Below are positions 1-64,000 of a DNA stretch of 64,000 nucleotides, piece by piece. The first letter of the stretch is position 1, and each line of letters opens with the position of its first letter. A program made the translations under genes and the position numbers. The notes under the pieces were generated by a model. That model saw nothing but the letters and a program-made list of their open reading frames with translations. It was not told the DNA's origin and did not search any database. Source of the stretch: a virus; the IMG/VR virus record IMGVR_UViG_3300045747_000054, positions 1 to 64,000 of that record; one strand, written 5' to 3'.

Positions 1-149
1 TCCCATGCCTCTTTGGCAAGATAGTAGGCATCTTCTACGGGAGGCTTAGGACTACGTTCCCAACCTCCCATGCAATTCTCGTCATACGTAGCTGCCGAAT
101 AGGATGCCAAAAACGTTGCGACGTAATTATTGATGAATTCTTCTTTCAT
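1..149 (-). CDS. hypothetical phage protein, 3' end outside window
   Basis: The reading frame is open from an ATG at 149 to the window edge, giving about 49 residues that begin MKEEFINNYVATF. The start overlaps the stop of the upstream gene as ATGA, the usual coupling in this genome. The visible part is rich in Tyr, Ala and Glu and has no signal peptide. Function is not recognised; the gene is partial because it runs off the window. Confidence 0.6.
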   Translation of the reverse strand, partial: MKEEFINNYVATFLASYSAATYDENCMGGWERSPKPPVEDAYYLAKEAW

Positions 150-412
150 GACAAAACCTCAAAATCCACACCTTCAACGGCATCCATCAGAATCACTAGA
201 ATGCTCATTTCAGTTTCGAACAAATACAGACGATTCGAAGGCAGTCGCTGAACCCAAGCACTCTCGCCCTTTCGATGTTTTCGATCAGCCTTGACATCTC
301 TAAGAAGACGCACTGGATAGGGCTTGAATACTACTGGAAACTTGTTGCCCGTGTAGTTCGGATTACGTCTCCAAAATCCAACTACATCTGGAATGTATTC
401 ACGGTTATCCAT
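146..412 (-). CDS. hypothetical protein (88 aa)
   Basis: Start chosen at ATG 412 (MDNREYIPD) because AGGAAAGTAAG directly precedes it; an upstream in-frame ATG lies inside the neighbour and lacks such a site. The protein is basic in its middle (KADRKHRKGE) and acidic or hydrophobic at the C-terminus. Its stop overlaps the next start as ATGA. No family recognised. Confidence 0.65.
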   Translation of the reverse strand: MDNREYIPDVVGFWRRNPNYTGNKFPVVFKPYPVRLLRDVKADRKHRKGESAWVQRLPSNRLYLFETEMSILVILMDAVEGVDFEVLS

Positions 413-413
413 C

Positions 414-608
414 TTACTTTCCTGCCACCAGAACAATACCGTACAGAAGTGCAAAGACTCCATTCCCTACTGTCACGGTTGCCATGAAATATCGAAAGAA
501 CTTGGGAATCACACGACAGGTTGGATCGTTCCAAAGAATCCAAGTAGCGCCAGAACCAAAGACGAATGCTGTGAAATTGAACATAAAATGTAATAGATAA
601 TTACTCAT
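414..608 (-). CDS. small membrane protein (64 aa)
   Basis: Two hydrophobic stretches (about residues 5-24 and 38-62) predict two transmembrane helices with a short loop carrying a Trp-Asn-Asp-Pro turn. The start is inside the last eight bases of the upstream HTH-like gene. Probably an inner-membrane phage accessory protein; function unknown. Confidence 0.6.
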   Translation of the reverse strand: MSNYLLHFMFNFTAFVFGSGATWILWNDPTCRVIPKFFRYFMATVTVGNGVFALLYGIVLVAGK

Positions 609-759
609 TTGCCGAAAGCCCCTCTGTTTCCAACTTGGCAATGATCAATTCGATTTCCTTCACGGAAACCTTCACGAACTTTGCAATCTGCTTGCTAGTA
701 TATCCAAACATGACAAATGCCATGACCTTTGCTTCAAGACTCGGTTCACTATTACTCAT
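601..759 (-). CDS. small helix-turn-helix-like protein (52 aa)
   Basis: A 52-residue reading frame beginning MSNSEPSLEAKV. The segment GYTSKQIAKFVKVSVKEIE has the spacing of a helix-turn-helix (helix, Gly-Tyr turn, recognition helix), as in small phage regulators. It could bind DNA, but it is short and the call rests on pattern only. It overlaps the following membrane gene by eight bases. Confidence 0.55.
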   Translation of the reverse strand: MSNSEPSLEAKVMAFVMFGYTSKQIAKFVKVSVKEIELIIAKLETEGLSANE

Positions 760-760
760 T

Positions 761-928
761 TCACTTGATCCTCACGGTTTCTTTTGTTCCATCGGCATAC
801 TTCAATTCGACACCCTTTTGAAGAATGTTGGTGAGCAGCCTACCGGCATTTGAGCATCGATTACAAATCTGGAAAATTCCAGTACTTGCTCTCATTGACT
901 TGCCGCAATTAACACACTTGACATTCAT
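761..928 (-). CDS. small zinc-ribbon protein (55 aa)
   Basis: Residues 5-8 (CVNC) and 22-25 (CNRC) give a four-cysteine zinc knuckle of the type common in small phage proteins; the C-terminal half is a short basic beta-rich tail. It lies one base upstream of the HTH-like gene in the same operon. Substrate or partner unknown. Confidence 0.6.
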   Translation of the reverse strand: MNVKCVNCGKSMRASTGIFQICNRCSNAGRLLTNILQKGVELKYADGTKETVRIK

Positions 929-934
929 GTTATC

Positions 935-1132
935 TTATTCCTTCTTTCCAAGTGCCATATCGAGCGAAAACACAAATAATGCCATCAGTAATATGACAGT
1001 CACCATTGGTGCCGTCAATGCCATGCACAGAACGGCACCGGCATCACGATCTTTCGGGTTCTCTTCAAGAACACGTTCGGTAAAAATTGCCTGACCAAAG
1101 GCATAGAGACAATAGAGTAGAAAATACATCAT
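935..1132 (-). CDS. small membrane protein (65 aa)
   Basis: Start placed at ATG 1132, which overlaps the stop of the gene before it as ATGA. Two hydrophobic segments (about 1-18 and 34-58) flank a charged loop (ERVLEENPKDRD), predicting a two-helix inner-membrane protein. Function unknown. Confidence 0.6.
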   Translation of the reverse strand: MMYFLLYCLYAFGQAIFTERVLEENPKDRDAGAVLCMALTAPMVTVILLMALFVFSLDMALGKKE

Positions 1133-1287
1133 AGTGACCATAGTATCATTGAAATAATAAGAAATGCAAACATCGGAACAAAAACCCACCAAGAAACGAA
1201 ATAACCCACAGTGAAGATAGCCATGAACGAAATTGTGTTCAATACATTCGAAGGCTTACGTGCCCATTCAATAAACCAAGTCTTCAC
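1129..1287 (-). CDS. small membrane protein (52 aa), GTG start
   Basis: Begins at GTG 1287 inside the stop of the upstream gene (GTGA overlap). After a short amphipathic N-terminus (KTWFIEWARK) the rest is hydrophobic with two closely spaced helices. Its neighbours are also small membrane proteins, so the group may form one membrane-associated set; function unknown. Confidence 0.5.
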   Translation of the reverse strand: MKTWFIEWARKPSNVLNTISFMAIFTVGYFVSWWVFVPMFAFLIISMILWSL

Positions 1288-1463
1288 AGAATGGCATCCT
1301 TACGAACACAAATATAACCATAACCCTGAGAATGAACCGAAATACCACCCTTTGCTTCGCATTCCGCGATTATCGCATGAGTTCCCTTGATACCTTCGTA
1401 TGACATCAAAACGATGAATACAAATAACAGTACAAAAAACAGAACTAGTTGATACAGTTTCAT
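1284..1463 (-). CDS. small membrane-anchored protein (59 aa)
   Basis: One N-terminal hydrophobic segment (LVLFFVLLFVFIVLM) followed by a small polar domain with two Cys (in AECEAK and YICVRK), so an anchored periplasmic or cytoplasmic mini-domain. The stop overlaps a GTG start of the next gene. Function unknown. Confidence 0.55.
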   Translation of the reverse strand: MKLYQLVLFFVLLFVFIVLMSYEGIKGTHAIIAECEAKGGISVHSQGYGYICVRKDAIL

Positions 1464-1465
1464 AA

Positions 1466-1660
1466 TTATTCTCCAACAACCTCGATAGGATCCTGTGCGT
1501 ACATATACCAGTCAGGAACGCGAGTTTCCTTGTTCTGTTCGTTATACTTGAACTGGAATGCCTTTGCTGCCTTCAAAGTAGGAAACTCGACAACTTCATC
1601 GACTCGTTGACCCCATCCACGCTCAGATTCGATGATGGTGACACGATAGAACTTTTTCAT
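1466..1660 (-). CDS. conserved phage protein (64 aa)
   Basis: Soluble protein with a compact pattern: beta strand MKKFYRVTII, a glycine-tryptophan turn (ERGWGQ), a helix rich in Ala and Lys, then VPDWYMYAQDPIEVV. I recognise this layout as recurrent among hypothetical proteins of large phages, but no function is known to me. Confidence 0.7.
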   Translation of the reverse strand: MKKFYRVTIIESERGWGQRVDEVVEFPTLKAAKAFQFKYNEQNKETRVPDWYMYAQDPIEVVGE

Positions 1661-1675
1661 GATAGAAACTCTCTT

Positions 1676-1858
1676 TTACAGACTGTTCAGAAGAAGACTT
1701 GCCCACACCAGAAACCCGCCAGTGAGAATCAATGTAAAAACATCGGTGGCACGGTTAGTTTCGACAGTACGAGGATATTCGGCAAATGCCAGCAACCCAA
1801 GACGTACAATCAGAGCAATAATTTGCATAACCACATAGACAACAAGAAAACTCTTCAT
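1676..1858 (-). CDS. small membrane protein (60 aa)
   Basis: Two predicted transmembrane segments (about residues 3-26 and 40-58) with a charged connector. Starts with MKSFLVVYVVMQ. Function unknown. Confidence 0.6.
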   Translation of the reverse strand: MKSFLVVYVVMQIIALIVRLGLLAFAEYPRTVETNRATDVFTLILTGGFLVWASLLLNSL

Positions 1859-1864
1859 AATAAC

Positions 1865-2137
1865 TTACTTCCTGAAATACTTGATTATTTCAATAACCAT
1901 CTGTGGAATATACCAGAACACATTGACACATGTCTTCATTTGATAGATTGCCATGACTTCTTCACAATTTATGACAATAGGACAACTGCCATTTCCAGTA
2001 GATTCCCATGTGACCTTGGTACCTTCCTGATTCACATTTCGGTCAAAATGAAACTTACGAAACCACATGTCTACCGAAACACCATTCTTATAGATGATGC
2101 GAACCAGAAACTTAGAACGAAACAGTGTAACACTCAT
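1865..2137 (-). CDS. hypothetical protein (90 aa)
   Basis: Start set at ATG 2137 (MSVTLFRSK), which overlaps the previous stop as ATGA. The protein alternates aromatic and basic residues, and its last 20 residues (WYIPQMVIEIIKYFRK) could form an amphipathic or membrane-associated helix. Not recognised. Confidence 0.55.
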   Translation of the reverse strand: MSVTLFRSKFLVRIIYKNGVSVDMWFRKFHFDRNVNQEGTKVTWESTGNGSCPIVINCEEVMAIYQMKTCVNVFWYIPQMVIEIIKYFRK

Positions 2138-2337
2138 GAATTTCTGACTCCAACTCCAATAACCCAACCAGAACGCATTTCCGTAGTATTCCAGAAAACA
2201 ACTGGACCGTGAAAATCATTGTGATAGAGCATCAGGCGAGGAACATTGTCCCACTCTGGCTTATCGGGTGTAGGATCGATAGGATCATAGGCACGTTCGG
2301 TACCATCTGAATGCTGATAGAAATAATATTGACTCAT
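2134..2337 (-). CDS. hypothetical protein (67 aa)
   Basis: Aromatic, proline-rich small protein (DPIDPTPDKPEWDNVP). The upstream stretch to 2501 carries no gene, so this is the first gene after a break. Function unknown. Confidence 0.55.
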   Translation of the reverse strand: MSQYYFYQHSDGTERAYDPIDPTPDKPEWDNVPRLMLYHNDFHGPVVFWNTTEMRSGWVIGVGVRNS

Positions 2338-2501
2338 TTTTAGAAAAGACCTTTTTGCGAAAATTTTTACGGGGAATTTTTTAGGATTGGGATTACAAAA
2401 AATTTACTAGGAAGCTTACTAGGGGGTGGGGCAAGTCGGTATGGGAACCCATTGACATATATGAGACTCTATTTCCTAGTGTCTCACGGTGGGTACCCGT
2501 A
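2338..2501. other. intergenic region with hairpins
   Basis: No convincing gene. On the minus strand a six-base stem (TGAGAC with GTCTCA, around 2463-2489) is followed by AT-rich sequence with runs of T close to the next start, which could serve as terminator, leader or both. A GGGTACCC palindrome is also present. No good -35/-10 pair was seen. Confidence 0.4.
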
Positions 2502-2603
2502 CTACTCGGCACCCCACACTAGTAGTACCCTGATGATAGCCCATACCAGACCTCCAATTACCATCCACGCAATGATTGTGACAATTCTCTCAAAATCACT
2601 CAT
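2502..2603 (-). CDS. single-helix membrane peptide (33 aa)
   Basis: A short frame starting one base after the preceding stop. It encodes MSDFERIVTII followed by one hydrophobic helix rich in Trp, Val and Ile. Position directly behind a well supported gene and the clean single-pass profile support it, but length alone makes it uncertain. Confidence 0.45.
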   Translation of the reverse strand: MSDFERIVTIIAWMVIGGLVWAIIRVLLVWGAE

Positions 2604-2604
2604 T

Positions 2605-3318
2605 TCACGCAGCCTTCTGATTGCCGTAACGATACCCGAAACGCGCAGCCTGATCGGCATGTGCCTTGACATTATGGCGCAGCGAGGCAACCGCGTGCAA
2701 TGCACAACGCTTCGCCTCAATCTGTACCGCATCCATGTCAATCGCGGGAATACCAATCTTTTCGCAATTGAGATCATATGCCCATACGATATCAAGGTAG
2801 TTATTGTATGTCTTACCATTCTTGGCAACCACCGGACCCATACGGTCACTGGTAGCAATGGCAAACTTATGGCAATGGATGCTCTTCCACGGGCTGATGG
2901 GGTAGTTCGCGTCGATCACTACTACTACCTTACCAATAGTACCCTTGCCACTGCGACCCTTATAGACATGGGCAGTGTCACCCTTACGGATAACCTTTAG
3001 GTCGGCTTCGGTGTCCGCAGTGATCTTGGACAGTGCATAGTCATACTGTGCATCGTAATAGCGGGTATAGGCATCTTCCGAAACATCGACCGTGATCGTG
3101 TCAGAATTCTCGATTTCCTGCGAACTCAGGATGCCATTGTCATCCACGAAATGCGCAAACGGGAACGAACCCCATTCATCACTCATGATGCGACGGTATT
3201 CCTCATTGCAATACAGAACACTGCCTTCGGCAATGGTCTTTGTGACAGGCACGGCATTCTGATTCTGCTCATAAGAGAGCTTGTAATCATAGGGCTTGCG
3301 GGTGAACGTGATCGACAT
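2605..3318 (-). CDS. hypothetical phage protein (237 aa)
   Basis: First gene of the transcription unit driven by the promoter at 3345-3372. Soluble protein with an acidic N-terminal half. A central basic, glycine-rich segment (HVYKGRSGKGTIGKVVVV) is KOW/SH3-like and could contact nucleic acid. The C-terminus is Ala/His-rich (HAVASLRHNVKAHADQAARFG). No catalytic motif recognised; the composition and strong promoter suggest an early-expressed accessory protein. Confidence 0.75.
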   Translation of the reverse strand: MSITFTRKPYDYKLSYEQNQNAVPVTKTIAEGSVLYCNEEYRRIMSDEWGSFPFAHFVDDNGILSSQEIENSDTITVDVSEDAYTRYYDAQYDYALSKITADTEADLKVIRKGDTAHVYKGRSGKGTIGKVVVVIDANYPISPWKSIHCHKFAIATSDRMGPVVAKNGKTYNNYLDIVWAYDLNCEKIGIPAIDMDAVQIEAKRCALHAVASLRHNVKAHADQAARFGYRYGNQKAA

Positions 3319-3344
3319 AAAAGATTTCCTTAACCTTATGATTC

Positions 3345-3372
3345 ATTATAGCATTTGGATCGTGAAAGTCAA
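3345..3372 (-). promoter_or_regulatory. sigma70-type promoter
   Basis: Minus strand TTGACT (3372-3367), 16-base spacer ending TGC (extended -10), TATAAT (3350-3345), followed by GAATCATAAGGTTAAGGA that leads into the start of the 237-residue gene. One of a series of near-identical promoters in this region. Confidence 0.85.
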
Positions 3373-3493
3373 GTATCAAAAACATTAATAATATCAGATA
3401 CTTACAGTGAATAGATACTTTTGCTGAAACTTCAATAATATCAATGACTTACGAGAATACGTGAATAGATACTCTATTTGACATATCAATTTG

Positions 3494-3513
3494 ACTTATT
3501 AAATATTATGTAA
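3494..3513. repeat. 20-bp AT-rich repeat, inverted copy of 8664-8683
   Basis: The 20 bases here are the exact reverse complement of 8664-8683 (TTACATAATATTTAATAAGT). Both copies lie in non-coding sequence next to a transcription terminator. A role as a transcription-unit boundary or protein-binding site is possible. Confidence 0.6.
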
Positions 3514-3526
3514 ACTCAGTGGATAT

Positions 3527-3551
3527 CAAAAAGGCACCATTACAGTGCCTT
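3527..3551 (-). terminator. rho-independent terminator
   Basis: On the minus strand AAGGCAC and GTGCCTT (3551-3545 and 3537-3531) form a stem closed by a short loop, followed by TTTTTGAT. It lies just after the stop of the 81-residue gene and ends that transcription unit. Confidence 0.75.
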
Positions 3552-3556
3552 GATTC

Positions 3557-3802
3557 TTACTCGCAGTCTGCGAAACTTGCGGCATTGTCATAATTCTCAC
3601 ATTCCAGCAGAAAATGCTGATCGGCTAGAATCTCAACTTCGATGCTATCGTCGCAAGTTTCTGCCTGATGCGGGTACCATTCGACCTGAATCTCACGCAC
3701 CATGTCCAGCGTGATATGATTCAGTTCGGCAATGTCACGATCCGAAAGACCCCTATCGATCATTTCACCGACAGTGATGACCAATTCGTTGAAATAACTC
3801 AT
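3557..3802 (-). CDS. small HTH-like protein (81 aa)
   Basis: Start at ATG 3802 (MSYFNELVITV), directly after the preceding stop. Residues about 14-40 (MIDRGLSDRDIAELNHITLDMVREI) resemble a helix-turn-helix; the C-terminal half is strongly acidic and could mimic DNA or bind a partner. Last gene of its unit, with a terminator just downstream. Confidence 0.6.
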   Translation of the reverse strand: MSYFNELVITVGEMIDRGLSDRDIAELNHITLDMVREIQVEWYPHQAETCDDSIEVEILADQHFLLECENYDNAASFADCE

Positions 3803-3803
3803 T

Positions 3804-4034
3804 TTACTTAACGCTCTTGACGTAATCAGAAAGACCATCGACCAGCCTACGCAGGTGGCTGAATGCCTCTTCCAGACTCTTGTGGTCATGGTATTCATCG
3901 GCACAGAGTGCCATGCTACGGGGACGGCAACCATTCACAGACTTGTAGAAATCACTGTAGAAGTCACCGAGAGCATTGAACTCTTCGCTCAACTTCTCAG
4001 AACCAACCAGCAGATAACCGTTTTCGTAACTCAT
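3804..4034 (-). CDS. hypothetical protein (76 aa)
   Basis: Mostly helical, acidic protein with two internal Cys. It is the first gene after the promoter at 4040-4067. Not recognised. Confidence 0.65.
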   Translation of the reverse strand: MSYENGYLLVGSEKLSEEFNALGDFYSDFYKSVNGCRPRSMALCADEYHDHKSLEEAFSHLRRLVDGLSDYVKSVK

Positions 4035-4039
4035 GATTT

Positions 4040-4067
4040 ATAATACCATATTGGTGAGAATACACAA
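4040..4067 (-). promoter_or_regulatory. sigma70-type promoter
   Basis: Minus strand TTGTGT (4067-4062), 16-base spacer ending ATGG, TATTAT (4045-4040). Same spacing and extended -10 as the neighbouring promoters. Confidence 0.75.
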
Positions 4068-4176
4068 GTGAATAAACTTCAGTAAATTCAGTAACTCACA
4101 GAATGCTCAGGAACTATCAGGGATTTAACATAAGAGTTATTATGTTTAATACTATTCATTGATCTGCTACACAGAC

Positions 4177-4205
4177 ATTGTATAACAGATTCAAGTACTT
4201 GTCAA
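4177..4205 (-). promoter_or_regulatory. strong sigma70 promoter with non-coding leader
   Basis: Minus strand TTGACA (4205-4200), 17-base spacer, TACAAT (4182-4177). Unlike the rest of the series it lacks the GAATCAT downstream box, and it is followed by about 110 bases of untranslated sequence. That leader contains a hairpin (AACATAA with TTATGTT, near 4129-4151) before a second promoter at 4040-4067. Confidence 0.7.
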
Positions 4206-4211
4206 GTTTTT

Positions 4212-4340
4212 TCAGAAGAATCCGCAGAGTGTCCTGTCACCATGAGTTGTCCAGCACAAAAACAGTGCAAGAACCATTCCGAATAGAATAGGGAATATGT
4301 TGTTTTCTAACCACATTCCGAGATTATGTAATACGTTCAC
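4212..4340 (-). CDS. small membrane peptide (42 aa), GTG start
   Basis: GTG start at 4340 overlaps the preceding stop as GTGA. Encodes an N-terminal polar part and one hydrophobic helix (IFPILFGMVLALFLCW). It ends immediately before the TTGACA promoter. Confidence 0.45.
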   Translation of the reverse strand: MNVLHNLGMWLENNIFPILFGMVLALFLCWTTHGDRTLCGFF

Positions 4341-4504
4341 GAAATCTTCTCCAAAGTCTCACGATGAACCCACCAGTCATTTTCGAATCCGAAAGAGACA
4401 TAGATGTTTTCACCTACAATATCCTTGATCCATCCACGGCAACCCGTGAGGTATCGACCGCATTCGGTGTAGCGAACACGATCATTGATCTTGAGTGTAC
4501 TCAT
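4337..4504 (-). CDS. small KOW/SH3-like protein (55 aa)
   Basis: The pattern KINDRVRYTECGRYLTGCRG followed by GWIKDIVGENIYVSF resembles a KOW or SH3-like barrel as found in ribosome- or RNA-binding domains. The start at 4504 is a guess; in-frame ATGs at 4528 and 4546 are alternatives and none has a strong ribosome site. Confidence 0.55.
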   Translation of the reverse strand: MSTLKINDRVRYTECGRYLTGCRGWIKDIVGENIYVSFGFENDWWVHRETLEKIS

Positions 4505-4547
4505 TGAGGTATCCGTGCGATTCATCATTGGAGTTACAATAAACATA

Positions 4548-4907
4548 TTACATGCAATGGTAGGTTTCAGTGGACGGATCGCAACACGCGGGAGTGTCAA
4601 AGGCAACCCAGATCTTCTTGCCATTGCCCAGAAGATTTTCCTTCCACTCACCCTTGCCCTTGATGAGCTTCGCGTATTCACGCTCTTCCATGACAACCAT
4701 TTCTTCGGGAGCATCGCCACGATGATCATAACCAGCAGCCTTCGCACGCTTCAGTTCTTCCACGTAGCGAGTCCATTCCTTAAGGCTGATCTCAAGCTTG
4801 CGGCGCAGTGCCACGCCTTCGTACTTGTAGGCATTCTTGTAGCGCGATTCGACGCGGTACAGGGACATGCTGTAAATGAGAATGAAGTTGTTAGTTGACT
4901 TAGCCAT
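4548..4907 (-). CDS. hypothetical protein (119 aa)
   Basis: Start at ATG 4907 (MAKSTNNF) follows AAGGAAATCGGAAAAG and the promoter at 4939-4966. Helical central part with many Lys, Arg and Glu; C-terminus carries CC and a His-Cys pair that might bind metal. Not recognised. Confidence 0.7.
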   Translation of the reverse strand: MAKSTNNFILIYSMSLYRVESRYKNAYKYEGVALRRKLEISLKEWTRYVEELKRAKAAGYDHRGDAPEEMVVMEEREYAKLIKGKGEWKENLLGNGKKIWVAFDTPACCDPSTETYHCM

Positions 4908-4938
4908 GATCTTTTCCGATTTCCTTAACCTATGATTC

Positions 4939-4966
4939 ATTATAGCATTTCGATTAAGAAATGCAA
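4939..4966 (-). promoter_or_regulatory. sigma70-type promoter
   Basis: Minus strand TTGCAT (4966-4961), 16-base spacer ending TGC, TATAAT (4944-4939), then GAATCATAGGTTAAGGA. Confidence 0.85.
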
Positions 4967-4990
4967 GTGAATAAATCCTTTAGGAATCAA

Positions 4991-5365
4991 TTACTTAATG
5001 AAGTTGTAGTCATCGTCGCGGCAGTTGGCAGCAACCATGCTCGAAATGAATCGCGCCGCAGCCTGAATCTTGTCGCCCCTGAACATGGTGGAGTCATTGT
5101 AGACCTCATCATTCGGGATATACGTACCCCATGCGAATTGATTCCGCGCACCCTGATAGACCACAATCTCGTCACTGCAACGTGCCTCAGAGAATGCAAC
5201 CACCCCCTTGATCGTAGTGATGGCAAAGCCACGCTCGCGACCATTGACATACAGTTCAATCGCAGCCTCACCCGTGCAAGCGTATGCCTTGAGGTTACGC
5301 TTGACCTGTGCCAGAACTTTTCGGGCAACGAAGTTGATGGTGCAATCGACGGTCTTGATACTCAT
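4991..5365 (-). CDS. hypothetical protein (124 aa)
   Basis: Single gene between two promoters. Mixed alpha/beta, with a basic N-terminus (RKVLAQVKRNLK) and a conserved-looking core IELYVNGRERGFAITT. The stop TAA is the first part of the TAAGTnATTGAT box that ends many units here. Function unknown. Confidence 0.7.
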   Translation of the reverse strand: MSIKTVDCTINFVARKVLAQVKRNLKAYACTGEAAIELYVNGRERGFAITTIKGVVAFSEARCSDEIVVYQGARNQFAWGTYIPNDEVYNDSTMFRGDKIQAAARFISSMVAANCRDDDYNFIK

Positions 5366-5396
5366 GGGATTTCTCTATTTCCTAACTCTATGATTC

Positions 5397-5424
5397 ATTA
5401 TAGCATTCCCATTAAGAAATGCAA
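5397..5424 (-). promoter_or_regulatory. sigma70-type promoter
   Basis: Minus strand TTGCAT (5424-5419), 16-base spacer ending TGC, TATAAT (5402-5397), then GAATCATAGAGTTAGGA. Drives the 124-residue gene. Confidence 0.85.
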
Positions 5425-5444
5425 GTGAATAAATCCTTTAGATA

Positions 5445-5552
5445 TCAATCACATAGCGCAAAGAAGATCATGAAGATTATGACAGCCAGCCAGTGTCCCC
5501 AAATCAGAGCAAGCAATGCAAACAGCAGAAAAACTTGAGACTTATGAATCAC
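5445..5552 (-). CDS. membrane peptide (35 aa), GTG start
   Basis: GTG at 5552 lies seven bases after AGGATC, directly behind the stop of the previous gene. Nearly the whole peptide is hydrophobic (FLLFALLALIWGHWLAV), one or two helices. The clean ribosome site and tight packing support translation. Confidence 0.5.
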   Translation of the reverse strand: MIHKSQVFLLFALLALIWGHWLAVIIFMIFFALCD

Positions 5553-5747
5553 TTAGATGATCCTACCAGACAGATTGCAACGCTGAATGTATCCATTCCC
5601 ATTGATTCGGAAAACGTGATAGTTTTCAGCAGTCAGACCCTTGCGCTTGACTACAGTTTGAATGCCTTCGATGGTATCCATCAGCACAGTCTCAGGAAAC
5701 ATTCCGAGACATGCGACAAGAAACGTGCCAGTTTTGAACCCTTTCAT
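5553..5747 (-). CDS. hypothetical protein (64 aa)
   Basis: Small basic protein with a hydrophobic N-terminal segment (GTFLVACLGMF) that could be a weak membrane anchor, then VVKRKGLTAENYHVFRI. Not recognised. Confidence 0.55.
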   Translation of the reverse strand: MKGFKTGTFLVACLGMFPETVLMDTIEGIQTVVKRKGLTAENYHVFRINGNGYIQRCNLSGRII

Positions 5748-5748
5748 T

Positions 5749-5943
5749 TTACTTGGTTTCCTTGAGCAATTGCTTGAGTTGTTCCAGAGTCTTTTTCTGA
5801 AAGGCTACGCGACCCCTAGCTTGTGACAGAGTTTCTCTGGCACCCTCTAGTGCCGATTTGGCACGCTCAATCGAAATCTTGAGATTAATGCGCTCACGGA
5901 CAATTCGATTCGCTTCGCGATTGCTGACGGTCTTCATACTCAT
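5749..5943 (-). CDS. small coiled-coil protein (64 aa)
   Basis: Almost entirely heptad-like helix with alternating Leu/Ala and Arg/Glu (RAKSALEGARETLSQARGRV). Starts MSMKTVSNREANR; ATG 5937 is an alternative. First gene after the promoter at 5975-6002. Confidence 0.65.
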   Translation of the reverse strand: MSMKTVSNREANRIVRERINLKISIERAKSALEGARETLSQARGRVAFQKKTLEQLKQLLKETK

Positions 5944-5974
5944 GGGATTTCTCTATTTCCTAACTCTATGATTC

Positions 5975-6002
5975 ATTATAGCAATTCTGTATTGTTTTGC
6001 AA
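5975..6002 (-). promoter_or_regulatory. sigma70-type promoter
   Basis: Minus strand TTGCAA (6002-5997), 16-base spacer ending TGC, TATAAT (5980-5975), followed by the GAATCATAGAGTTAGGA box. Confidence 0.85.
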
Positions 6003-6030
6003 TAGCAAAAATCGCTGTAATATCAATGAC

Positions 6031-6216
6031 TTACTGGTAGTAAGGAGTCTCTGAGAAATCACCGAACGGACGCAGTTCTGCGACATACGCACCGAACGGG
6101 AAATACTTCTCATTCTCGCGCAGATAGTTGTCGGCATCCACAGATGAAATGAACGGACCCATGTATCGGATGCGCGACGCGCCATCGGTCATGTACACGA
6201 TTATGTAATTACGCAT
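6031..6216 (-). CDS. hypothetical protein (61 aa)
   Basis: Start at ATG 6216 (MRNYIIVYM). A short alpha/beta protein with aromatic clusters (YMGPFISS, NEKYFPFGAYVAEL). The stop begins the TAAGTCATTGAT box. Not recognised. Confidence 0.6.
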   Translation of the reverse strand: MRNYIIVYMTDGASRIRYMGPFISSVDADNYLRENEKYFPFGAYVAELRPFGDFSETPYYQ

Positions 6217-6220
6217 GATC

Positions 6221-6430
6221 TTAACCCCAATCCTTTTTGCCAGCCTGATTGTTATCATAGCCGTAGTGATACGCTTCCACTTCATCCGCAGTCATTTCAG
6301 ACTCAGGGATGCGGCGACCATTGTATGAACCCTCGGGATACCAATGCGGATCCTTCGGACGATCATAGTATGCATCGGCACCACCACGATCATGCGGGCT
6401 ACCATGAAACTGAGGATACTTACCACGCAC
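6221..6430 (-). CDS. conserved phage protein (69 aa), GTG start
   Basis: GTG start at 6430 is preceded by AAAGGAGAAGTATC, a strong ribosome site inside the end of the upstream gene. The sequence is rich in Gly, His, Tyr and Pro (KYPQFHGSPHDRGGADAYY), a pattern I recognise from hypothetical proteins in T4-like and other large phages. Function unknown. Confidence 0.7.
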   Translation of the reverse strand: MRGKYPQFHGSPHDRGGADAYYDRPKDPHWYPEGSYNGRRIPESEMTADEVEAYHYGYDNNQAGKKDWG

Positions 6431-6572
6431 GATACTTCTCCTTTCGGGTATACGCCTTCGCGCTACGCTCGATTCTCTGTCTGAAATACTCGTCGGTTCT
6501 CAGAACCTTTACGAGAGGGTTGCGACGCTTGGACTTCTCAAGGAAGTTCGGCTTGTCAATTATCTTATCCAT
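6420..6572 (-). CDS. small basic protein (50 aa)
   Basis: A 50-residue frame rich in Lys and Arg (KSKRRNPLVKVLR, RKEKYRAW). It is the first gene after the promoter at 6578-6605, and its end contains the ribosome site of the next gene. Its charge suggests nucleic-acid contact, which is only inference. Confidence 0.6.
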   Translation of the reverse strand: MDKIIDKPNFLEKSKRRNPLVKVLRTDEYFRQRIERSAKAYTRKEKYRAW

Positions 6573-6577
6573 GTCTT

Positions 6578-6605
6578 ATAATACCATATTGGGTGAGAAA
6601 CACAA
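6578..6605 (-). promoter_or_regulatory. sigma70-type promoter
   Basis: Minus strand TTGTGT (6605-6600), 16-base spacer ending ATGG, TATTAT (6583-6578). Confidence 0.75.
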
Positions 6606-6615
6606 CAACAAAAAC

Positions 6616-6885
6616 TCATTTAATATCAAAGACTTGCAGGAGTCTAGAATCTAGGTATTTGTGCAGCAGTTTCTTGATATGTATGAACTGATTCTGTTCC
6701 TGTTCGTAAGAAACGAAGTAAACTTCAATTTTCTTTGCCAATTCAGGAGGTTGCCCACGCTCATGATACAAATGCATGGAATGTCGCAGAATCTTCTCTG
6801 CGACATTCACGCGGGACTCTGCCGCAAGATATGCAGCCATGAGTCTATGTTTGTCGATGGTCTTACTTGGCAATACGACCGACAT
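6616..6885 (-). CDS. helical hypothetical protein (89 aa)
   Basis: Start at ATG 6885, 23 bases inside the previous gene, preceded by GGAACGCATTC. Long helices with His and Glu (EKILRHSMHLYHERGQPPELAKK). ATG 6840 is an alternative start. Not recognised. Confidence 0.55.
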   Translation of the reverse strand: MSVVLPSKTIDKHRLMAAYLAAESRVNVAEKILRHSMHLYHERGQPPELAKKIEVYFVSYEQEQNQFIHIKKLLHKYLDSRLLQVFDIK

Positions 6886-7102
6886 GAATGCGTTCCAGCG
6901 CACAATTTCCAAGCTTGATCTGACCCACCTGATACTCACGGGTGCAGTCGCGACACGCGAACTCGCGAATTGGCTTGGTAGGGGCTTCACGCTCTGCCTC
7001 AGACCAATCAGAGAATTCATTGTGAGTCATACAGGCAGGGAATCCACCCCGCTCCGACATGTGATTGGTCCAGATAGCAACAGCAAGATTTACAGTTGAC
7101 AT
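6863..7102 (-). CDS. small putative zinc protein (79 aa)
   Basis: Contains CRDC near residue 49 plus other Cys/His, suggesting a metal knuckle. Acidic centre (FSDWSEAEREAP). Sits just downstream of the GIY-YIG gene. Not recognised. Confidence 0.6.
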   Translation of the reverse strand: MSTVNLAVAIWTNHMSERGGFPACMTHNEFSDWSEAEREAPTKPIREFACRDCTREYQVGQIKLGNCALERIHVGRIAK

Positions 7103-7113
7103 AATATGTTCCT

Positions 7114-7428
7114 TTAGAACGTGTTCAAAACAGGCTGAAATTCAGTGATATATTCACGTTCCAGAGCATAGGCATTCTTGCGCCCACGAATCTCTTCCAC
7201 CATCTGAATGTTCCATTCAGTGATCAACGGATATTCGCGAATCATTTCATGGAGCAACCATTCGGTGTCTTCATTGAATGCCTTGGAAAAATGGCGACGC
7301 AGACGGGTCTTTAGAGTCTTACCATATGCCTGACCGATACGTGCAGTGATACCATAGTAGGTTTCACCAGTAGGTGCGGCAATCTGGTAGACCAGATAGA
7401 CTCGATCATTACGCTTGCGGCGTGCCAT
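7114..7428 (-). CDS. GIY-YIG-type endonuclease (104 aa)
   Basis: Residues 11-26 read VYLVYQIAAPTGETYYG, matching the GIY...YIG signature (here VYQ...YYG) of the nuclease fold; conserved downstream elements are an Arg in LKTRLRRHF and a catalytic-type Glu late in the domain (YALEREYITEF). Length is that of a bare GIY-YIG domain without a DNA-recognition module. It may be a homing or repair nuclease. The first motif departs from strict GIY, so activity is not assured. Confidence 0.75.
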   Translation of the reverse strand: MARRKRNDRVYLVYQIAAPTGETYYGITARIGQAYGKTLKTRLRRHFSKAFNEDTEWLLHEMIREYPLITEWNIQMVEEIRGRKNAYALEREYITEFQPVLNTF

Positions 7429-7655
7429 TAGCCATTTACCTTTTCGTATGCAACGAAAACCACATGCGAACCGTGAACAACAACAATCGGACCCTTCTTG
7501 CTCAGAAGGCGATAGGTGTTCTCAAAGCCAGTGGCAAAGAGAATATCATACTTCTTGAGCTTGAATTCAGCAACCTCAAGATCATGCTTCATTTGAAACA
7601 CAGCACAGAATGCAGGAGTGTTCTTGATGATCGAATTGATGTCGTACTTGCGCAT
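7428..7655 (-). CDS. hypothetical protein (75 aa)
   Basis: Alpha/beta protein ending GPIVVVHGSHVVFVAYEKVNG; first gene after the promoter at 7682-7709 and overlapping the GIY-YIG start by one base. Not recognised. Confidence 0.65.
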   Translation of the reverse strand: MRKYDINSIIKNTPAFCAVFQMKHDLEVAEFKLKKYDILFATGFENTYRLLSKKGPIVVVHGSHVVFVAYEKVNG

Positions 7656-7681
7656 TTGTTTATTTCCAGAGCCTATGATTC

Positions 7682-7709
7682 ATTATACCAAATGCATGAA
7701 AGATTGCAA
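7682..7709 (-). promoter_or_regulatory. sigma70-type promoter
   Basis: Minus strand TTGCAA (7709-7704), 16-base spacer ending TGG, TATAAT (7687-7682), then GAATCATAGGCTC. Confidence 0.85.
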
Positions 7710-7737
7710 GTGAATAAATCTCAATGAATTCAATGAC

Positions 7738-7986
7738 TTAGAAGTTCTCCACCATCTTACGCATCTTGTTCTGCGCGGGAGTATGCTCGACCAGAATCCA
7801 GCAATTGTTCCACGATCCACCGAGCAGCACCTTCACGATGTCATGCGAATAGACGCTACCAGTCTCACGGTAGGTGCCCTCAACATCGACCATGCGAGTA
7901 TTGCCCTTGGCATTGTCTGCCATCGTGCCGTACCAGCCATTAGCCAGCTTGACTCGCATACCCTTCTTGATATCATTGGTCTTCAT
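7738..7986 (-). CDS. conserved phage protein, beta-barrel-like (82 aa)
   Basis: Start at ATG 7986 (MKTNDIKKGMRVKLANGW). The opening GMRVKLANGWYGTMADNA with repeated Gly and beta strands resembles a small SH3- or KOW-like barrel seen in many T4-like phages. The last gene of its unit; the stop carries the TAAGTCATTGA box. Confidence 0.7.
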   Translation of the reverse strand: MKTNDIKKGMRVKLANGWYGTMADNAKGNTRMVDVEGTYRETGSVYSHDIVKVLLGGSWNNCWILVEHTPAQNKMRKMVENF

Positions 7987-7987
7987 A

Positions 7988-8218
7988 TTAAGCAATCTCA
8001 CCTGTAACAATCTTGATCATGTCTTCCCAATGCAGCACCGCAGTGAGTTCCAGCGGCATCACTGGACGCCATGAGCCAGAATCACCACGATTCTGATCCC
8101 ACACATAGAGCCAATGCTTGGTTCCAGCGTGTTTCGGTGACATCACCTTGAACGTGCCAGAAACTCGCGCACTGTTGGGCGCGCTTGCCTTCGAAATCAT
8201 CATGTTTGTCGTTTCCAT
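7988..8218 (-). CDS. hypothetical protein (76 aa)
   Basis: Begins METTNMMISKASAPNS, then a beta-rich core with Trp (KHWLYVWDQNRGDSGSWRPV). Immediately behind the promoter at 8225-8252 with a very short leader. Not recognised. Confidence 0.65.
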   Translation of the reverse strand: METTNMMISKASAPNSARVSGTFKVMSPKHAGTKHWLYVWDQNRGDSGSWRPVMPLELTAVLHWEDMIKIVTGEIA

Positions 8219-8224
8219 GTATTA

Positions 8225-8252
8225 ATAATACCATACGTATGAAAGAATACAA
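8225..8252 (-). promoter_or_regulatory. sigma70-type promoter
   Basis: Minus strand TTGTAT (8252-8247), 16-base spacer ending TGG, TATTAT (8230-8225). Confidence 0.75.
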
Positions 8253-8400
8253 GTACAAAATGAAGAATAGAATCAATAAGTTACCGCTGTAGCCCTTGGG
8301 CATCATAGTCCTGATCCAGACTATATGATTTGACATAATAAAAATTATGTTAAATCCACCCATTCCCGTAACTCATTGATTTCCAACAGTTTTATAGTAC
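8253..8400. other. intergenic region between divergent promoters
   Basis: No convincing gene: a minus-strand frame does run across here but it continues through the promoter and into the next gene. Contains a TAAGTTATTGAT-type box (near 8271-8286, read on the minus strand) and a hairpin of AACATAAT with ATTATGTC around 8333-8356. Confidence 0.45.
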
Positions 8401-8428
8401 TTGACTATGAACACAGATATGGTATGAT
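8401..8428 (+). promoter_or_regulatory. plus-strand sigma70-type promoter
   Basis: TTGACT (8401-8406), 16-base spacer, TATGAT (8423-8428), followed by GAATCATAGAG. Spacing and downstream box match the minus-strand promoters of this region, so it belongs to the same regulon but faces the other way and has no open reading frame behind it. Confidence 0.8.
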
Positions 8429-8434
8429 GAATCA

Positions 8435-8655
8435 TAGAGTGAAGAAACAGAGAGAACTAAGAAAACACGAATGACGTAACTTTAGCCTGACCTGTACTAC
8501 TCGGGGTTTCGAGTCAAGAATGTACATAGGGCGTTGTGGATAATAACCTAAACCATGCATTAGAATCCGATAGCATGGTGGAAGACGCGGTAACAGAAAC
8601 CAGCCATAGGCAAACAGTCGGTAAACCAGCCACCTTCGGGTGGCTTTCGTTTATG
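8435..8655 (+). ncRNA. structured small RNA of about 220 nt
   Basis: A transcript bounded by the promoter at 8401-8428 and the terminator at 8628-8648, with no reasonable coding frame. Internal pairings visible: TGTAC with GTACA enclosing the hairpin ACTCG-GGGTTT-CGAGT (about 8501-8535). A GCGTT/GACGC stem encloses CCATGC with GCATGG (about 8542-8587). It does not match tmRNA, 6S, RNase P or a tRNA as far as I can judge. It is one of only two plus-strand units in 64 kb. Function unknown; it could regulate host or phage RNAs or bind a protein. Confidence 0.75.
8628..8648 (+). terminator. rho-independent terminator of the small RNA
   Basis: AGCCACC, loop TTCG, GGTGGCT, then TTCGTTT. A seven-pair stem with a stable UUCG tetraloop, followed by a T-rich tail. 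Confidence 0.85.
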
Positions 8656-8663
8656 TGTGTATT

Positions 8664-8683
8664 TTACATAATATTTAATAAGT
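8664..8683. repeat. 20-bp AT-rich repeat, inverted copy of 3494-3513
   Basis: Perfect inverted copy of the element at 3494-3513, located just after the small-RNA terminator. The segment that follows (AAAATCAGCAC) resembles the sequence after the plus-strand gene at 9843 (TTAAATCAGTGCC). Confidence 0.6.
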
Positions 8684-8697
8684 AAAATCAGCACAAC

Positions 8698-8719
8698 AAA
8701 AAATGCCCCAGAACGGGGC
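8698..8719 (-). terminator. rho-independent terminator
   Basis: Minus strand GCCCC, loop GTTCT, GGGGC followed by ATTTTTT. Ends transcription coming from the histone-like gene. A second hairpin, TGCCA-ACTC-TGGCA, precedes it at about 8722-8735. Confidence 0.85.
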
Positions 8720-8757
8720 AGTGCCAGAGTTGGCATCGTTATTCTTGCTTATTAGAA

Positions 8758-8800
8758 GATCCCGCTACTAACCTCAAATTTCCGAGGCTTTCGCGGGGTC
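8758..8800 (-). other. 3' hairpin behind histone-like gene
   Basis: Minus strand GACCCCGC pairs with GCGGGATC, enclosing a second stem (CCTC with GAGG). It is the first of three hairpins between the stop of the histone-like gene and the end of its transcript, so the mRNA has an unusually structured 3' end. Confidence 0.55.
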
Positions 8801-8858
8801 TGTTAGAGTGGAACTTTCGCGGCTGGCACAGAAACCCCCCGCTACTTGTTCCGAAACT

Positions 8859-9218
8859 TTACGCCGCCTGACTGATGAACTTCACCTTCGACGGCTTGCG
8901 AGCAGCCTTCTTGAGCGCCTTCGGAGTGCGTGCCTTCGCAGCCTTCGCAGCGACCGAAGCCTCAAGCTTCGCGAGACGCGCCTTCGCAGCCTCAAGCTTC
9001 GCGACCTTCTTCGACTCCGCAGCAGCCTTGCGAGCAGCAGTCGCAGCAAGCTTCTCAGCCTTCGCAATCGCACGGGCAAGCTTGCTGTTCTCACGATCAG
9101 CCTTCGCGGCAACCTTGAGTGCCTTCTGCGACTCACGCAGCGCCTTGAGTTTCGCCTGAACCTCGGCAAGCTCGGTCACAACCGCACTCGCCACCTTAAC
9201 AACCTTCGACTTCGACAT
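8859..9218 (-). CDS. histone H1-like, Lys/Ala-rich DNA-binding protein (119 aa)
   Basis: A low-complexity helical protein of repeated KAA, AKA and KLA units. The C-terminal half (LAKLEASVAAKAAKARTPKALKKAARKPSKV) resembles eukaryotic H1 tails and bacterial H1-like or AlgP-type proteins. Such proteins compact DNA without sequence specificity, so it could act on the phage or host nucleoid. Monocistronic: own promoter (9326-9353), structured leader and hairpin-rich 3' end. AGGAG lies seven bases before the ATG. The coding region is much richer in G and C than its surroundings, as expected for this amino-acid content. All reading frames here are open because of the repeats; only this one has a ribosome site. 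Confidence 0.85.
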   Translation of the reverse strand: MSKSKVVKVASAVVTELAEVQAKLKALRESQKALKVAAKADRENSKLARAIAKAEKLAATAARKAAAESKKVAKLEAAKARLAKLEASVAAKAAKARTPKALKKAARKPSKVKFISQAA

Positions 9219-9250
9219 ATGATTCTCCTGAATCTAACTTTAATCTAGTT

Positions 9251-9318
9251 GGGCTGGAAGATCCGCTTATACCAGTTCCCCGTAGGTTTCCGACTTCAGC
9301 GCGGGTTTCTTCCAACCC
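9251..9318 (-). promoter_or_regulatory. structured 5' leader of the histone-like gene
   Basis: In the minus-strand transcript GGGTTGGAAG (9318-9309) pairs with CTTCCAGCCC (9260-9251), a ten-pair stem enclosing about 48 bases with further GC-rich complementarity (CCGCGCTG, ACGGGG, GCGG). It starts almost at the predicted +1 and ends about 30 bases before the start codon. It may be an autoregulatory protein-binding site or an mRNA stabiliser. I do not recognise a known riboswitch. Confidence 0.6.
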
Positions 9319-9325
9319 ATGACTT

Positions 9326-9353
9326 ATAATAGCATATTGGTAGAAAGAGTCAA
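9326..9353 (-). promoter_or_regulatory. sigma70-type promoter of the histone-like gene
   Basis: Minus strand TTGACT (9353-9348), 16-base spacer ending TGC, TATTAT (9331-9326). Confidence 0.85.
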
Positions 9354-9657
9354 GTTTGAAGACACACTAAAACATTAAGAAATACAAGGAGTTACAGATG
9401 TTCAATTTTCGCTCCTGTTCACGTTACGTGAACACAATCAGTTTCTGAACACATTATGTTAAGTCGCCAGTCTAGTACAGTCTAGCAATGTATAGCCTAG
9501 TCTATCCCCATCAGGTTAGACATCCATATAGATCAGTATACACCCATAGACTCAGGATTCAAGGAAATTCATAGAAACTACAATACAATCAATCACATAC
9601 GTTTTTCATGATCCTAAATACCAGATCAGTAACTACTTGATATCATTAGGAATTCCA
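9354..9657. other. intergenic region with palindromes between divergent units
   Basis: No gene seen. Contains the perfect palindrome GTTCACG-TTA-CGTGAAC (9417-9433), likely an operator or other dimer-binding site, and several short repeats of GTCTAG/TAGTCTA (about 9469-9505). It separates the minus-strand histone-like gene from the plus-strand gene at 9658. An origin or regulatory hub is possible; no convincing plus-strand promoter for 9658 was found. Confidence 0.5.
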
Positions 9658-9843
9658 ATGGCACTCAAAGACAACAAGCATCGCGAACTATATGGCGACC
9701 TGAACCGTGTCGGCAAGGGTAGTTTGGAACCAGAAGCCTATAGAAAACTTCAAGATAAACAAACAGTTACAGACTACCATAAGTGGTTGAAAAATCAGAT
9801 AAAAGCGGCAGCAACTGCCAAGAAACCTGGACATAATAATTAA
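9658..9843 (+). CDS. hypothetical protein on the plus strand (61 aa)
   Basis: The only convincing protein gene on the plus strand. Start at ATG 9658 (MALKDNKHRELYG) because TAGGAATTCCA precedes it; the frame is open to 9637 but the earlier ATG lacks a site. Basic, helical, with a C-terminal Lys/Ala tail (KAAATAKKPGHNN). No family recognised. Its stop is followed by a TAATAAGTTAAATCAG sequence similar to the box after other units. Confidence 0.65.
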   Translation: MALKDNKHRELYGDLNRVGKGSLEPEAYRKLQDKQTVTDYHKWLKNQIKAAATAKKPGHNN

Positions 9844-9879
9844 TAAGTTAAATCAGTGCCAAATGCAACTGATTCTCAT

Positions 9880-10431
9880 TTACACTTCATGCAATTTCCG
9901 TGCCAACCTACCTGCAAACCACCCAATAGGTACAGGTTCAGACTTGAATAACTGATATTCTCTGATACCATCGTTAACCCATCGTTTTGTTGCTTTCTTC
10001 TGTGCCATTAGTGATTTTGAAGTATCACTGTGGTTTCTACCATGCATGGGATTACCAGACCCACTGCGATCCTCAGATAATTTTTGCTTAACAGCATCAC
10101 TATGCCTGTATCCTAGTGCATACTTGTTACCTATCTGTGGTGTACTGTGACTCTGCGCGACCAGTGAGTTATAGTATGGCTTCTGTGTCTTTAAAATGTT
10201 ACTGAGAGTCACAGAGGATTCACGTTCATCCGCAAAGCATCTGATAGGCTCCAGAGAGAATACAGACCCACCATAGACTCGCAAATCCTCAGAGAATGCA
10301 TTGGTACTAGGTCGCCACGTATCTTTAGCAGTTGCGGTACCCCACTCAAAATCCTCAGTGGCGTGGACACCAAAGTACTCGCGATTATTAGCGCGATTCA
10401 CTATGCGATACAGTATAAACAGGCGAATCAT
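9880..10431 (-). CDS. GIY-YIG / NUMOD3 homing endonuclease (183 aa)
   Basis: N-terminal 90 residues look like a degenerate GIY-YIG nuclease (LYRIVNRANNREYFGVHAT). Residues about 124-150 hold a NUMOD3 DNA-binding motif (GSGNPMHGRNHSDTSKSLM), and the end (KRWVNDGIREYQLF) resembles the C-terminal module of T4 Seg-type enzymes. Free-standing homing endonucleases cut related genomes and spread with flanking DNA. It lies in a quiet intergenic neighbourhood, typical for such insertions. The exact nuclease class is inferred from these signatures. Confidence 0.8.
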   Translation of the reverse strand: MIRLFILYRIVNRANNREYFGVHATEDFEWGTATAKDTWRPSTNAFSEDLRVYGGSVFSLEPIRCFADERESSVTLSNILKTQKPYYNSLVAQSHSTPQIGNKYALGYRHSDAVKQKLSEDRSGSGNPMHGRNHSDTSKSLMAQKKATKRWVNDGIREYQLFKSEPVPIGWFAGRLARKLHEV

Positions 10432-10497
10432 ATCGTTTTCCAGTAATTCTTAGAGTTATCCACTAATATGTGTGACTTGATATGTATTCTGTCTTGT

Positions 10498-10842
10498 TCA
10501 TGGCTTTGTCATTCCGTCTAGGTATTCTTGATATAGTCTGTCTAGTCCCACTTCCATTCGTTCGTTATATTGTTCTTCTGTGAATCCTTCGGTTTTCATT
10601 ATCATTTGCTTGATATTATACTCGTCTTCGACATTACACATGAATATACTCGCGAAATCCTCTTTTGACATGGCATAGGGTGTTGTTGGTATATCTACCC
10701 AATCTTTCAGGTCTATTTCGGCATATTCGCTATACTTTCCATTCTCTTTTGCCAAACGATATTCTTTCCACTCTGGACTGATATCAGTTTTCTTGTCTTT
10801 TGCCCAATTATAGTCTTTCCAGTCTGATTTGTTTTTGCTCAT
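10498..10842 (-). CDS. hypothetical protein (114 aa)
   Basis: Charged, Trp- and Tyr-rich protein starting MSKNKSDWKDYNWAKDKK, with two similar DW/EY segments near the N-terminus that hint at a short internal repeat. C-terminal helix (TEGFTEEQYNERMEVGLDRLY). Stop and start overlap neighbours. Function unknown. Confidence 0.65.
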   Translation of the reverse strand: MSKNKSDWKDYNWAKDKKTDISPEWKEYRLAKENGKYSEYAEIDLKDWVDIPTTPYAMSKEDFASIFMCNVEDEYNIKQMIMKTEGFTEEQYNERMEVGLDRLYQEYLDGMTKP

Positions 10843-11066
10843 TTGTTATACCACACAATGTGTGTCCTCTGTAGATCTATGTGATTGGAGTATACGTCAC
10901 TTGGATAGACTTCTTCATCGAAAGATGACCAAACATCCTTGGAAGTATAATCGGCATATACACCATGTCCATCATTGTCATTGAATAATCCAGAATGTAC
11001 TGCGTCTATGAATTCACCTATGGTCATGTGATCATCGTCTTTTTCTATGGGTTCTGTGGTTTTCAT
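10839..11066 (-). CDS. hypothetical protein (75 aa)
   Basis: Start at ATG 11066, which overlaps the previous stop as ATGA. Very acidic (EPIEKDDDHMTIGEFIDAV). Not recognised. Confidence 0.6.
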   Translation of the reverse strand: MKTTEPIEKDDDHMTIGEFIDAVHSGLFNDNDGHGVYADYTSKDVWSSFDEEVYPSDVYSNHIDLQRTHIVWYNK

Positions 11067-11236
11067 GGCTTGATAAACCCTGCCAATACCTCTTCTGGCA
11101 TGGAAACATAGAATGTGTCGGCTAGTGTCTTTGATACCTTTCCCTGACGTTCCAGTTGTTCGATGCAATAATAGAGTGCGGCGCGTGCCTCTTCGCTATC
11201 ATGTTCTCTGTTGTATTCATAACGATCATTTTTCAT
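11063..11236 (-). CDS. hypothetical protein (57 aa)
   Basis: Start at ATG 11236 (MKNDRYEYN), preceded by GGGAGTGAATCTGTC and overlapping the stop of a mini-ORF. Charged helical N-terminus. Not recognised. Confidence 0.6.
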   Translation of the reverse strand: MKNDRYEYNREHDSEEARAALYYCIEQLERQGKVSKTLADTFYVSMPEEVLAGFIKP

Positions 11237-11304
11237 GACAGATTCACTCCCTCTATGATCCATGTCCAATTGTTCTCTTTGGTGCCGAATTGCAGTATTC
11301 TCAT
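11233..11304 (-). CDS. mini-ORF (23 aa)
   Basis: Fits exactly between two genes: its ATG shares a base with the previous TAA (TAATG) and its stop overlaps the next start (ATGA). Sequence begins MRILQFGTKENNW. The double overlap follows the coupling rule of this genome, but at 23 residues it could be only a re-initiation bridge. Confidence 0.35.
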   Translation of the reverse strand: MRILQFGTKENNWTWIIEGVNLS

Positions 11305-11603
11305 TATATAATCCTCATTCCTACCTCTGTAAGTAAATACACTAATGCACCACCCAATGATGCCGCTAGCCAGTCAAAGAAATCTACATTGTGTACTTGT
11401 GTATTGGCAATTTTGTTTTGATACCAATCCGAGAGTTCCTTGTAGGCACCAACAATAGATGTGAATCCTAGAGAAATCAGTGGTGCATTTGAAATATGAA
11501 AATATGTGGTAATCAAAAGAATGATGGTGGCAAGAATTGCTCCATAAATCGCATGATTAGCCTTGTCTTGTGGAATCAAGGGTAGAGTGGGAAATGTGTT
11601 CAT
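11304..11603 (-). CDS. VanZ/DUF2279-like membrane protein (99 aa)
   Basis: Pattern DKANHAIYG then ATIILLITTYF, GAYKELSDWYQN and DFFDWLAASLGGALVYLL: conserved Lys-His, Lys-Glu-Asp and Asp in or beside three hydrophobic segments. This arrangement is that of small VanZ-like or DUF2279-type proteins often found in phages near lysis or accessory genes. Membrane-located; the reaction, if any, is unknown. Confidence 0.65.
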   Translation of the reverse strand: MNTFPTLPLIPQDKANHAIYGAILATIILLITTYFHISNAPLISLGFTSIVGAYKELSDWYQNKIANTQVHNVDFFDWLAASLGGALVYLLTEVGMRII

Positions 11604-11758
11604 TGTATTAGCCTCATTCCTATCTGTTTCAGTGTCAATAGTCCGACTGCCTTGATCAGACTGTCTTTCTCTTTGATTAATCTTTGATTATGCTCTATTA
11701 GCTGCCTATTGTGGCATTCGAGCGATTCGATTTTAATTATCAAATCTTTCTTTTTCAT
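11600..11758 (-). CDS. small coiled-coil protein (52 aa)
   Basis: Charged helix with heptad spacing (KKKDLIIKIESLECHNRQLIEH, no more than one Cys). Start overlaps the previous stop as ATGA and its stop overlaps the next start. Not recognised. Confidence 0.5.
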   Translation of the reverse strand: MKKKDLIIKIESLECHNRQLIEHNQRLIKEKDSLIKAVGLLTLKQIGMRLIQ

Positions 11759-11967
11759 TTTCCACCAAAAGCTTCATTAAAGCTGATATCAGCATATGAG
11801 CATATTGTTGGAACTCTCAGATCTTTGCCATTCTTGTCATATGATGGAAAATTGGCAACGAAATAGTCCATGATACATTTACCACAGACCAGTCTGCCTT
11901 CATGTGTTTCAGCCCATTCATCGTGTGTACCATGCTTTGGACACTCTAGTTCTTCATCATTACCCAT
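11755..11967 (-). CDS. small zinc-binding protein (70 aa)
   Basis: CPKHG near residue 9 and CGKC near residue 28 form a treble-clef-like Cys/His set; the rest is polar. Lies between the HD-GYP gene and the coiled-coil gene. Not recognised beyond the metal site. Confidence 0.65.
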   Translation of the reverse strand: MGNDEELECPKHGTHDEWAETHEGRLVCGKCIMDYFVANFPSYDKNGKDLRVPTICSYADISFNEAFGGK

Positions 11968-11989
11968 AATATAATCTCCTGATAATATA

Positions 11990-12565
11990 TTAATCTCTGA
12001 TCGTGTAGTTCTCTTTTCTGAACATTTTTAGCACTGTATTGGCAATCTTGCGATCATACTTCGTGCCTCTACCTTTATCTATCTCTTTCAAAGTAACGTC
12101 CATTCCTAGTCCCTTGCGATAGGGTCTGTTGGATGACATGGCTTCGATTGTGTCTGCAATGGCAAGAATCTTGGATTCCAGTAAAATCTCGTCTTCTTTC
12201 AGTCCGTGTGGATATCCACTGCCGTCCAGTCTTTCATGATGCTGTAGAATGACTGTGGCAAGATCCTTTGGATCATCGAAGTTTCTGAATATTTCATAGC
12301 CTACGTTTACATGAGTCTTGATTAGTTCATATTCGATTGGTGTGAGTTTTGATGGCTTTGCCAGAATATTCAATGGCACTGCAATCTTGCCGACATCATG
12401 TACCATTCCCATGAGTCTTAGATTGTCTGCTGCCTTTTGATCCATTCCCATGCGAAGTGCAATGTCATGCGAAAGCGTGCCGACACGATGCCCATGACCC
12501 ACTGTGTATGGATCATAGGCATCGTACATCATTAGCATTGCGTCTATGAATTTATTCGTTGACAT
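11990..12565 (-). CDS. HD-GYP domain phosphodiesterase (191 aa)
   Basis: A stand-alone HD-GYP domain: HGHR at 24-27, catalytic HD at 56-57 within HDVGK, metal ligands in THVNVGYEIF and HHERLDGSGYP (109-119, ending in the GYP triplet). Members of the family hydrolyse cyclic-di-GMP, some cGAMP, in the cytoplasm. No sensor domain is present, so activity would be constitutive. It sits downstream of the cytochrome/barrel genes. Lowering c-di-GMP would shift a host from biofilm to motile state, or it may disarm cyclic-dinucleotide defence; both are inference. Confidence 0.9.
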   Translation of the reverse strand: MSTNKFIDAMLMMYDAYDPYTVGHGHRVGTLSHDIALRMGMDQKAADNLRLMGMVHDVGKIAVPLNILAKPSKLTPIEYELIKTHVNVGYEIFRNFDDPKDLATVILQHHERLDGSGYPHGLKEDEILLESKILAIADTIEAMSSNRPYRKGLGMDVTLKEIDKGRGTKYDRKIANTVLKMFRKENYTIRD

Positions 12566-12734
12566 TGTTTGATACTTGATACTTGTCGGCTATGTCTTTG
12601 TATTGCTGTTGTTGGTCGTCATTGAGTTTGATAAGTGGATACCATGTGTGAATGCCTTCCTGATTAATATAGATGAATAGCCAGCCAGTGTCCGATATAA
12701 ATGCTGAGAATACGTCTTGTGTATTGTTATGCAT
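12552..12734 (-). CDS. hypothetical protein (60 aa)
   Basis: Start preceded by AGGAG at a good distance; overlaps the HD-GYP start by 14 bases, implying coupled translation. Aromatic beta-rich N-terminus (GWLFIYINQEGIHTWYPL) and Gln-rich helix. Not recognised. Confidence 0.6.
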   Translation of the reverse strand: MHNNTQDVFSAFISDTGWLFIYINQEGIHTWYPLIKLNDDQQQQYKDIADKYQVSNNVNE

Positions 12735-12808
12735 TTGATTTGGTCGCTCCTATGCTTTTTGTGATAGTATAGTCAGCCACCAGACATTGTTTATTAATCT
12801 TCAAAGAA

Positions 12809-12907
12809 TTATTGAGTATTGTTCCCGTCCCTTATTATTAAGACAATCATCAGCAGAATACTTAATGCTATGAGAATTGAGTAGAGTTGCATCCATCGCT
12901 TGTCCAT
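12809..12907 (-). CDS. membrane peptide (32 aa)
   Basis: MDKRWMQLYS followed by a single hydrophobic helix (ILIALSILLMIVLII) and a polar tail. Lies in the leader of the HD-GYP operon behind the promoter at 13002-13031. Weak ribosome site. Confidence 0.4.
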   Translation of the reverse strand: MDKRWMQLYSILIALSILLMIVLIIRDGNNTQ

Positions 12908-12976
12908 ATTATTTTGGTGCCCTCATACCATATTTATGTAATAGTGTGCACCGCACCACACACAGAATGCAGAAAA

Positions 12977-13020
12977 CCCGCGAATGTTAAAACTATATTT
13001 TAGTATAGCACACTCGCGGG
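12977..13020 (-). terminator. terminator hairpin overlapping a promoter
   Basis: Minus strand CCCGCGA (13020-13014) pairs with TCGCGGG (12983-12977), with a nested CTATA/TATAG stem in the loop, followed by TTTTCTG. It closes the cytochrome unit, yet the loop contains the -10 box of the next promoter. Confidence 0.65.
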
Positions 13021-13031
13021 CATTCAGTCAA
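13002..13031 (-). promoter_or_regulatory. promoter inside terminator hairpin
   Basis: Minus strand TTGACT (13031-13026), 18-base spacer ending TGTGC, TATACT (13007-13002). The spacer is one arm of the hairpin 12977-13020, so folding of the read-through RNA and initiation share sequence. Would transcribe the 32-residue peptide and the HD-GYP genes. Confidence 0.65.
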
Positions 13032-13038
13032 GCATTTC

Positions 13039-13809
13039 TTATGCGAATAGCTTTTTCTTTAGCATTGCAAGAAATGGTTTGTCATCTATTAATGAAGCAC
13101 ACTTGAAGTTTGTGTTAATAGAGTGACATGTTTCACATGCATCTGATGTTACAGGGTGTCCTGCCGCATAATTAATCTTACCTGTCGCATGTGTACCATC
13201 ATGGCACGATACGCATCCTGTGGTGATTCCTACGTGAATCGCAGCGATTGGAATGAACCAGTCAGTATTGGTGTGTGTCATTCCTGTGTCCATCGAAGCA
13301 TGGCACTGCACACAATCCTGTGTGGTATTGATGTGATTCGTGTCCTTGCCCATCGCACCATATGCAGTATAGGTTGTTCCTGTATGGCACGTATCGCATC
13401 GTTGTCCTGATACACTCGCGTGATTCATTGTCCACGTTGCGGTAAATGATGTAGTATTGTGGCAGGTATCGCACGTTGTGGTTCCGATTGGAATGTGCGC
13501 GGATGACTTACCGATTGTCGCTGCCGAAATTTGTCCGCTAGGATTACCATTGTGGCATGTTGCACATACCTTTGGTGTACCGACATAGATGCCACCAGCA
13601 TGGCACGATGCACATGTTCCACACTTACCAGTGGACAAGTGTGAACCTGTCAATGGATAGTTAGGGTGTAGTGTTTCGTACTGTGTACATTCTGCGGCTT
13701 GTGCAGTGTCAGGAATCAATGCGATAGCAACTGTGGCTGGAAGGTAAAATCCAACAGTCGTTGTTATGAGCATCAATGTAGATAACAAAAGGCTCTTGAA
13801 CTTGTTCAT
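13039..13809 (-). CDS. exported seven-heme c-type cytochrome (256 aa)
   Basis: Sec signal peptide (MNKFKSLLLS, hydrophobic core, cleavage near AQA-AE at 39). The mature part has seven canonical heme sites CXXCH at 66, 82, 113, 138, 166, 199 and 225, with extra His for bis-His ligation. Periplasmic electron carrier or the heme core of an outer-membrane conduit; maturation would rely on the host Ccm system. It shares its mature N-terminus (AAECTQYETLHPNYPLTG) and first heme region with the neighbouring five-heme protein, so the two are paralogues. It is the third gene after the barrel and is followed by a terminator. Multiheme cytochromes are very unusual in phages. Confidence 0.93.
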   Translation of the reverse strand: MNKFKSLLLSTLMLITTTVGFYLPATVAIALIPDTAQAAECTQYETLHPNYPLTGSHLSTGKCGTCASCHAGGIYVGTPKVCATCHNGNPSGQISAATIGKSSAHIPIGTTTCDTCHNTTSFTATWTMNHASVSGQRCDTCHTGTTYTAYGAMGKDTNHINTTQDCVQCHASMDTGMTHTNTDWFIPIAAIHVGITTGCVSCHDGTHATGKINYAAGHPVTSDACETCHSINTNFKCASLIDDKPFLAMLKKKLFA

Positions 13810-13864
13810 TTTAGTGCGTATTCCTTTACGGAGAAATTAATGAGACACTGCTATTTAGGAAACA

Positions 13865-14398
13865 TCAGTTGTTGAATGAAGGATCTGTCGGTCTGTGGCA
13901 TCCACCCGGATAGTTGCAATCCACAGTAGTGACGACAACTCCCCTTACTGTTCTAGGATGATCGTTCGATTTGCCACGCGCATTATAGGTAGTATACTGT
14001 CCATTATGGCACGCATCGCAGCGCACGGCAGGATATCCAGTATTGTGTATCATTGCCTGTGTAATACCCGTGAAACTATTGAATAACGTGGTATTATGGC
14101 ATCCTCCACAGTCCAATAATAGCGTAGGTAGATGCTTTGCTGATCTGCCTATTGTCATGCGTGACGGGCTTCCATTGTGACATGCGATACATGTTCTTGG
14201 TGTGCCCATCCAGATTGCATTTCCTGCCGGTATATGGCACAGACCACACGATGTACATTTGCCTGTACTCAAATGGGCACCTGTCAATGGATAGGTAGGA
14301 TGCAGTGTCTCATATCGTGTACATTCGGCAGCATTTAGTACAGAATACGGTACAATCAGTAACAAAAGTGTCACGAATAAAAGTGTTTTAAAAGTCAT
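13865..14398 (-). CDS. exported multiheme c-type cytochrome (177 aa)
   Basis: Start at ATG 14398, which overlaps the last bases of the barrel gene (ATGACTTTTAA), so it is translationally coupled to it; a longer in-frame extension would run into the barrel gene. Signal peptide MTFKTLLFVT with a leucine core, cleavage near NAA-EC. Heme sites CGLCH (51), CIACH (70), CGGCH (97), CDACH (127) and an atypical CX5CH (161, CNYPGGCH) give four to five hemes. Paralogue of the seven-heme protein. Coupling to the barrel suggests it sits in or against the pore. Confidence 0.92.
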   Translation of the reverse strand: MTFKTLLFVTLLLLIVPYSVLNAAECTRYETLHPTYPLTGAHLSTGKCTSCGLCHIPAGNAIWMGTPRTCIACHNGSPSRMTIGRSAKHLPTLLLDCGGCHNTTLFNSFTGITQAMIHNTGYPAVRCDACHNGQYTTYNARGKSNDHPRTVRGVVVTTVDCNYPGGCHRPTDPSFNN

Positions 14399-16292
14399 AT
14401 CGGTATCCAATATAGAGTGAGTCGGTTGGTTTGTAGTCAGGTGAAAGTGTCCATGCTCTAGAATACTGTGCCTCGATTGCATGGTGATCATTGATAGTAT
14501 AGATGCCACGTAGCATGGTGGATACAGTCTTGTTAACGATGTTGTCATGATCGTAATAATCATAGCGCACTATCAATGACGTTGTGTTTTTATTCTTTCT
14601 GAAATTATCCGCTGCGGTAATAGAGTACGAATTGATGGAGCCAATGCCGTGATTCAACACGAATTCTGTGGTATTGTTCTCTTTCAGTATATTATCGCCA
14701 GTCAAATGCAATCCCAATGCATATGAATTAGATTGTCCTATTTGAATGGGCACAGGATCATATGGTGTCTGTGATACTATATTGAAACCCGGCACTGTTG
14801 ACAGATTGGTGACTTGAAAATCTGTTGCGACTGTCCATTGCTTGTTCAGTTTCTTGTTTGCGCCCACTACAAATGATGTTGCAAATGGTGTGGATGATTC
14901 GATGTAGTTATAGATCTCTGCCTGATTCAATCCAGACTTGCTGATCATTTCGCTGACAGAATTATATACCTGTCTGTCTGGATTCAATCCACCCAACGAC
15001 AATGCACTGTCTGCATATAGCATTGGTGAACGTCTGCGCTCGTACAGTCCGAATATCTGGTAATTCTTGAAGAATTTATTAGCCTGTATCGTAATGGAAT
15101 TATAGCTATGATATACCGTGTCATATTCAATGCGAGTGAGTATGTTAGTATTATCGTCACGATAGTTAATGTCTGTGCCTATTGCGGATCTTTCCAATAA
15201 CTTGTCGGCAGTCTCACGATTGTAGTATAATCCAACTGTCCAGTCTCTATTGATACTCCAGTCTATTTCTGCACCTTCGAAACTGCGTGATGTACTGGAC
15301 GACATTCCGACATATGGCTTGCCACCGGCAATAACTACCTTTAATTCATCACTAATATCCCACAGTGCAGAGACTCCATCGAACCTGCTGATTGCACCTG
15401 CCTCTGGCATCTGTCTGCCGACGATCACATTATAGTGCTTGAATGTGTCTTCGAACTTTGCATATGCAGTATACAGGCTGGTTCTGTTGCCATTCAATCC
15501 AGACAGGTCTTTAATCTCGGTGAGTCTCAATCTGGATGATAGATTATACTGATTATGTGACAGACTAATGTTGTACTGGACACCTGTGATTGAACTGACC
15601 TGTGTGGTATTGGCACCAGAGTTATTCATGTACACATATTCTGAGACTGTGGCATTCACACTATGATCGTTACCAATGTGTGGTGTCTTGTTTCTGGATA
15701 TGTCCAATGTAGTTTTTGGCACCACGATCTCAATTGACATGAGACGTTGACGCACTCTCATTCTGTCATCATTCTCTTCTGGATATAGAGACAGATATAC
15801 CGCATATTCTCTCATTGCCTTTTCGTATAGCTTGGACTTCTCGTATGCATAGCCGAGATATTCATGTGCAAGCTTGGCAACATCAGGTGGATTGGTCAGT
15901 ATAATAGAACGTAGATCGTCTATTGCCTTGTCATACGGACCATTACGATTTAGTAATATACTGCGTGCCTCGTCATACAGTTCTTGTATTGGGCGAGTGT
16001 CGAATGTGATTTTAGGTGTATTAGTCTCAATATCAACAATAGAATCCTGTTTTTCAGGATCTTTTGGTATTATCACAGTCTCAACACTTGGGCGTTCATT
16101 GTGTTGGGGTCTTGGACGACGCGGGACTGTTGCTATCGTTTCTGTAATAGTTTTATCAGGAGTACGGGTAATGCTGCCTTTGACAGCATTAACTCTTTCT
16201 TCTGTGATTGGTGGAAATTCAGGATTCGAACAAGATACAAGTATTAATATAGAACCAGTTACAGTGCTGTAGAACAGATTTCTACTATTCAG
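14388..16292 (-). CDS. TPR plus outer-membrane beta-barrel protein, likely conduit porin
   Basis: About 100 N-terminal residues after the leader form TPR-like helices (YDKAIDDLRSIILTN, AHEYLGYAYEKSKLYEKAMREY). The rest, about 430 residues, alternates aromatic and polar strands and ends YIGYRYDF, the C-terminal aromatic signature read by BamA. The frame is open upstream of the GTG at 16076 and encodes a typical lipoprotein signal ending in LVSC with a Pro/Arg-rich linker. That would need a CTG start (16292, preceded by AAGGA) or another rare start. If translation begins at GTG 16076 the protein has 562 residues and no signal. Coupling to multiheme cytochromes matches porin-cytochrome (MtrB/PioB-like) logic, though the sequence is not a recognised MtrB. 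Confidence 0.82.
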   Translation of the reverse strand: MNSRNLFYSTVTGSILILVSCSNPEFPPITEERVNAVKGSITRTPDKTITETIATVPRRPRPQHNERPSVETVIIPKDPEKQDSIVDIETNTPKITFDTRPIQELYDEARSILLNRNGPYDKAIDDLRSIILTNPPDVAKLAHEYLGYAYEKSKLYEKAMREYAVYLSLYPEENDDRMRVRQRLMSIEIVVPKTTLDISRNKTPHIGNDHSVNATVSEYVYMNNSGANTTQVSSITGVQYNISLSHNQYNLSSRLRLTEIKDLSGLNGNRTSLYTAYAKFEDTFKHYNVIVGRQMPEAGAISRFDGVSALWDISDELKVVIAGGKPYVGMSSSTSRSFEGAEIDWSINRDWTVGLYYNRETADKLLERSAIGTDINYRDDNTNILTRIEYDTVYHSYNSITIQANKFFKNYQIFGLYERRRSPMLYADSALSLGGLNPDRQVYNSVSEMISKSGLNQAEIYNYIESSTPFATSFVVGANKKLNKQWTVATDFQVTNLSTVPGFNIVSQTPYDPVPIQIGQSNSYALGLHLTGDNILKENNTTEFVLNHGIGSINSYSITAADNFRKNKNTTSLIVRYDYYDHDNIVNKTVSTMLRGIYTINDHHAIEAQYSRAWTLSPDYKPTDSLYIGYRYDF

Positions 16293-16332
16293 TTTCCTTA
16301 CTCTTGAATGGCTTTGGTAACTGTATTTATTA

Positions 16333-16617
16333 CTAGTTAGGCATCCTGTGCCATGTCTGGTTTTCCAGATCGTCTATTTTCTTCTTTAGCTTTGAATTTT
16401 CTTTCAATAATGCACGATTAATGGTAATCTGCTGTGACAATATCTCACGCAGTTTCATTACTTCACCGAGAACATCGATCTTATCAGATATCTCTGTTGC
16501 CCATGCTGGCTTTGGTAATGGTGGTGGTGGAGATATACTATTAGCAGCCTTACATGAGTGTATCGTATTTGCTGGATAGGCTTGCATACAAGTAGGACAT
16601 ATTTTAGCTTGCATCAT
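16333..16617 (-). CDS. zinc-knuckle coiled-coil protein (94 aa)
   Basis: N-terminal CPTC and HSCK provide a C2HC-type metal site; a polyproline linker (SPPPPLPKP) leads to a coiled coil (REILSQQITINRALLKENS). Directly upstream of the barrel gene. Possible adaptor protein; function unknown. Confidence 0.65.
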   Translation of the reverse strand: MMQAKICPTCMQAYPANTIHSCKAANSISPPPPLPKPAWATEISDKIDVLGEVMKLREILSQQITINRALLKENSKLKKKIDDLENQTWHRMPN

Positions 16618-16903
16618 GTTTTGTCCTATTCAATGGTGTAGTGAGAATCTTCGAGATCACATCACACACCTCACTGAAGAATTCTGGTGCTGCTACAATT
16701 AGAAAATAGAATGCATTGATGATTGGTGTGAATGTGAAAAACAGTGCCAATAGAATGTATCCGAGTGTTACTTTTCTATAGAGCATTATTGGTTCTTTAC
16801 TATCTGACTTCCAATCTTCAATCGTATGAATAATAGTATACAAGAAGTTTACGACAGTTGGTAGTAAATATCCAAATACAGTCAGAAAATTAATTGTATT
16901 CAT
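16604..16903 (-). CDS. membrane protein (99 aa)
   Basis: Start at ATG 16903 (MNTINFLTVFGYLL). Two or three hydrophobic segments (about 5-27, 45-63, 65-76). Overlaps both neighbours by a few bases. Not recognised. Confidence 0.6.
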   Translation of the reverse strand: MNTINFLTVFGYLLPTVVNFLYTIIHTIEDWKSDSKEPIMLYRKVTLGYILLALFFTFTPIINAFYFLIVAAPEFFSEVCDVISKILTTPLNRTKHDAS

Positions 16904-17103
16904 ACTCTTCGTTCCCATTTCTCTATTGCTTCTTCAATACCAGTGTCATGCCTTGGAGCATGTTTTGCCTTTACTTTTGCACCACAATGTGTGTTTGTAC
17001 AGAACACTGCGGCTTCGATTATATAGTTCTCTATCATTGCCCTAGATCCACAGAATGGACATGGCAATGTCTTTTGATCTATCTCACCAATTGGATTATT
17101 CAT
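16900..17103 (-). CDS. Lar-like zinc-ribbon protein (67 aa)
   Basis: LPCPFCG near residue 13, a second pair CTNTHCG near 35, and a C-terminal IEKWERRV. This is the signature of the Lar family of small zinc proteins, some of which alleviate host type I restriction. Many phage members are uncharacterised, so the anti-restriction role is only possible. Confidence 0.75.
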   Translation of the reverse strand: MNNPIGEIDQKTLPCPFCGSRAMIENYIIEAAVFCTNTHCGAKVKAKHAPRHDTGIEEAIEKWERRV

Positions 17104-17281
17104 TGGAATGTTTATCTCCGAAGCCGCTCAAAATATTCCATATCCATACTGACGATGCTACCACCGGCAGTACAATACTTAAAACAAATAGTACATCTGG
17201 ATGCCAAAAAGCTAACCATATAAAACCAAAGAATGCTGTCCAGAATCCTAGTATGATGGATAATTTCTTTGTAGTAGTCAT
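17096..17281 (-). CDS. small membrane protein (61 aa)
   Basis: Two hydrophobic helices with Trp and Phe (LGFWTAFFGFIWLAFW and VLFVLSIVLPVVASSVW). The ATG shares its first base with the previous TAA. Function unknown. Confidence 0.6.
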   Translation of the reverse strand: MTTTKKLSIILGFWTAFFGFIWLAFWHPDVLFVLSIVLPVVASSVWIWNILSGFGDKHSNE

Positions 17282-17448
17282 TAATCAAAATCCTTCGACT
17301 TTGCCCAAAGCTTTTCTTGTAGTTCATCTGAATCACCAACAAGCTTGACGAATTCCTCAATAGTTAGGTTATGGTGTTCAGACCAATCACGCCACCTATC
17401 TAGCATTCGATATGCTTCATAGTAAATTGAATCTTCATATTCTTTCAT
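17281..17448 (-). CDS. hypothetical protein (55 aa)
   Basis: Charged, Trp-rich helical protein (MLDRWRDWSEHHNLTIEEFV). ATGA overlap upstream and TAATG overlap downstream, exactly filling the gap between two genes. Not recognised. Confidence 0.6.
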   Translation of the reverse strand: MKEYEDSIYYEAYRMLDRWRDWSEHHNLTIEEFVKLVGDSDELQEKLWAKSKDFD

Positions 17449-17804
17449 GAAAACTTCCTATTGATTGCAACCTGCATCTTTGCGCGTCCTACTGGATTTG
17501 CAGAGTGTACAGTTGGCTTCTCGTCAGACCAATGACCTGTCTCTTCCATCCAGCAAACTAGAGTGTATCCAGTGCCGAAATGGTCACAGTTGGGCATACT
17601 GCGGAATGCAAACTTTTCAAGCCATTGCTCGACGGTGTTGCCACCCATGCAATCTTCGCACGCACCTAGATCATGATCCAGCGACATTTGCTGCACCATT
17701 CCTTTCTCTAGATACCATCTGGCTTCTGCATCAGTCTTGACATGAACCCATCCCCACGGAGCGGGACGGATATCATCAAGCCATAGATTGATTTTCTCAG
17801 TCAT
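17445..17804 (-). CDS. cyclic-phosphate-processing receiver-like domain (cREC, 119 aa)
   Basis: Opens with LWLDDIRPAP (7-16) and later MSLDHDLG (40-47), the two acidic motifs of the cREC family, a receiver-like fold without phosphotransfer that is predicted from genome context to process cyclic phosphate ends of RNA or nucleotides. Two Cys at CEDCMGG may bind metal or be structural. In a phage it could act in tRNA or RNA repair after host anticodon-nuclease attack. No RNA ligase of that pathway is in this window. Confidence 0.8.
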   Translation of the reverse strand: MTEKINLWLDDIRPAPWGWVHVKTDAEARWYLEKGMVQQMSLDHDLGACEDCMGGNTVEQWLEKFAFRSMPNCDHFGTGYTLVCWMEETGHWSDEKPTVHSANPVGRAKMQVAINRKFS

Positions 17805-18015
17805 TTGAATCCTTCACAACGATATCATTCCTGTATCCATATACCAATTGCTTGCACACTGGACAATCTACCTTCCACCATTCATCATTTCCGCCTCGCC
17901 GATCAGTGTCATGCTTGGCTTCTCCTGCCGTGAACTCCAGCTTGCTCTTGCATGTTTTGCAAGATACTCTGAATACCTGTTCACCGGGTGGTGTTCCACG
18001 TTCTAGGATTTTCAT
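17797..18015 (-). CDS. small zinc-ribbon protein (72 aa)
   Basis: Start at ATG 18015 (MKILERGTPPGE). Two knuckles, CKTC near 19 and CPVC near 51, frame a polar loop with KHDTDRRGGNDEWW. A zinc-ribbon typical of small phage proteins; partner unknown. Confidence 0.65.
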   Translation of the reverse strand: MKILERGTPPGEQVFRVSCKTCKSKLEFTAGEAKHDTDRRGGNDEWWKVDCPVCKQLVYGYRNDIVVKDSND

Positions 18016-18019
18016 ATCA

Positions 18020-18274
18020 TTATACCTTAGTAAAATCCACATAAAAGGTCTGACCAGCATCAAACTTATCTAATAGATCTGGATTTGTAATTACCATATT
18101 TAAATCTGCATTTGGAGTCCACTTTGCGAATGAATTGTCTTCATCACTACCATCTGCTGGATATTGTGATGCAGAAACTGCATTGAATTTTAATGTAACA
18201 CTCTCTGTCTTACCTTCAACTCTTCCATACTTTGTTATGGTGGAAATCTTCATCTTTGCTCTCATTGTTCTCAT
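18020..18274 (-). CDS. conserved phage protein (84 aa)
   Basis: The start at 18274 overlaps the preceding stop as ATGA; ATG 18265 and 18253 are alternatives. The core KFNAVSASQYPADGSDEDN, then FAKWTPNADL and FYVDFTKV, is a pattern I have seen in many phage hypotheticals, apparently a small beta-barrel. Function unknown. Confidence 0.7.
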   Translation of the reverse strand: MRTMRAKMKISTITKYGRVEGKTESVTLKFNAVSASQYPADGSDEDNSFAKWTPNADLNMVITNPDLLDKFDAGQTFYVDFTKV

Positions 18275-18441
18275 TTCTTTGCGCTCCGTAATACTTCAAT
18301 CAATTCATTCAATTCTTCAAGGCGACCTTGTTCTATTCTATTCATCATTCGTCTTTCGTAGATCTTTTGTTGACGAAACATTTCATCTTCAAGAATCTCT
18401 ATGATACGCATGTGCTGTTCTTCTGTGAAGTTTACTTTCAT
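18271..18441 (-). CDS. small helical protein (56 aa)
   Basis: Highly charged coiled-coil-like sequence (IIEILEDEMFRQQKIYERRM, GRLEELNELIEVL). Overlaps both neighbours by four bases. Not recognised. Confidence 0.5.
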   Translation of the reverse strand: MKVNFTEEQHMRIIEILEDEMFRQQKIYERRMMNRIEQGRLEELNELIEVLRSAKK

Positions 18442-18554
18442 AGTCCCTGTGCATGTCTATTGGGACATGCCTCGCATGGCTGATGTAATTGTGTCAGTGA
18501 ACACTCTTCGCATGTTAGAAGCCATATTCTGATGTGTTTTCTAGAGATTCCCAT
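18438..18554 (-). CDS. small Cys-rich protein (38 aa)
   Basis: Two CXXC pairs, CEEC and CEAC, separated by ten residues: a minimal zinc knuckle. ATG shares a base with the previous TAA and its stop overlaps the next start, which supports translation despite the length. Confidence 0.5.
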   Translation of the reverse strand: MGISRKHIRIWLLTCEECSLTQLHQPCEACPNRHAQGL

Positions 18555-18790
18555 TATTGTAGATCCTTACCAGTCAATAGTTTGTGTGTTGCGCGGCGAA
18601 TCTGATCCAGTCTCCACCATTCAGTGTGCTTTAATCTCATTTTATCGATGTCCAACAGTTGAATGTTGGTATCGATACTTTCCAATGCCTTCAGTATCTC
18701 TTCTGGCTTTAGTTTCTTGATTCTATCCAGACGTTCGTTATACGCACTTTCCTGTTCTAGATCATAGAATTCTTTTGCACTACTGCTCAT
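18554..18790 (-). CDS. helical protein (78 aa)
   Basis: Charged helical sequence (EQESAYNERLDRIKKLKPEEI) ending with RRATHKLLTGKDLQ. Not recognised. Confidence 0.55.
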   Translation of the reverse strand: MSSSAKEFYDLEQESAYNERLDRIKKLKPEEILKALESIDTNIQLLDIDKMRLKHTEWWRLDQIRRATHKLLTGKDLQ

Positions 18791-18971
18791 TTTTCAATAC
18801 CTTTTCAACTTCATTCGACCATTCTACATAGTCTGAAATTAGATTGTCCGTTGTTGGGCGATTCTTCAATAGACTTTCCAGATTATCTATTCTATCTGCC
18901 GCCTCGCGCATGTGTGATACTGTCCATTTAGAGACTAATCTCAGATTTGCTGATAACGAAGTCTTACTCAT
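18780..18971 (-). CDS. helical protein (63 aa)
   Basis: Start at ATG 18971 (MSKTSLSANLRLV), overlapping the previous gene by eight bases. Helices with DRIDNLESLLKNRP. Not recognised. Confidence 0.5.
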   Translation of the reverse strand: MSKTSLSANLRLVSKWTVSHMREAADRIDNLESLLKNRPTTDNLISDYVEWSNEVEKVLKNEQ

Positions 18972-19239
18972 GAGTTTTAACTCCACAACGTGCATCCCAC
19001 AATTCATCCGCAAGTTCTTTTTTGGCAATACGAAGGAATTTCTGTTCTCTCTTGTATGCCTCAATGTTCTCTCTTATGAGACGATTGATTCCTAGACGAC
19101 GATCTTCATCGTTCTCATATTCTTGTGCTTTATCTAAGGCACTATTAAACTCACGAATACTCTGGTGTGCCATTCCCATTAGATATGCAATAGGAACTAG
19201 AAATATGCAGATTAATATAGCGCCAGCATTATTCATCAT
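18964..19239 (-). CDS. membrane-anchored helical protein (91 aa)
   Basis: N-terminal transmembrane helix (AGAILICIFLVPIAYLMGM) followed by a long charged helix (YENDEDRRLGINRLIRENIEAYK). The layout is spanin-like (anchor plus periplasmic coiled coil), but no partner lipoprotein is adjacent, so this remains a guess. Confidence 0.55.
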   Translation of the reverse strand: MMNNAGAILICIFLVPIAYLMGMAHQSIREFNSALDKAQEYENDEDRRLGINRLIRENIEAYKREQKFLRIAKKELADELWDARCGVKTHE

Positions 19240-19544
19240 GGTTGCCTCATATCGTTTTCTGCCATATCCACATATGAATCTTTCTCTTCATCCATCAGAT
19301 CAAAATAACTAGTTCCACCTAGAACTCTGTATGACTTTTCAATTCTATCGTCTGTTGTTCTGACTTCATCTACTAGGAAAGTCTTGGCATAACTGATTTG
19401 TCTGCGAAGATCACAGTTTGTTCCTTCTTCTACACGCAGAGCAGAAGTAAGTTCCTGAATTTGATAATCAAGTCCATTGATTCTATTCAACGCACCGTTT
19501 AGAGCAGCCTCTAGAGTTCTTGTGTAATCATCGATTTTCATCAT
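19236..19544 (-). CDS. coiled-coil protein (102 aa)
   Basis: Helical with heptads (ALNGALNRINGLDYQIQELT). C-terminal part acidic. ATGA overlaps on both sides. Not recognised. Confidence 0.55.
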   Translation of the reverse strand: MMKIDDYTRTLEAALNGALNRINGLDYQIQELTSALRVEEGTNCDLRRQISYAKTFLVDEVRTTDDRIEKSYRVLGGTSYFDLMDEEKDSYVDMAENDMRQP

Positions 19545-19741
19545 CCACCCCTACTATCATAATCTCTGTTACTATTGATACCAAGCCATTCTCTGGCAAG
19601 TCTAGGTGGTAGGAATAACCAACCAACACAAAGAAACAGAAGCACAAATGGAATTGCAATAACGTATAGTGGTATCTTTAGAATTGGTGGACAATTATCT
19701 TCGAACCATTCACCAAAGTTTTCATATTCATTTTTCGCCAT
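19541..19741 (-). CDS. membrane protein (66 aa)
   Basis: Start at ATG 19741 (MAKNEYENFGEWFED). One strong hydrophobic segment (LYVIAIPFVLLFLCVGWLFL) and a basic C-terminus, so single-pass. Function unknown. Confidence 0.55.
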   Translation of the reverse strand: MAKNEYENFGEWFEDNCPPILKIPLYVIAIPFVLLFLCVGWLFLPPRLAREWLGINSNRDYDSRGG

Positions 19742-19931
19742 ATTTGCTATCCCACCATTCATTTACAACTTCTTCAACCAACAAAGGGTTTGCTCTACCT
19801 CTGCATTCTTTCATCAAAAATCGCATTATCTCATGTTTCGTTGGAATGGAATCCTGACCATAATATTTGCCGACAATCAATACCTTTAGCTCGTCTTCAT
19901 TGAAATATGAACACAATTGTGAGAGTTTCAT
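19728..19931 (-). CDS. hypothetical protein (67 aa)
   Basis: Mixed helical protein (CSYFNEDELKVLIVGKYYG) with a possible small winged-helix pattern (TKHEIMRFLMKECRG). Not recognised. Confidence 0.5.
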   Translation of the reverse strand: MKLSQLCSYFNEDELKVLIVGKYYGQDSIPTKHEIMRFLMKECRGRANPLLVEEVVNEWWDSKYGEK

Positions 19932-19936
19932 TCATA

Positions 19937-20074
19937 TCACTCAATAGATAAGTTCAAGAAAAAGATCATTAGTGTAAGCACAAACACCAACCAGTTGTGC
20001 TGAATGCCAGTAGTTCCTAAAACTACTCCACAAAGACTAGAAATAGCATATGACTTATACTGATTGTTATTCAT
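19937..20074 (-). CDS. membrane peptide (45 aa)
   Basis: Polar N-terminus then two short hydrophobic segments (LCGVVLGTTG and WLVFVLTLMIFFLNL). ATG shares a base with the previous TAA. Unrecognised. Confidence 0.45.
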   Translation of the reverse strand: MNNNQYKSYAISSLCGVVLGTTGIQHNWLVFVLTLMIFFLNLSIE

Positions 20075-20289
20075 TATACTTGTCCACCATCATCTTCCCA
20101 TCTGTTGTGTGAGATTCTATCAAACATCATCTTCTCATATGAATAGCTAAAGATGTTCTCGCCACCCATCGTAACATCACCAATGTTCATTGGCTGGACA
20201 CTCACAATATCATGTGCCAATGAATGCATGAAATTTGCAGTCATTAGATCATGTCTGGGAGTTCCATCATCTGGATAGATTATCGTCAT
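20074..20289 (-). CDS. hypothetical protein (71 aa)
   Basis: Start at ATG 20289 (MTIIYPDDGTPRHD), 20 bases inside the upstream lipoprotein gene. Soluble, acidic. Not recognised. Confidence 0.55.
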   Translation of the reverse strand: MTIIYPDDGTPRHDLMTANFMHSLAHDIVSVQPMNIGDVTMGGENIFSYSYEKMMFDRISHNRWEDDGGQV

Positions 20290-20446
20290 GCTTCTCAATA
20301 CACTTTCTGGTATGCTTATAGATCAATACTGTGCCACCGTGATTGATACAGTCTATTACGAATTCTTCGCGGTGCCTCTTCATTGTAGCACAACCAGAGA
20401 GTATTGTCAAAACTGCTGCTATTATTACGAAATACGGTGCCATCAT
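20267..20446 (-). CDS. small lipoprotein (59 aa)
   Basis: Hydrophobic leader (YFVIIAAVLTI) followed by lipobox LSGC at 16-19, then a basic mature part of about 40 residues. Length and layout resemble Rz1-type outer-membrane spanin subunits, yet it lacks their proline richness. Overlaps its upstream neighbour as ATGA. Confidence 0.6.
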   Translation of the reverse strand: MMAPYFVIIAAVLTILSGCATMKRHREEFVIDCINHGGTVLIYKHTRKCIEKHDDNLSR

Positions 20447-20730
20447 GCTCTCCCATTCTCTTTGACATTCTCTTTGACAAGTCTATCAATCAGCAATTCC
20501 TGTTCCTTCACACGCTTGCGTAGATCTTGGAGTTCATTCTGATCCTTAATACGTTGCTGATAGTCTTTATGAGATTTCTCAGCATATGGATAATAACGCA
20601 GCATTTCATGAAAGAAATCCGTGCGTTCCTTCCAGTGATCACGCTGTTGTCTTAGCTTGACCATCTTCTTTTGAAGACGACCATATTGAACTTCCCAATG
20701 GGAAGGTTTTTCATCTGTTTCGTTCATCAC
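20443..20730 (-). CDS. coiled-coil protein (95 aa)
   Basis: Long basic-acidic coiled coil (GRLQKKMVKLRQQRDHWKER, then DLRKRVKEQELLIDRLVKEN). No membrane anchor. Just upstream of the small lipoprotein. Not recognised. Confidence 0.6.
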   Translation of the reverse strand: MMNETDEKPSHWEVQYGRLQKKMVKLRQQRDHWKERTDFFHEMLRYYPYAEKSHKDYQQRIKDQNELQDLRKRVKEQELLIDRLVKENVKENGRA

Positions 20731-20993
20731 TCTACTCCAAAATGTTTCTTGATCTTTCCCATGAGCAATAGAGTCTGACTCTTCTGCCCTACACGGAATC
20801 CAATGTCTCTGTCTGATTCTTTCTCTGGATGCTGTCTGTTATTCAGTTCATACCATTCTTGATTCATGACTGTGATTGCTTCTTTCAATAGCAGATCAGC
20901 GAATTTGATGTAATTAAATCCAGTACATCCCATTTCACAAGTTGTCATTTGACCATCGCATCGTTCAGCAAGTAAATGAATATTCTTATCCAT
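20727..20993 (-). CDS. phage KFA...HFGVE family protein (88 aa)
   Basis: Contains KFADLLLKEAI and ends KKHFGVE, the layout of a recurring family of small phage proteins in T4-like genomes (LIVxEC...HFGVE). N-terminus differs and has two Cys pairs. Related copies occur at 21334 and 35403. Function unknown. Confidence 0.65.
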   Translation of the reverse strand: MDKNIHLLAERCDGQMTTCEMGCTGFNYIKFADLLLKEAITVMNQEWYELNNRQHPEKESDRDIGFRVGQKSQTLLLMGKIKKHFGVE

Positions 20994-20994
20994 A

Positions 20995-21159
20995 TTATAA
21001 ATCCCTATCGCCTAAACTAAATTGAAACTGTTTGTGATCTGGACAATAATTCAATGTTCCATGAAATCTCCAGCCCTCTCTTCTACCATCTTTCTGGTTT
21101 CCATCCCATACTAGATTGCATCTTGTGCAATTATATGGTGCCTTAAATCTTTGGTTCAT
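20995..21159 (-). CDS. small zinc-finger-like protein (54 aa)
   Basis: CTRCNLVW near residue 11 and CPDH near 42 supply a C3H metal site around a basic loop (GNQKDGRREGWRF). Neatly packed between neighbours with a TAATG overlap. Confidence 0.55.
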   Translation of the reverse strand: MNQRFKAPYNCTRCNLVWDGNQKDGRREGWRFHGTLNYCPDHKQFQFSLGDRDL

Positions 21160-21353
21160 TACCAATTCTCCACATCTGCAATAGGAATATATGCCTTTGC
21201 CTTTCTGCCGTTGATGTGTATATCAAGTTCAACACTCATAGTAGAACCAATACCAGAACCATTTTCAACAACCAAATAAAATGTGTTCAGATCGTTCTCT
21301 TCCACTACGGCACTGATTAGTTCAATATCCTCTCTAGTCATTGGGATTTTCAT
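21159..21353 (-). CDS. hypothetical protein (64 aa)
   Basis: Short alpha/beta protein (MTREDIELISAVVEENDL, then VELDIHINGRKAKAYIPI). Not recognised. Confidence 0.55.
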   Translation of the reverse strand: MKIPMTREDIELISAVVEENDLNTFYLVVENGSGIGSTMSVELDIHINGRKAKAYIPIADVENW

Positions 21354-21579
21354 ATTTTACTCCATACAATTCAATAATGCGTCCGACTGCCTGATTCAAT
21401 ACATCCTGTTCTCTCTGATTGTTAACTTCTGGATACCACTGGACGATTTCGATGACTTCATTCAGAAGCAAATTTACAAACTTCTCTTTACTGAATGTCT
21501 TTACGTTCACGTTCCATTCTCTTTCATGTGGAATGAGAATGTGAGACTGTTCAATGAGTTCTTTAATCTTTTCGTTCAT
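21334..21579 (-). CDS. phage KF(A/V)...family protein (81 aa)
   Basis: KEKFVNLLLNEVIEIVQW is close to the core of the 20727 and 35403 proteins (KFAxLL...), and the C-terminus VGRIIELYGV aligns with HFGVE. A diverged paralogue; function unknown. Confidence 0.6.
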   Translation of the reverse strand: MNEKIKELIEQSHILIPHEREWNVNVKTFSKEKFVNLLLNEVIEIVQWYPEVNNQREQDVLNQAVGRIIELYGVKYENPND

Positions 21580-21916
21580 TCTTCACTCCATCAAATTTCA
21601 CTTGTATGTCTTTGTCCATGAATCTTGTTGTCGCTGGAAATTCTGCCAGTTTCTTTAGCAAATCTTCTTCATCCAATATAGCCATCTTACCAACCTTTAA
21701 TGCACATTTACTGGATTCAATATTCGATTCAAGTTGAGATTGGCGAACTTTCGTTGACCATTCTTCATATGGTGGAATTGATCTACCGAGAGTCATCCAG
21801 TTACCAAGCATACAGTCATATAATTCTTGACTTGGAATTTCAATATCCGCTAGCATCCACAACTTTTCAAAGTCTGGATTGGGTTCGTAGTAATATATAA
21901 GATATGGAATGCTCAC
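21563..21916 (-). CDS. hypothetical protein (117 aa)
   Basis: Aromatic N-terminus (MSIPYLIYYYEPNPDFEKLW), helical middle, basic C-terminus. Not recognised. Confidence 0.6.
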   Translation of the reverse strand: MSIPYLIYYYEPNPDFEKLWMLADIEIPSQELYDCMLGNWMTLGRSIPPYEEWSTKVRQSQLESNIESSKCALKVGKMAILDEEDLLKKLAEFPATTRFMDKDIQVKFDGVKNERKD

Positions 21917-22575
21917 TTGAAAACTCTCTCTAGTTCCATTCTACCTAGTGTTTCTACTGGTGTTTCACCTTTCTTCATATCGTATGAACAGCCAGTGCAT
22001 CCACCCTTCCACGATCCTGCACGTTCACCGACTTCTTCGTTGAACTGAACATCGATATATTCTCTATACATTCTGTATGGAATCCACCAACGCTTCCACA
22101 ATCTACTTTCTTTTCTGATTTTGGCATTGCGTAGTTGGACTTCACCATCCTTCAAAATATAGGTATATGGGTGTGTTTCATACTCTGAGAGGATTTTATG
22201 TTCCTTATGATCCCAATGCCACGGCATATAGAATGTCAGAGTTTTCTTAGGATCAATACTTCTTCCTGTATCTTGACCGAAGTGAATCCAGAATAGATCC
22301 TCAAAGAATTGAAATCCATATCGCGCACCAGAACACTGATAATGATCTTCTACGATCTTACCATGCCACGGCAGAGAAAACGAAATTGTGATTATACCTA
22401 ATCCGATTGTGAACCAGACGCGAGCATGTTCATGCCACGTTGAAGGTGTGTGCATTTCCAATTGTAGACCTTTAATACCGAATATTACATAGGCAACTTC
22501 ATGCCAGTGCATTGATTTGGTACTCCAGAAACGCAGGAGATATCCATAATGTTCTTTTTGGAATGCTACTCTCAT
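21913..22575 (-). CDS. hypothetical protein, Trp/His-rich (220 aa)
   Basis: Unusually rich in Trp, His and Tyr (FWSTKSMHWHEV, FYMPWHWDHKEH) with a hydrophobic strip around ITISFSLPW and CTGC near the C-terminus. It looks soluble, with one possible membrane-associated segment. I do not recognise its family; the length and tight packing make it a sure gene. Confidence 0.7.
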   Translation of the reverse strand: MRVAFQKEHYGYLLRFWSTKSMHWHEVAYVIFGIKGLQLEMHTPSTWHEHARVWFTIGLGIITISFSLPWHGKIVEDHYQCSGARYGFQFFEDLFWIHFGQDTGRSIDPKKTLTFYMPWHWDHKEHKILSEYETHPYTYILKDGEVQLRNAKIRKESRLWKRWWIPYRMYREYIDVQFNEEVGERAGSWKGGCTGCSYDMKKGETPVETLGRMELERVFK

Positions 22576-23060
22576 TATCCAAACTCCACTAGAGTTACCG
22601 TTCCACCTGCCAATGTTACCTTGTCCGCGAATGCTTCGATCATTGGAATGATGCGAGTCTTATCGCCACCAGCAAGTCCCATACCGATATATGGGAATCC
22701 GAATCGTGAACCTTTGTATTCTACGGCAAGAGAATTCAGAATCCTCTCGAATCCATCGTATTCGAATACATTCCGGTTCGACCATGATGGAATAACCTGA
22801 GTATAGGCATTCACTACCATAAAGAGTGATACTGGACTTGTTTTTGTCGGAACGCTAACTGCCGTGTACGTACCAATCTTGCTGGCATCACCACGCACAG
22901 TAAACTTGTCTGCATCATATGCGGCAGGAATACGGTCTGCAATGTCTCTGGCAATACCAGCACCCATAGCACAATAACAGTTGCAGCCATGAACGATCAC
23001 ATCAAAGTGACCTTCGAATGCTAGTGAGATTAGATCACCTTTTGTTCTGATTAGGGACAT
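22575..23060 (-). CDS. macro domain protein (161 aa)
   Basis: A complete macro domain: FDVIVHGCNCYCAMGAGIA (19-37) binds ADP-ribose phosphates, and GFPYIGMGLAGGD (121-133) is the second binding loop. Such phage proteins remove or bind ADP-ribose (Appr-1''-p phosphatase or de-ADP-ribosylation) and may reverse host ADP-ribosylation of nucleic acids or proteins. The position is between two hypotheticals, so context gives no further clue. Confidence 0.88.
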   Translation of the reverse strand: MSLIRTKGDLISLAFEGHFDVIVHGCNCYCAMGAGIARDIADRIPAAYDADKFTVRGDASKIGTYTAVSVPTKTSPVSLFMVVNAYTQVIPSWSNRNVFEYDGFERILNSLAVEYKGSRFGFPYIGMGLAGGDKTRIIPMIEAFADKVTLAGGTVTLVEFG

Positions 23061-23061
23061 A

Positions 23062-23313
23062 TTAACGCTCTGGAAATAGAATTACACAAGGAACAAATTC
23101 GTGATCTTCGCTGAGATATCCATTTTCGATGTCCTCGGCAAGATCTTGTGTTGACATAGCCATCCCACCATCATCATCTTCTCCATAGAGAACATCTTCG
23201 TCATCTACCCCACTCAGTGGTGAGTATCCATTACCTTCTAGATCTCTCTGTAGAATAACCTGTAGATCTGGATCTAGATCTTTCAATAGCTTGATCAGTT
23301 GCTTTACTTTCAT
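23062..23313 (-). CDS. conserved phage protein (83 aa)
   Basis: Begins KVKQLIKLLKDLDPDLQVIL, then an acidic Gly-rich loop; this motif (L..LP or DPD..V) is common in small phage proteins. C-terminus acidic then FVPCVILF. Function unknown. Confidence 0.7.
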   Translation of the reverse strand: MKVKQLIKLLKDLDPDLQVILQRDLEGNGYSPLSGVDDEDVLYGEDDDGGMAMSTQDLAEDIENGYLSEDHEFVPCVILFPER

Positions 23314-23825
23314 GACAATACCTCATTTGGAAATTCTTCTGATGGTCTGAACTTATAGGTTTTCTTTGGTGTATATGGAAACGTAACAGGAACGCGACTA
23401 TCTGCACAAGTAAAATGTGCCTTATGCATTTCGCCAGTTTCAGTATCCTTATGCCAATCCCAAAAGACTACACCTTCACTATCGTATGGCTGACCATCGA
23501 AACAATCTTCTTGCTTGAATACATGAGAGCAACGATTGTTCTGATATACACTAACACCAACTCCCTCTCCATAATGTCCAACTTCATTCCATTCCCAATC
23601 TTCGCCAGTCAGTGGAACAATTGGTTCGAATAATGCTAGAGACTTGAATAGATTTACTGCATATGGTGCAGAAGATCCAGAATGTCCCTCACCATGAAAT
23701 GCATCGAGTAGCTTTAACACATGAAGACACATTGCTTCTTGCATTTCATCACTATAATTGTGGTCTTTATCCATCCATCCAGCAGCACGAAATTCTGCTA
23801 ATGCATGTCTTACATAGTTGTTCAT
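23310..23825 (-). CDS. hypothetical phage protein (171 aa)
   Basis: Soluble protein with helical N-terminus (RHALAEFRAAGW), a GHSGSSAPYAVNLF segment, then beta-rich C-terminus with several Cys and aromatic residues. It resembles hypotheticals in T4-like phages. Its start overlaps the ligase stop. Confidence 0.65.
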   Translation of the reverse strand: MNNYVRHALAEFRAAGWMDKDHNYSDEMQEAMCLHVLKLLDAFHGEGHSGSSAPYAVNLFKSLALFEPIVPLTGEDWEWNEVGHYGEGVGVSVYQNNRCSHVFKQEDCFDGQPYDSEGVVFWDWHKDTETGEMHKAHFTCADSRVPVTFPYTPKKTYKFRPSEEFPNEVLS

Positions 23826-25123
23826 TACTTGATATCCTTCAAACTATCAGCTTTTGACTTATCTTCACGCAGTTCAATGAAGATCGGCAGGAACAGACTC
23901 TTTGCACCCTTCATATTCTCAATCAGTGCGTTATACTTGACTGCAACAACCTTACCTACACAATCCTTCTTTTTAAGTGTCTTGCGTTGCTTATCATTGA
24001 ATCCAGATCCTACTGATACATTAACCTTCTTGTCGGCACTTTCAAGCAACAATGCACCTAGCATTCCTTTATACTTACCAGTGCCTTCGATCCATTCGAC
24101 ACACTTTAGATCACATTCAAGTTCTGCCTTGAACTTCATTAGATGCTTCGAACGCTTGCTCTCCCAAGGTGCATCCATATCCTTTAGAATGACACCTTCT
24201 TCACCAGCCGCGAGTGCTGCCTGATAGTGCTTCTGAACGTCTTCCATATCTTCGACAACGTGTGTTTCAGCTACGGCAATTCGATTAATCTTTAACTTTG
24301 CGACAGGAAATAGGAATACCAGACGATTCTTGTATTCTAGATCACTGAAACCAGCAACAAAGTGTGGATATGGAATTGCATCCCAAAGCTTTACGATAAC
24401 TCGCTCGGCATCATCCTGACTGATGGTGCCTTTCTGTGCCTTGTTTAGAATACCATTACCTTCCTTACGAGGAAGAACACCATTGCGACCATCTGAAACC
24501 AACAGTTCACCATCGTATACCATAGGAAGATCATTTGATAGCTTGATGAATTCGGCATCCATTTCGCCTAGCAGATTGATTAGCTTTCCATTACGGGTGC
24601 GAAACTCTACCTTGGTTCCACGTACAATGACATTGACACGTAGACCATCGAACTTGTTCTGTACCACAGAAGGAAACTTCCACTTGTCTGCAAGCTTCTG
24701 ATCAAATGCAGTTGCCAGCATCACAGGATAGTCTGGAATCAGATTCTTCCAGATCTTGTTGACTGTGGATACATCGACACCACAATCCATGTCTTTCTTG
24801 ATGACACGTTCGATGATATCGGCATCATCTTCATTCACAGAAGACAACACGCGAGCCAAATGGTCAATACCAGCATGACCAGTTACGGTGCGTGCTGATA
24901 GTGCATTCAATTCGGCTAGTGCCCATTCCATACTCTGTAGAGTCTTTGGTGCCTTTGGAAGTTCCTCTGGAATCTTCTTGATGAAGTAATTGATATGAGG
25001 ATTCAATGCAGCAAAAAACACCTGCTTTAGAAGTTCATTATTCACTTCTTCACGCAGAATTTCCATCTTCTCATTGCGAGAACTAATGGATTCTAGTCTT
25101 TCAATAATACGATAAATGCTCAT
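23825..25123 (-). CDS. ATP-dependent DNA ligase (432 aa)
   Basis: Nucleotidyltransferase motif I KFDG at 157-160 (Lys157 takes the AMP), with motif III (VYDGELLV near 202-209), motif IV (EEGVILKD, 308-315) and motif V (KHLMKFK, 326-332). An OB-fold of about 100 residues follows. The N-terminal 130 residues form the DNA-binding domain seen in phage ligases such as T4 gp30. It seals nicks during replication and recombination. RNA ligases also share KxDG, but length and order match DNA ligase. Confidence 0.93.
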   Translation of the reverse strand: MSIYRIIERLESISSRNEKMEILREEVNNELLKQVFFAALNPHINYFIKKIPEELPKAPKTLQSMEWALAELNALSARTVTGHAGIDHLARVLSSVNEDDADIIERVIKKDMDCGVDVSTVNKIWKNLIPDYPVMLATAFDQKLADKWKFPSVVQNKFDGLRVNVIVRGTKVEFRTRNGKLINLLGEMDAEFIKLSNDLPMVYDGELLVSDGRNGVLPRKEGNGILNKAQKGTISQDDAERVIVKLWDAIPYPHFVAGFSDLEYKNRLVFLFPVAKLKINRIAVAETHVVEDMEDVQKHYQAALAAGEEGVILKDMDAPWESKRSKHLMKFKAELECDLKCVEWIEGTGKYKGMLGALLLESADKKVNVSVGSGFNDKQRKTLKKKDCVGKVVAVKYNALIENMKGAKSLFLPIFIELREDKSKADSLKDIK

Positions 25124-25332
25124 GATAACTTCTTTGATTCCTTTATGGCTTGGTCTACTTGTTTCGGAGTCAGATGATAGAATGGATCGTTCAGCGATTC
25201 CAGTAAAACTTCATCCATGTTACTCTGTAGTGGTGGTTCGATAACTGCTCTGGTGTCAATTCCGTCAACGAAAAGTGAATATCCAGTGTTTGCTTCGTTT
25301 GTATATGCTTTCTTCCATACTACATTAGTCAT
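25120..25332 (-). CDS. hypothetical protein (70 aa)
   Basis: Beta-rich N-terminus (KAYTNEANTGYSLFVDGID) and helical C-terminus. ATGA overlap with the ligase start. Not recognised. Confidence 0.6.
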   Translation of the reverse strand: MTNVVWKKAYTNEANTGYSLFVDGIDTRAVIEPPLQSNMDEVLLESLNDPFYHLTPKQVDQAIKESKKLS

Positions 25333-25344
25333 TCAGTAACCTCA

Positions 25345-25644
25345 TTATTTTCCATCATTTAGCCATGCGTGCATGGCATGTCTGCTTACAAACTCTGTCA
25401 TGAATCTTTTAGTATCGCGTTCTATTTGCTTTTCCAACCCTTCGATAGTCTTCTTAAGAATCATATTCTCTTCATAGAGTTCATCCCAAGATCTTTCTAG
25501 TGCATCGACATCACCCGTGCGAGTGGTAACAATCAAACGCAGACGCTGAATCTCTTCGACCAGTGGAATAATGGTATCCACGATCTGAATGTTTCTATTT
25601 GTCTTTTCTGAGACTGCGCGAATCTTGTCTGTAATAGCGTTCAT
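25345..25644 (-). CDS. coiled-coil protein (99 aa)
   Basis: Start at ATG 25644, overlapping the previous stop as ATGA. Long helical heptads (PLVEEIQRLRLIVTTR, NMILKKTIEGLEKQIERD). Not recognised. Confidence 0.55.
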   Translation of the reverse strand: MNAITDKIRAVSEKTNRNIQIVDTIIPLVEEIQRLRLIVTTRTGDVDALERSWDELYEENMILKKTIEGLEKQIERDTKRFMTEFVSRHAMHAWLNDGK

Positions 25645-25874
25645 GGTGGTCCCCATACTTTCATTTTATCTATTGGAAGCTTTTTGATTAGATTCTCAAG
25701 AGACTTCACTCTATCTTCAAGTTCTTCAATTCTCTTCCACAAACGTTCTTCTGATGTCACTATTCTCGTCCAAGAGACAGTTCCTGAAAACATCGGAACG
25801 GTGTTGGCAATATTTTCCAATTGTGTGATTCTACCCACAACATAAGGATCATCGTATTCATCATCAATCTTCAT
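25641..25874 (-). CDS. coiled-coil protein (77 aa)
   Basis: C-terminal heptads (ERLWKRIEELEDRVKSLENL). Begins with an acidic stretch. One of several neighbouring coiled-coil genes (25345, 26115, 26465, 27428) that may be related by duplication. Not recognised. Confidence 0.55.
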   Translation of the reverse strand: MKIDDEYDDPYVVGRITQLENIANTVPMFSGTVSWTRIVTSEERLWKRIEELEDRVKSLENLIKKLPIDKMKVWGPP

Positions 25875-26118
25875 ATTTTAACTCTGCCTGACATTGTGGA
25901 CACTTGTATGCTGGTGAGAAATCATGACGGCATTTTGCCGCAGTATAATAATCAATCGCTTCCTTTGGCTTAATAGGACCAAGATCTATGATGTATCTAC
26001 CATTCAGTACTTTGACACTACGCATAGCGCAAGGACAGAGTGGTTCGGTACCCTGCGGACCAATACAGAAACAGGAATTAACGGTTCCTGCACAATTTGC
26101 GCTATAGCTATTAATCAT
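25864..26118 (-). CDS. Cys-rich zinc-binding protein (84 aa)
   Basis: Start at ATG 26118 with ATGA overlap. Eight Cys including CFC, CPC and CPQC, plus His: probably two zinc sites. Central RSVKVLNGRYIIDLGP strand region. Not recognised. Confidence 0.6.
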   Translation of the reverse strand: MINSYSANCAGTVNSCFCIGPQGTEPLCPCAMRSVKVLNGRYIIDLGPIKPKEAIDYYTAAKCRHDFSPAYKCPQCQAELKYED

Positions 26119-26477
26119 ACCAACTTCCAATCTGCAATACTGTGTTCAAGTGCCTCGCGCAATGTCACGCAACGTGGACATTCGCAATCTTTCTTTGAAT
26201 TACCAGTCAACACTGATCTATGTAGAACACTGGTCATAGCGACACGCATGTGTTCGTTACGTTCCAGTGCCATTTGATACATACGATCAAGATTACTATA
26301 ATTCGTTTGCATTGTTTCCATCTTGTCTTCAAGGTGATAGATTCTTGCCGACTGATCATCAACCTTAGTCTTGAACTCTTCACGTTGTTGACGGATATGC
26401 ATTAATGTAGCATTCATAGCACGCAATTCTCGTTGCGCGTCTGCTAAATCATCCTTGATTATATCTATCTCTTCCAT
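26115..26477 (-). CDS. coiled-coil protein with C-terminal zinc knuckle (120 aa)
   Basis: About 80 residues of heptads (LADAQRELRAMNATLMHI, ARIYHLEDKMETMQ), then CECPRC, a metal site. Not recognised. Confidence 0.6.
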   Translation of the reverse strand: MEEIDIIKDDLADAQRELRAMNATLMHIRQQREEFKTKVDDQSARIYHLEDKMETMQTNYSNLDRMYQMALERNEHMRVAMTSVLHRSVLTGNSKKDCECPRCVTLREALEHSIADWKLV

Positions 26478-26668
26478 AGTCCCTCATGAACCAGAACTTT
26501 TTCGGCTAGTTCGTACTCTACTTTAAGAATTTCATATTCTTCCAGAAGCTTGTTGTAATCTTCTACGCGAACGTATTCATCATTCCCGACACTAGTTTCA
26601 ACAGGAAGCATTTCGGCTTCGTTGTAATCCATCCAGACCAGTTCGTATCGTGTTACTTCATTACTCAT
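26465..26668 (-). CDS. coiled-coil protein (67 aa)
   Basis: Acidic, with a C-terminal helix (YNKLLEEYEILKVEYELAEKV). Not recognised. Confidence 0.55.
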   Translation of the reverse strand: MSNEVTRYELVWMDYNEAEMLPVETSVGNDEYVRVEDYNKLLEEYEILKVEYELAEKVLVHEGLWKR

Positions 26669-26672
26669 TATA

Positions 26673-26984
26673 CTACACCTTAAGTCGATACACCCTCACA
26701 ATACCTCTTTCTTCGAAAGACTGGATTCTAAAATGAACCCCCTTCTCTCTCTTTAAAGCATGTGCGGTATTTGAATATAGCTTCACCCATTCTCTAAATG
26801 TGTAATTCTCCTGAAACTTATTCTTTCTAAATTCTTGAAAAGATCCAACTGCAATATTACAAAATCGAGCGCGGCGACTATAAATTACAGCCTTGGTGAG
26901 TCCAGTTTTATTAACTGCCGATTTCATCATACAGACTGGCTTGTTATGCAGAGTTGATTCTGGCGCAAAATTGTTCTTTGACAT
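26673..26984 (-). CDS. hypothetical basic protein (103 aa)
   Basis: Contains a possible HTH-like stretch (NKTGLTKAVIYSRRARFCN) and a basic core. Begins MSKNNFAPESTLH. It could bind nucleic acid; not recognised. Confidence 0.6.
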   Translation of the reverse strand: MSKNNFAPESTLHNKPVCMMKSAVNKTGLTKAVIYSRRARFCNIAVGSFQEFRKNKFQENYTFREWVKLYSNTAHALKREKGVHFRIQSFEERGIVRVYRLKV

Positions 26985-27412
26985 TACTTGACTCTCTTTA
27001 GAATAACTGCACCATTAGGACCATACTTGCTTCCTACGAATCTCTTACCAGTATTCTTCTGGATCTTATCGACACATGATGTTTGTCTGTTATAGTTTTG
27101 TTGCTGAGTAATTCCATCAGCCTTGGTAGCCAGAACCTGACCAACCTTAATCGAATTAACAACAGTGCTGCGAATTCTCTTTGAATCTGGTTTTTCATTA
27201 GTTGACTTACTGAGTCTAATGGTTTTAGTCACCTTTCCAAAATCCCTATTGGCAGTCTTTACAAGATTCTTGGGCTTCTTCATCTTCTTTGTGGAGACAA
27301 TATCATCATCGATGATTCCCGTTCCAATCCTGACTGGAACCATGACTCCACTAACTTCAAGGTAAATCTGTCCATTATTAATATGGAACTGTACATTTTC
27401 AACATTATTCAT
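26984..27412 (-). CDS. hypothetical basic protein (142 aa)
   Basis: Start at ATG 27412 (MNNVENVQFHINNG), preceded by GAGGAATTTTATT. N-terminal beta domain, then a Lys/Thr-rich linker (TKKMKKPKNLVKTANR, KVTKTIRLSK) and C-terminal basic strand segment. Probably nucleic-acid-associated; not recognised. Confidence 0.65.
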   Translation of the reverse strand: MNNVENVQFHINNGQIYLEVSGVMVPVRIGTGIIDDDIVSTKKMKKPKNLVKTANRDFGKVTKTIRLSKSTNEKPDSKRIRSTVVNSIKVGQVLATKADGITQQQNYNRQTSCVDKIQKNTGKRFVGSKYGPNGAVILKRVK

Positions 27413-27427
27413 AATAAAATTCCTCAA

Positions 27428-27691
27428 TCACTCTTCATATACAACCGTGAGCATGTTATCCTTCCATCTCTGGAGTTTCACATTCTCTTCACGTAACCTA
27501 TCAATCTCTTCTACAAACACAGCATCACTATCCAGTGTATTCTCCATATCATTACGGAGACTCTGATAATCATCTTCTAGTCGAAAATACTTATACTGCC
27601 ACTCAGACACCTTCTCTCTTAGAGAAGAAATCTCATGGTTCGCTTCTCGTAACTGTTCGGTGAGTGCCTTCATATCTGCTGATTCATTCAT
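27428..27691 (-). CDS. coiled-coil protein (87 aa)
   Basis: Heptads throughout (LTEQLREANHEISSLREKV). First gene of the transcription unit behind the promoter at 27716-27744. Confidence 0.6.
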   Translation of the reverse strand: MNESADMKALTEQLREANHEISSLREKVSEWQYKYFRLEDDYQSLRNDMENTLDSDAVFVEEIDRLREENVKLQRWKDNMLTVVYEE

Positions 27692-27715
27692 AATAAATCT
27701 CCGTAATGAACCTTT

Positions 27716-27744
27716 ATTATACCAGATTAATCATTAAGAATCAA
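27716..27744 (-). promoter_or_regulatory. sigma70-type promoter
   Basis: Minus strand TTGATT (27744-27739), 17-base spacer ending TGG, TATAAT (27721-27716). One of the few clear promoters inside the long central run; the -35 box overlaps the end of the upstream gene. Confidence 0.75.
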
Positions 27745-27956
27745 GCTGCCTTGCCGATATGTTCATCGCAAATGTTTCGAAATAGTTCATCAAACTTCTC
27801 TGGAGTTCCGTAATACTTGGCTTCCCAAAGTCGGTTGAGAATTCTCTTCACTTCATTATCATAATCTTCATGACGCGATTCCAATTCATCGACAAGACTC
27901 TGTGTGTCTACTTCATAAAGATGTTCTTCAATATCAATTTCTACAAGTGCCATCAT
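27741..27956 (-). CDS. acidic helical protein (71 aa)
   Basis: Acidic (VEIDIEEHLYEVDTQSLVDEL), with helical C-terminus. Last gene before the promoter at 27716. Not recognised. Confidence 0.6.
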   Translation of the reverse strand: MMALVEIDIEEHLYEVDTQSLVDELESRHEDYDNEVKRILNRLWEAKYYGTPEKFDELFRNICDEHIGKAA

Positions 27957-27962
27957 AATCTC

Positions 27963-28151
27963 CTATTTGCTGTCTCTTGGATAAGTCATCTGTACACATA
28001 CGGCAGTCCTGTCATATACTTCAAAACGATGGTCTAGCCAGCGTTGTGCTGCTGCCATACACAATTCGCGGGATTCAAATCCATTAATGGTGTTTATATA
28101 AACAGTGTTATACTGTACTGTCAAAATCAATGCGTATATTGCAGGATGCAT
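27963..28151 (-). CDS. hypothetical protein (62 aa)
   Basis: Begins with a hydrophobic stretch (AIYALILTVQYNTVYI) that may be a signal or anchor; contains three Cys. It resembles small Sec-exported phage proteins. Not recognised. Confidence 0.55.
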   Translation of the reverse strand: MHPAIYALILTVQYNTVYINTINGFESRELCMAAAQRWLDHRFEVYDRTAVCVQMTYPRDSK

Positions 28152-28152
28152 G

Positions 28153-28332
28153 TTATGCTCTCTTCGAATGTCTTTCTGTGAATGTCTTCATCCATTCACC
28201 CAAAATTGTTCTAGCCTCTGGCTTTGTCAAACTGAATGCCTCTGCAAGATATGGTGCTGCACCAAACATGTTGGTGACACCAGACTCGCGTAGCTTATCC
28301 AGATATTCAAAATATACTTCATTATTATTCAT
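28153..28332 (-). CDS. conserved phage protein (59 aa)
   Basis: FEYLDKLRESGVTNMFGAAPYL then ILGEWMKTFTE is a pattern I recognise from many T4-like and other phages, a short helical protein of unknown function, possibly a mini-regulator. Confidence 0.7.
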   Translation of the reverse strand: MNNNEVYFEYLDKLRESGVTNMFGAAPYLAEAFSLTKPEARTILGEWMKTFTERHSKRA

Positions 28333-28333
28333 A

Positions 28334-28546
28334 TCAATTCTCCAATGCTAGTAGAAGGTGAACATACCAAGTACCCACAAGTTCTTCGTTAAACTGTTCT
28401 GGTGCCTTGTACTGCATATCAGTCAGAACCCACTTAATAGCATCTCTTAGACGCTTATTCTCTTCTTTGAGCTTATCAACTTCCAGTCGAAATCCATCGA
28501 AAGCATCTGCGTATTCTCCAACAACACCCCAAGCATCTTGTTCACT
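28334..28546 (-). CDS. coiled-coil protein (70 aa)
   Basis: Start at ATG 28546 (MSEQDAWGVVGEY). Heptads (FRLEVDKLKEENKRLRDAIK). Overlaps the preceding stop by a few bases. Confidence 0.55.
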   Translation of the reverse strand, partial: SEQDAWGVVGEYADAFDGFRLEVDKLKEENKRLRDAIKWVLTDMQYKAPEQFNEELVGTWYVHLLLALEN

Positions 28547-29285
28547 CATTATCTTCTCCAGTAATTGGCGGCAGTTCATCGACATACCGTTGAAACGCGG
28601 TGCGAGGCTGAGACTTCAGCGCGTCACGGAACCGCTGCGGAACGCCGTTCTCGTCTACCTCGGGCGCGGCGCAGTCACACGGCGGCGTGATGAACTCTCC
28701 GTAGTTCATGGAGCCAACCCCCTTGAACACGGCACACGTTGGCTTGTGTTCGGGCGCAGCGGGCATAGGAGACGGCGTGCATACAAATGCGTCATCTGTG
28801 CCGTATTGCGCGGCGGCAGACGGCAGGGGGATAAGCCAGTAGTCGGTGCCATGCCAGCCCTCACCAATGTGCCGACGCACCTTCGCGTTATGCGCCTCAA
28901 TCGCGGCGCGGAGGGCGTTATTGTCAGCCGCCCGTTCCGTAAACATCGCCCACACCTTCGCCAACTCCGCACGCGCTTCATCGCGCTCGCGCTCTGCGAC
29001 TCCACATGCCTTCTGCAAGTCTCGGATCAGGGATTCGCGTTGCTCGTACATAGCGAGGCGGTGGACTGCAAGATATCGCGCCTCATCAAGTTGTGCGTGA
29101 GCATGATTGCGTTCACACGAAATGCGGTGTGTTATTACATACTGTTCTTCCACTGCATTGTGAATTCTCAGCAACTCAGCATTCGCCTCGTCAAGCTGAC
29201 AATGTACACAGACCAAAACGATCTTCATATCATTGTCGAATCGTTCTTCCAGTGTATCACCGTGAATCTTACAGTATTTGTTCAT
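28542..29285 (-). CDS. coiled-coil protein with foreign-looking C-terminal half (247 aa)
   Basis: N-terminal 60 residues contain a C2-H zinc-like site (CVHC). A long coiled coil follows (VAERERDEARAELAKVWAMF), then a Pro/Ala-rich segment with Cys pairs (CDCAAPE). From about 28,550 to 29,100 the DNA is strikingly rich in G and C with GCG/CGC codons, whereas the first 60 codons match the AT-rich neighbours. This suggests a chimera with DNA from a high-GC source. A long open antisense frame here is a by-product of that composition. Confidence 0.75.
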   Translation of the reverse strand: MNKYCKIHGDTLEERFDNDMKIVLVCVHCQLDEANAELLRIHNAVEEQYVITHRISCERNHAHAQLDEARYLAVHRLAMYEQRESLIRDLQKACGVAERERDEARAELAKVWAMFTERAADNNALRAAIEAHNAKVRRHIGEGWHGTDYWLIPLPSAAAQYGTDDAFVCTPSPMPAAPEHKPTCAVFKGVGSMNYGEFITPPCDCAAPEVDENGVPQRFRDALKSQPRTAFQRYVDELPPITGEDNE

Positions 29286-29840
29286 TCATTCATCCCCAAG
29301 TGGAATGGTGTCACTGAAAATCAGTGCCTCTTCATCATCCCATTCTACGAAATTTGAAATATGGAATCCAATGTGAATCTGCTTGTCCTTATCAGAAACA
29401 ACAATACAATGACCTTTCATGTTTGGAATCTCACCAAGGTAAATAAAGGTTTCTTCTCTATCAAATGGATAATACTTACGAGATTCTTCATCGCACACAA
29501 ACTTCACACGGGCATACTGCCTCGGTGGAAGCTGAAACTCTCTCCAAGTCATTCCAATATCTTCCATACACTGTGCAATGGTGATAGTCGGATCAATATC
29601 GACAGTTACATCATACATGTCATTAGATTCGACTGGAACAACCCAACCCTTCTTGGCAATCTGAGAAATCAGCCATGCGTATTGGTTTGAATAGTTCGCC
29701 ATATCGAAGAACAGATAGGCATCTGAACATCCAGTATACGAATCGAACGCCTCAAGTAGTGTGGTGAGTCCGTTTCCGCGACCCACCTTTAGCATTTCTT
29801 CAATGCTAGGTTCTGGTGCCCATTCTGATTTAGAGGTCAT
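29286..29840 (-). CDS. hypothetical phage protein (184 aa)
   Basis: Start at ATG 29840 (MTSKSEWAPEP), preceded by GGAAGATGAAT. Soluble alpha/beta protein with several aromatic strands and an acidic C-terminus. Not recognised. Confidence 0.65.
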   Translation of the reverse strand: MTSKSEWAPEPSIEEMLKVGRGNGLTTLLEAFDSYTGCSDAYLFFDMANYSNQYAWLISQIAKKGWVVPVESNDMYDVTVDIDPTITIAQCMEDIGMTWREFQLPPRQYARVKFVCDEESRKYYPFDREETFIYLGEIPNMKGHCIVVSDKDKQIHIGFHISNFVEWDDEEALIFSDTIPLGDE

Positions 29841-30060
29841 ATTCATCTTCCTTATTTGCACAGATTGCAAGAAAGTCAGCCTCTGCTGCTTTCTGAATCT
29901 GCTTGAAATTCTGGCTCATCCAAATGTCACCGACTCCGCGCATGTTTGGGAGACTTTCTACATATGCCTTGATATCATCAAACGGACCACTGGTGCATCC
30001 AGTGAATGCACCAATGATTGCTGCCTGTCGGCGGGTAAGCTTTGGAGTGTTATTATTCAT
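29830..30060 (-). CDS. conserved phage protein (76 aa)
   Basis: KLTRRQAAIIGAFTGCTSGPFDDIKAY is a recurring signature among phage hypotheticals; small helical soluble protein. Function unknown. Confidence 0.7.
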   Translation of the reverse strand: MNNNTPKLTRRQAAIIGAFTGCTSGPFDDIKAYVESLPNMRGVGDIWMSQNFKQIQKAAEADFLAICANKEDEYDL

Positions 30061-30316
30061 AAACTGTTACCGTGACTTCCTTTGGGAAGACTTCCTTACA
30101 TTCGATTTCATCATCTTCATATTCGTATGGACTTTCATCCTGCGACTCTGTGGCACCAATAGAATATCGTGTGACATAGAACTTATCTTCGTGCTTGAAA
30201 ACCATTCGATAGCAGAGACTCCAGCGAGTCTTGTGTGAAACATCATCTTCCATGACAACACCATCACCAACTTCACCATCTAGTAGATCCAGCAAATATT
30301 CTTTCGTAAACTTCAT
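30053..30316 (-). CDS. conserved phage protein (87 aa)
   Basis: Starts KEYLLDLLDGEVGDGVVMED, followed by strand-rich RWSLCYRMVFKHEDKFYVTRYS and an acidic tail with VFPKEVTV. The pattern (DTTRWS...F....Y...Y..G.TE.QDE.P) is common in large phages. Function unknown. Confidence 0.72.
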   Translation of the reverse strand: MKFTKEYLLDLLDGEVGDGVVMEDDVSHKTRWSLCYRMVFKHEDKFYVTRYSIGATESQDESPYEYEDDEIECKEVFPKEVTVTVYE

Positions 30317-30323
30317 ATAAACC

Positions 30324-30677
30324 TCAACTATAATATGCCAAAGTCATCAACTTGAATTCGGGATTCAATAGATGCCCAAACTCTGGAAACTTTGCGAGAA
30401 ACTGATTCTTGTATTCGGATTCCAGCCTTGAAAGATCGGCAATGTCAATTTCCTTGAAATCATCGCCGTTCTCAAATCCCCATCGCGCATCACCAGAATC
30501 GAAAAGTTTTACGCCAAGGATGACATACTCTCCACACATTCCATCACAGATGACAAATGGAGTATCTTTGTCATCATAAACTTCATCGTATGCCTCAGTG
30601 AAATCCTTGGGGTATCCCTTGATCTTGATTCCGTATACGGTATAGAAATTTATTGAAATGCCCACTTCATTCTCCAA
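30324..30677 (-). CDS. hypothetical protein (117 aa)
   Basis: Begins with hydrophobic, beta-rich ISINFYTVYGIKIKGYP, then acidic loops (EVYDDKDTPFVICDG). Probably binds a partner protein; not recognised. Confidence 0.65.
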   Translation of the reverse strand: MENEVGISINFYTVYGIKIKGYPKDFTEAYDEVYDDKDTPFVICDGMCGEYVILGVKLFDSGDARWGFENGDDFKEIDIADLSRLESEYKNQFLAKFPEFGHLLNPEFKLMTLAYYS

Positions 30678-30878
30678 TCAGGTATACATTACCCAAGAAT
30701 CAAAACTTTCGTCATAGTAGGCATTGAGTGCATCCAGTCTATCGACATCTTCTGGTGAGATATCCTCTGGCGCAGGACCAGACAGATAGATCATATCATG
30801 TTCTGCTTCTGTTCCAGCATATTCGCCTTCTGGAATATATTTCAACAGAATCTCAATCGCTTCCTTTAGATCTTTCAT
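30678..30878 (-). CDS. acidic protein (66 aa)
   Basis: Strongly acidic (EGEYAGTEAEHDMIYLSG), suggestive of a DNA-mimic or partner-binding protein; not recognised. Confidence 0.6.
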   Translation of the reverse strand: MKDLKEAIEILLKYIPEGEYAGTEAEHDMIYLSGPAPEDISPEDVDRLDALNAYYDESFDSWVMYT

Positions 30879-30879
30879 T

Positions 30880-31080
30880 TCAAATATCCTTTACTTCAAT
30901 GCTGTATAATTCTGTTGCGTAATAATCATAACTTGATTCTCTCCAAGTTTCTGGATCTCTTAGATAAGCGTCGATTTCATAATCAGACCATTCTGGATAG
31001 TCACCTTTGACTCCCTTGGCTAATTCATCGTAATCACCGATTTCAACAGAAAGAAGCATCATAAGTTTGCGACCACTCAT
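30880..31080 (-). CDS. acidic protein (66 aa)
   Basis: LMMLLSVEIGDYDELAKGVK followed by acidic Tyr-rich helix. Overlaps the upstream start as ATGA. Not recognised. Confidence 0.6.
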   Translation of the reverse strand: MSGRKLMMLLSVEIGDYDELAKGVKGDYPEWSDYEIDAYLRDPETWRESSYDYYATELYSIEVKDI

Positions 31081-31400
31081 TTCAAACTTCCTTTCTCGTC
31101 AACCTGCTTTCTTACGAAATACTTACCACCTTCTTCACAATGATACTTACCAGTCCCATGTCTTTGATCGTGGCAAGATGTATCGATATTTTCATAAATT
31201 GTTTCACCAGTAATGTTACTGATAAATGATGGACCCTTACGATTACAAATGTGTCGTTCTGCAATAGAATAAATTCGTTCTTCTGGATTTCCTGCTACTG
31301 CTGGTTCATACGAATGATGAACACAGTCCACACAATACTTACCCTTCGCGGATTCAGAGAGTTCGTTTGGATTACCATAGAATGATTCATCCGCACGCAT
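31077..31400 (-). CDS. Cys/His-rich protein (107 aa)
   Basis: CVDCVHH, CNRKG, CHDQRHGTG and CEEG provide two probable zinc sites; recognisably similar to zinc-binding phage hypotheticals. Function unknown. Confidence 0.65.
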   Translation of the reverse strand: MRADESFYGNPNELSESAKGKYCVDCVHHSYEPAVAGNPEERIYSIAERHICNRKGPSFISNITGETIYENIDTSCHDQRHGTGKYHCEEGGKYFVRKQVDEKGSLK

Positions 31401-31621
31401 TATAGCTTACTCGCAATTTCACGAATGGCATCAGCAACGGAAAGTGCCAAATCCTTCTGCATTAGAAGATTCACACCAATGGTCTTGAAGTTCTTGAAGT
31501 TATCTTCACAATAGAGAATTTCGACGGCACTACCAGTTTCATCTGTCTGAATCTGATAGCCGTATCCATCAATGTGCCAAATCTGGACTGCGTGAGTCAC
31601 AGAGAAATCATTCTTACTCAT
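31400..31621 (-). CDS. hypothetical protein (73 aa)
   Basis: Start at ATG 31621 (MSKNDFSVTHAVQIW). Beta-rich, with a helical C-terminus (ALSVADAIREIASKL). Not recognised. Confidence 0.6.
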   Translation of the reverse strand: MSKNDFSVTHAVQIWHIDGYGYQIQTDETGSAVEILYCEDNFKNFKTIGVNLLMQKDLALSVADAIREIASKL

Positions 31622-31622
31622 A

Positions 31623-31922
31623 TCAAACTTCCTCAAAAACGTGCCAAACATACCCTTCGGTCTGAACGGTCGCAATGTACTTCAATGTGTTTAGGTTATA
31701 TGCTGTATCTGAAATTTCCCAACCAGTTCCATAGATGTGAAACCTACGCTTCACAACCTTGTCCTCTGGATATGGAAAATCACCGTACATAGTTTCAAAC
31801 AATGCCCAAATGTGAATATCACCATCCTTCATTTGTGCCGTGAGAACTTCTGCGTACTCAGGCATTTCAACGATGTTCGCATGTGCGTAATCACCGAGCT
31901 TATACTTGTGAATCGTCTTCAT
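31623..31922 (-). CDS. hypothetical protein (99 aa)
   Basis: Beta-rich protein with conserved-looking HIWALFETMYGDFPYPED. Not recognised. Confidence 0.65.
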   Translation of the reverse strand: MKTIHKYKLGDYAHANIVEMPEYAEVLTAQMKDGDIHIWALFETMYGDFPYPEDKVVKRRFHIYGTGWEISDTAYNLNTLKYIATVQTEGYVWHVFEEV

Positions 31923-31923
31923 A

Positions 31924-32187
31924 TTACTCTGCCTGATACTTTAGAATTGATGGGAGATCTTCATCATTAGAAGAAATTAATGAAGTATCAGTCATACCGA
32001 AAAGTGCGTCACCCGCAGCCTTTGGGAATGTGGAACCCCAATTTGCGATATATTCTGCGTCATAGTCCTGTGAGATACCAGCAGCATGACTGCCATATCC
32101 ACGGATATAATACTTGATACCTTCGTAATCTGTCTGGACGCGAACAATGCCGCCGCCAATGAACCAATATGTTTCTAGAATCTTCAC
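31924..32187 (-). CDS. hypothetical protein, GTG start (87 aa)
   Basis: No ATG fits; GTG at 32187 is preceded by AAGGAG nine bases away and lies 13 bases after the previous stop. Beta-rich start (KILETYWFIGGGIVRVQ) and an Asp-rich tail. Not recognised. Confidence 0.6.
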   Translation of the reverse strand: MKILETYWFIGGGIVRVQTDYEGIKYYIRGYGSHAAGISQDYDAEYIANWGSTFPKAAGDALFGMTDTSLISSNDEDLPSILKYQAE

Positions 32188-32200
32188 TTTCTCATTCTCC

Positions 32201-32755
32201 TTACTTGGAAGCGAGAGTTTGTACAAAATGTCCGTCAGCAACATCGCCATTGGTGACATGATACAGGATCGTCTTAGTTTCATGCTTGTCGGTGCCGGGA
32301 GAATATTCACGAATCTCACCAGTACTCTGCACATAGATGTATGAGTCGGCATGAAGATCATCCGCAGTCGAAACATCTAGCGCACTAAAGAGCATCGTTA
32401 GATCACGATCATTCCCAATAGGACGGGGATGATTGTGATAGAGAGCAACGATCTTAGCTCCCTGCGGATATGCAATCTGTACTCGCGTCTTGTTGCCGCG
32501 ACCACTCGTAGCAGGAAGTGTGTAGTAGAAATTCCCACGGAACTCGAAAACCACACCAGAATGTTCGATCTTCTGATCTAATGATAGAATATTGTGAAGT
32601 GCTTCGACAGCAGCTTCCTGTGGGGAATCGAATGGAGTCTGATTCGGATCGAAGTGAGAAATGTTATCCTCTGCGAATGCCGTCGATTCTGCCATGATAG
32701 CAGCAACTACCATGACGGCAGTACGAAACATCTTTGTAGTAGAAAACTTATTCAT
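32201..32755 (-). CDS. exported JAB/DUF4329-like protein (184 aa)
   Basis: Signal peptide (FRTAVMVVAAIMAESTAFA-ED). The mature part has the DUF4329/JAB-like order: EAAVEALHNILSL helix, a Gly-rich strand, YYTLPATSGRG, then IVALYHNHPRP, whose His-Xaa-His resembles the metal site of JAB metalloenzymes. It would act in the periplasm or outside the cell, possibly as a peptidase/isopeptidase-like or toxin-type enzyme. GTG 32758 is an alternative start one codon up. Confidence 0.75.
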   Translation of the reverse strand: MNKFSTTKMFRTAVMVVAAIMAESTAFAEDNISHFDPNQTPFDSPQEAAVEALHNILSLDQKIEHSGVVFEFRGNFYYTLPATSGRGNKTRVQIAYPQGAKIVALYHNHPRPIGNDRDLTMLFSALDVSTADDLHADSYIYVQSTGEIREYSPGTDKHETKTILYHVTNGDVADGHFVQTLASK

Positions 32756-32916
32756 CACTTTCTCATACCCTTCTGAATTAAACCTTTGTCGATCATCTGT
32801 GCAATACTGAGTGCCTGTAGGCTGCGGTATTCAATCAGAAGACCAGTGGACTTGTTATCCAGCCGAATCGCTTCGTTACAGATAGCGAGCCAGCGAGTTT
32901 CATAATCAGTAATCAT
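32755..32916 (-). CDS. hypothetical protein (53 aa)
   Basis: Start at ATG 32916 (MITDYETRWLAICN), 11 bases inside the previous gene. Helical. Not recognised. Confidence 0.5.
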   Translation of the reverse strand: MITDYETRWLAICNEAIRLDNKSTGLLIEYRSLQALSIAQMIDKGLIQKGMRK

Positions 32917-33295
32917 TCTGTTCACCACAAAAATCGTGATCCACCCAATAAAACTCCCAAAGATCGGGATTTTCACTCAGAACCCAATTACCCAAACCAT
33001 AATATTTCGAAGGATTCAACTGTTCGTTGACAATTCGAAATGCTTCCATATTATTGCGGCAATCGCGAAGTTCGACAACATCGTGATGACAAACAAAACG
33101 ATGCGTCAGAGTGCCATAGTTTTCATTAGCATATTCGCCATACGATTCCTGTAGTTCACGGGAAATGGTTTCCTCGTAAGTCTCTTCGACGGCAACAGCA
33201 CCAGTATCGCAACATGCGAAACAAGTGTAATAGTTACCATCTTCATCCATTTCAGGATTTCCACCGCAGGACGGGCAGACTTCGTAATACTTCAC
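32906..33295 (-). CDS. DnaJ-type zinc-motif protein (129 aa)
   Basis: CPSCGG at 7-12 and CFACCDTGA near 26 form a CXXC...CXXC zinc centre with the Gly pattern of DnaJ repeats. A charged helical domain with several His/Cys follows. Possible chaperone-like or RNA-binding adaptor; function unknown. Confidence 0.68.
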   Translation of the reverse strand: MKYYEVCPSCGGNPEMDEDGNYYTCFACCDTGAVAVEETYEETISRELQESYGEYANENYGTLTHRFVCHHDVVELRDCRNNMEAFRIVNEQLNPSKYYGLGNWVLSENPDLWEFYWVDHDFCGEQNDY

Positions 33296-33549
33296 AGATA
33301 TACCTTCACAACATTATATCCACCATCTGGATCGTTATAATACTCTTGTGCAGCCTTAGCGGCTTCGGCAAAAGTATCATATCCACGATAACCATAATTG
33401 GTGAGAAATCCATACTTGAAACAGTCGCCATCGATGCGACGCGCCAATTCTTTCTTGAGAGTTTCAGTAAAGATTTCCAGACGATTAATCTCGTCCCGAA
33501 TTTCCTTGCTGGAACTAGAAATGATATTGACAGAAACAGTGACAGTCAT
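33292..33549 (-). CDS. hypothetical protein (85 aa)
   Basis: Helical N-terminus (EINRLEIFTETLKKELARR) and beta C-terminus (GYNVVKVYL) with DTFAEAAKAAQ, a layout like small phage regulators. Not recognised. Confidence 0.62.
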   Translation of the reverse strand: MTVTVSVNIISSSSKEIRDEINRLEIFTETLKKELARRIDGDCFKYGFLTNYGYRGYDTFAEAAKAAQEYYNDPDGGYNVVKVYL

Positions 33550-33550
33550 T

Positions 33551-33718
33551 TTAGGAAACTACCTGACCCTTGACAGACTTCGCATTGCAGATTTTGCAAT
33601 CGAAAGTCACAACGTCCTGACCACGATCACCTTCTTCGATGTTGATATACTTCGCCTTCTTTGCAGGAATGTATTCCTTGCAAGACGGGCACCAAACCTT
33701 CATTCGACCATTATACAT
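33551..33718 (-). CDS. small zinc-ribbon protein (55 aa)
   Basis: CPSCKEY near residue 9 and CKICNA near 42: a classic two-knuckle zinc ribbon. Starts with a TAATG overlap; ATG 33703 is an alternative. Confidence 0.62.
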   Translation of the reverse strand: MYNGRMKVWCPSCKEYIPAKKAKYINIEEGDRGQDVVTFDCKICNAKSVKGQVVS

Positions 33719-33921
33719 TATTGCACCACTTCAAAATGAGGATCGTTGTTCTTGAAAACCCAACGAGACTTTTCGCTATTCTGTCCGACTGGCTGCAAGA
33801 GCCATGCGGGACCGCTGGAAAGATTGAACAGAAGATTGTCACTCTCGCGCACAATAACCCATTCGGAACCTAGTTCACGAATTCGATTTTTGCCAACTTG
33901 GGACTTGCCGCGAAGAATCAC
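33718..33921 (-). CDS. hypothetical protein (67 aa)
   Basis: Basic N-terminus (ILRGKSQVGKNRIRELG), beta-rich remainder. First gene after the promoter at 33946-33973. Not recognised. Confidence 0.62.
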   Translation of the reverse strand: MILRGKSQVGKNRIRELGSEWVIVRESDNLLFNLSSGPAWLLQPVGQNSEKSRWVFKNNDPHFEVVQ

Positions 33922-33945
33922 ATCAATCTCCTAACCTTATGATCC

Positions 33946-33973
33946 ATTATAGCATTTGGGGCAGGAAAGTCAA
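33946..33973 (-). promoter_or_regulatory. sigma70-type promoter
   Basis: Minus strand TTGACT (33973-33968), 16-base spacer ending TGC, TATAAT (33951-33946), then GGATCATAAGGTTAGGA. Same design as the 3-9 kb promoters. Confidence 0.85.
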
Positions 33974-34018
33974 GATGTATAAATTACAAAAGAATCAAGG
34001 ACTTACGAGATAGAAACT

Positions 34019-34222
34019 TCATTCTTCCTCGTAATACTTGTCTTTTGCTCTTGGAATGCCCTTCTGTCTGATCTTTGTCAGAGTATATCCAATGTTCAAT
34101 AACTCCCAAAGGATGACGGCAAGAATAGATTCTGTCATGCCGAGTCCCCAAAAATTGTGAATCGTGGAATACATGAATACAGCGAATAGCTGAACTATCA
34201 CTCTTTCAATGAACTCATTCAT
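34019..34222 (-). CDS. membrane protein (67 aa)
   Basis: Start at ATG 34222 (MNEFIERVIVQL), ATGA overlap. Two helices (about 8-24 and 31-50) and a basic C-terminus. Function unknown. Confidence 0.58.
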   Translation of the reverse strand: MNEFIERVIVQLFAVFMYSTIHNFWGLGMTESILAVILWELLNIGYTLTKIRQKGIPRAKDKYYEEE

Positions 34223-34515
34223 GCTAGTTTCCCATGCTTGTTCATGACTCTCAGCACAGCACAAAGTGTTCCTAGATTGTTGCGTCCAGTATCCTGTGCC
34301 CACTGGATTGCATCATTACATTCCTTCACAATGGCATCGTCCAGTTCATAAGACATGTCTGTGTAGCCACCGTGAACTTCACCAACTCGACGTAGGTAGT
34401 CCATGCCACCGTCAACTGCAACCGCTCCGCACTTGCAAAACTTGAAGTCATGACGATGCGCCGAGAATGGTTCATCACCACACTTGTTACACCTGATCTG
34501 GTTTTGTAGAATCAT
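34219..34515 (-). CDS. zinc-binding protein (98 aa)
   Basis: CNKCGDEPF near 9, CKCGA near 28 and further His/Cys suggest a zinc knuckle of a phage family. Helical C-terminus. Not recognised further. Confidence 0.62.
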   Translation of the reverse strand: MILQNQIRCNKCGDEPFSAHRHDFKFCKCGAVAVDGGMDYLRRVGEVHGGYTDMSYELDDAIVKECNDAIQWAQDTGRNNLGTLCAVLRVMNKHGKLA

Positions 34516-34726
34516 TCATCTTCTCCTGTAATTTATCATAACGATATCTCAAATTATCGATAGATTCGCAAAGTTCTTGACCTAGCATTGTATAAGTCTC
34601 TCTTTTATTTTCATCGTCAAAAAACTTTATTTCATCTAGATAAGATGGTGAAATTCTGACAGTCACGAAAACATCTTTTTCGAAAGTAGCCTGATTCATC
34701 CTATATTGAATACCATAGACTTCCAT
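34487..34726 (-). CDS. hypothetical protein (79 aa)
   Basis: Beta-rich N-terminus (VYGIQYRMNQATFEKDVFVTVRIS), helical C-terminus. Overlaps the next start by 29 bases. Not recognised. Confidence 0.6.
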   Translation of the reverse strand: MEVYGIQYRMNQATFEKDVFVTVRISPSYLDEIKFFDDENKRETYTMLGQELCESIDNLRYRYDKLQEKMNDSTKPDQV

Positions 34727-34730
34727 GATA

Positions 34731-35012
34731 CTACCTCTTGTGATACTGCCACATTACGGCATTACAGTATGCATGAACTGCACCCTCTGTCATTCCAGTA
34801 TTGTGATTGTGTTGTAGATGCACTGGATACTTTAGAAAGTTTGGTGGAAAGAGTCTCCAATCAATCAGATTGTTTCTGATTTCAACAGGAGGATCCTTGT
34901 CTAGTGGTGCCTTACACCAATAGCACAGACCGTTCTGCGTCTTTACGTATTCTTCTCTGACTGCCCTTCGTTTGTCGGCAGTGAGTTTTGTGTAATCAAC
35001 TGGTAAAATCAT
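34731..35012 (-). CDS. HNH endonuclease, recombination endonuclease VII-like (93 aa)
   Basis: NGLCYWCKAPL supplies CXXC, and PVHLQHNHNTGMTEGAVHAYCNAVMW supplies the HNH catalytic His-Asn core with a late Cys. Compact HNH domains like this occur as endonuclease VII-type resolvases or homing enzymes in phages. The exact target cannot be told. Confidence 0.75.
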   Translation of the reverse strand: MILPVDYTKLTADKRRAVREEYVKTQNGLCYWCKAPLDKDPPVEIRNNLIDWRLFPPNFLKYPVHLQHNHNTGMTEGAVHAYCNAVMWQYHKR

Positions 35013-35016
35013 TTCA

Positions 35017-35307
35017 CTATTCCGCTAAAAACTCTTTGATCTTCGGCATTAGATATTGGTCGCGGACCCTTTCAACAACACAACATCCACCATTATGATG
35101 TTCTTCCCATTGACGGCACTTTTTCTTGTAAAGTTCCAAACAATCGCTGAACTTATATAGATTCCATTCGTTCGACTTAGATGAATCGCGACGATAGAAC
35201 CAATATCTTTCTAAATCTTCCTGCTTACAGGCATAAAGTTCTTCGTTGGCATTTCTGACGATATTGGTCAGAACATCCTTTAATACATCTTCATCTAAAA
35301 CTTTCAT
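35017..35307 (-). CDS. hypothetical protein (96 aa)
   Basis: Start at ATG 35307, preceded by GCGGAGATTGA. Basic centre, with two adjacent Cys (GG-CC-VVERV) that could bind metal. Not recognised. Confidence 0.6.
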   Translation of the reverse strand: MKVLDEDVLKDVLTNIVRNANEELYACKQEDLERYWFYRRDSSKSNEWNLYKFSDCLELYKKKCRQWEEHHNGGCCVVERVRDQYLMPKIKEFLAE

Positions 35308-35310
35308 CAT

Positions 35311-35403
35311 TCAATCTCCGCGAAAATATGGTCCATTCTTTGGAGGTAAAGGTAGTGTAAATACCCAGATCCACGGTAACAACAATATGATTAATGTCAT
35401 CAT
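35311..35403 (-). CDS. membrane peptide (30 aa)
   Basis: MMTLIILLLPWIWVF and a Pro-rich tail. Its ATG overlaps the previous stop (TGATG) and its last codons hold the ribosome site of the next gene, as expected for a coupled mini-gene. Confidence 0.45.
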   Translation of the reverse strand: MMTLIILLLPWIWVFTLPLPPKNGPYFRGD

Positions 35404-35609
35404 CACTCAATTCCAAAATGTATTCTAAGATCTTCTGCAAGAAGATGTCCGTTTTCCCAATTGCGAGAAGCGTAGTCCATTGCGTCTCTGACGATCAGTT
35501 CTGCGAACTTTGCGTTAAACATGTCTTCAACGTGTCGATACTTGTCCTGACTAAACCAACCTCTGGAATAATCCATAGCTTCTTTAGCTAGTTTTTGTAG
35601 ACGTTTATT
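35403..35609 (-). CDS. phage KFAELI...HFGIE family protein (68 aa)
   Basis: Start at ATG 35609 (MNKRLQKLAKEAMDY). Contains KFAELIVRDAMDYA and ends RIHFGIE, the clearest member here of the small T4-like family with copies at 20727 and 21334. Function unknown. Confidence 0.7.
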   Translation of the reverse strand, partial: NKRLQKLAKEAMDYSRGWFSQDKYRHVEDMFNAKFAELIVRDAMDYASRNWENGHLLAEDLRIHFGIE

Positions 35610-35612
35610 CAT

Positions 35613-35640
35613 AGTAAAATGGAGGTGGTTTCCCACCCCC
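35613..35640 (-). terminator. GC-rich terminator hairpin
   Basis: Minus strand GGGGTGG, loop GAAA, CCACCTCC followed by ATTTTAC. Lies immediately after the stop of the SPFH gene and just before the start of the next gene. Confidence 0.65.
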
Positions 35641-35648
35641 AACTCATG

Positions 35649-36455
35649 TTACTGCTTAGTAGGAACGGAAATTATGCCGCGAAAATCATAAGGAACCACA
35701 ATTGTGTGAACCTTACCAGTCTTGACACCCTCGGCAATATCCTGCAATGCCTTTGCGTGCATGTATTCAATCGACTGAGGATTACCAGCAAGTTCCTTCA
35801 AACGCTGCGCTTCGGCAACCGCAGTCTGCACTTCAACCTGCTTCGCACGCAGAGCATTCTGCTGTGTGATTACGGCATTCGCACTTTCGATGATACTTGC
35901 CGCTGGCTGAATATTACGAACCTGAACCTGACTTAGAATAATTGCAGTATCTAGATGTTCATTATGCAGTGCTTCTGCCATGAAATTCTTGATATCAGCC
36001 TCAATCTCAGCACGATGGTTTGTGGTCTGTAGTGCCTCATACTTCGCAATCGACTTGTATGCTGCGCTATTCGCTACGGTAGACAGATAGTTATACATCA
36101 GGAATGTATTACCCTTGTCATCCGTGCCATGCAGACTGTGACTCTTTGTAGTATACAGTTCATACGCGGCACTTGGATTGATCGAATAGATCACAGTGAA
36201 GTCAAGACCAGCAAGTGTGGACTTGTCGAGAGTCTGTGGCATCAGCTTGTCAACATGCAGAGCAATTTCCTTTACAGGGAATAGCAGAACATCACCAATG
36301 AACTCCTGATTGAAAGATCCGGGTTGCAGTTCTTCCTTCTTTACCTGCTTATCGAAACCGATTCGCAGACCAATCTCACCAGTCTCAACTCGCGCACAAC
36401 CCACTGCGAAACTCGCGAGAGCAACGACAGCAGCAATCTTCATAAACTTACTCAT
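35649..36455 (-). CDS. SPFH/Band 7 (prohibitin-like) lipoprotein (268 aa)
   Basis: Signal with lipobox AVGC at 16-19, so an acylated membrane protein instead of the usual N-terminal anchor. The SPFH domain spans about 20-190 (ETGEIGLRIGF, FTVIYSINPSAAYELY, TAIILSQVQVRNIQP), then an Ala/Glu-rich coiled coil (VEVQTAVAEAQRLKELAG). Prohibitin-like phage proteins oligomerise on membranes and may protect host proteins or organise membrane domains. The fold is clear; the role is not. Confidence 0.88.
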   Translation of the reverse strand: MSKFMKIAAVVALASFAVGCARVETGEIGLRIGFDKQVKKEELQPGSFNQEFIGDVLLFPVKEIALHVDKLMPQTLDKSTLAGLDFTVIYSINPSAAYELYTTKSHSLHGTDDKGNTFLMYNYLSTVANSAAYKSIAKYEALQTTNHRAEIEADIKNFMAEALHNEHLDTAIILSQVQVRNIQPAASIIESANAVITQQNALRAKQVEVQTAVAEAQRLKELAGNPQSIEYMHAKALQDIAEGVKTGKVHTIVVPYDFRGIISVPTKQ

Positions 36456-36464
36456 ATAAACCTC

Positions 36465-36641
36465 TTAGAACAAAACAACAACGAAATACAGCACAATAGC
36501 AGCCAGTAAGCTACAGAATGCCGAATACAAAACAGTCTTTGTGACTGCCAACTTCTCCATTCCAGTCAGATGACGGAACGCGCCGATTCCCACATAAAAC
36601 AACGTGGCAACCAAAAGAAACAATAATACGCCCCTACCCAT
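36465..36641 (-). CDS. small membrane protein (58 aa)
   Basis: Two transmembrane helices (about 4-20 and 36-57), with a His-rich connecting loop (FRHLTGMEKL). ATG shares a base with the previous TAA. Upstream neighbour of the SPFH lipoprotein, perhaps its membrane partner. Confidence 0.55.
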   Translation of the reverse strand: MGRGVLLFLLVATLFYVGIGAFRHLTGMEKLAVTKTVLYSAFCSLLAAIVLYFVVVLF

Positions 36642-37036
36642 TATGAAAACTCCCTACTAGAAAAACTATAGCCATATTCATCATCCCAATCGTAACTGGA
36701 ATCAAACCATCTTGGAAATTCCTTTCTACCCTCTTCATTGTGAGTCTTATTCTTTCGACCCATATCATTCACAAAGGTTGGAGACTTCACAGTTTCGATT
36801 AGATTTACGAAATCTACATAATCAATAGTGTCTCCATATTCATCGACAATCTTCTTGTCTTTCAGAAATTCCTTCCACTTTTTCCAAGAATCGATATCAG
36901 CGTATTCGGCAGCAGCAGGATACTTGTATCCTCTGAAAGAGAATGCCCATCCACCAGAACTCTTGCCGATATGCATTTCATCATATCTCTTGCAACAGTC
37001 GCAGTAATTGTTTGCGACGTAATAATTAGTTCCCAT
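36641..37036 (-). CDS. phage protein with zinc-like motif (131 aa)
   Basis: MGTNYYVANNYCDCCKRYDEMHIGKSSGG opens with a CXCC-His metal motif, then aromatic, lysine-rich, WKKWKEF. This opening (GTNYY...CXXC...HIGK) is common in phage hypotheticals. Function unknown. Confidence 0.75.
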   Translation of the reverse strand: MGTNYYVANNYCDCCKRYDEMHIGKSSGGWAFSFRGYKYPAAAEYADIDSWKKWKEFLKDKKIVDEYGDTIDYVDFVNLIETVKSPTFVNDMGRKNKTHNEEGRKEFPRWFDSSYDWDDEYGYSFSSREFS

Positions 37037-37326
37037 TATTCTTCATACTCCATAAAATCAATAAACTTCGGCATCACATACTGAATACAGTCATAGAAGG
37101 AGAAAACCTCACCAAGATTCTCGACAGATTCGTTATACTTCTCGACTTCCATTAGGACTGCGCGGACAAGTGATCCTGTGAATTTATCGAAAGTTTCTGG
37201 TGGATCAAAGTCAACAGATACCACCTTGCCCATTTCATTATCTTCCTCATTGTCGAATGTGACCATATAATCGCCACCAGATTCGCGCATGAGCCTTTCG
37301 ATTCGTTCACTCACAATCTTATTCAT
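37036..37326 (-). CDS. acidic protein (96 aa)
   Basis: Acidic N-terminus (TFDNEEDNEMGKVV), helical core. Not recognised. Confidence 0.6.
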   Translation of the reverse strand: MNKIVSERIERLMRESGGDYMVTFDNEEDNEMGKVVSVDFDPPETFDKFTGSLVRAVLMEVEKYNESVENLGEVFSFYDCIQYVMPKFIDFMEYEE

Positions 37327-37676
37327 CTTGCTTGTCTCTCAGAATATGCTCTTTCGTATTCATCTTCCTGACACTCTCCGTAGGTGAGTTCTGTTATTCT
37401 ACCAATACCACCAGATTGCCGAGAAATCTTTCTTGCCTTCACTCGCCTGTTTGGATAGAGTTCTCGTTCGACTCTATATCCACCGCGACCATTCACACCC
37501 TTCCAGATTTCCCAAACAATACACACGGATTCATCTGGAAAAGCACACTTCTCTTTTGGAACAACCCTCTCATATCCATGATGATGACAACTTATTCTAT
37601 AAGTCTTTGAGTTTTCCTTGACCAGTTCACCAAGTTCCCAATTGTAGTCCATCAGATAAAAGATTTGGTTATTCAT
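37323..37676 (-). CDS. hypothetical protein (117 aa)
   Basis: Beta-rich first half (YLMDYNWELGELVKE, CHHHGYERV), basic loop RVKARKISRQSGG. May bind nucleic acid; not recognised. Confidence 0.6.
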   Translation of the reverse strand: MNNQIFYLMDYNWELGELVKENSKTYRISCHHHGYERVVPKEKCAFPDESVCIVWEIWKGVNGRGGYRVERELYPNRRVKARKISRQSGGIGRITELTYGECQEDEYERAYSERQAR

Positions 37677-37897
37677 TACAACGGATCTCCATTTCTGTCA
37701 ATACCATAGTTGAGACATAGATCATCTAATCGAGTGTCGATCTTCTTTAGAAGAGGAACATAACGTTCTGGGCGAATAGGAGAGTATGTCCAACCCATTC
37801 CATTCCAAGTCTTGTGGTAATCTAAAACCTCACGAATTCCACTGATTAGTTTGAATTCTGGATCATTCCATAACTTTTCACAGAGTTCTCTGTTCAT
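37676..37897 (-). CDS. hypothetical protein (73 aa)
   Basis: Helical, Trp-rich (EKLWNDPEFKLISGIREVLD). Not recognised. Confidence 0.6.
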   Translation of the reverse strand: MNRELCEKLWNDPEFKLISGIREVLDYHKTWNGMGWTYSPIRPERYVPLLKKIDTRLDDLCLNYGIDRNGDPL

Positions 37898-38205
37898 TAC
37901 TTCTTCTCCAACTCCGCAATGCGCTTCTTAAGCTTGCGATTCTCAAAACTCACCTTACCATAATCATCCTGAAGTTTCTTGAACTGTTCGGCAAAATCAT
38001 TATTCGCCTTTGTCAGTGATTCTTCTGTATGAATAAAGAACTTACCATGATCCCAATCGAAACCGCCATACACCTGCTTTACAGGCATAGATGGCTGACC
38101 ACCAACGGTGCTATAGGGTAATTGAATTCTCACAACAACTTGAGGATCATTAGATGGTGTTGGAGAATATAATTCTAGAATACCCTTTAGTTCACTTAGT
38201 TTCAT
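37897..38205 (-). CDS. beta domain plus coiled-coil protein (102 aa)
   Basis: N-terminal strand-rich domain (PQVVVRIQLPYSTVGG) and C-terminal heptads (FEQFKKLQDD region, ENRKLKKRIAELEKK). Not recognised. Confidence 0.6.
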   Translation of the reverse strand: MKLSELKGILELYSPTPSNDPQVVVRIQLPYSTVGGQPSMPVKQVYGGFDWDHGKFFIHTEESLTKANNDFAEQFKKLQDDYGKVSFENRKLKKRIAELEKK

Positions 38206-38431
38206 GTTCTTCCACCTTTTTCTGAACTTCCTGTGCCCCCTGATATCCAGTCAGAAATGAAAAGTAAATATACTTATAGAAGTGTTCTAGAACTTGTCCA
38301 TTACTATCCCTGCTAGCCTTATTAGCAAACTGGTCTGCTGCGGCATCCAAGATCAGAGAAACATTGTATTGCGTGATCATCGTCAGTCGCAATTCTGCAA
38401 TTGACATTTGGTTAATACTAACATTATCCAT
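38192..38431 (-). CDS. hypothetical protein (79 aa)
   Basis: Start at ATG 38431 (MDNVSINQMSIAELR). Helical, with Glu/Lys-rich C-terminus. Not recognised. Confidence 0.58.
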   Translation of the reverse strand: MDNVSINQMSIAELRLTMITQYNVSLILDAAADQFANKASRDSNGQVLEHFYKYIYFSFLTGYQGAQEVQKKVEEHETK

Positions 38432-38432
38432 T

Positions 38433-38810
38433 TTAGTTCCCCGCAAAACGCTTCATGAGAAAAGCTTCCGCATTCATGCATTCGATACGAACAGGCTCAA
38501 CATTGCGAGGCTTGCTAGGAAGATCACCATTCAGAATGTCATCGATTCCAGCAATCTCAAAGAGTTCAGGACAATCCTGCATTTCAAGCACAAGATGCAT
38601 CGCAACAGTCAAGCCGCGCCCTTTGTGCTTCTTTGAATTGGCAATTTTGATGATTGCTTCGGCAGCATCCTTTCGTGGCATCTTGAGAAGTTCATCAATG
38701 AATGGATTGAGATCCATAACCTCATTCGGTCCCTTGTCATCGAATGAATAGGTGCCAAACTGCTTTAGTGCGACACCTAGTTCCTTCATCACTCGTTCTT
38801 GAATATTCAT
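38433..38810 (-). CDS. hypothetical protein (125 aa)
   Basis: Start at ATG 38810 (MNIQERVMKELGVAL), since the longer frame crosses the previous gene. Mostly helical, with Asp/Glu clusters (DDILNGDLPSKP). Not recognised. Confidence 0.6.
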   Translation of the reverse strand: MNIQERVMKELGVALKQFGTYSFDDKGPNEVMDLNPFIDELLKMPRKDAAEAIIKIANSKKHKGRGLTVAMHLVLEMQDCPELFEIAGIDDILNGDLPSKPRNVEPVRIECMNAEAFLMKRFAGN

Positions 38811-38811
38811 A

Positions 38812-39060
38812 TTATTCCTTGAAAGGCTTTTCATCAGTATAGTCAATCTCTTCCATAGTTTCAGTATCCACAATTTGTGCCCAATCAAATCGGTGCTTCC
38901 AATCCATGTTAGGCTTCCAACCCAATCCACGTTGTTCTTCGGCAACACGCTGATTTTCAGCATACCATTCCTTCGCACCCTCTAGAGTTTCGAAAGCTTG
39001 AATAAAATCTCCCCATCCACCAGATGGGTAGTAAGCATCACCAGCAAATAATAGAAACAT
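38812..39060 (-). CDS. hypothetical protein (82 aa)
   Basis: Start at ATG 39060 (MFLLFAGDAYYPSGGWGD). The sequence with FQAFETLEGAKEWY is a phage-wide pattern for a short alpha/beta domain (YPxGGWxD..). Function unknown. Confidence 0.65.
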   Translation of the reverse strand: MFLLFAGDAYYPSGGWGDFIQAFETLEGAKEWYAENQRVAEEQRGLGWKPNMDWKHRFDWAQIVDTETMEEIDYTDEKPFKE

Positions 39061-39071
39061 TTCGTTATTCC

Positions 39072-39359
39072 TCAATACTTCGCCATTTCGGCATCCACAG
39101 TTTCATCGAAAGTTGGTGTACTGTTTGGCGGGGTTCTTCCACCACTCTTGCCAGTCTCCAATTCAATAGTCCAATTCCAAGAACTCGGACCATAACCCAT
39201 ATCATATGGATCACGCAACATAGCATTCTCGCGCAGCCAACGATAACGTTCTGCGTCCTTTTTCAGAGATTCGTTTTCTTCACGAAGTCGCACAACCTCT
39301 GCTTCGGCGTCCCAACAACGCTCTTCGAAATCCTTCGGTCTGTATTCTAGATGATCCAT
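39072..39359 (-). CDS. coiled-coil phage protein (95 aa)
   Basis: Start at ATG 39359 (MDHLEYRPKDFEE). Heptads LREENESLKKDAERYRWLRE followed by a globular tail; the ERYRWLRE segment is common in phage proteins. Function unknown. Confidence 0.65.
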   Translation of the reverse strand: MDHLEYRPKDFEERCWDAEAEVVRLREENESLKKDAERYRWLRENAMLRDPYDMGYGPSSWNWTIELETGKSGGRTPPNSTPTFDETVDAEMAKY

Positions 39360-39360
39360 T

Positions 39361-39510
39361 TTAGTGTACAATCGCAAAGTAAAGAACATAAAACCAACCA
39401 AAGAATCCGTGGAGAATTGCCCACAGAATACTATGATTGATCGACCATGAGGCAACGACGGCAATGGTGCCGCCGAGACTCATTCCATATGTTACTGATT
39501 GATTACTCAT
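39361..39510 (-). CDS. small membrane protein (49 aa)
   Basis: Two hydrophobic stretches, a Gly-rich one (SLGGTIAVVASW) and an aromatic one (GFFGWFYVLYFAIV). Packed tightly between genes. Not recognised. Confidence 0.5.
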   Translation of the reverse strand: MSNQSVTYGMSLGGTIAVVASWSINHSILWAILHGFFGWFYVLYFAIVH

Positions 39511-39511
39511 T

Positions 39512-39640
39512 TTACTCAAACTCCCGATTCAGACGACGACGGGCAATACGCGAAGAAAGCTTCTTGTTTGCACCCTTGATGCGACGGTGCCACCCGAAGG
39601 TTTTCTCACCGTAGATCTTGCCGATTTTGCGAAGTGACAT
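39512..39640 (-). CDS. small basic protein (42 aa)
   Basis: Very basic (KIGKIYGEKTFGWHRRIKGANKK, IARRRLN), like small phage nucleic-acid-binding peptides. The ATG directly follows the previous stop. Confidence 0.55.
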   Translation of the reverse strand: MSLRKIGKIYGEKTFGWHRRIKGANKKLSSRIARRRLNREFE

Positions 39641-39832
39641 TTACTCAACCTCTTCGATGGTGATCGAATCACCAATCATGAAAATGTGGTTCAAGCCGAA
39701 TTCATACATCGCTTCACGAATGACACGATCCTGAAATGCATCGTCTTCATTGAGAAAGCTGATGATGTCACTGCGATCTAGTTCGTGACCGTTCGAACCG
39801 CGAATGACTACCTGAAACCTGCGAACACTCAT
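39641..39832 (-). CDS. hypothetical protein (63 aa)
   Basis: Beta-alpha protein (RRFQVVIRGSNGHELDRSD). First gene after the promoter at 39858-39885. Confidence 0.62.
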   Translation of the reverse strand: MSVRRFQVVIRGSNGHELDRSDIISFLNEDDAFQDRVIREAMYEFGLNHIFMIGDSITIEEVE

Positions 39833-39857
39833 ATCAATCTCCTAACCTTGTAATACC

Positions 39858-39885
39858 ATTATAGCATTTGGGGTGAGAAAGTCAA
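39858..39885 (-). promoter_or_regulatory. sigma70-type promoter
   Basis: Minus strand TTGACT (39885-39880), 16-base spacer ending TGC, TATAAT (39863-39858). Confidence 0.85.
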
Positions 39886-39906
39886 GAGTTATAAACTTTA
39901 ATCAAA

Positions 39907-40020
39907 TCAATGAGTTATGAGGTACTTTAGAAAGCCCACGTATGCGGCAAGTGCGAGAAACACACAAACCACGTAAATCGCAGCATTGCGCTGCTCGACA
40001 TAGTGCTTATTGTGCTTCAC
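39907..40020 (-). CDS. membrane peptide (37 aa), GTG start
   Basis: GTG at 40020 lies inside the end of the upstream gene. Encodes a basic N-terminus and one helix (IYVVCVFLALAAYVGFL). The stop codon lies within the TAAGTCATTGA-type box. Confidence 0.45.
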   Translation of the reverse strand: MKHNKHYVEQRNAAIYVVCVFLALAAYVGFLKYLITH

Positions 40021-40240
40021 TATTGCGAATGTCCTCTACAAGCTTTTCTGCGAACCAGATGGGCATATCGAAACTTCCGTTATACTCACTCGGATTGAAG
40101 AATGTGATGTTTGGATCGAATGCAATGCATTTGACTCCATACTTTCTTTCGATGGGAAGAATGATCGAATACCATGCATCCTCAAACCTCTTTAGGTCTG
40201 TAGTCATGCTACGATCAGGTAGACGGTAACTGTCACTCAT
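40007..40240 (-). CDS. hypothetical protein (77 aa)
   Basis: Mixed alpha/beta with ADP-like pattern FAEKLVEDIRN; not recognised. Overlaps the next start by 14 bases. Confidence 0.6.
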   Translation of the reverse strand: MSDSYRLPDRSMTTDLKRFEDAWYSIILPIERKYGVKCIAFDPNITFFNPSEYNGSFDMPIWFAEKLVEDIRNSEAQ

Positions 40241-40241
40241 A

Positions 40242-40391
40242 TCAATTCACCAACAGAAACTTCATCAGAAGCTTACGAATACGGTAAAGAACAATGCCGT
40301 CAACCTTCTCGGTATCCGAAATGGCAAGAAGAATCTTCTTGTACGCATCACGTTCCTGCACAATGGCATTATACTCAGACTTCGTAATATT
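40242..40391 (-). CDS. small helical protein (49 aa)
   Basis: Start at ATG 40391 (MNITKSEYNAI), preceded by GGAGTTTTTG and lying in the leader of the promoter at 40423-40451. Helical, basic C-terminus (RIRKLLMKF). Confidence 0.55.
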   Translation of the reverse strand, partial: NITKSEYNAIVQERDAYKKILLAISDTEKVDGIVLYRIRKLLMKFLLVN

Positions 40392-40422
40392 CATCAAAAA
40401 CTCCAAAACTTCACTGTACTTC

Positions 40423-40451
40423 ATTATAGCTAATATCGCAATCGAAGTCAA
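40423..40451 (-). promoter_or_regulatory. sigma70-type promoter
   Basis: Minus strand TTGACT (40451-40446), 17-base spacer, TATAAT (40428-40423). The upstream TAAGTCATTGATTTAA box starts at the stop of the preceding gene. Confidence 0.82.
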
Positions 40452-40479
40452 GTGTGAAAATTTGAGTTAAATCAATGAC

Positions 40480-41238
40480 TTACGGATCTGGTGTTCCTTT
40501 GATCGTAAATCTTGGCTTGATTCCTTTTGCAATCAGTCTGTCGCCACGCTTGAATGCTTTTTCTAGTGCTTCGGCAGCATCAGATCGAACGCTTAGTTCG
40601 TGCGCTTGAAGCTTCTCTTTGAAAAGTTTCTTCAATTTCCTGACGATGTTCTTTATTTCATCATACTCTTCAATATCAAACATGTCGATCAGATCATTAT
40701 TTGAACTGGTAGAGAGATATGCATTGATTTCATCGTCAACTACAGATTGATCATAGCCCATTCGCAATAGAGTCTTTGTCATCTTTCTGTGGTGCTTGAT
40801 CAGAATATCTCCAATCAACATCTTTGCCATGTTCTGATACAAAGGATCGATCAGCCACAGAGCATGTGCGTATTCATGCTTCAATGTTAGCTTGTCGTTA
40901 TTGAGAATGGCAATCAGGTAATATTCATCCTTTAGATTTACATGTTCGGTAATTGCATTCAGAAGATCCCTTTCTCTTTCGGTTACTGGAAAAATACGAA
41001 AGAATTGATTGAGAACTTGTCCAGAGACATTGAATCCGTTCCATTCATGAAAGTATGAAATGAATCCACTATCGTCCATGTGAGTGTCTATGAATTCTTC
41101 TACTGAGAATACCTTTCCTCTGATATTCAGAAACGGAGACTCATAGTGTTCCTGAATACGATACATAGTCATCGTGAGTTCCTTTCTATTAGGAAACTCT
41201 GCCACGATGATCTTCGGCATTGGAATACTTAGTTTCAT
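40480..41238 (-). CDS. putative zinc metallopeptidase-like protein (252 aa)
   Basis: Contains KHEYAHALW (about residue 119-127), an HEXXH zinc motif, in an otherwise helical protein; the third ligand is not obvious. The N-terminal part is alpha/beta, the C-terminus basic. Start overlaps the MazG-like gene's stop as ATGA. It might be a degenerate peptidase with a structural role; the motif is the only functional cue. Confidence 0.65.
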   Translation of the reverse strand: MKLSIPMPKIIVAEFPNRKELTMTMYRIQEHYESPFLNIRGKVFSVEEFIDTHMDDSGFISYFHEWNGFNVSGQVLNQFFRIFPVTERERDLLNAITEHVNLKDEYYLIAILNNDKLTLKHEYAHALWLIDPLYQNMAKMLIGDILIKHHRKMTKTLLRMGYDQSVVDDEINAYLSTSSNNDLIDMFDIEEYDEIKNIVRKLKKLFKEKLQAHELSVRSDAAEALEKAFKRGDRLIAKGIKPRFTIKGTPDP

Positions 41239-41516
41239 TCTGGTGGATTTGTCATGAACTTGTCGAGCTTCTTGACCTTTGCTTCCGCACCTTTCTGAAT
41301 GCGCTCGCCGTCCACATAACCTTCTTCAATGAGAAGCTTTAGAACGCCTAGAATATCACCAATTTCATCCTCAAGATGATGGATGTTTGTGACCTTCTTG
41401 CGATCCTTGGGATTGAACCCACTAGGACCGAATCTGAATATTTTACTAATAGCCTGTGTTACTTCACTGGCTTCTTCTTGTAAAATTGTCATCAACTCTG
41501 ATTCTCTATCTTTCAT
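41235..41516 (-). CDS. MazG-like nucleotide pyrophosphohydrolase (93 aa)
   Basis: All-helical MazG-type fold: EEASEVTQAI (14-23, an EEXXE-like metal motif), then LEDEIGDILGVLKLL (49-63) with the EXXD motif. These phage enzymes hydrolyse dNTPs or (p)ppGpp-like nucleotides and may help switch off the host stringent response. Part of a three-gene run with the HEXXH protein and an HNH gene. Confidence 0.82.
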   Translation of the reverse strand: MKDRESELMTILQEEASEVTQAISKIFRFGPSGFNPKDRKKVTNIHHLEDEIGDILGVLKLLIEEGYVDGERIQKGAEAKVKKLDKFMTNPPE

Positions 41517-42094
41517 TTCATGTTCTCGTTTAAAGTTTTTACTTCATTCCTAAAATTTTCTAAAGTCATATCACTTTTCATTTGATTAACTATCCATCTA
41601 CACAAAACAACATTATCAAAAGTATATTCCTTAGATGGATCTATACGATCAATGGAAAATACATCAAAATTTACTCTTCCATTACCAAATATCAGACTCA
41701 TTGGTATTTTACTATAGTAGCAAAGACCATCTTGCATGTCCCACAAAACTCTAATATTTTCTTCAGTAAGATTAAAGTATATTCCTCTGGTTTTTGCATT
41801 CTTCTTTGAAGAATTTAATCTATGACGAAATGGATTTTTCTCTGAAAAAAGTTTTCTTTTCTTTGTTATTACTTCTTTGTTTTCTGAGTAATATCCTTTT
41901 CTAGATTCTTTCAGAGTATTTTTATTTTCTTTTCTATATTTCTTGGAATATTCTTTGAAATATTCCTTGTTTTCTTCTCTATATTTCTTTGTTCTAATGA
42001 GAATCTTTTCTTTATTTTTATTGTAATTATCTTTAGAACTCGCTAAAATTTTATCTTTATTTTTCGCGTAGTATGACTGTTGCTGGCTATCCAT
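41513..42094 (-). CDS. HNH endonuclease (193 aa)
   Basis: First 90 residues are a Lys/Glu/Tyr-rich helical region (KILASSKDNYNKNKEK, repeated KKYREENKE units) that may bind DNA. The C-terminal part has GLCYYSKIPM, then FDVFSIDRIDPSKEYTFDNVVLCRW, the HNH-like core (DRID...N). It belongs to the same class as 57771. Its very AT-rich sequence differs from its neighbours and suggests recent arrival. Confidence 0.8.
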   Translation of the reverse strand: MDSQQQSYYAKNKDKILASSKDNYNKNKEKILIRTKKYREENKEYFKEYSKKYRKENKNTLKESRKGYYSENKEVITKKRKLFSEKNPFRHRLNSSKKNAKTRGIYFNLTEENIRVLWDMQDGLCYYSKIPMSLIFGNGRVNFDVFSIDRIDPSKEYTFDNVVLCRWIVNQMKSDMTLENFRNEVKTLNENMK

Positions 42095-42279
42095 TATTCG
42101 TATGCCTTTACTAGTGTCATTATGGTTGCGTAGATAATCGATAAGAGCATGATGTATGTAATGAGTGCAAGGAATTGTCCGGTGGCAATGAGTTCAAAGA
42201 ACAACACTACCAGTGACATCAGAAACGTGAAGAATATTGCCTTGCGAATGCATTTCCAAAACTCACCCATCCAAATCAT
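42094..42279 (-). CDS. membrane protein (61 aa)
   Basis: Start at ATG 42279 (MIWMGEFWKCIRKA). Two hydrophobic helices (about 14-33 and 38-56). The stop overlaps the HNH start. Not recognised. Confidence 0.55.
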   Translation of the reverse strand: MIWMGEFWKCIRKAIFFTFLMSLVVLFFELIATGQFLALITYIMLLSIIYATIMTLVKAYE

Positions 42280-42592
42280 CAAAACTCTTTTCATATTCTT
42301 CTGCTCTTTTTTCTTGTATTGTTAGTCGATCAGCTTTGGTTAACTTACTTCTTCTTGGATTGCCGCACAACATGCAGTTAGATCTACCACAATCGTTGGC
42401 ACGTTTCTTTGCCATTCTATGAGGTTGAAGTTGCTTTGGATCATTGTGATTTGGACCCCATCCAGATCTTTTTCTGATCTCTAACTGTCTTTTGATGTGT
42501 CGCTGTTTTTGTTGGATTCTTTTGGCTCTTCTAGATTTATGATCATCGACCTGTTCGGTGGAGTCAATATCCTGATCTTCTTCTCTTTGCAT
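42263..42592 (-). CDS. basic zinc-knuckle phage protein (109 aa)
   Basis: Lys/Arg-rich N-terminus, then RMAKKRANDCGRSNCMLCGNPRRS with the CG...C..CGNPR knuckle that recurs in large phages. The frame overlaps the end of the SLOG gene by 112 bases in another frame, with no later ATG until residue 60. Probably nucleic-acid-binding. Confidence 0.7.
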   Translation of the reverse strand: MQREEDQDIDSTEQVDDHKSRRAKRIQQKQRHIKRQLEIRKRSGWGPNHNDPKQLQPHRMAKKRANDCGRSNCMLCGNPRRSKLTKADRLTIQEKRAEEYEKSFDDLDG

Positions 42593-42897
42593 AGTTGCAC
42601 CATGTTTTTAGTTCCAATACCACCTTCGAATGCTATCAGCAATTCTATACCAGAATCTCTCATAGCCTTGTTTCTCAAAGGTCCAGCAGACCTTCCATAC
42701 TTAGTCCAGTTTGCTTCGAATATTTCGTGTGGAATGCAGCGATCTTTTGCCCATGCTCTGCAAAATTCATCAACGCCAGCAGCATCACCAACAATTAAAA
42801 ATATGTCCTCTGTGTTACGATAGACATAATCCATGATATGGAAAACCCAAAGTTTATCTTTGTAGTTCCTGCCACCAGTGACTCCGATTTTAGTCAT
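42481..42897 (-). CDS. SLOG-domain, YspA-like protein (138 aa)
   Basis: Begins IGVTGGRNYKD, then FLIVGDAAGVDEFCRAWA, and PLRNKAMRDSGIELLIAF: the YspA/DUF2493 signature (GxRxxxD, GDAxGxD, RNxxM) of the SLOG superfamily, which binds nucleotide or ADP-ribose-like ligands. Phage copies may sense defence signals. The last 30 residues are low-complexity and overlap the next gene. Confidence 0.85.
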   Translation of the reverse strand: MTKIGVTGGRNYKDKLWVFHIMDYVYRNTEDIFLIVGDAAGVDEFCRAWAKDRCIPHEIFEANWTKYGRSAGPLRNKAMRDSGIELLIAFEGGIGTKNMVQLCKEKKIRILTPPNRSMIINLEEPKESNKNSDTSKDS

Positions 42898-43063
42898 ACA
42901 TTTGCGACTTCATAAGTTGATTATATGCTTGTTCTAATGGACGACCAGACCAATCTGGATTTGGATCATCTTTGTGAACCCAATTTTCTTCATGCCAGAG
43001 AGTGTGATATCCATTTTGGCGTAGGATTATTTTCTTCTGTTCAATTTCTTCAATTTGACTCAT
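42890..43063 (-). CDS. small protein (57 aa)
   Basis: Start at ATG 43063 (MSQIEEIEQKKIIL), ATGA overlap. Contains HTLWHEENWVHKDDPNPDWSG, a Trp/His pattern seen in several phage proteins. Function unknown. Confidence 0.62.
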   Translation of the reverse strand: MSQIEEIEQKKIILRQNGYHTLWHEENWVHKDDPNPDWSGRPLEQAYNQLMKSQMYD

Positions 43064-43248
43064 CTTAGTCCCTTCCATTCTCTATACTTACTTTCGAGTG
43101 CATAAACATCAGTCCACTTCAAACGCAACTGAATGCGATCCCACCAAGAAAGCCAGTACAATTCACCATTGCGAAGATGTAGTAGCGGACCATCGATGTG
43201 ATTCCACTGAACCCACGGCAGACTACCTTTTTCGTATGCGTTATTCAT
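43060..43248 (-). CDS. small Trp-rich protein (62 aa)
   Basis: LPWVQWNHIDGPLLHLRNGEL then WWDRIQLRLKW; a soluble Trp-rich protein common in T4-like phages near tRNA genes. Function unknown. Confidence 0.65.
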   Translation of the reverse strand: MNNAYEKGSLPWVQWNHIDGPLLHLRNGELYWLSWWDRIQLRLKWTDVYALESKYREWKGLR

Positions 43249-43262
43249 TTCATTCCTAAAGA

Positions 43263-43339
43263 TGGTACGACTGGTTGGGGTTGAACCAACGACCTAACGC
43301 TTATGAGGCGCTTGCTACTTACCACTGAGCTACAGCCGT
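43263..43339 (-). tRNA. tRNA-Met (CAT)
   Basis: Seven-pair acceptor (ACGGCTG with CAGTCGT), D arm, anticodon stem AGCGC/GCGTT with loop CTCATAA giving CAT, T arm with TTCAAC loop and encoded CCA (43265-43263). The D stem is short (three pairs). CAT could also be an Ile tRNA after modification or an initiator; G-C pairs of an initiator are not evident, so elongator Met is preferred. Confidence 0.92.
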
Positions 43340-43347
43340 ATATTTAC

Positions 43348-43376
43348 ATTATATCACACTAGATTCTTAAAGTCCA
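43348..43376 (-). promoter_or_regulatory. promoter of the tRNA-Met gene
   Basis: Minus strand TGGACT (43376-43371), 17-base spacer, TATAAT (43353-43348), eight bases before the tRNA. Confidence 0.7.
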
Positions 43377-43780
43377 CCATTATAGTTCAGGCTTGGATCA
43401 TAGTAAAGATAGGGATCTTCATACAATCCCATTTCCTCTGATTCTCTGACAAGTTCCTGTAGCATTTCCTCTTCTGTTTCAAATCCAGAATCAGAAGTGT
43501 AATTGTCCACTAGAACATCATATTCAAACGATAGCTGGCGAAGTTCCTTGGAAACTAGACGATTCTCTGCAATGTCAGTTTCGTGCATCCAAGGCTTGTG
43601 CTGAGAAAACTCAGAAGCCTGATAGTCAAGATCCTGTGCAATTCCTGCTGTCACAATGTCTCTCAGTGGAATAACAAGAATGGGTTCACTGTTATTTCCA
43701 GCGAAGATATTAACCTCTGTTCTACTTGTTTCTGGATTCCAAACCGTAATGAAGTCCAGATTCAATACTGCATGTGTCAT
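43367..43780 (-). CDS. acidic protein (137 aa)
   Basis: Beta-rich N-terminus (NLDFITVWNPETSRTEVNIF) and acidic, Tyr-rich C-terminus (DPYLYYDPSLNYN). Soluble; not recognised. Confidence 0.65.
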   Translation of the reverse strand: MTHAVLNLDFITVWNPETSRTEVNIFAGNNSEPILVIPLRDIVTAGIAQDLDYQASEFSQHKPWMHETDIAENRLVSKELRQLSFEYDVLVDNYTSDSGFETEEEMLQELVRESEEMGLYEDPYLYYDPSLNYNGGL

Positions 43781-43783
43781 ATT

Positions 43784-43864
43784 CTACTCACTTTTAATAA
43801 TCAAATCGACCATAGTAACGATAGCAGTGATGATCAAAGCTAGCATAACGTATCCACTAATCAT
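43784..43864 (-). CDS. membrane peptide (26 aa)
   Basis: A 26-residue single helix (VMLALIITAIVTMVDLII) with GGAGATTAAG before the ATG. Directly downstream of the Ro-like gene's terminator. Confidence 0.4.
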   Translation of the reverse strand: MISGYVMLALIITAIVTMVDLIIKSE

Positions 43865-43879
43865 CTTAATCTCCAAATG

Positions 43880-43914
43880 AAAAAGTGCTAGCCGATTAAA
43901 ACCGACTAGCACTT
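43880..43914 (-). terminator. rho-independent terminator of the Ro-like gene
   Basis: Minus strand AAGTGCTAG pairs with CTAGCACTT (nine bp) followed by TTTTC. It ends the unit that began at the promoter at 45818-45846. Confidence 0.8.
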
Positions 43915-43937
43915 ACTTTCAACAATACAACACGCTT

Positions 43938-45347
43938 TTAGACGTAGTTGTAACGATCAATCATCACCGCATCGCGGACGATGGTTTCTGGTGAAAGCGT
44001 ATCCATGTCCGAGGACAGAATAGCCTTCATGATCGAAGGTGAGAATCCTGATACAAGACCAACACCCTTCTGGTTGAATGAGACTGGCGCATTTCCAGCA
44101 CGATCATTGAGATTCCAGAAGATAATGGTTGGAAGCTTATATCCAGCCTTCTCATACTTACGAGAGATCATCTGCATTGCAGAGTCATCGTAAGACGTAC
44201 ACATGTCGAACTGCATGTCCGAGAGGATAAGCATGATCGATGGCATGTCTTCCGCAGAAGCCTTACCCTTGATTGCAGTCTCAAGTACACGCTCGAAAGC
44301 AGCGTGAAGGTTGGTGTTCATTCCCCAACGAGAAGAATTCATCTGAACCATCTTCTGTGAAAGTGTTCCCTTCAATACAAGAAGTTCTGGTGAACCCGAG
44401 AATGTTAGGAACATGTCCTTGAATGCACCCTTGTTCTTATCCGCGCAGTATAGACCGAGCGAAAGAGCAACATCGATGCACTGTAGGTTGGCGTTTCCAC
44501 CAACTGAACATCCCATCGAACCTGAAACGTCTACCATTGGTAGAACATTTGAGTCATCCATGTAGTCTGGAAGTGCCTTCCACATTGCGTCAGCAACGTC
44601 CTTATCACCAGCACGTAGAGACTTGATAACATCGTATGGGTATACTGCCGAAGCATTTACCTTTACAGTCTTATCGCCAGCCTTTAGGGCTTCACGATAT
44701 GCAACGAAACGTTCTGCGTCATTCTTGGAGAATGCCTTCATGTAACGTGACATCGCAAGTGATGGAACGTGTGAGTAGTTGATCTTCTCAAACTCACGCG
44801 CACAAAGCTTCTGCTCGACTGTGTTGGATAGACCAACAACAAGCTTACGATATGCCTTTGGTGATAGTTCAAGGTACGCACGAAGTTCAGCCGCAACCGA
44901 ACCCTTACGTGGCATCCACTTTGCCGCAAGACCGTTACCGATCTTGAGTGCTTCCGCGACGATGCCGAATGCCTTCGCCTTTACAACACCATTGGTGAAG
45001 ATTAGGAGATCGTCCCAACGTCCGATTTCTGCGACGTTGTTGAGTAGGCGTGTTCCAAGAAGAACATCGGTGTGATGCGCTTCTAGGTGTAGAAGAATAT
45101 CACGGAATAGCTGACGTTCACCAGCACCACCACGGACATCGCGTGCCCACTGAGCAACACGAAGTGCTAGGTCTGGATTATCCTGATATGCCTTTTCGAA
45201 CTGTGGAACGATCTGCATTCCACGGGAACCACCGATCTTGTAGAAAAGATCGACAACAGCAGACATTGTTGATGCCTGTGCCTTCATGCCATTCTCAGTA
45301 CGCTTGAGAACTGGAACGGTCTTAACTGCGTTTACAAATGAGTTCAT
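43938..45347 (-). CDS. Ro60/TROVE-like (DUF2828) protein with vWA domain (469 aa)
   Basis: Start at ATG 45347 (MNSFVNAV), eight bases after AAGGA. N-terminal 260 residues form a TROVE-like helical ring (ALRVAQWARDVRGGAGERQLF, AEIGRWDDLLIF, LAAKWMPRKGS), as in Ro60 and DUF2828. The C-terminal part is a von Willebrand A domain with MIDAS MVDVSGSMG at about 272-280 and ILSDMQFD. Ro proteins bind misfolded RNAs and Y RNAs and act in RNA quality control and stress. Here the gene lies directly behind an array of RNA elements, one of them tRNA-like, which fits a Ro-Y RNA pair. Only the vWA/TROVE assignment is motif-based; RNA binding is inferred. Confidence 0.9.
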   Translation of the reverse strand: MNSFVNAVKTVPVLKRTENGMKAQASTMSAVVDLFYKIGGSRGMQIVPQFEKAYQDNPDLALRVAQWARDVRGGAGERQLFRDILLHLEAHHTDVLLGTRLLNNVAEIGRWDDLLIFTNGVVKAKAFGIVAEALKIGNGLAAKWMPRKGSVAAELRAYLELSPKAYRKLVVGLSNTVEQKLCAREFEKINYSHVPSLAMSRYMKAFSKNDAERFVAYREALKAGDKTVKVNASAVYPYDVIKSLRAGDKDVADAMWKALPDYMDDSNVLPMVDVSGSMGCSVGGNANLQCIDVALSLGLYCADKNKGAFKDMFLTFSGSPELLVLKGTLSQKMVQMNSSRWGMNTNLHAAFERVLETAIKGKASAEDMPSIMLILSDMQFDMCTSYDDSAMQMISRKYEKAGYKLPTIIFWNLNDRAGNAPVSFNQKGVGLVSGFSPSIMKAILSSDMDTLSPETIVRDAVMIDRYNYV

Positions 45348-45371
45348 TTTCATATTCCTTCTATAACAAAC

Positions 45372-45488
45372 GGGATCAACTTTTATTTGCCTGTTGCTCT
45401 ACCAACTGAGCTATGTCATCTTACGATGACAGCGGGATTCGAACCCACGACCTACTGGTTTCCATTTTAGAGTTGCTGAACTGATCCC
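45372..45488 (-). ncRNA. Y-RNA-like element A with permuted tRNA module
   Basis: A 117-nt element closed by GGGATCAG with TTGATCCC. Inside, in transcript order: a conserved hairpin AGTT-CAGC-AACT, a complete T arm (GTGGG-TTCGAAT-CCCGC, 45448-45432), the 3' acceptor strand TGTCATC, a GUAA tetraloop (45424-45421), the 5' acceptor strand GATGACA, and a D arm (GCTC-AGTTGGTA-GAGC). That is a circularly permuted tRNA in which the acceptor stem is capped and the anticodon arm is replaced by the closing stem. It cannot be aminoacylated. Bacterial Y RNAs have exactly this tRNA-like module. It ends 24 bases before the Ro-like start codon. Confidence 0.85.
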
Positions 45489-45498
45489 AAATTTCAAC

Positions 45499-45549
45499 AG
45501 GATACCTTTTTACTTTACAATAGTAGTGTTGGATTGCTGCAAGTATCCT
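45499..45549 (-). ncRNA. Y-RNA-like element B (short)
   Basis: A 51-nt element closed by AGGATAC with GTATCCT. It carries the shared 5' motif (TTGCAGCAATCC) and 3' motif (AGTAAAAAGG) of the array but no tRNA-like module. Confidence 0.55.
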
Positions 45550-45558
45550 AAAATCAAC

Positions 45559-45662
45559 AGAATAGTCGGGTTTTACTAAACCTTATAACTCGTCCCTTAA
45601 GAGGACTAGGCTTGCTGGTTTGGGATTTCTCCCAAGCATTTTTGGTTTGCTGAACCTATTCT
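45559..45662 (-). ncRNA. Y-RNA-like element C
   Basis: A 104-nt element closed by AGAATAG with CTATTCT. Contains GGTT-CAGCA-AACC at the 5' side, hairpins GGGA-GAAA-TCCC and GTCC/GGAC, and AGTAAAACCC before the closing strand, all matching positions in A and B. Confidence 0.65.
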
Positions 45663-45678
45663 AAAAAAATTCAAATCT

Positions 45679-45807
45679 GATTGGCAGTTGTTACGGAAAC
45701 TAACCTTATCTCATGTATCTCAGAGAACACCCATTTACTGTTGGGGCAGTCGGATGTGGGTTTTACGCCAATACCTTTTCATTTTAGTTGGTTTGCAGTA
45801 TCCAATC
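45679..45807 (-). ncRNA. Y-RNA-like element D, promoter-proximal
   Basis: A 129-nt element closed by GATTGG with CCAATC. Begins ACTGCAAACCAACTAAAATG, the shared 5' motif, and contains the stem ACCCA/TGGGT around ACTG-CCCCAA-CAGT. It starts within about five bases of the predicted +1 of the promoter at 45818-45846. Confidence 0.65.
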
Positions 45808-45817
45808 AATATAACAT

Positions 45818-45846
45818 AGTATATAGTAAATTTTGTCCTCTGTCAA
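45818..45846 (-). promoter_or_regulatory. strong sigma70 promoter of the RNA array
   Basis: Minus strand TTGACA (45846-45841), 17-base spacer, TATACT (45823-45818). Transcription would begin at the stem of element D and run through elements C, B and A into the Ro-like gene. Confidence 0.85.
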
Positions 45847-46079
45847 GCCTTTTCCGCAGATATTTTTGTAAAAGTTGGGGTATCTGACCCCACCTGTTTC
45901 TTAATCCATTGTGCGCCACACACTGTACAAGTCACTTCTGATGTGTGCCAGTTACGATCTGGATTGGTGTTTCTACCAGTCTTATCGTAGATTGGAGGAT
46001 AATACTTCAATGTTGAAATTCCTCCATTTTCTCTGAAACGACAATCATCAACACAATCTGGATTAGGAGAAACGAACAT
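45843..46079 (-). CDS. Cys-rich zinc protein (78 aa)
   Basis: CVDDC near 9, CTVCGAQWIKK near 51: probable zinc ribbon; KYYPPIYDKTGRNTNPD is conserved among phage hypotheticals. Its C-terminus overlaps the -35 box of the RNA-array promoter. Function unknown. Confidence 0.65.
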   Translation of the reverse strand: MFVSPNPDCVDDCRFRENGGISTLKYYPPIYDKTGRNTNPDRNWHTSEVTCTVCGAQWIKKQVGSDTPTFTKISAEKA

Positions 46080-46327
46080 TAGATTCTACGTACCAATCTG
46101 GTGATCAGTTGATCGTCTTTAGTAAGACCAAATCGTTCACTCAAAAACTTTGGAAGCCAACTCTTTCGTTCGATAACGATCAAATAATTGACTTCAAGAT
46201 CTTCGACTTGTTCTTTCGTAAGAAACTTTTCTACTTCTAGAGACTTCAATGTATTGATATAAGCAAGATTCAATGATCTCTGTAGATCTTCATCTGTCAT
46301 CGACATCACACTAATCACGTTACTCAT
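46079..46327 (-). CDS. helical protein (82 aa)
   Basis: Start at ATG 46327 (MSNVISVMSMTDEDL). Helical, basic C-terminus (LITRLVRRI). Not recognised. Confidence 0.6.
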   Translation of the reverse strand: MSNVISVMSMTDEDLQRSLNLAYINTLKSLEVEKFLTKEQVEDLEVNYLIVIERKSWLPKFLSERFGLTKDDQLITRLVRRI

Positions 46328-46341
46328 ATTATATTCCTGTT

Positions 46342-46419
46342 TGGTGCCCAAGACGGGATTCGAACCCGTACTGTACAGATTTTAAATCTGCTGCCTCCTG
46401 CCGATTGCGCTACTTGGGC
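46342..46419 (-). tRNA. tRNA with anticodon TAA (Leu), short variable loop
   Basis: Acceptor GCCCAAG/CTTGGGC, D arm, anticodon stem GCAGA/TCTGT with loop TTTAAAA (anticodon TAA), T arm ACGGG-TTCGAAT-CCCGT and encoded CCA. TAA reads Leu codons, but the variable region is only ACAGT (5 nt) instead of the long arm of bacterial tRNA-Leu. Confidence 0.85.
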
Positions 46420-46429
46420 GTAATTTTAT

Positions 46430-46702
46430 TTAGCGGTAAACGTCGCCATTTTCGACACACTTTTTGTCTTCATAAGGTGCAGCGACTCTACGATAGAATT
46501 CCAACTTTACACATTCAAGAACACCAACGGCATCGTTGATTTCCGAATAACGACGATCATAAAGACGATCAATAAGTCTGGTGATTGAGTAGTTCAGATT
46601 ACCAGCACGACCTTCTTCCGAAGAAGCTGCTTCGATTGCTCGCGCAAGAGCATTGATTTCATCGTCAAGATAAAGTCGTTTTCCATCTACAATATACGGC
46701 AT
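46430..46702 (-). CDS. DUF6899-like phage protein (90 aa)
   Basis: Start at ATG 46702 ([16 protein letters not shown]), then [15 protein letters not shown]: the MPYI...D.I..LA...GDLNYxIT pattern of a family found near tRNAs in many phages. Helical, function unknown. Confidence 0.75.
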
Positions 46703-46703
46703 T

Positions 46704-47366
46704 TTATAACCCCAAAATCTCACTGATAAACTCATAACGATCTGCATACTTTGCGTGAGTCTGCGCAACTACACACGAACAATTGTCACAGTATGGATGA
46801 TTGCTCTTGAGAACGTAATGATATTCTCTTTTCTTGGTAGCATCACCACACATTGAACATACAAATGAATGATTTGTACTCCACTTCTTAGTGGTCAAAA
46901 TCTGCTTTGGAAGCTTCGCAAGATAATCATAGAGATCTTCAAAGTCAAAGAAAATCTTTGTGGCAAGTGCCTTCAACCATGATGGCATCTGTTCTTTCGG
47001 AAACGCAGATACAATGAACAGTGGCTTACCGTGATCATAGGCACACTGACATTCTGCGAATGATCCGGCACCGTTCTTGAACGGTTCATCGTAATACGCA
47101 ATTACCGCATCTGTATTTTCGATGATCAGACGTAGATCAGTATAGATGAATTGATAGCGAATGTTATACTTATCGTGAAGTTCATCTTCACCAGCAATGA
47201 CCTTACCATGAACGGCAGTATATGCCTTATCCAGTGCGGTAATGTCTAGTGGTAGGAAACCCATATGTTTGATTTCTTCGGAAACTTGGATACGCCACTG
47301 TGATCCTAGATCTACTGCGCGTTCCATTCCACCCGAGAGGTAGATGCTTCCATTGTGTTCAATCAT
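46704..47366 (-). CDS. nucleoside 2-deoxyribosyltransferase-like protein with zinc-finger tail (220 aa)
   Basis: [10 protein letters not shown] (8-17), then [10 protein letters not shown] and [38 protein letters not shown] (83-120), match the fold of nucleoside deoxyribosyltransferases and related phage enzymes (GSxxxxE in the catalytic loop, here GAGSFAE). After about residue 165 two CXXC pairs (CSMC, CDNC) make a zinc ribbon. It may act on nucleotides during host-DNA turnover or in base modification; the zinc tail is an unusual addition. Confidence 0.78.
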
Positions 47367-47390
47367 ATAATTTCCATATCACTTTAAATT

Positions 47391-47467
47391 TGGCGACGCT
47401 AGTAGGATTCGAACCCACAACCTGAAAGGTAGAAGCTTTCCGCTCTGTCCAGTTGAGCTATAGCGCC
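47391..47467 (-). tRNA. tRNA-Arg (TCT)
   Basis: Acceptor GGCGCTA/TAGCGTC, D arm GCTC/GAGC, anticodon stem GAAAG/CTTTC with loop CTTCTAC giving TCT, T arm GTGGG-TTCGAAT-CCTAC, encoded CCA. Reads AGA/AGG Arg codons, common in this AT-leaning genome. Confidence 0.95.
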
Positions 47468-47478
47468 ATTGTCAATAT

Positions 47479-47507
47479 ATTATATAGGATATTTCTTTAA
47501 AAGTCAA
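47479..47507 (-). promoter_or_regulatory. promoter of the tRNA-Arg gene
   Basis: Minus strand TTGACT (47507-47502), 17-base spacer, TATAAT (47484-47479), 12 bases before the tRNA. Confidence 0.85.
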
Positions 47508-47812
47508 GAATATTCATCAGAAACATCCACGAAAGTCTTAACTTTATTAATTCTTTTCCAAACAGACCAAACATATTCGGCATCTGGATCAGAACCAGAT
47601 TCACCAACAAGCTTGTATGTTCTACCAGATGCGGTAATGGCAGTCTTTGTCGGGTTATCAAAACTTAGAATCTTGGAAGAGACGCGACCCTCCATTTCTG
47701 TTCCATTATATCCAACAAGATGATGATCACCATTTTGAATTTGACGCACAGACCATGATAATATTTCAATATCTGGAGTTAACGAAATTGGAGTTGTTGA
47801 CCAAACTGACAT
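47504..47812 (-). CDS. hypothetical protein (102 aa)
   Basis: Beta-rich, with LSWSVRQIQNGDHHLVGYNG and KTAITASGRTYKLVGESG; not recognised. Ends at the -35 box of the tRNA-Arg promoter. Confidence 0.62.
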   Translation of the reverse strand: MSVWSTTPISLTPDIEILSWSVRQIQNGDHHLVGYNGTEMEGRVSSKILSFDNPTKTAITASGRTYKLVGESGSDPDAEYVWSVWKRINKVKTFVDVSDEYS

Positions 47813-47813
47813 T

Positions 47814-47951
47814 TTACTTCACTTCTTCTATAAGTTTAAGATACATTTCCAATTCTGAATCTGGAATAAATTCACCAGCTTCTCTCTTCTCTAAGAATTT
47901 CTGATAATCAGTTTTCTGACTATCCGTAGATTTCTCTGGTAATTCATCCAT
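47814..47951 (-). CDS. small acidic helical protein (45 aa)
   Basis: MDELPEKSTDSQKTDYQKFL and a helical tail. Tightly packed upstream of the previous gene. Not recognised. Confidence 0.5.
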   Translation of the reverse strand: MDELPEKSTDSQKTDYQKFLEKREAGEFIPDSELEMYLKLIEEVK

Positions 47952-47968
47952 AGTCTTCTCTCTAAATT

Positions 47969-48046
47969 TGGTGCCCTCGGTCAGATTTGAACTGACACAT
48001 GAACAGGGTTTGAACCTGCCGCCTCTGCCAATTGGGCTACGAGGGC
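47969..48046 (-). tRNA. tRNA with anticodon CAA (Leu), short variable loop
   Basis: Acceptor GCCCTCG/CGAGGGC, D arm GCC/GGC, anticodon stem GCAGG/CCTGT with loop TTCAAAC (anticodon CAA), T arm GTCAG-TTCAAAT-CTGAC, encoded CCA. The variable region is only TCATGT, again too short for a class II Leu tRNA. Confidence 0.85.
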
Positions 48047-48056
48047 ATAAACCTAT

Positions 48057-48185
48057 TTATAGACGATTGTATATCCAAATCGAAATATCAACCAGTTTCC
48101 AAATAGCCAATGGGAACATTACAACTGCTGCCACAAAGGTTACTTTGAGACTTTTGAACATCATTCCGAATGCTTCACCGAACAT
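48057..48185 (-). CDS. membrane peptide (42 aa)
   Basis: Start overlaps the previous stop (TGATG). One clear helix (VTFVAAVVMFPLAIWKL) after a polar N-terminus. Unrecognised. Confidence 0.48.
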   Translation of the reverse strand: MFGEAFGMMFKSLKVTFVAAVVMFPLAIWKLVDISIWIYNRL

Positions 48186-48397
48186 CAGCCTAGATCCGTC
48201 TTATATCGAATGTAGACAGCAAAATCGTATGCATCTTCTGGATGCAGACCTTTTGCGACTGCCCATCCTGCCGTGAGACTCTTCCAGCAAAGTTCATTCT
48301 CTGGATCAATCTCACTTGAACGATCAGAACATTCTACCTTGAACTGATCGGTGAGTGTTCTATACAGAGTATCTTTGGCAATTCCTTCTCTAATCAT
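48185..48397 (-). CDS. helical protein (70 aa)
   Basis: Contains ELCWKSLTAGWAVAKGLHPEDAYDFA, a pattern known from phage hypotheticals. Not functionally known. Confidence 0.65.
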   Translation of the reverse strand: MIREGIAKDTLYRTLTDQFKVECSDRSSEIDPENELCWKSLTAGWAVAKGLHPEDAYDFAVYIRYKTDLG

Positions 48398-48798
48398 CCC
48401 ACTTTCCTATGCACACCATCGATGTGCTTACAATGCTTGCGATATTGAAATCCCATGCAGTCACAAGTGTACTTGGTACCATTCTTGACTACAACATAAA
48501 CCTTGCCGCTGGACTTCGAAGAAATTCTGAATGCGCGAATGGACTTATCCATTGCCTTCGAAGAACCCTTGAGAATCTTCATGTGAGTCACACAATCCAT
48601 ATGGATATTGCGAGTCGGAAAATTCTTCGTTCCAGTCATCGTGAAGGTATATGGTTCATCCCACTTGTTGTTAGGGATTACCGTTCCTTCATACGTGTTG
48701 AAAACGTGCGGTTCTTTATTCGCAGTAAGATAGTAAATGTTCTTGTGTCGCGTAGTGACACGCACTGTCGAACCAACTGTGGGAATATTCGTATTCAT
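48394..48798 (-). CDS. SWIM-type zinc-finger protein (134 aa)
   Basis: N-terminal beta-barrel-like domain (VGSTVRVTTRHKNIYYL; KOW-like), C-terminal YTCDCMGFQYRKHCKHIDG, the CXC...CXH signature of the SWIM finger, which binds DNA or protein partners. It is the first gene after the promoter at 48804-48833. Confidence 0.82.
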   Translation of the reverse strand: MNTNIPTVGSTVRVTTRHKNIYYLTANKEPHVFNTYEGTVIPNNKWDEPYTFTMTGTKNFPTRNIHMDCVTHMKILKGSSKAMDKSIRAFRISSKSSGKVYVVVKNGTKYTCDCMGFQYRKHCKHIDGVHRKVG

Positions 48799-48803
48799 GC
48801 CTT

Positions 48804-48833
48804 AGTATGACATAAATGGGGCTTTAAAGTCAA
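48804..48833 (-). promoter_or_regulatory. promoter overlapping a perfect hairpin
   Basis: Minus strand TTGACT (48833-48828), 18-base spacer, CATACT (48809-48804). A ten-base inverted repeat (AATGGGGCTT with AAGCCCCATT, 48841-48832 and 48824-48815) overlaps the start of the -35 box and fills much of the spacer, so the site can also act as operator or terminator of the upstream unit. Confidence 0.6.
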
Positions 48834-48854
48834 GCCCCATTTTCTATAATATTA

Positions 48855-49040
48855 TCAACGACTTACGCGATAGTCATCCTCGTCGTCATTGAAAGACCCC
48901 TCATCAGAATCGTAATCCTTGCGCTTGTCGAATTTCCATTCACGTTGTTCTCGGTGCTTGGCTTTCTTCTTACTGGTCTTCTTATATTCGCCCCATTCAC
49001 TGAAATCGTTGTCTTCGAACTCATGCTTCATCTTGGACAT
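48855..49040 (-). CDS. charged protein (61 aa)
   Basis: KEFEDNDFSEWGEYKKTSKK-like composition of alternating acidic and basic blocks (SKKKAKHREQREW, DSDEGSFNDDEDDY); probably disordered. ATG 49028 is an alternative start. Not recognised. Confidence 0.6.
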   Translation of the reverse strand: MSKMKHEFEDNDFSEWGEYKKTSKKKAKHREQREWKFDKRKDYDSDEGSFNDDEDDYRVSR

Positions 49041-49041
49041 T

Positions 49042-49572
49042 TTAGGTCTTTGCTTCCTCTAGTAACTGTGTCTTAAACATTTTATATAGTCCCAACTCTC
49101 TTCCGTAAGCTTCTAGCTCCCAAGGGGAATTATAGTAAGCTTCTTCATCATTCTTGTATGAGTGATCAAAAAATGATCCCTTATATCTTACACCACCCGC
49201 CACATAATCAAACATTTCATTATTTAGATATTGCTTGACATGAACGAGTTCATGTCCCAAATCTATCAATAACTTTCTTAAACGAACTAGTGTCTTCTTT
49301 GCCTTGCGATTCACCTGACATTGATTTACTATGACTTTGAAAACCTTCTTGTCATTCTGAATCCCTTCGTATGTAACCCAAGCACTAAACTTCTTTAGGT
49401 CATCTGCGTCGGCATAGTTCTCCAAGTCGCTAGGATGCACAATGTGTATTTTGATGATTGATTTATTTTGTATTGACCTAGATACGAATTTATTCAGGAC
49501 GAATTTCGAATAGTTCTTGACCATCGAAAGTTCTTCTCTATTAAGACGATTGGTTTGTAGAATCACCATAGT
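49042..49572 (-). CDS. SprT-like zincin domain protein (176 aa)
   Basis: Start at ATG 49572 preceded by GGAGGACAGACT. LIDLGHELVHVKQYL gives HELVH (HEXXH) around 107, and SPWELEAYGRE a further conserved Glu, as in zinc metallopeptidases of the SprT/WLM kind. It may cleave DNA-bound or host proteins. N-terminal part is basic and alpha/beta. Confidence 0.78.
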   Translation of the reverse strand, partial: TMVILQTNRLNREELSMVKNYSKFVLNKFVSRSIQNKSIIKIHIVHPSDLENYADADDLKKFSAWVTYEGIQNDKKVFKVIVNQCQVNRKAKKTLVRLRKLLIDLGHELVHVKQYLNNEMFDYVAGGVRYKGSFFDHSYKNDEEAYYNSPWELEAYGRELGLYKMFKTQLLEEAKT

Positions 49573-49612
49573 CTGTCCTCCCAAATAGGTTTTCTGGCAT
49601 TAGTATTTAGAA

Positions 49613-50683
49613 TTAATGCACCGCTCGGAGGATTACACAGTCCTTATTAATACGACCGTTCAGTTTATAGGATTTCCCGTTAATATCATCCATTAGGCGG
49701 CGAAGTACTATCTTACCACCTTCCAGAATGGAAGTCAAGACCTTTTCTGGCTTACGCAAAGTCTTCGAAAAGCTGAGATCGTCTGCAAAATTCTTTAAAG
49801 TTGATCCCTTTAGTGAAAGACCACCACGATCAGATGCATTATATAATGCAAGTCGGCGGGTTTTTGTGTTAAACACCCATAGCTGCGCCGCACCAACAAT
49901 CGTCTGTGGATTGATGGACTGAATCTTAAAGGTATTATCCTTTTCCTTGAAATTAAGCTTAGACACCAACTTCTCGGCAGAAACTGCCTTCTTCTTACGT
50001 GGCTTACGCATCTTATTGGCATTCTGCGCTAGGCGTTCCGAATCCTTGACAATACTTGCCATTACGGATAGAATAGACTTAACGCGAGTCTTACCAATGT
50101 TCAGATGGGCAGTACGATATTCCTTATCCTTGGATTCTACTGCCGCTAGAAATGCCTTTGCGCGATTGCGAAAGTATTCACCAATCTTGTTGGCATGAAT
50201 TGGCTTCACTTCATGTTCGATGAACCAATCATAGGCATTGAATGGCTTCTCACCGAAACCGAATTCATCGATCATGCCTTCTAGTTCACCAATATGTTGG
50301 TCGGTCTTTGCTGCGATGCGTTCTTGCAGATTGATTACGTTAGTCTTGACTTCCACCACATTTCCATCAGCGTCAATCTCAACGGATGGTTTCGAAGCGT
50401 GAACTTCCTTTTCATAGCGAGCCTTAAGTTCTTCATATGAAGCCTTTGATCCCTTGGGGAGAACGAACCCACGCGATAACATGCGTGTGACCCAAGCAAG
50501 CGTAGAATTATTCTTGGCGTGCTTTAGATCACATCCAAGATATTTAGCGGCATCCTTCTCATTCTTGTGGTGTACATACCAACGAAGAGCAGCACAAAGT
50601 TCTTCTTGTGTTGCTGCCTTCTTCTTCTCATAAGTTGGTTCTGGATCTAGAACAATCTTATCAGACTTTGCGACTCTTGCCAT
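49613..50683 (-). CDS. conserved phage hypothetical protein (356 aa)
   Basis: Starts with a basic segment, then an HTH-like repeat (ELCAALRWYVHHKNEKDAAKYLG) and several basic helices (RKPRKKKAVSAEKLVSK). C-terminal IQSINPQTIVGAAQLWVFNTK strand region. The length and basic nature suggest a DNA- or RNA-associated phage protein; no catalytic motif recognised. Confidence 0.72.
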   Translation of the reverse strand: MARVAKSDKIVLDPEPTYEKKKAATQEELCAALRWYVHHKNEKDAAKYLGCDLKHAKNNSTLAWVTRMLSRGFVLPKGSKASYEELKARYEKEVHASKPSVEIDADGNVVEVKTNVINLQERIAAKTDQHIGELEGMIDEFGFGEKPFNAYDWFIEHEVKPIHANKIGEYFRNRAKAFLAAVESKDKEYRTAHLNIGKTRVKSILSVMASIVKDSERLAQNANKMRKPRKKKAVSAEKLVSKLNFKEKDNTFKIQSINPQTIVGAAQLWVFNTKTRRLALYNASDRGGLSLKGSTLKNFADDLSFSKTLRKPEKVLTSILEGGKIVLRRLMDDINGKSYKLNGRINKDCVILRAVH

Positions 50684-50985
50684 TAGACAACTTCCTCACT
50701 ATCAACAGCGTCAAAGTGAATTGTCGTGTTATCATAAGACACATGAAGTTCACCATCAATACGGAAAGAGCGCCATGCAGTCTTTTCAAGATCCCACACA
50801 CGCACGGCAGTCGGAGTTACTTCTGATTCAACAACCTGTTCGACAGTGGTACGAGTGTCTTCTGGAAGAAGTTCTGGCTTGAGTGTGCAGCGCATCGTTC
50901 TAAGATCGCCATTAAGCTTTACGAATGAAACTACGGTTTCATTGTTCTTTAGAATCTTGCGGATTCTTTCATATCGATTGATCAT
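50683..50985 (-). CDS. SH3-beta-barrel fold phage protein (100 aa)
   Basis: VVSFVKLNGDLRTMRCTLKPELLP then VRVWDLEKTAWRSFRIDGE, the repeat-type pattern of a WYL/SH3-like barrel found next to early genes in many phages. Function unknown, possibly transcription-related. First gene after the promoter at 51018-51046. Confidence 0.78.
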   Translation of the reverse strand: MINRYERIRKILKNNETVVSFVKLNGDLRTMRCTLKPELLPEDTRTTVEQVVESEVTPTAVRVWDLEKTAWRSFRIDGELHVSYDNTTIHFDAVDSEEVV

Positions 50986-51017
50986 ATAAACTCCTAGAGT
51001 TCTACTTTGGAGTATAT

Positions 51018-51046
51018 ATTATAGCACAGGTTTCTTTAATAGTCAA
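51018..51046 (-). promoter_or_regulatory. sigma70-type promoter
   Basis: Minus strand TTGACT (51046-51041), 17-base spacer ending TGC, TATAAT (51023-51018). The -35 overlaps the end of the decarboxylase gene. Confidence 0.85.
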
Positions 51047-51990
51047 ACTGCCAGTTTTGTCTTGAAATAGTTAATAGTTGGAGGCAATCCTTCATTTAAA
51101 AGAATGCTTGGCTTCCAACCGATAGAATTCGCAAGTGTGATATCTGGACATCTTTGTGTTGGATCATCTTGTGGAAGTGGAAGATGAATGATCTTGGATT
51201 TGCTTCCAGTCAAATCAATGATAGATTCTGCTAGTTCAAGCATTGTGAATTCTTCTGGATTTCCAAGATTCATAGGTCCGTTGATTTCATTCTGATTGAA
51301 GAATGTTATCAATCCACGAACCAGATCATCGACATAACAGAAGGATCTAGTCTGATATCCATCACCATAGATTGTGATGTCAGTTCCTCTGAGTGCCTGT
51401 ACTATGAAGTTAGATACCACGCGACCATCATCCACGCACATATTAGGACCATAAGTATTGAAAATACGAACAACCCTCGTATCGACCTTATGAATCCTCT
51501 TGTAATCATAGAACAAAGCTTCCGCAGCCCTCTTACCTTCATCGTAACAGGCGCGGGGACCATAGCTGTTAACGTGTCCCACATAAGTCTCAGGCTGCGG
51601 AGTAATTTCTGGATCACCGTATACCTCGGAAGTAGACGCTTGGAGAATTCTACACCCATATTTCTTCGCCAACATCAATAAATTGTTCGAACCAACTACA
51701 CATGTTAATGTGGTTTCGATTGGGATGTTTTGGTAATGGATTGGACTAGCAGGGCAAGCGAGATTAAAGATACCGTCATAAGGACCGTCGCCAAGATGAT
51801 CGGTAAGGCAAGGATCATTAATATCAAGACGCATGAAAGAGAAATCGCCTCTTCCAAATAGCGACTTAACGTTTTCCATTTGCCCTGTACATAAGTTATC
51901 GAGGATTGTGACATGATGACCTTCCCCCATCAATGCTTTTGCCAAATGTGAGCCGAGAAATCCCGCTCCCCCTGCTATAATATAATTCAT
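51043..51990 (-). CDS. uxs: UDP-glucuronate decarboxylase-like NAD-dependent epimerase (315 aa)
   Basis: Rossmann [10 protein letters not shown] at 7-16, STSEVYG near 120 (catalytic Ser/Thr), [12 protein letters not shown] near 144-155 with the YXXXK, and [13 protein letters not shown]. Extended SDR family; the YGPR...YDEGKR sequence is characteristic of UDP-glucuronate decarboxylases, which make UDP-xylose from UDP-glucuronate with bound NAD. It would feed the glycosyltransferases at 53-58 kb. Other extended SDRs share parts of this pattern. Confidence 0.85.
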
Positions 51991-52385
51991 ATCGTTTCTA
52001 GTTCCTTCTGCTTCTGTGAAGCAATTTGAACGAGTCCATAAGACAATTCATTAATATACTTCTTTCTGAATAGCTTTTCCATGATCTCATCAGATTTGCT
52101 GCACTTCTTCATGATCATACCTTCTTGCTTGATGCCAATCAGGTTGTTGATGTAATATTTCAAATCTCCAATGATAGCTTCAAAAACTTCGGCTCTATCG
52201 CCTTTGTAAAGCACTACTTGATACTTATATCCCAATTCGTTATGCCAAAATTCTGGTCTGTCAGTCAGTTTCATTATGCTAAAATTCCAACAAGTTTCTT
52301 GTCCCGCATCCGCATCCATCGAAAATGAGATTGCGTCTACATCATCTTCATCTAGCTTTAAGCTTTTTATGTTTGTGGTCTGCAT
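51987..52385 (-). CDS. hypothetical protein (132 aa)
   Basis: Acidic N-terminus, [23 protein letters not shown] beta segment, helical Cys-Ser-Lys C-terminus. Overlaps the RuvC-like gene's end by 38 bases. Not recognised. Confidence 0.6.
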
Positions 52386-52956
52386 CTTGTTCCCCTAAAA
52401 TTGGTGAGTGAGTCAGATGATAGCCGTATTTTGCGATATAAAAACTGTCTACGATATCGGTCACTGGACTATCCAACTTACCCGTTTTGGAGAACGTCGG
52501 AATCAGCTTTACACCAGTTTCCTCAACAAAAGCATCATACATTTTTTGTTTGTCAGCATTGCCCTTCGATGTAGCAAATTTCTTTATCACTGTGGGTGGT
52601 ATAGTCTCAAACTTTAGCCCCACTTCCCATAGCTTATATTTCAGTAATCCAGTATTTTCTGCAATGTGAAAAACTCTACCTTTCGAACCAAACGAATAAT
52701 CTTCAATAAAGATATTTGGTGGTTTCGGATGAATTGGAATCTTATTCAAAAAGAACTCGGCTATGTTATCGTAACGTTCTTGTTCTGTGTAGTATTCCTT
52801 GTGTTCATATCCAACATATCTGTCAACAGTACCAACCATTCTTTTGTGTACAGTCAGAAAATAGAAGGCACAATTAGCTATATTCGGTGCAGTCATTATG
52901 CACATGGCAGGGCAACTCAGAGAGTAATCGATTCCAATTGTAGGAGTCTCTGCCAT
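52348..52956 (-). CDS. RuvC-like Holliday junction resolvase (202 aa)
   Basis: Opens IGIDYSLSCPAM (7-18; Asp10 then SxxxPA), then NIFIEDYSFGSKGRVFHIAENTGLLKYKL (about 76-108; catalytic Glu and a helix) and SPVTDIVDSFYIAKYG (about 165-180; late Asp ligand). This order of acidic residues is the RNase H-type RuvC fold, commonly replacing T4 gp49-type resolvases in other phages. It resolves recombination and replication junctions. Confidence 0.85.
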   Translation of the reverse strand: MAETPTIGIDYSLSCPAMCIMTAPNIANCAFYFLTVHKRMVGTVDRYVGYEHKEYYTEQERYDNIAEFFLNKIPIHPKPPNIFIEDYSFGSKGRVFHIAENTGLLKYKLWEVGLKFETIPPTVIKKFATSKGNADKQKMYDAFVEETGVKLIPTFSKTGKLDSPVTDIVDSFYIAKYGYHLTHSPILGEQDADHKHKKLKAR

Positions 52957-52997
52957 ATGCGTTCTCGATTATTATATGTTCAATAGTATATAGTGGA

Positions 52998-53183
52998 TCA
53001 ATATTCGTCAAGATCTTCTTTGTCTTCGTCGTCCTTGTATGATGTGTTATCTTCTTGAATCACTTCTCCGCAAAACGGACAATAGATTGGGCTACCGTTT
53101 ACATTTCCATCCATATATTCTATGGAAAATATAGACTCGCAATTATTACATGACATTTCTAGATATGCGTCTGATGAAGACAT
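52998..53183 (-). CDS. small zinc-ribbon protein (61 aa)
   Basis: CNNC and CPFCGE supply the four ligands; acidic C-terminal tail (DNTSYKDDEDKEDLDEY). Not recognised beyond the metal site. Confidence 0.68.
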   Translation of the reverse strand: MSSSDAYLEMSCNNCESIFSIEYMDGNVNGSPIYCPFCGEVIQEDNTSYKDDEDKEDLDEY

Positions 53184-53186
53184 TCC

Positions 53187-55244
53187 TTACTCCTTTGCTA
53201 TGACTGTAAATCCATGACAGTCTCTGTTGTGATAAACAAACTTCCACTCTGGATTTCTAATTGTGAAATCCACGATTGCTGGTAGAACTTCACCAACGAA
53301 AGGTTCGGCAGTATCGTGGAATGCGATATACTTTCTGACCTTCGTATGATGTCTATTCAATTCACCAGTCACCTGTTGGTATGTATGCTCTGTATCTAGG
53401 AACAATAAATCAGTCTCTTCAATGTCAATTGCTAGTGTATCACCCACCAAATATTCTACATCCTTACCGATGGATTTTGCCTTAACAAACAAGGCAGTTA
53501 CCAACGGATCTAGAAATAGGTCATATGATCTAAGAACTACATTCTCTGGAAGCAATGCGCGGGTCGATTGACCGTCGCGAACACCCATTTCGGTGACATG
53601 CTTACACTCAGAAGCATACTTTCTTAGAGTTGGAACGTGAGCATATATGTCGCTTCCATTATTACATGAATGCTGATATTCACTTTCTAGTAGTTCTTCA
53701 ACTGTTAAATTTTCATTGCTCACGGTATCATCCTTAGTTAAAAAAAAATCACGCATCTTTTCGTTCTGTGTTATCTCTGGTGGAAGCTTGTTTTCTGGAT
53801 ATTTCACAAGAATTGTGTCCACTTCGCAGCTTACTGACATGTCTCCGGGTCTTGGATCCTTTGCCATTCTTTCCAGAGTTTCCTTGGAATCGTAGCTTCC
53901 AGTTTGAAGAATAGACATCTTCTCGTTACTATGTACGAATCCTTCCAGTTTCTTGAGTCTTCTTGAAGAATCTCCCATCCAAGAGAAGTGCCAGCCGAAG
54001 TCTTCGATTCTCTTTCCATCCTGTGTCAGATATAGAATTGGAAATGGATTCTCAAGATTGGATCTGATCTGAATTACTTCTGCCTTTCTCAGATGTTCTT
54101 TCTTACACACAAACATTGCACCATCCCAAGGTTTTGGTGTCATGGTACTTCTCTTGAGTACACGAAGATTCGCCTTACCTTCAAGGTGTGCCAGTGGCAG
54201 CTTGAAAATGTTGTTTGGGTATTGATCTGCCATATTCATGACAAATTCGATGTTTTTTGGATCGATAATTTCATCACAATCACTGACGATGAAGTAGGTG
54301 TTATTATCGAACAGATTCAATACTCTTGGCGAATTCAAGAAGTTCTTCTGAACACGTTCTCTGACTCTTGCTTTGTATGATCTTTCGTTCTTGTCTTCAT
54401 AGCAATTCATTCTATCAATTTCTCTGACTTCCAGTGAATCTTCATCTGGAATATCAAGATCCACAATGATGAACCTGCTAGCATCAAGACCAAGTTCGGC
54501 AATAGTCTGTCTTAGTTTTCTTTCAATAGGAACACCAGTCTGAGTCTTATTAGACTCACACACGGCAAACTTATCGACATGATCCTTGAGAACATTATAT
54601 CTCAATTCCAGAATCTCTCGACACGTTTCATCATAGTATGTGAAACAATCGATGATTGTCTTCTTGGTATTTGGTCTTTTCAGATTCAGCTTATCGATAT
54701 TAGACTGAATGGCATTTGCGTGCGCCGAATCCAACTGCATTCCATAAACATCCTGTAGATGAAAGAATAGACTGGTAGACTCTTCAATCTTTCCCCACCA
54801 CCATGCACAGACTGCCTTTTCGAATATGACACCATACTTACCGGGATATTCGACATATGATCTTAGTGGTGGAATGTTAAAATCACAGTTTTCGAGTGCT
54901 ATTTGTGAATACACATATCCATCGACATAGCTACGAACTCTATCCAACGCTCGACTCATTAGGAAGTATGCTTCTGGTCTTTTTGGTAGAAGACTTATTG
55001 CACTCTGTAGAACTCTTCTGACGGTGTTTTCTCTGTTACCCTGTCTTTCAAAACATAGTGCCATTTTCACCAGACATTCGTATGCCAGAGTCTTATCTTC
55101 GGTTCTTTCGGCTGCTCTAAAGAAATACGTCACGGCAGATGCAGTCTGCTTGATTTCTTCATAGCACAATGCTAGTCGATAATTCTTCTCGGAATTTTCC
55201 GTATCGACGGAAAATTCATTCAGCGCATTCTGTAGTTTATCCAT
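53187..55244 (-). CDS. TPR, GT17 glycosyltransferase and methyltransferase-like fusion (685 aa)
   Basis: Start at ATG 55244 preceded by GAGGATATCATCT. Domain order: TPR helices (about 15-180); GT17-like glycosyltransferase (about 185-450) with KTIIDCFTYYDE, FIVSDCDEIIDP (DXD-type metal site) and FGWHFSWMGD; a linker; then a class I methyltransferase-like domain (about 520-685; VTEMGVRDGQSTRALL, LLFLDTEHTYQQVTGEL, FHDTAEP). It could add GlcNAc and methylate the sugar, for capsid, DNA or host-surface decoration. The fusion is unusual. The neighbours are glycan genes. Confidence 0.85.
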   Translation of the reverse strand: MDKLQNALNEFSVDTENSEKNYRLALCYEEIKQTASAVTYFFRAAERTEDKTLAYECLVKMALCFERQGNRENTVRRVLQSAISLLPKRPEAYFLMSRALDRVRSYVDGYVYSQIALENCDFNIPPLRSYVEYPGKYGVIFEKAVCAWWWGKIEESTSLFFHLQDVYGMQLDSAHANAIQSNIDKLNLKRPNTKKTIIDCFTYYDETCREILELRYNVLKDHVDKFAVCESNKTQTGVPIERKLRQTIAELGLDASRFIIVDLDIPDEDSLEVREIDRMNCYEDKNERSYKARVRERVQKNFLNSPRVLNLFDNNTYFIVSDCDEIIDPKNIEFVMNMADQYPNNIFKLPLAHLEGKANLRVLKRSTMTPKPWDGAMFVCKKEHLRKAEVIQIRSNLENPFPILYLTQDGKRIEDFGWHFSWMGDSSRRLKKLEGFVHSNEKMSILQTGSYDSKETLERMAKDPRPGDMSVSCEVDTILVKYPENKLPPEITQNEKMRDFFLTKDDTVSNENLTVEELLESEYQHSCNNGSDIYAHVPTLRKYASECKHVTEMGVRDGQSTRALLPENVVLRSYDLFLDPLVTALFVKAKSIGKDVEYLVGDTLAIDIEETDLLFLDTEHTYQQVTGELNRHHTKVRKYIAFHDTAEPFVGEVLPAIVDFTIRNPEWKFVYHNRDCHGFTVIAKE

Positions 55245-56217
55245 AGATGATATCCTCAATCACTTTCTTTGGGCAACGAAGTAAGTAGGCAGCATTATCA
55301 GTAACTCCGAATGTGATCAGATAATTGTTACCATGTTCTGCCATGCCAGCACAAAATTCAATCTCGGCTTCGAAGAACGAGAATAGATCTGAAATCTTGG
55401 CAACGTTCCAATCCTTGTCGAATCTAATGATTCTGTGTCTATACGTGGCATCCTTGTTTCCATTGGTACTCTTGAATAGATCTACCTCATGAGTGATGCA
55501 CATATGTTCGCCATTCTTCAATGGAATGACCTGTGATCCACCACGTTGATCTCTGATTCCATTCAACTGTGGTTTACCCACGATGACGTTCTTACATGTC
55601 TTTTCTACTGGATCTACCTTGACAATATCTACCGGATTACACCACTTTAGAAAGTGGAATGGCATATCTAGAATTGGCATCCAGTTCTTTTCGCAATAGG
55701 ATCCATCGTCATTTGGTGCAGGAATTCTGAATCTGGATACTTCCCTGACTCCGTTTTCATCGATTTCAATTTCAGAGAGTTCCATTCTGCCGACACCATT
55801 CGTAGTAGTGTCTCTGCGTACACCACAGAGGTACATCTTTCCTTCCCATCGAAAAACTCGACAGTCTTCTAGACCAATGAATTCCCAAATTGGCTTGACA
55901 TTGAACTTGTCAAAATTAACCTTATCTACCTTGGATATAGACAAGTCATCATTAAGATGACAGAAGAAATTGGTGGTTGTCAGAGTAACATCATTCTCTG
56001 GATTTAGATACACCAGTGGACCCCACTCATGTTCGAACTTACCTAGTTCTGAATGATAGATTGTTACTTGACAATGCCTGACATTGAACATCAGTTTTCC
56101 ATTGTCATTATAGACGGACGGATTGAATGTTCCAGTTCCGTTTGTCTGATCTGCTGGAATGATCAGAGGGTGTATGCTTCCACCATTATTCAATACATGC
56201 TTTACAAAATTTCCCAT
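55237..56217 (-). CDS. GH130-like beta-propeller protein (326 aa)
   Basis: Five-bladed-propeller-like sequence with repeated FNPSVYNDNGK, GLEDCRVFRWEGKMYL (EDxR type) and SQVIPLKNGEHMCITHEV. It resembles GH130 phosphorylases that act on beta-mannosides and related bare propellers. Whether it is catalytic is unclear. Located in the glycan cluster, it probably modifies or binds sugars made here. Confidence 0.75.
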   Translation of the reverse strand: MGNFVKHVLNNGGSIHPLIIPADQTNGTGTFNPSVYNDNGKLMFNVRHCQVTIYHSELGKFEHEWGPLVYLNPENDVTLTTTNFFCHLNDDLSISKVDKVNFDKFNVKPIWEFIGLEDCRVFRWEGKMYLCGVRRDTTTNGVGRMELSEIEIDENGVREVSRFRIPAPNDDGSYCEKNWMPILDMPFHFLKWCNPVDIVKVDPVEKTCKNVIVGKPQLNGIRDQRGGSQVIPLKNGEHMCITHEVDLFKSTNGNKDATYRHRIIRFDKDWNVAKISDLFSFFEAEIEFCAGMAEHGNNYLITFGVTDNAAYLLRCPKKVIEDIIYG

Positions 56218-56218
56218 A

Positions 56219-57778
56219 TCAAATTTTCCCCATCATTTGTTCAATTGAAGTTGTTTTGCCGACTTCTTTCCATAGCTTCGAATAATATGTATACGATAGA
56301 TTGTGAGGGTTTAGAGGATTAAAGTTCTCAGTGTCTCTGATTCTTGAAATCGAATCAGGATGAATCGAAGAATCAAAGTATTGATGCTCCAACAACAACG
56401 GAAAACTGTAGACCACACCTAGATTTCGAAATAGAATGTTCTCAATGAGAGGATGTAGATATCCCCAATCTGGATCTTCTATTGAAAAATCGTATGAACT
56501 ATCACCAACTTTATACTTATCAATCAATTTTTTGGCATAACTACGCTTAAGCATAAACGAAGATCCCCAATCATCCCACTGTCTCTTTCTTATGCGGAGT
56601 GCCGGAATCTCTGTTTCATCATACTTGAAGTAGCCACCATCGACCCACTCATTGATACGAATCAACTGAATACATTCCCAATCTTCTGGAAGATTTTTCA
56701 TGAATTCTTTCCAAGTGAAAGACCAATCATCAATGCTTTCAAAACTAGAATCATCATCACAGAATATTGCATATTCTTCATTTGTCAGATCGTACCAAGC
56801 CTCAATAGCTTCTAAGAATGAAATAGCAACCCCCGGATGCCCATGATCTAGCAGACCTTTACACGTAACTGTATAACAGTCTGATATGTTTTCATATCTG
56901 TGTGTACTATGTCTGGTGTGTTTTTCAATATCGTATTTTTTGAATTGATTCTCCATGAACATTCTTCTATCGGCAGATCCGATCAAATTCACATATGTAA
57001 TCGATGGAAATCCCCTAAGCTTCATCTTATCAGTTCCCATTATCTCTTCTATGGATTTTGTATTGTTTCTCCAGAAATCTTGGATGAAATCACTAGATTT
57101 CTTATGATCGTCCTTCACTCCACGTTCTAGATCCCAAGGATCTGTAGATTCTTTGAATAACCATTCTCTGAACAAAGGTAGATTATAAACCTTTCCTAGT
57201 CCATATAGCATGACATTCTCTACAATAGGTTGAATGTGTCCAAGATCTAATCTATATCCTGTGGGAGTAATATGTCTTGCCAGAAGTTTTCTGGCATAAC
57301 TTCTCTTCATGAATACGGCAGCACAACCCCAATCGTCCCATTCTCTTTCTCTGAAATTGATGCCTTCGGATCCATCATATCCAGTGCTGAAATTTTTGAT
57401 ACGTATCAGTTGTAGTGCTTCCCAATCACTAGGAAGATTGTCTAATACATCTTGGAATGTGAAATTCCAATTTTGTGATGTCATCAAATTAATATCGTCT
57501 TCGCAGAAGAGTGCATAAGGTTCATTAGTATTTTCATACCAATATTTCACTGATTCCAAATGAGAAATGGTAACTCCAAAACCGACATCATCCATGATAT
57601 CGGCTCTTGGACATTCTACATTCAATTCACTCTTGATGTCAGAGTAACGTTCATTAATATGAACGTGTCTAGTCTTAACACGAAGCTGATCTAATTGCTC
57701 TTGCAGTTTGGATCGTCTATATTTACATTCCCTCAGATTGATAAAACTCACTGAGGGGATGCCTTTCATATTACTCAT
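56219..57778 (-). CDS. tandem-duplicated GT25-like glycosyltransferase (519 aa)
   Basis: Two homologous halves of about 250 residues. Each starts PSVSFINL or PSITYVNL, has the HLESVKYWY/FLEAIEAWY helix, and FCEDDINL or FCDDDSSF (EDD/DDD metal triad) then a Trp-rich DWEALQLIRI/DWECIQLIRI. This is the LPS/LOS family 25 pattern. Two active domains in one chain could add two sugars. M1 overlaps the preceding stop; ATG 57769 is an alternative. Confidence 0.85.
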   Translation of the reverse strand: MSNMKGIPSVSFINLRECKYRRSKLQEQLDQLRVKTRHVHINERYSDIKSELNVECPRADIMDDVGFGVTISHLESVKYWYENTNEPYALFCEDDINLMTSQNWNFTFQDVLDNLPSDWEALQLIRIKNFSTGYDGSEGINFREREWDDWGCAAVFMKRSYARKLLARHITPTGYRLDLGHIQPIVENVMLYGLGKVYNLPLFREWLFKESTDPWDLERGVKDDHKKSSDFIQDFWRNNTKSIEEIMGTDKMKLRGFPSITYVNLIGSADRRMFMENQFKKYDIEKHTRHSTHRYENISDCYTVTCKGLLDHGHPGVAISFLEAIEAWYDLTNEEYAIFCDDDSSFESIDDWSFTWKEFMKNLPEDWECIQLIRINEWVDGGYFKYDETEIPALRIRKRQWDDWGSSFMLKRSYAKKLIDKYKVGDSSYDFSIEDPDWGYLHPLIENILFRNLGVVYSFPLLLEHQYFDSSIHPDSISRIRDTENFNPLNPHNLSYTYYSKLWKEVGKTTSIEQMMGKI

Positions 57779-58226
57779 GATTTTCCATATCTTCTAATAT
57801 AAGTTTCAATTCCCAAATTTCAGCATTGTTTTTAAGTGTATTTGCTCTATTAGAAATGATACGAACATTTCCTTTCACATATCCTTTACTGTTATCAATT
57901 CTATCAATACTAGGTTGAACCATCGGTATTTTTAGAACTGGACAAATATCTGGAATCACAATATCACTTTCGTCAATATCAAAATCTCTATCTCTTAAAA
58001 CAGCCCTACTCTTTGCGCGCTGGAGTATTTTCTTTACAATGTCTTTAGATTTCCATTGTTGTTTGGACAATGGTTTTCTACAATCTATACATGTAGTGTT
58101 TTTACCATGTGGACATTCACTGTGTGCATGAAAATTATCCCAAGTTTTATACACCTGACATTTACGACATACCCTGCCATTGTTGTCATATGTACCCCAC
58201 TTGAATTTATTCCCAATCTTGTTCAA
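57771..58226 (-). CDS. HNH homing endonuclease downstream of nrdJ (151 aa), TTG start
   Basis: CRKCQVYKTWDNFHAH and CIDCRKPLSK form a zinc site, and the HNH core is PSIDRIDNSKGYVKGNVRIISNRANTLK (about 103-130). TTG at 58226 overlaps the stop of the C-half of the reductase (TTGA), so it is translated with it. Typical of AP2-less HNH enzymes that home beside their target. One of three HNH genes around the reductase. Confidence 0.82.
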   Translation of the reverse strand: MNKIGNKFKWGTYDNNGRVCRKCQVYKTWDNFHAHSECPHGKNTTCIDCRKPLSKQQWKSKDIVKKILQRAKSRAVLRDRDFDIDESDIVIPDICPVLKIPMVQPSIDRIDNSKGYVKGNVRIISNRANTLKNNAEIWELKLILEDMENHE

Positions 58227-58879
58227 GTTATGTCACAAACGCCAGAAACACAAGCAAGACTTTGAGAACCAACAGTCATATCAGTTTCTTCCTTGAACTC
58301 CACCCAATCAATACTGACATTTTGAATTGCCAGAAGTTCATTATACTTAGCCTCATCAATTTCCTCATATGGTGCCTGACGATATGATCCAGTGTCTCTT
58401 GGAAGGAATGAAACTCCTGAAATTGCTGTCATGTTCTTATAGACCCATGCTCCAACATCCATCCATTCGTCGTCACCTACGAATACTGTAATAGATGGCT
58501 TATGTTCGCACCAATGTTCCTGATAGATCTTCCAAAGTTCTAGCTGTTCAATTGCAGTAACATCCTTGGTGAGAACCGCGCCTTCTGGTGCCTTCATTGG
58601 AAATGAGAATACCCAATTTGATTTTCCATAGAAGTCTTCTTCGGCAACGTATCCCTTACTGATCATGAAGTTTGCAAGAGGATCCTTCTTGTCTGCACGT
58701 ACTCTGCGAATATAGTACTGTGAATAACGAGGATGAATACCTGAAGCAGAGTCAACCAATTGTGAAACTGTATTATGAACCACCCAACCATTGTCTAACT
58801 GATATGAGTGTGTATCAGCAACTTCAATATCTGCTGTAAGAGTTGCGGTTCCCGTCTTTCTAATCTTTGCTACTTTCAT
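58223..58879 (-). CDS. nrdJ: C-half of class II ribonucleotide reductase with C-intein (218 aa)
   Basis: Residues 1-36 are the C-terminal half of a split intein: ADIEVADTHSYQLDNGWVVHN ends in the invariant His-Asn, cleaved before Thr37. Residues 37-218 are the C-terminal part of the reductase, continuing TVSQLVDSASGIHPRYSQYY and ending LACVSGVCDIT, the CX4C redox tail that recharges the active site. No start of a normal reductase is present, so it depends on trans-splicing with the N-half. ATG overlaps the stop of the intervening endonuclease (ATGA). Confidence 0.93.
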   Translation of the reverse strand: MKVAKIRKTGTATLTADIEVADTHSYQLDNGWVVHNTVSQLVDSASGIHPRYSQYYIRRVRADKKDPLANFMISKGYVAEEDFYGKSNWVFSFPMKAPEGAVLTKDVTAIEQLELWKIYQEHWCEHKPSITVFVGDDEWMDVGAWVYKNMTAISGVSFLPRDTGSYRQAPYEEIDEAKYNELLAIQNVSIDWVEFKEETDMTVGSQSLACVSGVCDIT

Positions 58880-59496
58880 TTTCTACCTCTATTAAATTGT
58901 GTTCTTTTTATGAAATCTTCAAAATTTTCATTAATCTGCTGTGTTGGTGTATACTTTTTATGGGTTCCTTCATTATCAGTATACCAACGAAATCCTTTGT
59001 TCTTTACTCCACCACGTTTACCAAATTCAGACTGTCTTTTTGGGTCTTGAAATACACCAGATGCTTTACCACCCTTAGACGCCCACTGTAATCTGAGTTC
59101 TTTGTTTGGTGTGTGGATACCGAGACCATTTTCTTTTTGCATCTTTCCACCAATTCTCCCACCCATAGCAGCCCAAATTTTTCTTTCTTCTTCAGAGCGA
59201 AATATACCAACTCCAGTATCATAAACTTTAGTTCCACCAATCTTCCCACCCTCAGAAGAAGAAACTTGATGAGCCTCACTGAAATTATATCCTATCATAT
59301 GATAAGCGCACAAATCCCTAAAGTCACCATATTTTTCATATCTTTCCATGTGGGCTTTTTTATGATGTTCTTTAGAGAGAGCCACAAGATTAGAAATATC
59401 ATCAGTGCCCCCAGCATATCTGGGTATTATGTGGTGTATCTCATAATCTTGTGGTATTGGTCCGTGGTGTTCTTCGTATAGTTTTTTATAATTCAT
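58876..59496 (-). CDS. HNH endonuclease inside the split intein locus (206 aa)
   Basis: EIHHIIPRYAGGTDDISNLVALSKEHHKKAHMER is the His-His-Asn-His catalytic core near residue 19-52. The rest contains three GG-X-(I/A)-(G/S)-G repeats (EGGKIGGTK, MGGRIGGKM, KGGKASGVF), DNA-binding modules common in phage HNH homing enzymes. The gene stands free between the two intein halves rather than inside an intein, so it is a nested mobile gene. It overlaps the C-half start by four bases. Confidence 0.88.
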   Translation of the reverse strand: MNYKKLYEEHHGPIPQDYEIHHIIPRYAGGTDDISNLVALSKEHHKKAHMERYEKYGDFRDLCAYHMIGYNFSEAHQVSSSEGGKIGGTKVYDTGVGIFRSEEERKIWAAMGGRIGGKMQKENGLGIHTPNKELRLQWASKGGKASGVFQDPKRQSEFGKRGGVKNKGFRWYTDNEGTHKKYTPTQQINENFEDFIKRTQFNRGRK

Positions 59497-59544
59497 AGTA
59501 TTAAACCCTCTTTACTTCCTGACGGTATAACACTATTTAGTATT

Positions 59545-61233
59545 TTAAAACTTTACGACATCATCACCTTCTGAAAGTTCGTCAACGCGAACCCACCCTT
59601 TACCTGTAACTTTAACTTTATGTTCTGCTGTAAACTTGTAAGTATTTCCGTTCTCGTCTGAAACTTCATAGGTTTCGGCAAATCCATTAACGAAAAGTTT
59701 AGTGATTGGTTTTAATTCATCATTTTCATCATAAACTAGCAAATCTTTAGTTGGCTCTAGCCAATCGCCCTGATTACAATTTTGAATATCATAGCCCATA
59801 TGTTCAAAAATTTCTTCGATGGTCATAATACCGTTCGAAGTTTTAATCTTCGTATCGATATCTGCGCACCCTGATGGCTTCACGCATGTGATTGCGGCTG
59901 CTGCTTCTACTCCGAGTGCCTTAGAAAGATCAACGTTGGTTTTTACAGCAAGTTCACGCATTTCTGTGAGCCAACGTGCTAGTTCTTCATTCTGTCCACT
60001 TGATGAAAAGTTTACTGAACCATTGAGTGTCTTATGATCCATGATACCAGTCAGAGAAACGCCTAGCAATCTTTCTTCTTCGGTGTTGTTCTTCCACTTC
60101 TTGTTGATGTAACGGAAGTCGGAGAGTGTAGATTGTAGTGTTCCTAGAATGGTTGCAAGCTTTACCTTGCGCTTCAATGTTTCCAGTGTATCCTCTGCAC
60201 GCACTACAACTTCCGACAGATTACAGAACTGGTATGGACGCAGGATGATTTCTGAACATGGGTTCGTACCATAGTCCAATTTTGGATCTCTGCGACCATA
60301 TTTTGCTGCTGCTGCCTGTGAGGCAACACGCGAGAACAGACCACGTTCTCCAGAACGAGACATGTATAGTGCAACCCATTCCTTCATGAATGTGTCCATG
60401 TCTGGACGTTGTTCATAGACTGCGCTATTATTAGCGAGTGATCGCTGACCGTTGTGGGTCCACCATTCTCCTGACTTGGAGTTACGGATGTAATCATCAT
60501 TAAGGTCAGATAGAGAAATAAGAGCAGAGCGGCGAACTCCACCGCAGACAACAATATCTGCGATTTTACATACGATGTCATGGCATTCCAATGTGGTCAG
60601 TTTGCGACCACGGGCTTTGTTGAAAATGTTGAGTGTGAACTTTAGAAGATCTACGAGTGGTTCTGGTCCAGATGCGCGACCACCAAAAGTCTTAAGACGT
60701 TCTCCTGCTGGACGGAGTTTGGAGATATCCCATTGAGGAATCTTACCTGAATATAGGAGAGAAACAAATTCTCTGTATCCTGTTGCCCATCCGATCTTAC
60801 TGTCTTTGAACATGATGGTGGTGTCTGTTGGATGTAGTTCATCTGGAACCTCTGGAAGCTTGTTGGTATAGCGAGATTCGACTGAGAAACCCACTCCAGT
60901 TCCGCAGCATAAAATATACATGATTTCATCGAATGCTTTCTGACTATCAATAACAACATATGAACAGTTATATCCAGCAACATTATCTTTTTCTAGTGCT
61001 GGTCCAGCAGTCATTAATGCTCTCATAGAAGGCATTACTTCTAGGTTTAAAACAGCATCCTGTAATTCCTTCCAAGGAATTTTCTTATTGTTATCTGTTC
61101 TCTTTTTAAAGAACTCAAAATATCTATTGACTGTTTCTGACCAAGTTTCTCGTCTTCCACTTTCATCTAAATATCTAGCATATCTGCTGATTGCTATATA
61201 TTGCTGGTATACTGTTGGTAGTTCATTCTTCAT
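59545..61233 (-). CDS. nrdJ: N-half of class II ribonucleotide reductase with N-intein (562 aa)
   Basis: Start at ATG 61233, just after the previous stop and a GGAAAGAGAATAAC site. Residues 1-455 are a monomeric adenosylcobalamin-dependent reductase: GYNCSYVV (Cys90), FGGRASGPEPL, GTNPCSEIILRPYQFCNLSEV (Cys326 active-site, Glu328, Cys337) and finally CVKPSG (450-455). Residue 456 is the Cys1 of an N-intein of 107 residues (ADIDTKIKTSNGIM...YKFTAEHKVKVTG...GDDVVKF; TAEH is block B). It ends in a stop. The conserved reductase sequence CVKPSG-TVSQL is restored by joining Gly455 to Thr of the C-half, giving 637 residues. Confidence 0.94.
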   Translation of the reverse strand: MKNELPTVYQQYIAISRYARYLDESGRRETWSETVNRYFEFFKKRTDNNKKIPWKELQDAVLNLEVMPSMRALMTAGPALEKDNVAGYNCSYVVIDSQKAFDEIMYILCCGTGVGFSVESRYTNKLPEVPDELHPTDTTIMFKDSKIGWATGYREFVSLLYSGKIPQWDISKLRPAGERLKTFGGRASGPEPLVDLLKFTLNIFNKARGRKLTTLECHDIVCKIADIVVCGGVRRSALISLSDLNDDYIRNSKSGEWWTHNGQRSLANNSAVYEQRPDMDTFMKEWVALYMSRSGERGLFSRVASQAAAAKYGRRDPKLDYGTNPCSEIILRPYQFCNLSEVVVRAEDTLETLKRKVKLATILGTLQSTLSDFRYINKKWKNNTEEERLLGVSLTGIMDHKTLNGSVNFSSSGQNEELARWLTEMRELAVKTNVDLSKALGVEAAAAITCVKPSGCADIDTKIKTSNGIMTIEEIFEHMGYDIQNCNQGDWLEPTKDLLVYDENDELKPITKLFVNGFAETYEVSDENGNTYKFTAEHKVKVTGKGWVRVDELSEGDDVVKF

Positions 61234-61234
61234 G

Positions 61235-61705
61235 TTATTCTCTTTCCTTCTTTTGTTTATTTTTAAATCTGCCGTCATGTCCTCTTTCGGTTCCAGTTGG
61301 AAGCCGACCCAAAATCCAATTTTCTGGTTGTGATCCAACCAAATATCTGTATTCTATTATACCATTGTGGTAATATTTCTTCCCTTTCACACTAGATCGT
61401 TGACTCTTATATTTTCTAGTTTCTTCTGAGTCTTTGAGTCCTGTTCTAGAAATGGAGATTTTCATTCTCGTTTCTATACTGTTTACTTTACCTTTATTGG
61501 CAATAGAAGATGCCAATCTTCTAGCTTGATCTATTTCAATTTGTCCGCTCAAAGTTTTCCAAGCAATTTCATCTTCCCATCTACCATAAGTTTCAAATAG
61601 TATACGATGTGCTTCTGCATGTTCGGCAACACTTAATTCTACAATATTAGAAGAATCGTTAGTGCCACCAGCATGTTTTGGAACAATGTGATGCTTATGT
61701 TTCAT
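61235..61705 (-). CDS. HNH endonuclease upstream of nrdJ (156 aa)
   Basis: Start at ATG 61705 overlapping the previous stop (ATGA). KHHIVPKHAGGTNDSSNIVELSVAEHAEAHRIL carries the HNH core (His-His...Asn...His). The C-terminus (IIEYRYLVGSQPENWILGR) is a NUMOD-like module. It lies one base before the reductase start, so it is a free-standing mobile gene next to its likely target. Confidence 0.85.
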   Translation of the reverse strand: MKHKHHIVPKHAGGTNDSSNIVELSVAEHAEAHRILFETYGRWEDEIAWKTLSGQIEIDQARRLASSIANKGKVNSIETRMKISISRTGLKDSEETRKYKSQRSSVKGKKYYHNGIIEYRYLVGSQPENWILGRLPTGTERGHDGRFKNKQKKERE

Positions 61706-61968
61706 TCTGAAATATTCATCGATGTTATTTTTGACGGGCAATTTGATTGAGCGCAAGCATACCCATATGCTTTGCCGAATTCGAATGTTATTCCACACAC
61801 AGGACAGGAATAGTCTTTCTGTTTAACTGGTGATGGATTGTATGGAAATGGTGGCAGAGTTGGTGGTATGAATGGATTCTCTGGTTCAAATGGTTTCTTT
61901 GGAACAATAGGACTTAGCGCATCGCGCCAACCGTCTCTATATCCCTGTCTGTAATCTTCGTTATTCAT
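61702..61968 (-). CDS. small zinc-binding protein (88 aa)
   Basis: N-terminal EDYRQGYRDGWRDAL, proline-rich linker (PPTLPPFPYNPSP), then CPVCG and CAQSNCP, a zinc ribbon. Between thyX and the HNH gene; ATGA overlaps on both sides. YRDGWRDAL...CPVCG is a recurrent phage hypothetical. Confidence 0.7.
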   Translation of the reverse strand: MNNEDYRQGYRDGWRDALSPIVPKKPFEPENPFIPPTLPPFPYNPSPVKQKDYSCPVCGITFEFGKAYGYACAQSNCPSKITSMNISE

Positions 61969-62633
61969 AGTGTTGTCTCAAATTCTTTCGTGGCGATTGG
62001 AACGATTGGTCTAATCAATTCCAACATGGCTTGTGCGTATACTCTGATTTCATACTGAGCATGTTCGTGATCACGCAAACGAATAAAGTGTAAAAGATTA
62101 TGTAGATCGCAAGTTGCGAACATGCGGCTGTATGCTGCTACTGGCAACACAGAACGTGCGAGTTCTCTTGGGCAACCATCAACTATCAATGCGCGATATG
62201 TGGCAAATGCAGCTTGACACTTTGAGTCAATTATATATTGGAAATTTGGTGCTAATGGATGCTGTTCATTCGTTCGCATCTGCTTATTATCTTTTGACTG
62301 TGTGGTGATCTGATCTAACTCTGGAACATAGAAACCTTCATCAAGTTCTGTGTATCTCGCGGAGATTTCATTGAATGACCATGTGCGGTGACGATGCCAC
62401 TGACGGAATACAAAGATTGGTGCCTTCACTTCGAATGTGAATGTCACTGATTCGAATGGACTTGTGTGACGATTCTTCATCAGATATCCAATGAGTTTTG
62501 CATCACTCTTCTCGTCACCTTCGCGCCAATCCGCGTCATACGATACTCTTGCGGCTCTTACGATTGAAAGATCAGAACCCATTGAGTCTACTAGTCTAAC
62601 GAAACCACCATTCAATACATCAATCTTACTCAT
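61965..62633 (-). CDS. thyX: flavin-dependent thymidylate synthase (222 aa)
   Basis: Start at ATG 62633 (MSKIDVLNGG), seven bases after GGAGG; the longer frame has no site. The ThyX motif RHRTWSFNEISARY is at 81-94, followed by the usual FYVPE and a C-terminal IRLRDHEHAQYEIRVYA segment with the conserved Arg/Gln. It makes dTMP from dUMP using FAD, NADPH and methylene-tetrahydrofolate. Its partner in DNA-precursor supply is the class II reductase just downstream. Confidence 0.95.
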   Translation of the reverse strand: MSKIDVLNGGFVRLVDSMGSDLSIVRAARVSYDADWREGDEKSDAKLIGYLMKNRHTSPFESVTFTFEVKAPIFVFRQWHRHRTWSFNEISARYTELDEGFYVPELDQITTQSKDNKQMRTNEQHPLAPNFQYIIDSKCQAAFATYRALIVDGCPRELARSVLPVAAYSRMFATCDLHNLLHFIRLRDHEHAQYEIRVYAQAMLELIRPIVPIATKEFETTL

Positions 62634-62635
62634 AA

Positions 62636-63631
62636 TCATCCCTCCAAATGTGAAATAAACTGCTCGGCAGACTTCTTCCACGATATATTCTTTACACTAT
62701 TATACACACTTTTACGTGAAATAGCAAAACATTTCACCACTGCATTACTCAAACTTTGACTTGTGTAACCGTTGACACCATTAACAATTTGATCGATTGG
62801 ACCAGTTACTGGATATGCGGCTACGGGTGTTCCACATGCCATTGCTTCCAGTACAACTATTCCAAAAGTATCAGTTCTGCTTGGAAATACGAAGACACTG
62901 GCAGACTGGTAATATCTAGCAAGGTCTTTTCCAAATTTATACCCTGCAAAAATTACATCAGGATACTTCTTTTTCAATCTTTTCTTATCTGGACCATTTC
63001 CAACCACAACCTTTCTTGTGTGAGGAATCTGTAATCGGCAGAAATCTTCGATACCCTTTTCCTTACTTACTCTGCCGACATAGAGAAGAATTTTATTATC
63101 ATTTTCATCGACGGTCGAACTAAACATAAAATGTTCATCATATCCCTTACCAGAAACCTGAACATTCCAATGTGCCTTTTCTTTTGCTACAGAAGGTGAT
63201 GGCATCATGACAATACGAGACTTTCTATGAAACCAGTTGAAAAATGCATTGGAAATAGTCAGTGGAAATCCCCAATTAGTTTTCAAGTATTCTGGAAACT
63301 TGGTGTGGTATGCGGTAGTGTAACGAATACCCATTTCATCCAACGCTCGCTTTGCGGCAACCCCTAATGGTCCTTCTGTGGCAATATGGAAACGGTGTAC
63401 TGGTTCCATATTCTTGAGAATATTCTTCATTCGATTCTTGGTACAAATAGAAAGTTCAATTTCCTTATAGAAGGGAAAGCGAATAGTCTTGAACTGACTC
63501 GGCTCAATGAGTTCTACGTCATAGACATTATGATCTATGTTTTGAATTATATTGGTGTAGGTAGTGACAACCCCATTTACTTGAGGATACCACGCATCAC
63601 TAATGATGACTATTCTTTTCTTAACAACCAT
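62636..63631 (-). CDS. GT4-family glycosyltransferase (331 aa)
   Basis: Start at ATG 63631 (MVVKKRIVIISDAWYPQVNGV), inside the previous gene's last codons. GT-B fold: the N-domain has DAWYPQVNGVVTTY, the C-domain LLYVGRVSKEKGIEDFC, VGNGPDKKRL and FVFPSRTDTFGIVVLEAMACGTPVAAYP (the EX7E motif). It resembles GDP-mannose-dependent mannosyltransferases. Paired with an LpxH-like phosphoesterase; may modify lipid or LPS. Confidence 0.9.
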   Translation of the reverse strand: MVVKKRIVIISDAWYPQVNGVVTTYTNIIQNIDHNVYDVELIEPSQFKTIRFPFYKEIELSICTKNRMKNILKNMEPVHRFHIATEGPLGVAAKRALDEMGIRYTTAYHTKFPEYLKTNWGFPLTISNAFFNWFHRKSRIVMMPSPSVAKEKAHWNVQVSGKGYDEHFMFSSTVDENDNKILLYVGRVSKEKGIEDFCRLQIPHTRKVVVGNGPDKKRLKKKYPDVIFAGYKFGKDLARYYQSASVFVFPSRTDTFGIVVLEAMACGTPVAAYPVTGPIDQIVNGVNGYTSQSLSNAVVKCFAISRKSVYNSVKNISWKKSAEQFISHLEG

Positions 63632-64000
63632 TCCACAATCTCCCATTTGCCATCATGATGTTCCACAAGTGCTGTGCAACTTTCTACCCAATCTCCATCA
63701 TTCATATACTCTACGTCATTTATCATCTTGATTGCTGGATGATGAACGTGTCCACATATCACTCCATCAGCATGTTTCTTTTTGCAATAGTCTGTGATTA
63801 GATCTTCGAAATCATTCAAATAAGATAGGGCTTCCTTTGTCTTATTTTTCAGGTATGCACTGAGACTCCAATAAGAAAGACCTAATGCGCTGCGGATCTT
63901 CTGTAGAAGGTTATTGACTCTGAGTAACTGTTCGTATACAAAATCTCCGACATGGTATAGGAATTTCAAACGTGTTCTCAATACTCCATCAAACAAATCC
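63610..64000 (-). CDS. LpxH-like metallophosphoesterase, 5' end outside window
   Basis: The frame continues past the edge. Visible part (about 130 residues) contains HADGVICGHVHHPAIKMI, the GHXH motif of calcineurin-like phosphoesterases, and MNDGDWVESCTALVEHHDG, a hallmark of UDP-2,3-diacylglucosamine pyrophosphatase-type enzymes. The rest of the metal-binding site must lie upstream. Coupled to the GT4 gene, it may act on lipid-linked or UDP-sugar substrates. Confidence 0.85.
   Translation of the reverse strand, partial: DLFDGVLRTRLKFLYHVGDFVYEQLLRVNNLLQKIRSALGLSYWSLSAYLKNKTKEALSYLNDFEDLITDYCKKKHADGVICGHVHHPAIKMINDVEYMNDGDWVESCTALVEHHDGKWEIVEWLLRKE

Follow-up and report, generated by a model that had tools for sequence, protein, structure and literature searches.

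A phage locus with four tandem handle RNAs, one of them a permuted tRNA, beside a gene for a predicted Ro60-fold protein

The minus strand of the virus record IMGVR_UViG_3300045747_000054 carries, between positions 43938 and 45808, a locus that probably specifies a Ro ribonucleoprotein of the DUF2828 lineage in this phage, with one promoter, four RNAs that share a terminal handle and differ in their interiors, which would serve as exchangeable cargo modules, and a Ro-like protein expected to bind them. All coordinates refer to the window, the 64,000-nt stretch corresponding to positions 1–64,000 of this IMG/VR record. We define the handle by a strict rule: a 7-bp Watson-Crick terminal stem, three nucleotides, the core C[A/C/T]GCA(A), a variable interior, the complementary stem strand, and then G.

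Read along the minus strand from 45808 to 43938, the order is elements D, C, B and A and then the Ro-like gene. A sigma-70-like promoter (TTGACA-17-TATACT, 45818–45846), the highest-ranking of seven promoter-like sites in the region, lies on the upstream side of the array, with a gap of about 10 nt to element D (45678–45808, 131 nt; stem TGATTGG/CCAATCA, spacer ATA, core CTGCAA, then G). Element C (45559–45662, 104 nt; stem AGAATAG/CTATTCT, spacer GTT, core CAGCAA, then GTT) bears a hairpin in its cargo, and the cargo of element B (45499–45549, 51 nt; stem AGGATAC/GTATCCT, spacer TTG, core CAGCAA, then GTT) is short. Element A (45372–45488, 117 nt; stem GGGATCA/TGATCCC, spacer GTT, core CAGCAA) was found by both the strict handle scan, which also yielded the other three, and folding. 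The gene (43938–45353) encodes a protein of 471 amino acids, and just past its stop codon is an intrinsic-terminator-like hairpin with a 14-pair stem and a T run (43883–43914). The promoter (11 of 12 positions) and the terminator were recognized by consensus match alone; because the one lies about 10 nt before element D and the other follows the gene, they suggest a single putative D-C-B-A-Ro transcript. The original prediction that RNA and protein are parts of one transcription unit is supported in this putative form, although it had taken element A as the sole RNA partner, and A is instead the last of four tandem handle elements (45372–45808).

The strict rule is satisfied four times in the 64-kb window, every time within this array. 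Shuffled windows contain a mean of 2.25 strict handles per 64 kb, so that a count of four alone proves nothing; however, four handles on one strand within 450 nt were never seen in 300 shuffles, where the maximum was two. Five other handle-like sites elsewhere in the 178.7-kb record are not claimed, their number fitting the chance rate. The record has five tRNA genes, four of which surround the Ro locus (43263–48046, minus strand). Elsewhere on the minus strand of the window, two multi-heme cytochrome-c-like proteins (Cytochrome_C7; 13039–14563 and 14388–16076) adjoin a 562-residue protein with a TPR-like start and a beta-strand-rich end, an arrangement reminiscent of a porin-cytochrome conduit, here on a virus record, and a B12-type ribonucleotide reductase (58223–61338) is split by an intein and HNH-like reading frames.

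Element A is, as had been predicted, a permuted tRNA, with its anticodon end open and its acceptor end closed; the predicted interval, 45372–45488 on the minus strand, is exact, and all 16 tRNA-type pairs form. Its terminal stem of 7 bp (GGGAUCA/UGAUCCC) encloses, in order, a T arm (GUGGG-UUCGAAU-CCCGC), the 3′ acceptor strand, a GUAA loop, the 5′ acceptor strand (together a 7-bp acceptor, UGUCAUC-GUAA-GAUGACA) and a D arm (GCUC-AGUUGGUA-GAGC). The folding energy is −35.9 kcal/mol (z = −4.0). When all 16 pairs and a consensus T loop are demanded, element A is the window's only perfect permutation of T arm, acceptor and D arm, and 300 dinucleotide-shuffled windows contain none. The perfect criterion matters because looser pairing rules commonly yield permuted tRNAs by chance, about five per shuffled window. 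The Rfam covariance model of the bacterial Y RNA YrlA (RF02553) matches element A at 39.1 bits (E = 3.6e-7 in that stretch), which supports the predicted likeness in layout to the tRNA-like module of bacterial Y RNAs but stays under the family cut-off of 69; agreement with the model is confined to the tRNA part and does not extend to the ends. The many weak hits that YrlA gives in other phages carry no weight here, since ordinary tRNA pairs match as well and 11 of 14 control genomes score.

The handle is genuine and tied to the DUF2828-type Ro gene. Upstream of DUF2828 genes at 98 loci (80 IMG/VR contigs, 17 phage records and the window) it occurs at 1.07 per kb on the gene strand, compared with 0.042 per kb antisense and 0.031 per kb in shuffled sequence. 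Some of the viral loci counted had served in drawing up the rule, but bacterial genome loci fetched only afterwards gave 87 handles in sense, 4 antisense and none when shuffled. Among 96 viral loci, 85 have a handle within 3 kb of the gene on the gene strand and 7 have one antisense; there is no strict handle within 3 kb at 11 of these 96 and at about a third of the bacterial loci. The conserved handle shows compensatory change in its stem, with 97 distinct stem sequences among 174 viral elements. Because the rule itself demands pairing, pairing was assessed separately in 74 non-redundant loci by letting only four of the seven pairs determine the partner strand: the remaining three pairs are all complementary in 89/113, 87/103 and 91/103 cases, as against 0/20, 0/17 and 0/9 antisense and 0–1 in each of the shuffles. 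One docking end recurs at hundreds of phage and bacterial loci.

What the handle encloses is far less uniform. A strict permuted tRNA is present in 28 of 280 non-redundant handle elements and in none of 5600 shuffled cargoes, and the acceptor helices of the permuted elements are built from many different pair types; the remaining elements are short (about 50–65 nt) or have other folds. At the viral loci, 15 perfect permuted tRNAs lie within handle elements and two elsewhere, and both of the outlying ones show degenerate, near-miss handle cores. The permuted fold therefore recurs by homologous genes in other phages and in bacteria, contrary to the concern, raised with the original prediction, that related phages might not conserve it. 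The acceptor loop begins N-CCA, as at the 3′ end of a real tRNA, in 8 of the 28 permuted elements (at loci L024, L037, L042, L054, L056, L067 and L089), which may reflect descent from tandem tRNA genes or else processing. These counts come from strict versions of the search, a loose regular expression for permuted tRNAs having been dropped after it caught tandem ordinary tRNAs and handle stems. At L042 there is also a handle element (3281–3375) whose cargo ARAGORN calls a linear, not a permuted, tRNA-Lys. Other structured RNAs lie in the same neighborhoods: Listeria phage P100 has a sub-threshold match to ROOL RNA (86 bits, cut-off 99.1; L092, 968–1519) 5′ of its Ro gene and handle array, and tmRNA genes lie near the Ro genes of three phage contigs (L054, 2291–2617; L004, 1052–1427; L197, 4459–4880).

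The protein of 471 residues matches DUF2828 (1.8e-28), the vWA domain DUF7788 (4e-46) and PHROG 850, annotated 'RNA-binding protein' (1e-146), and the D-x-S-x-S motif of its vWA domain is intact. The original prediction placed it in the Ro60 family as a TROVE/DUF2828 plus vWA protein, and the DUF2828 and vWA assignments hold; membership of TROVE at the sequence level does not, as PF05731 gives no Pfam match at E ≤ 1 and profile comparison reaches the TROVE chain 9l5y only marginally (E = 0.31). As a sequence-only search for Ro60 structures gave no convincing link to TROVE, the fold was examined by structure prediction. The AF2 model, built from a 47-sequence alignment with a mean pLDDT of 81, has seven matches in the PDB at E ≤ 1e-3, and all seven are Ro60/TROVE structures, with no other structure among them; they include the Ro60 of Thermus phage phiLo, Deinococcus Rsr and Ro autoantigen structures. 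TM-scores normalized by the query are 0.38–0.60, and the best matches superpose at an rmsd of 7–8 Å. The predicted model has the helical-repeat ring plus vWA fold of Ro60/TROVE proteins, and the second ground for refutation named with the original prediction, a protein that lacks a TROVE domain and does not bind the RNA, accordingly did not refute it; the protein is best called, on this modeled fold, a Ro60-fold protein of the DUF2828 lineage and a distant relative of the human Ro60 autoantigen.

In the mechanism that we propose, the single promoter would drive the small RNAs D, C, B and A and then the Ro-like ring protein. We infer that this protein recognizes the common handle, reading the 7-bp stem by its shape together with the adjoining CAGCAA strand. 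The interior, which varies from RNA to RNA, would then project as a swappable module: A would present a tRNA mimic, and the others hairpins or short loops. The mimic of A would engage tRNA-handling enzymes or a nuclease. During infection the complex would take part in RNA surveillance or serve as a decoy, in the manner of bacterial Ro60, which binds Y RNA and tethers PNPase through it (PMC8394870, PMC7790460); by this analogy, the phage ribonucleoprotein may direct RNA decay or shield tRNAs in infected cells. Neither RtcB nor RNA_ligase has a match in this virus record, which may be incomplete, and a link to RNA repair is therefore unsupported here.

Several features of the locus could be read differently. 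In the window, as at many other loci, a single promoter precedes the array and the gene follows immediately, as would be expected if the elements served within the leader of the Ro mRNA for its processing or regulation, the protein autoregulating by attachment to its own 5′ UTR and no free small RNAs being made. We regard this as improbable, because handle RNAs are found 3′ of the gene in mycobacteriophage Winky, staphylococcal phage SEP9 and Felix-like phages, and at some other loci within tRNA clusters several kb from the gene, and because the cargoes differ and include perfect tRNA mimics. The tRNA genes around the locus and the N-CCA acceptor loops of permuted elements elsewhere would suit a permuted tRNA gene, whose acceptor loop is cut to give a working tRNA or tRNA halves and for which the Ro gene is an incidental neighbor; but element A has a GUAA tetraloop without CCA and lacks an anticodon loop, its anticodon end opening into the handle, and the majority of handle RNAs have no tRNA part, so that we consider this very improbable indeed.

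An explanation that overlaps with our own, differing in that the tRNA mimic is the whole point, is that element A is a decoy or anti-nuclease RNA that soaks up host anticodon nucleases or tRNA-modifying enzymes, with the Ro protein just stabilizing it. The same role, as nuclease competitor or decoy, has been proposed for the tRNA mimic of YrlA, whose tRNA-like domain is not cut by an anticodon nuclease (PMC7790460), and phage tRNA clusters often adjoin DUF2828-type Ro loci. Three of the four RNAs here, and most of those elsewhere, have no tRNA module, however, and we think this explanation unlikely, if still deserving of attention. 

The handle has an unexpected counterpart among eukaryotic RNAs. 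The Rfam model of dictyostelid Class I RNA (RF01414) matches element B at 25.0 bits (E = 0.00175 for the whole virus record) and handle RNAs of other phages at up to 37.7 bits, all below the cut-off of 41.5; both element B and the relative at 37.7 bits align through the handle stem and motif. As RF01414 also hits 7 of 14 control genomes at E ≤ 1 and no match reaches the cut-off, weak hits carry no meaning. Matches above 27 bits in the arrays examined are the rule-defined elements, with one exception in Lak-B6, and in 36 virus records the model has 25 matches at E ≤ 0.01; 24 of these are on the Ro gene strand, most of them within a few kb of the Ro gene and some at least 10 kb distant. Class I RNAs, of about 60 nt, have a short stem with compensatory changes, a variable interior, an 11-nt motif beside the 5′ strand of the stem with near-invariant U, C, C, A and A, and a CUGU end (PMC7919456). 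Element B (AGGAUAC-UUGCAGCAA ... GUAUCCUGUU, 51 nt) fits this description in its terminal stem, the motif nnUnnCnnCAA beside the 5′ strand, the CUGU 3′ end and a length near 60 nt, and elements A and C deviate from the motif at position 3. The phage and Class I RNAs thus share a compensatory terminal stem, an unpaired motif ending CAGCAA, a CUGU-type 3′ end and a variable interior, but Class I RNAs are eukaryotic and described as confined to dictyostelids, outside which the published search found none, and their reported direct partner is the RRM protein Rnp1A rather than a Ro protein; Ro60, TROVE and Y RNA are not mentioned in that account (PMC7919456). We tentatively suggest, at somewhat less than even odds, that the CAGCAA handle marks a second, DUF2828-type Ro ribonucleoprotein system across phages, bacteria and eukaryotes, and that Class I RNAs serve in it as the Y RNAs of eukaryotes, with a Ro-like protein binding them. 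If this is true, an orphan developmental RNA class is a relative of phage Y RNAs. The match gives a direct and testable lead on the partners and role of that class.

Ro-like proteins and Y RNAs are known in outline from phages (PMC7824862, PMC7765460, and also mycobacteriophage annotations), and phage Y RNAs were reported by Sim and Wolin 2018, as cited in PMC7765460. The phage Ro/Y RNA pairing is thus known already, and the locus at 43938–45808 is a variant with its own handle. Chen et al. 2014 reportedly described phage Y RNAs too. We found no description of the CAGCAA handle, of arrays with dissimilar cargoes or of a connection with Class I RNA in the papers open to searching. Most work on Ro60 and Y RNAs concerns animals and a handful of bacteria, and their phage counterparts are at best annotated 'RNA-binding protein'; with a simple handle rule, numerous small RNAs lacking annotation come to light close to PHROG 850 genes, some of them in phages that grow on laboratory hosts. 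The phage 'Ro-like RNA binding proteins' (e.g. mycobacteriophage Winky gp55) belong to this same PHROG 850 family, with 681 phage records; Winky has three handle RNAs directly 3′ of the gene, one with a perfect permuted tRNA, and in the Winky, P100 and SEP9 records the handle RNAs are unannotated at those positions.

A TROVE search of 274 bacterial genomes gave just three matches, and so eight control loci with TROVE-type genes were taken from phages and plasmids. The CAGCAA handle is absent from these eight loci apart from one sense and two antisense hits over 52 kb that look like chance, and at several of them YrlA is matched, with up to 92.2 bits (Rhizobium plasmid locus L202), on a handle unlike the CAGCAA type. 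There are therefore two Ro lineages and two handles, with one permuted-tRNA module in common, and the terminal stem of element A is not the Ro-binding stem of YrlA but a family-specific handle of the CAGCAA type. That one and the same module is found on two handles, each going with its own Ro lineage, suggests modular construction, with the handle suited to the protein and the function decided by the cargo. Thermus phage phiLo Ro60 (PDB 9l5y, 9kop) is likewise a phage Ro60-fold protein and gives the best structural matches to our model, but it is named a TROVE domain protein and shows no significant sequence match. As in the bacterial Ro60 (Rsr)/YrlA systems, a Ro60-fold protein is encoded next to small RNAs, and as in YrlA (RF02553) a permuted-tRNA module with a closed acceptor is joined to a terminal stem; in contrast, the phage protein is of the DUF2828/DUF7788 type and not PF05731, the terminal handle is a stem followed by three nucleotides and CAGCAA rather than that of YrlA, element A scores below the YrlA cut-off, and the phage locus has four RNAs with unlike cargoes.
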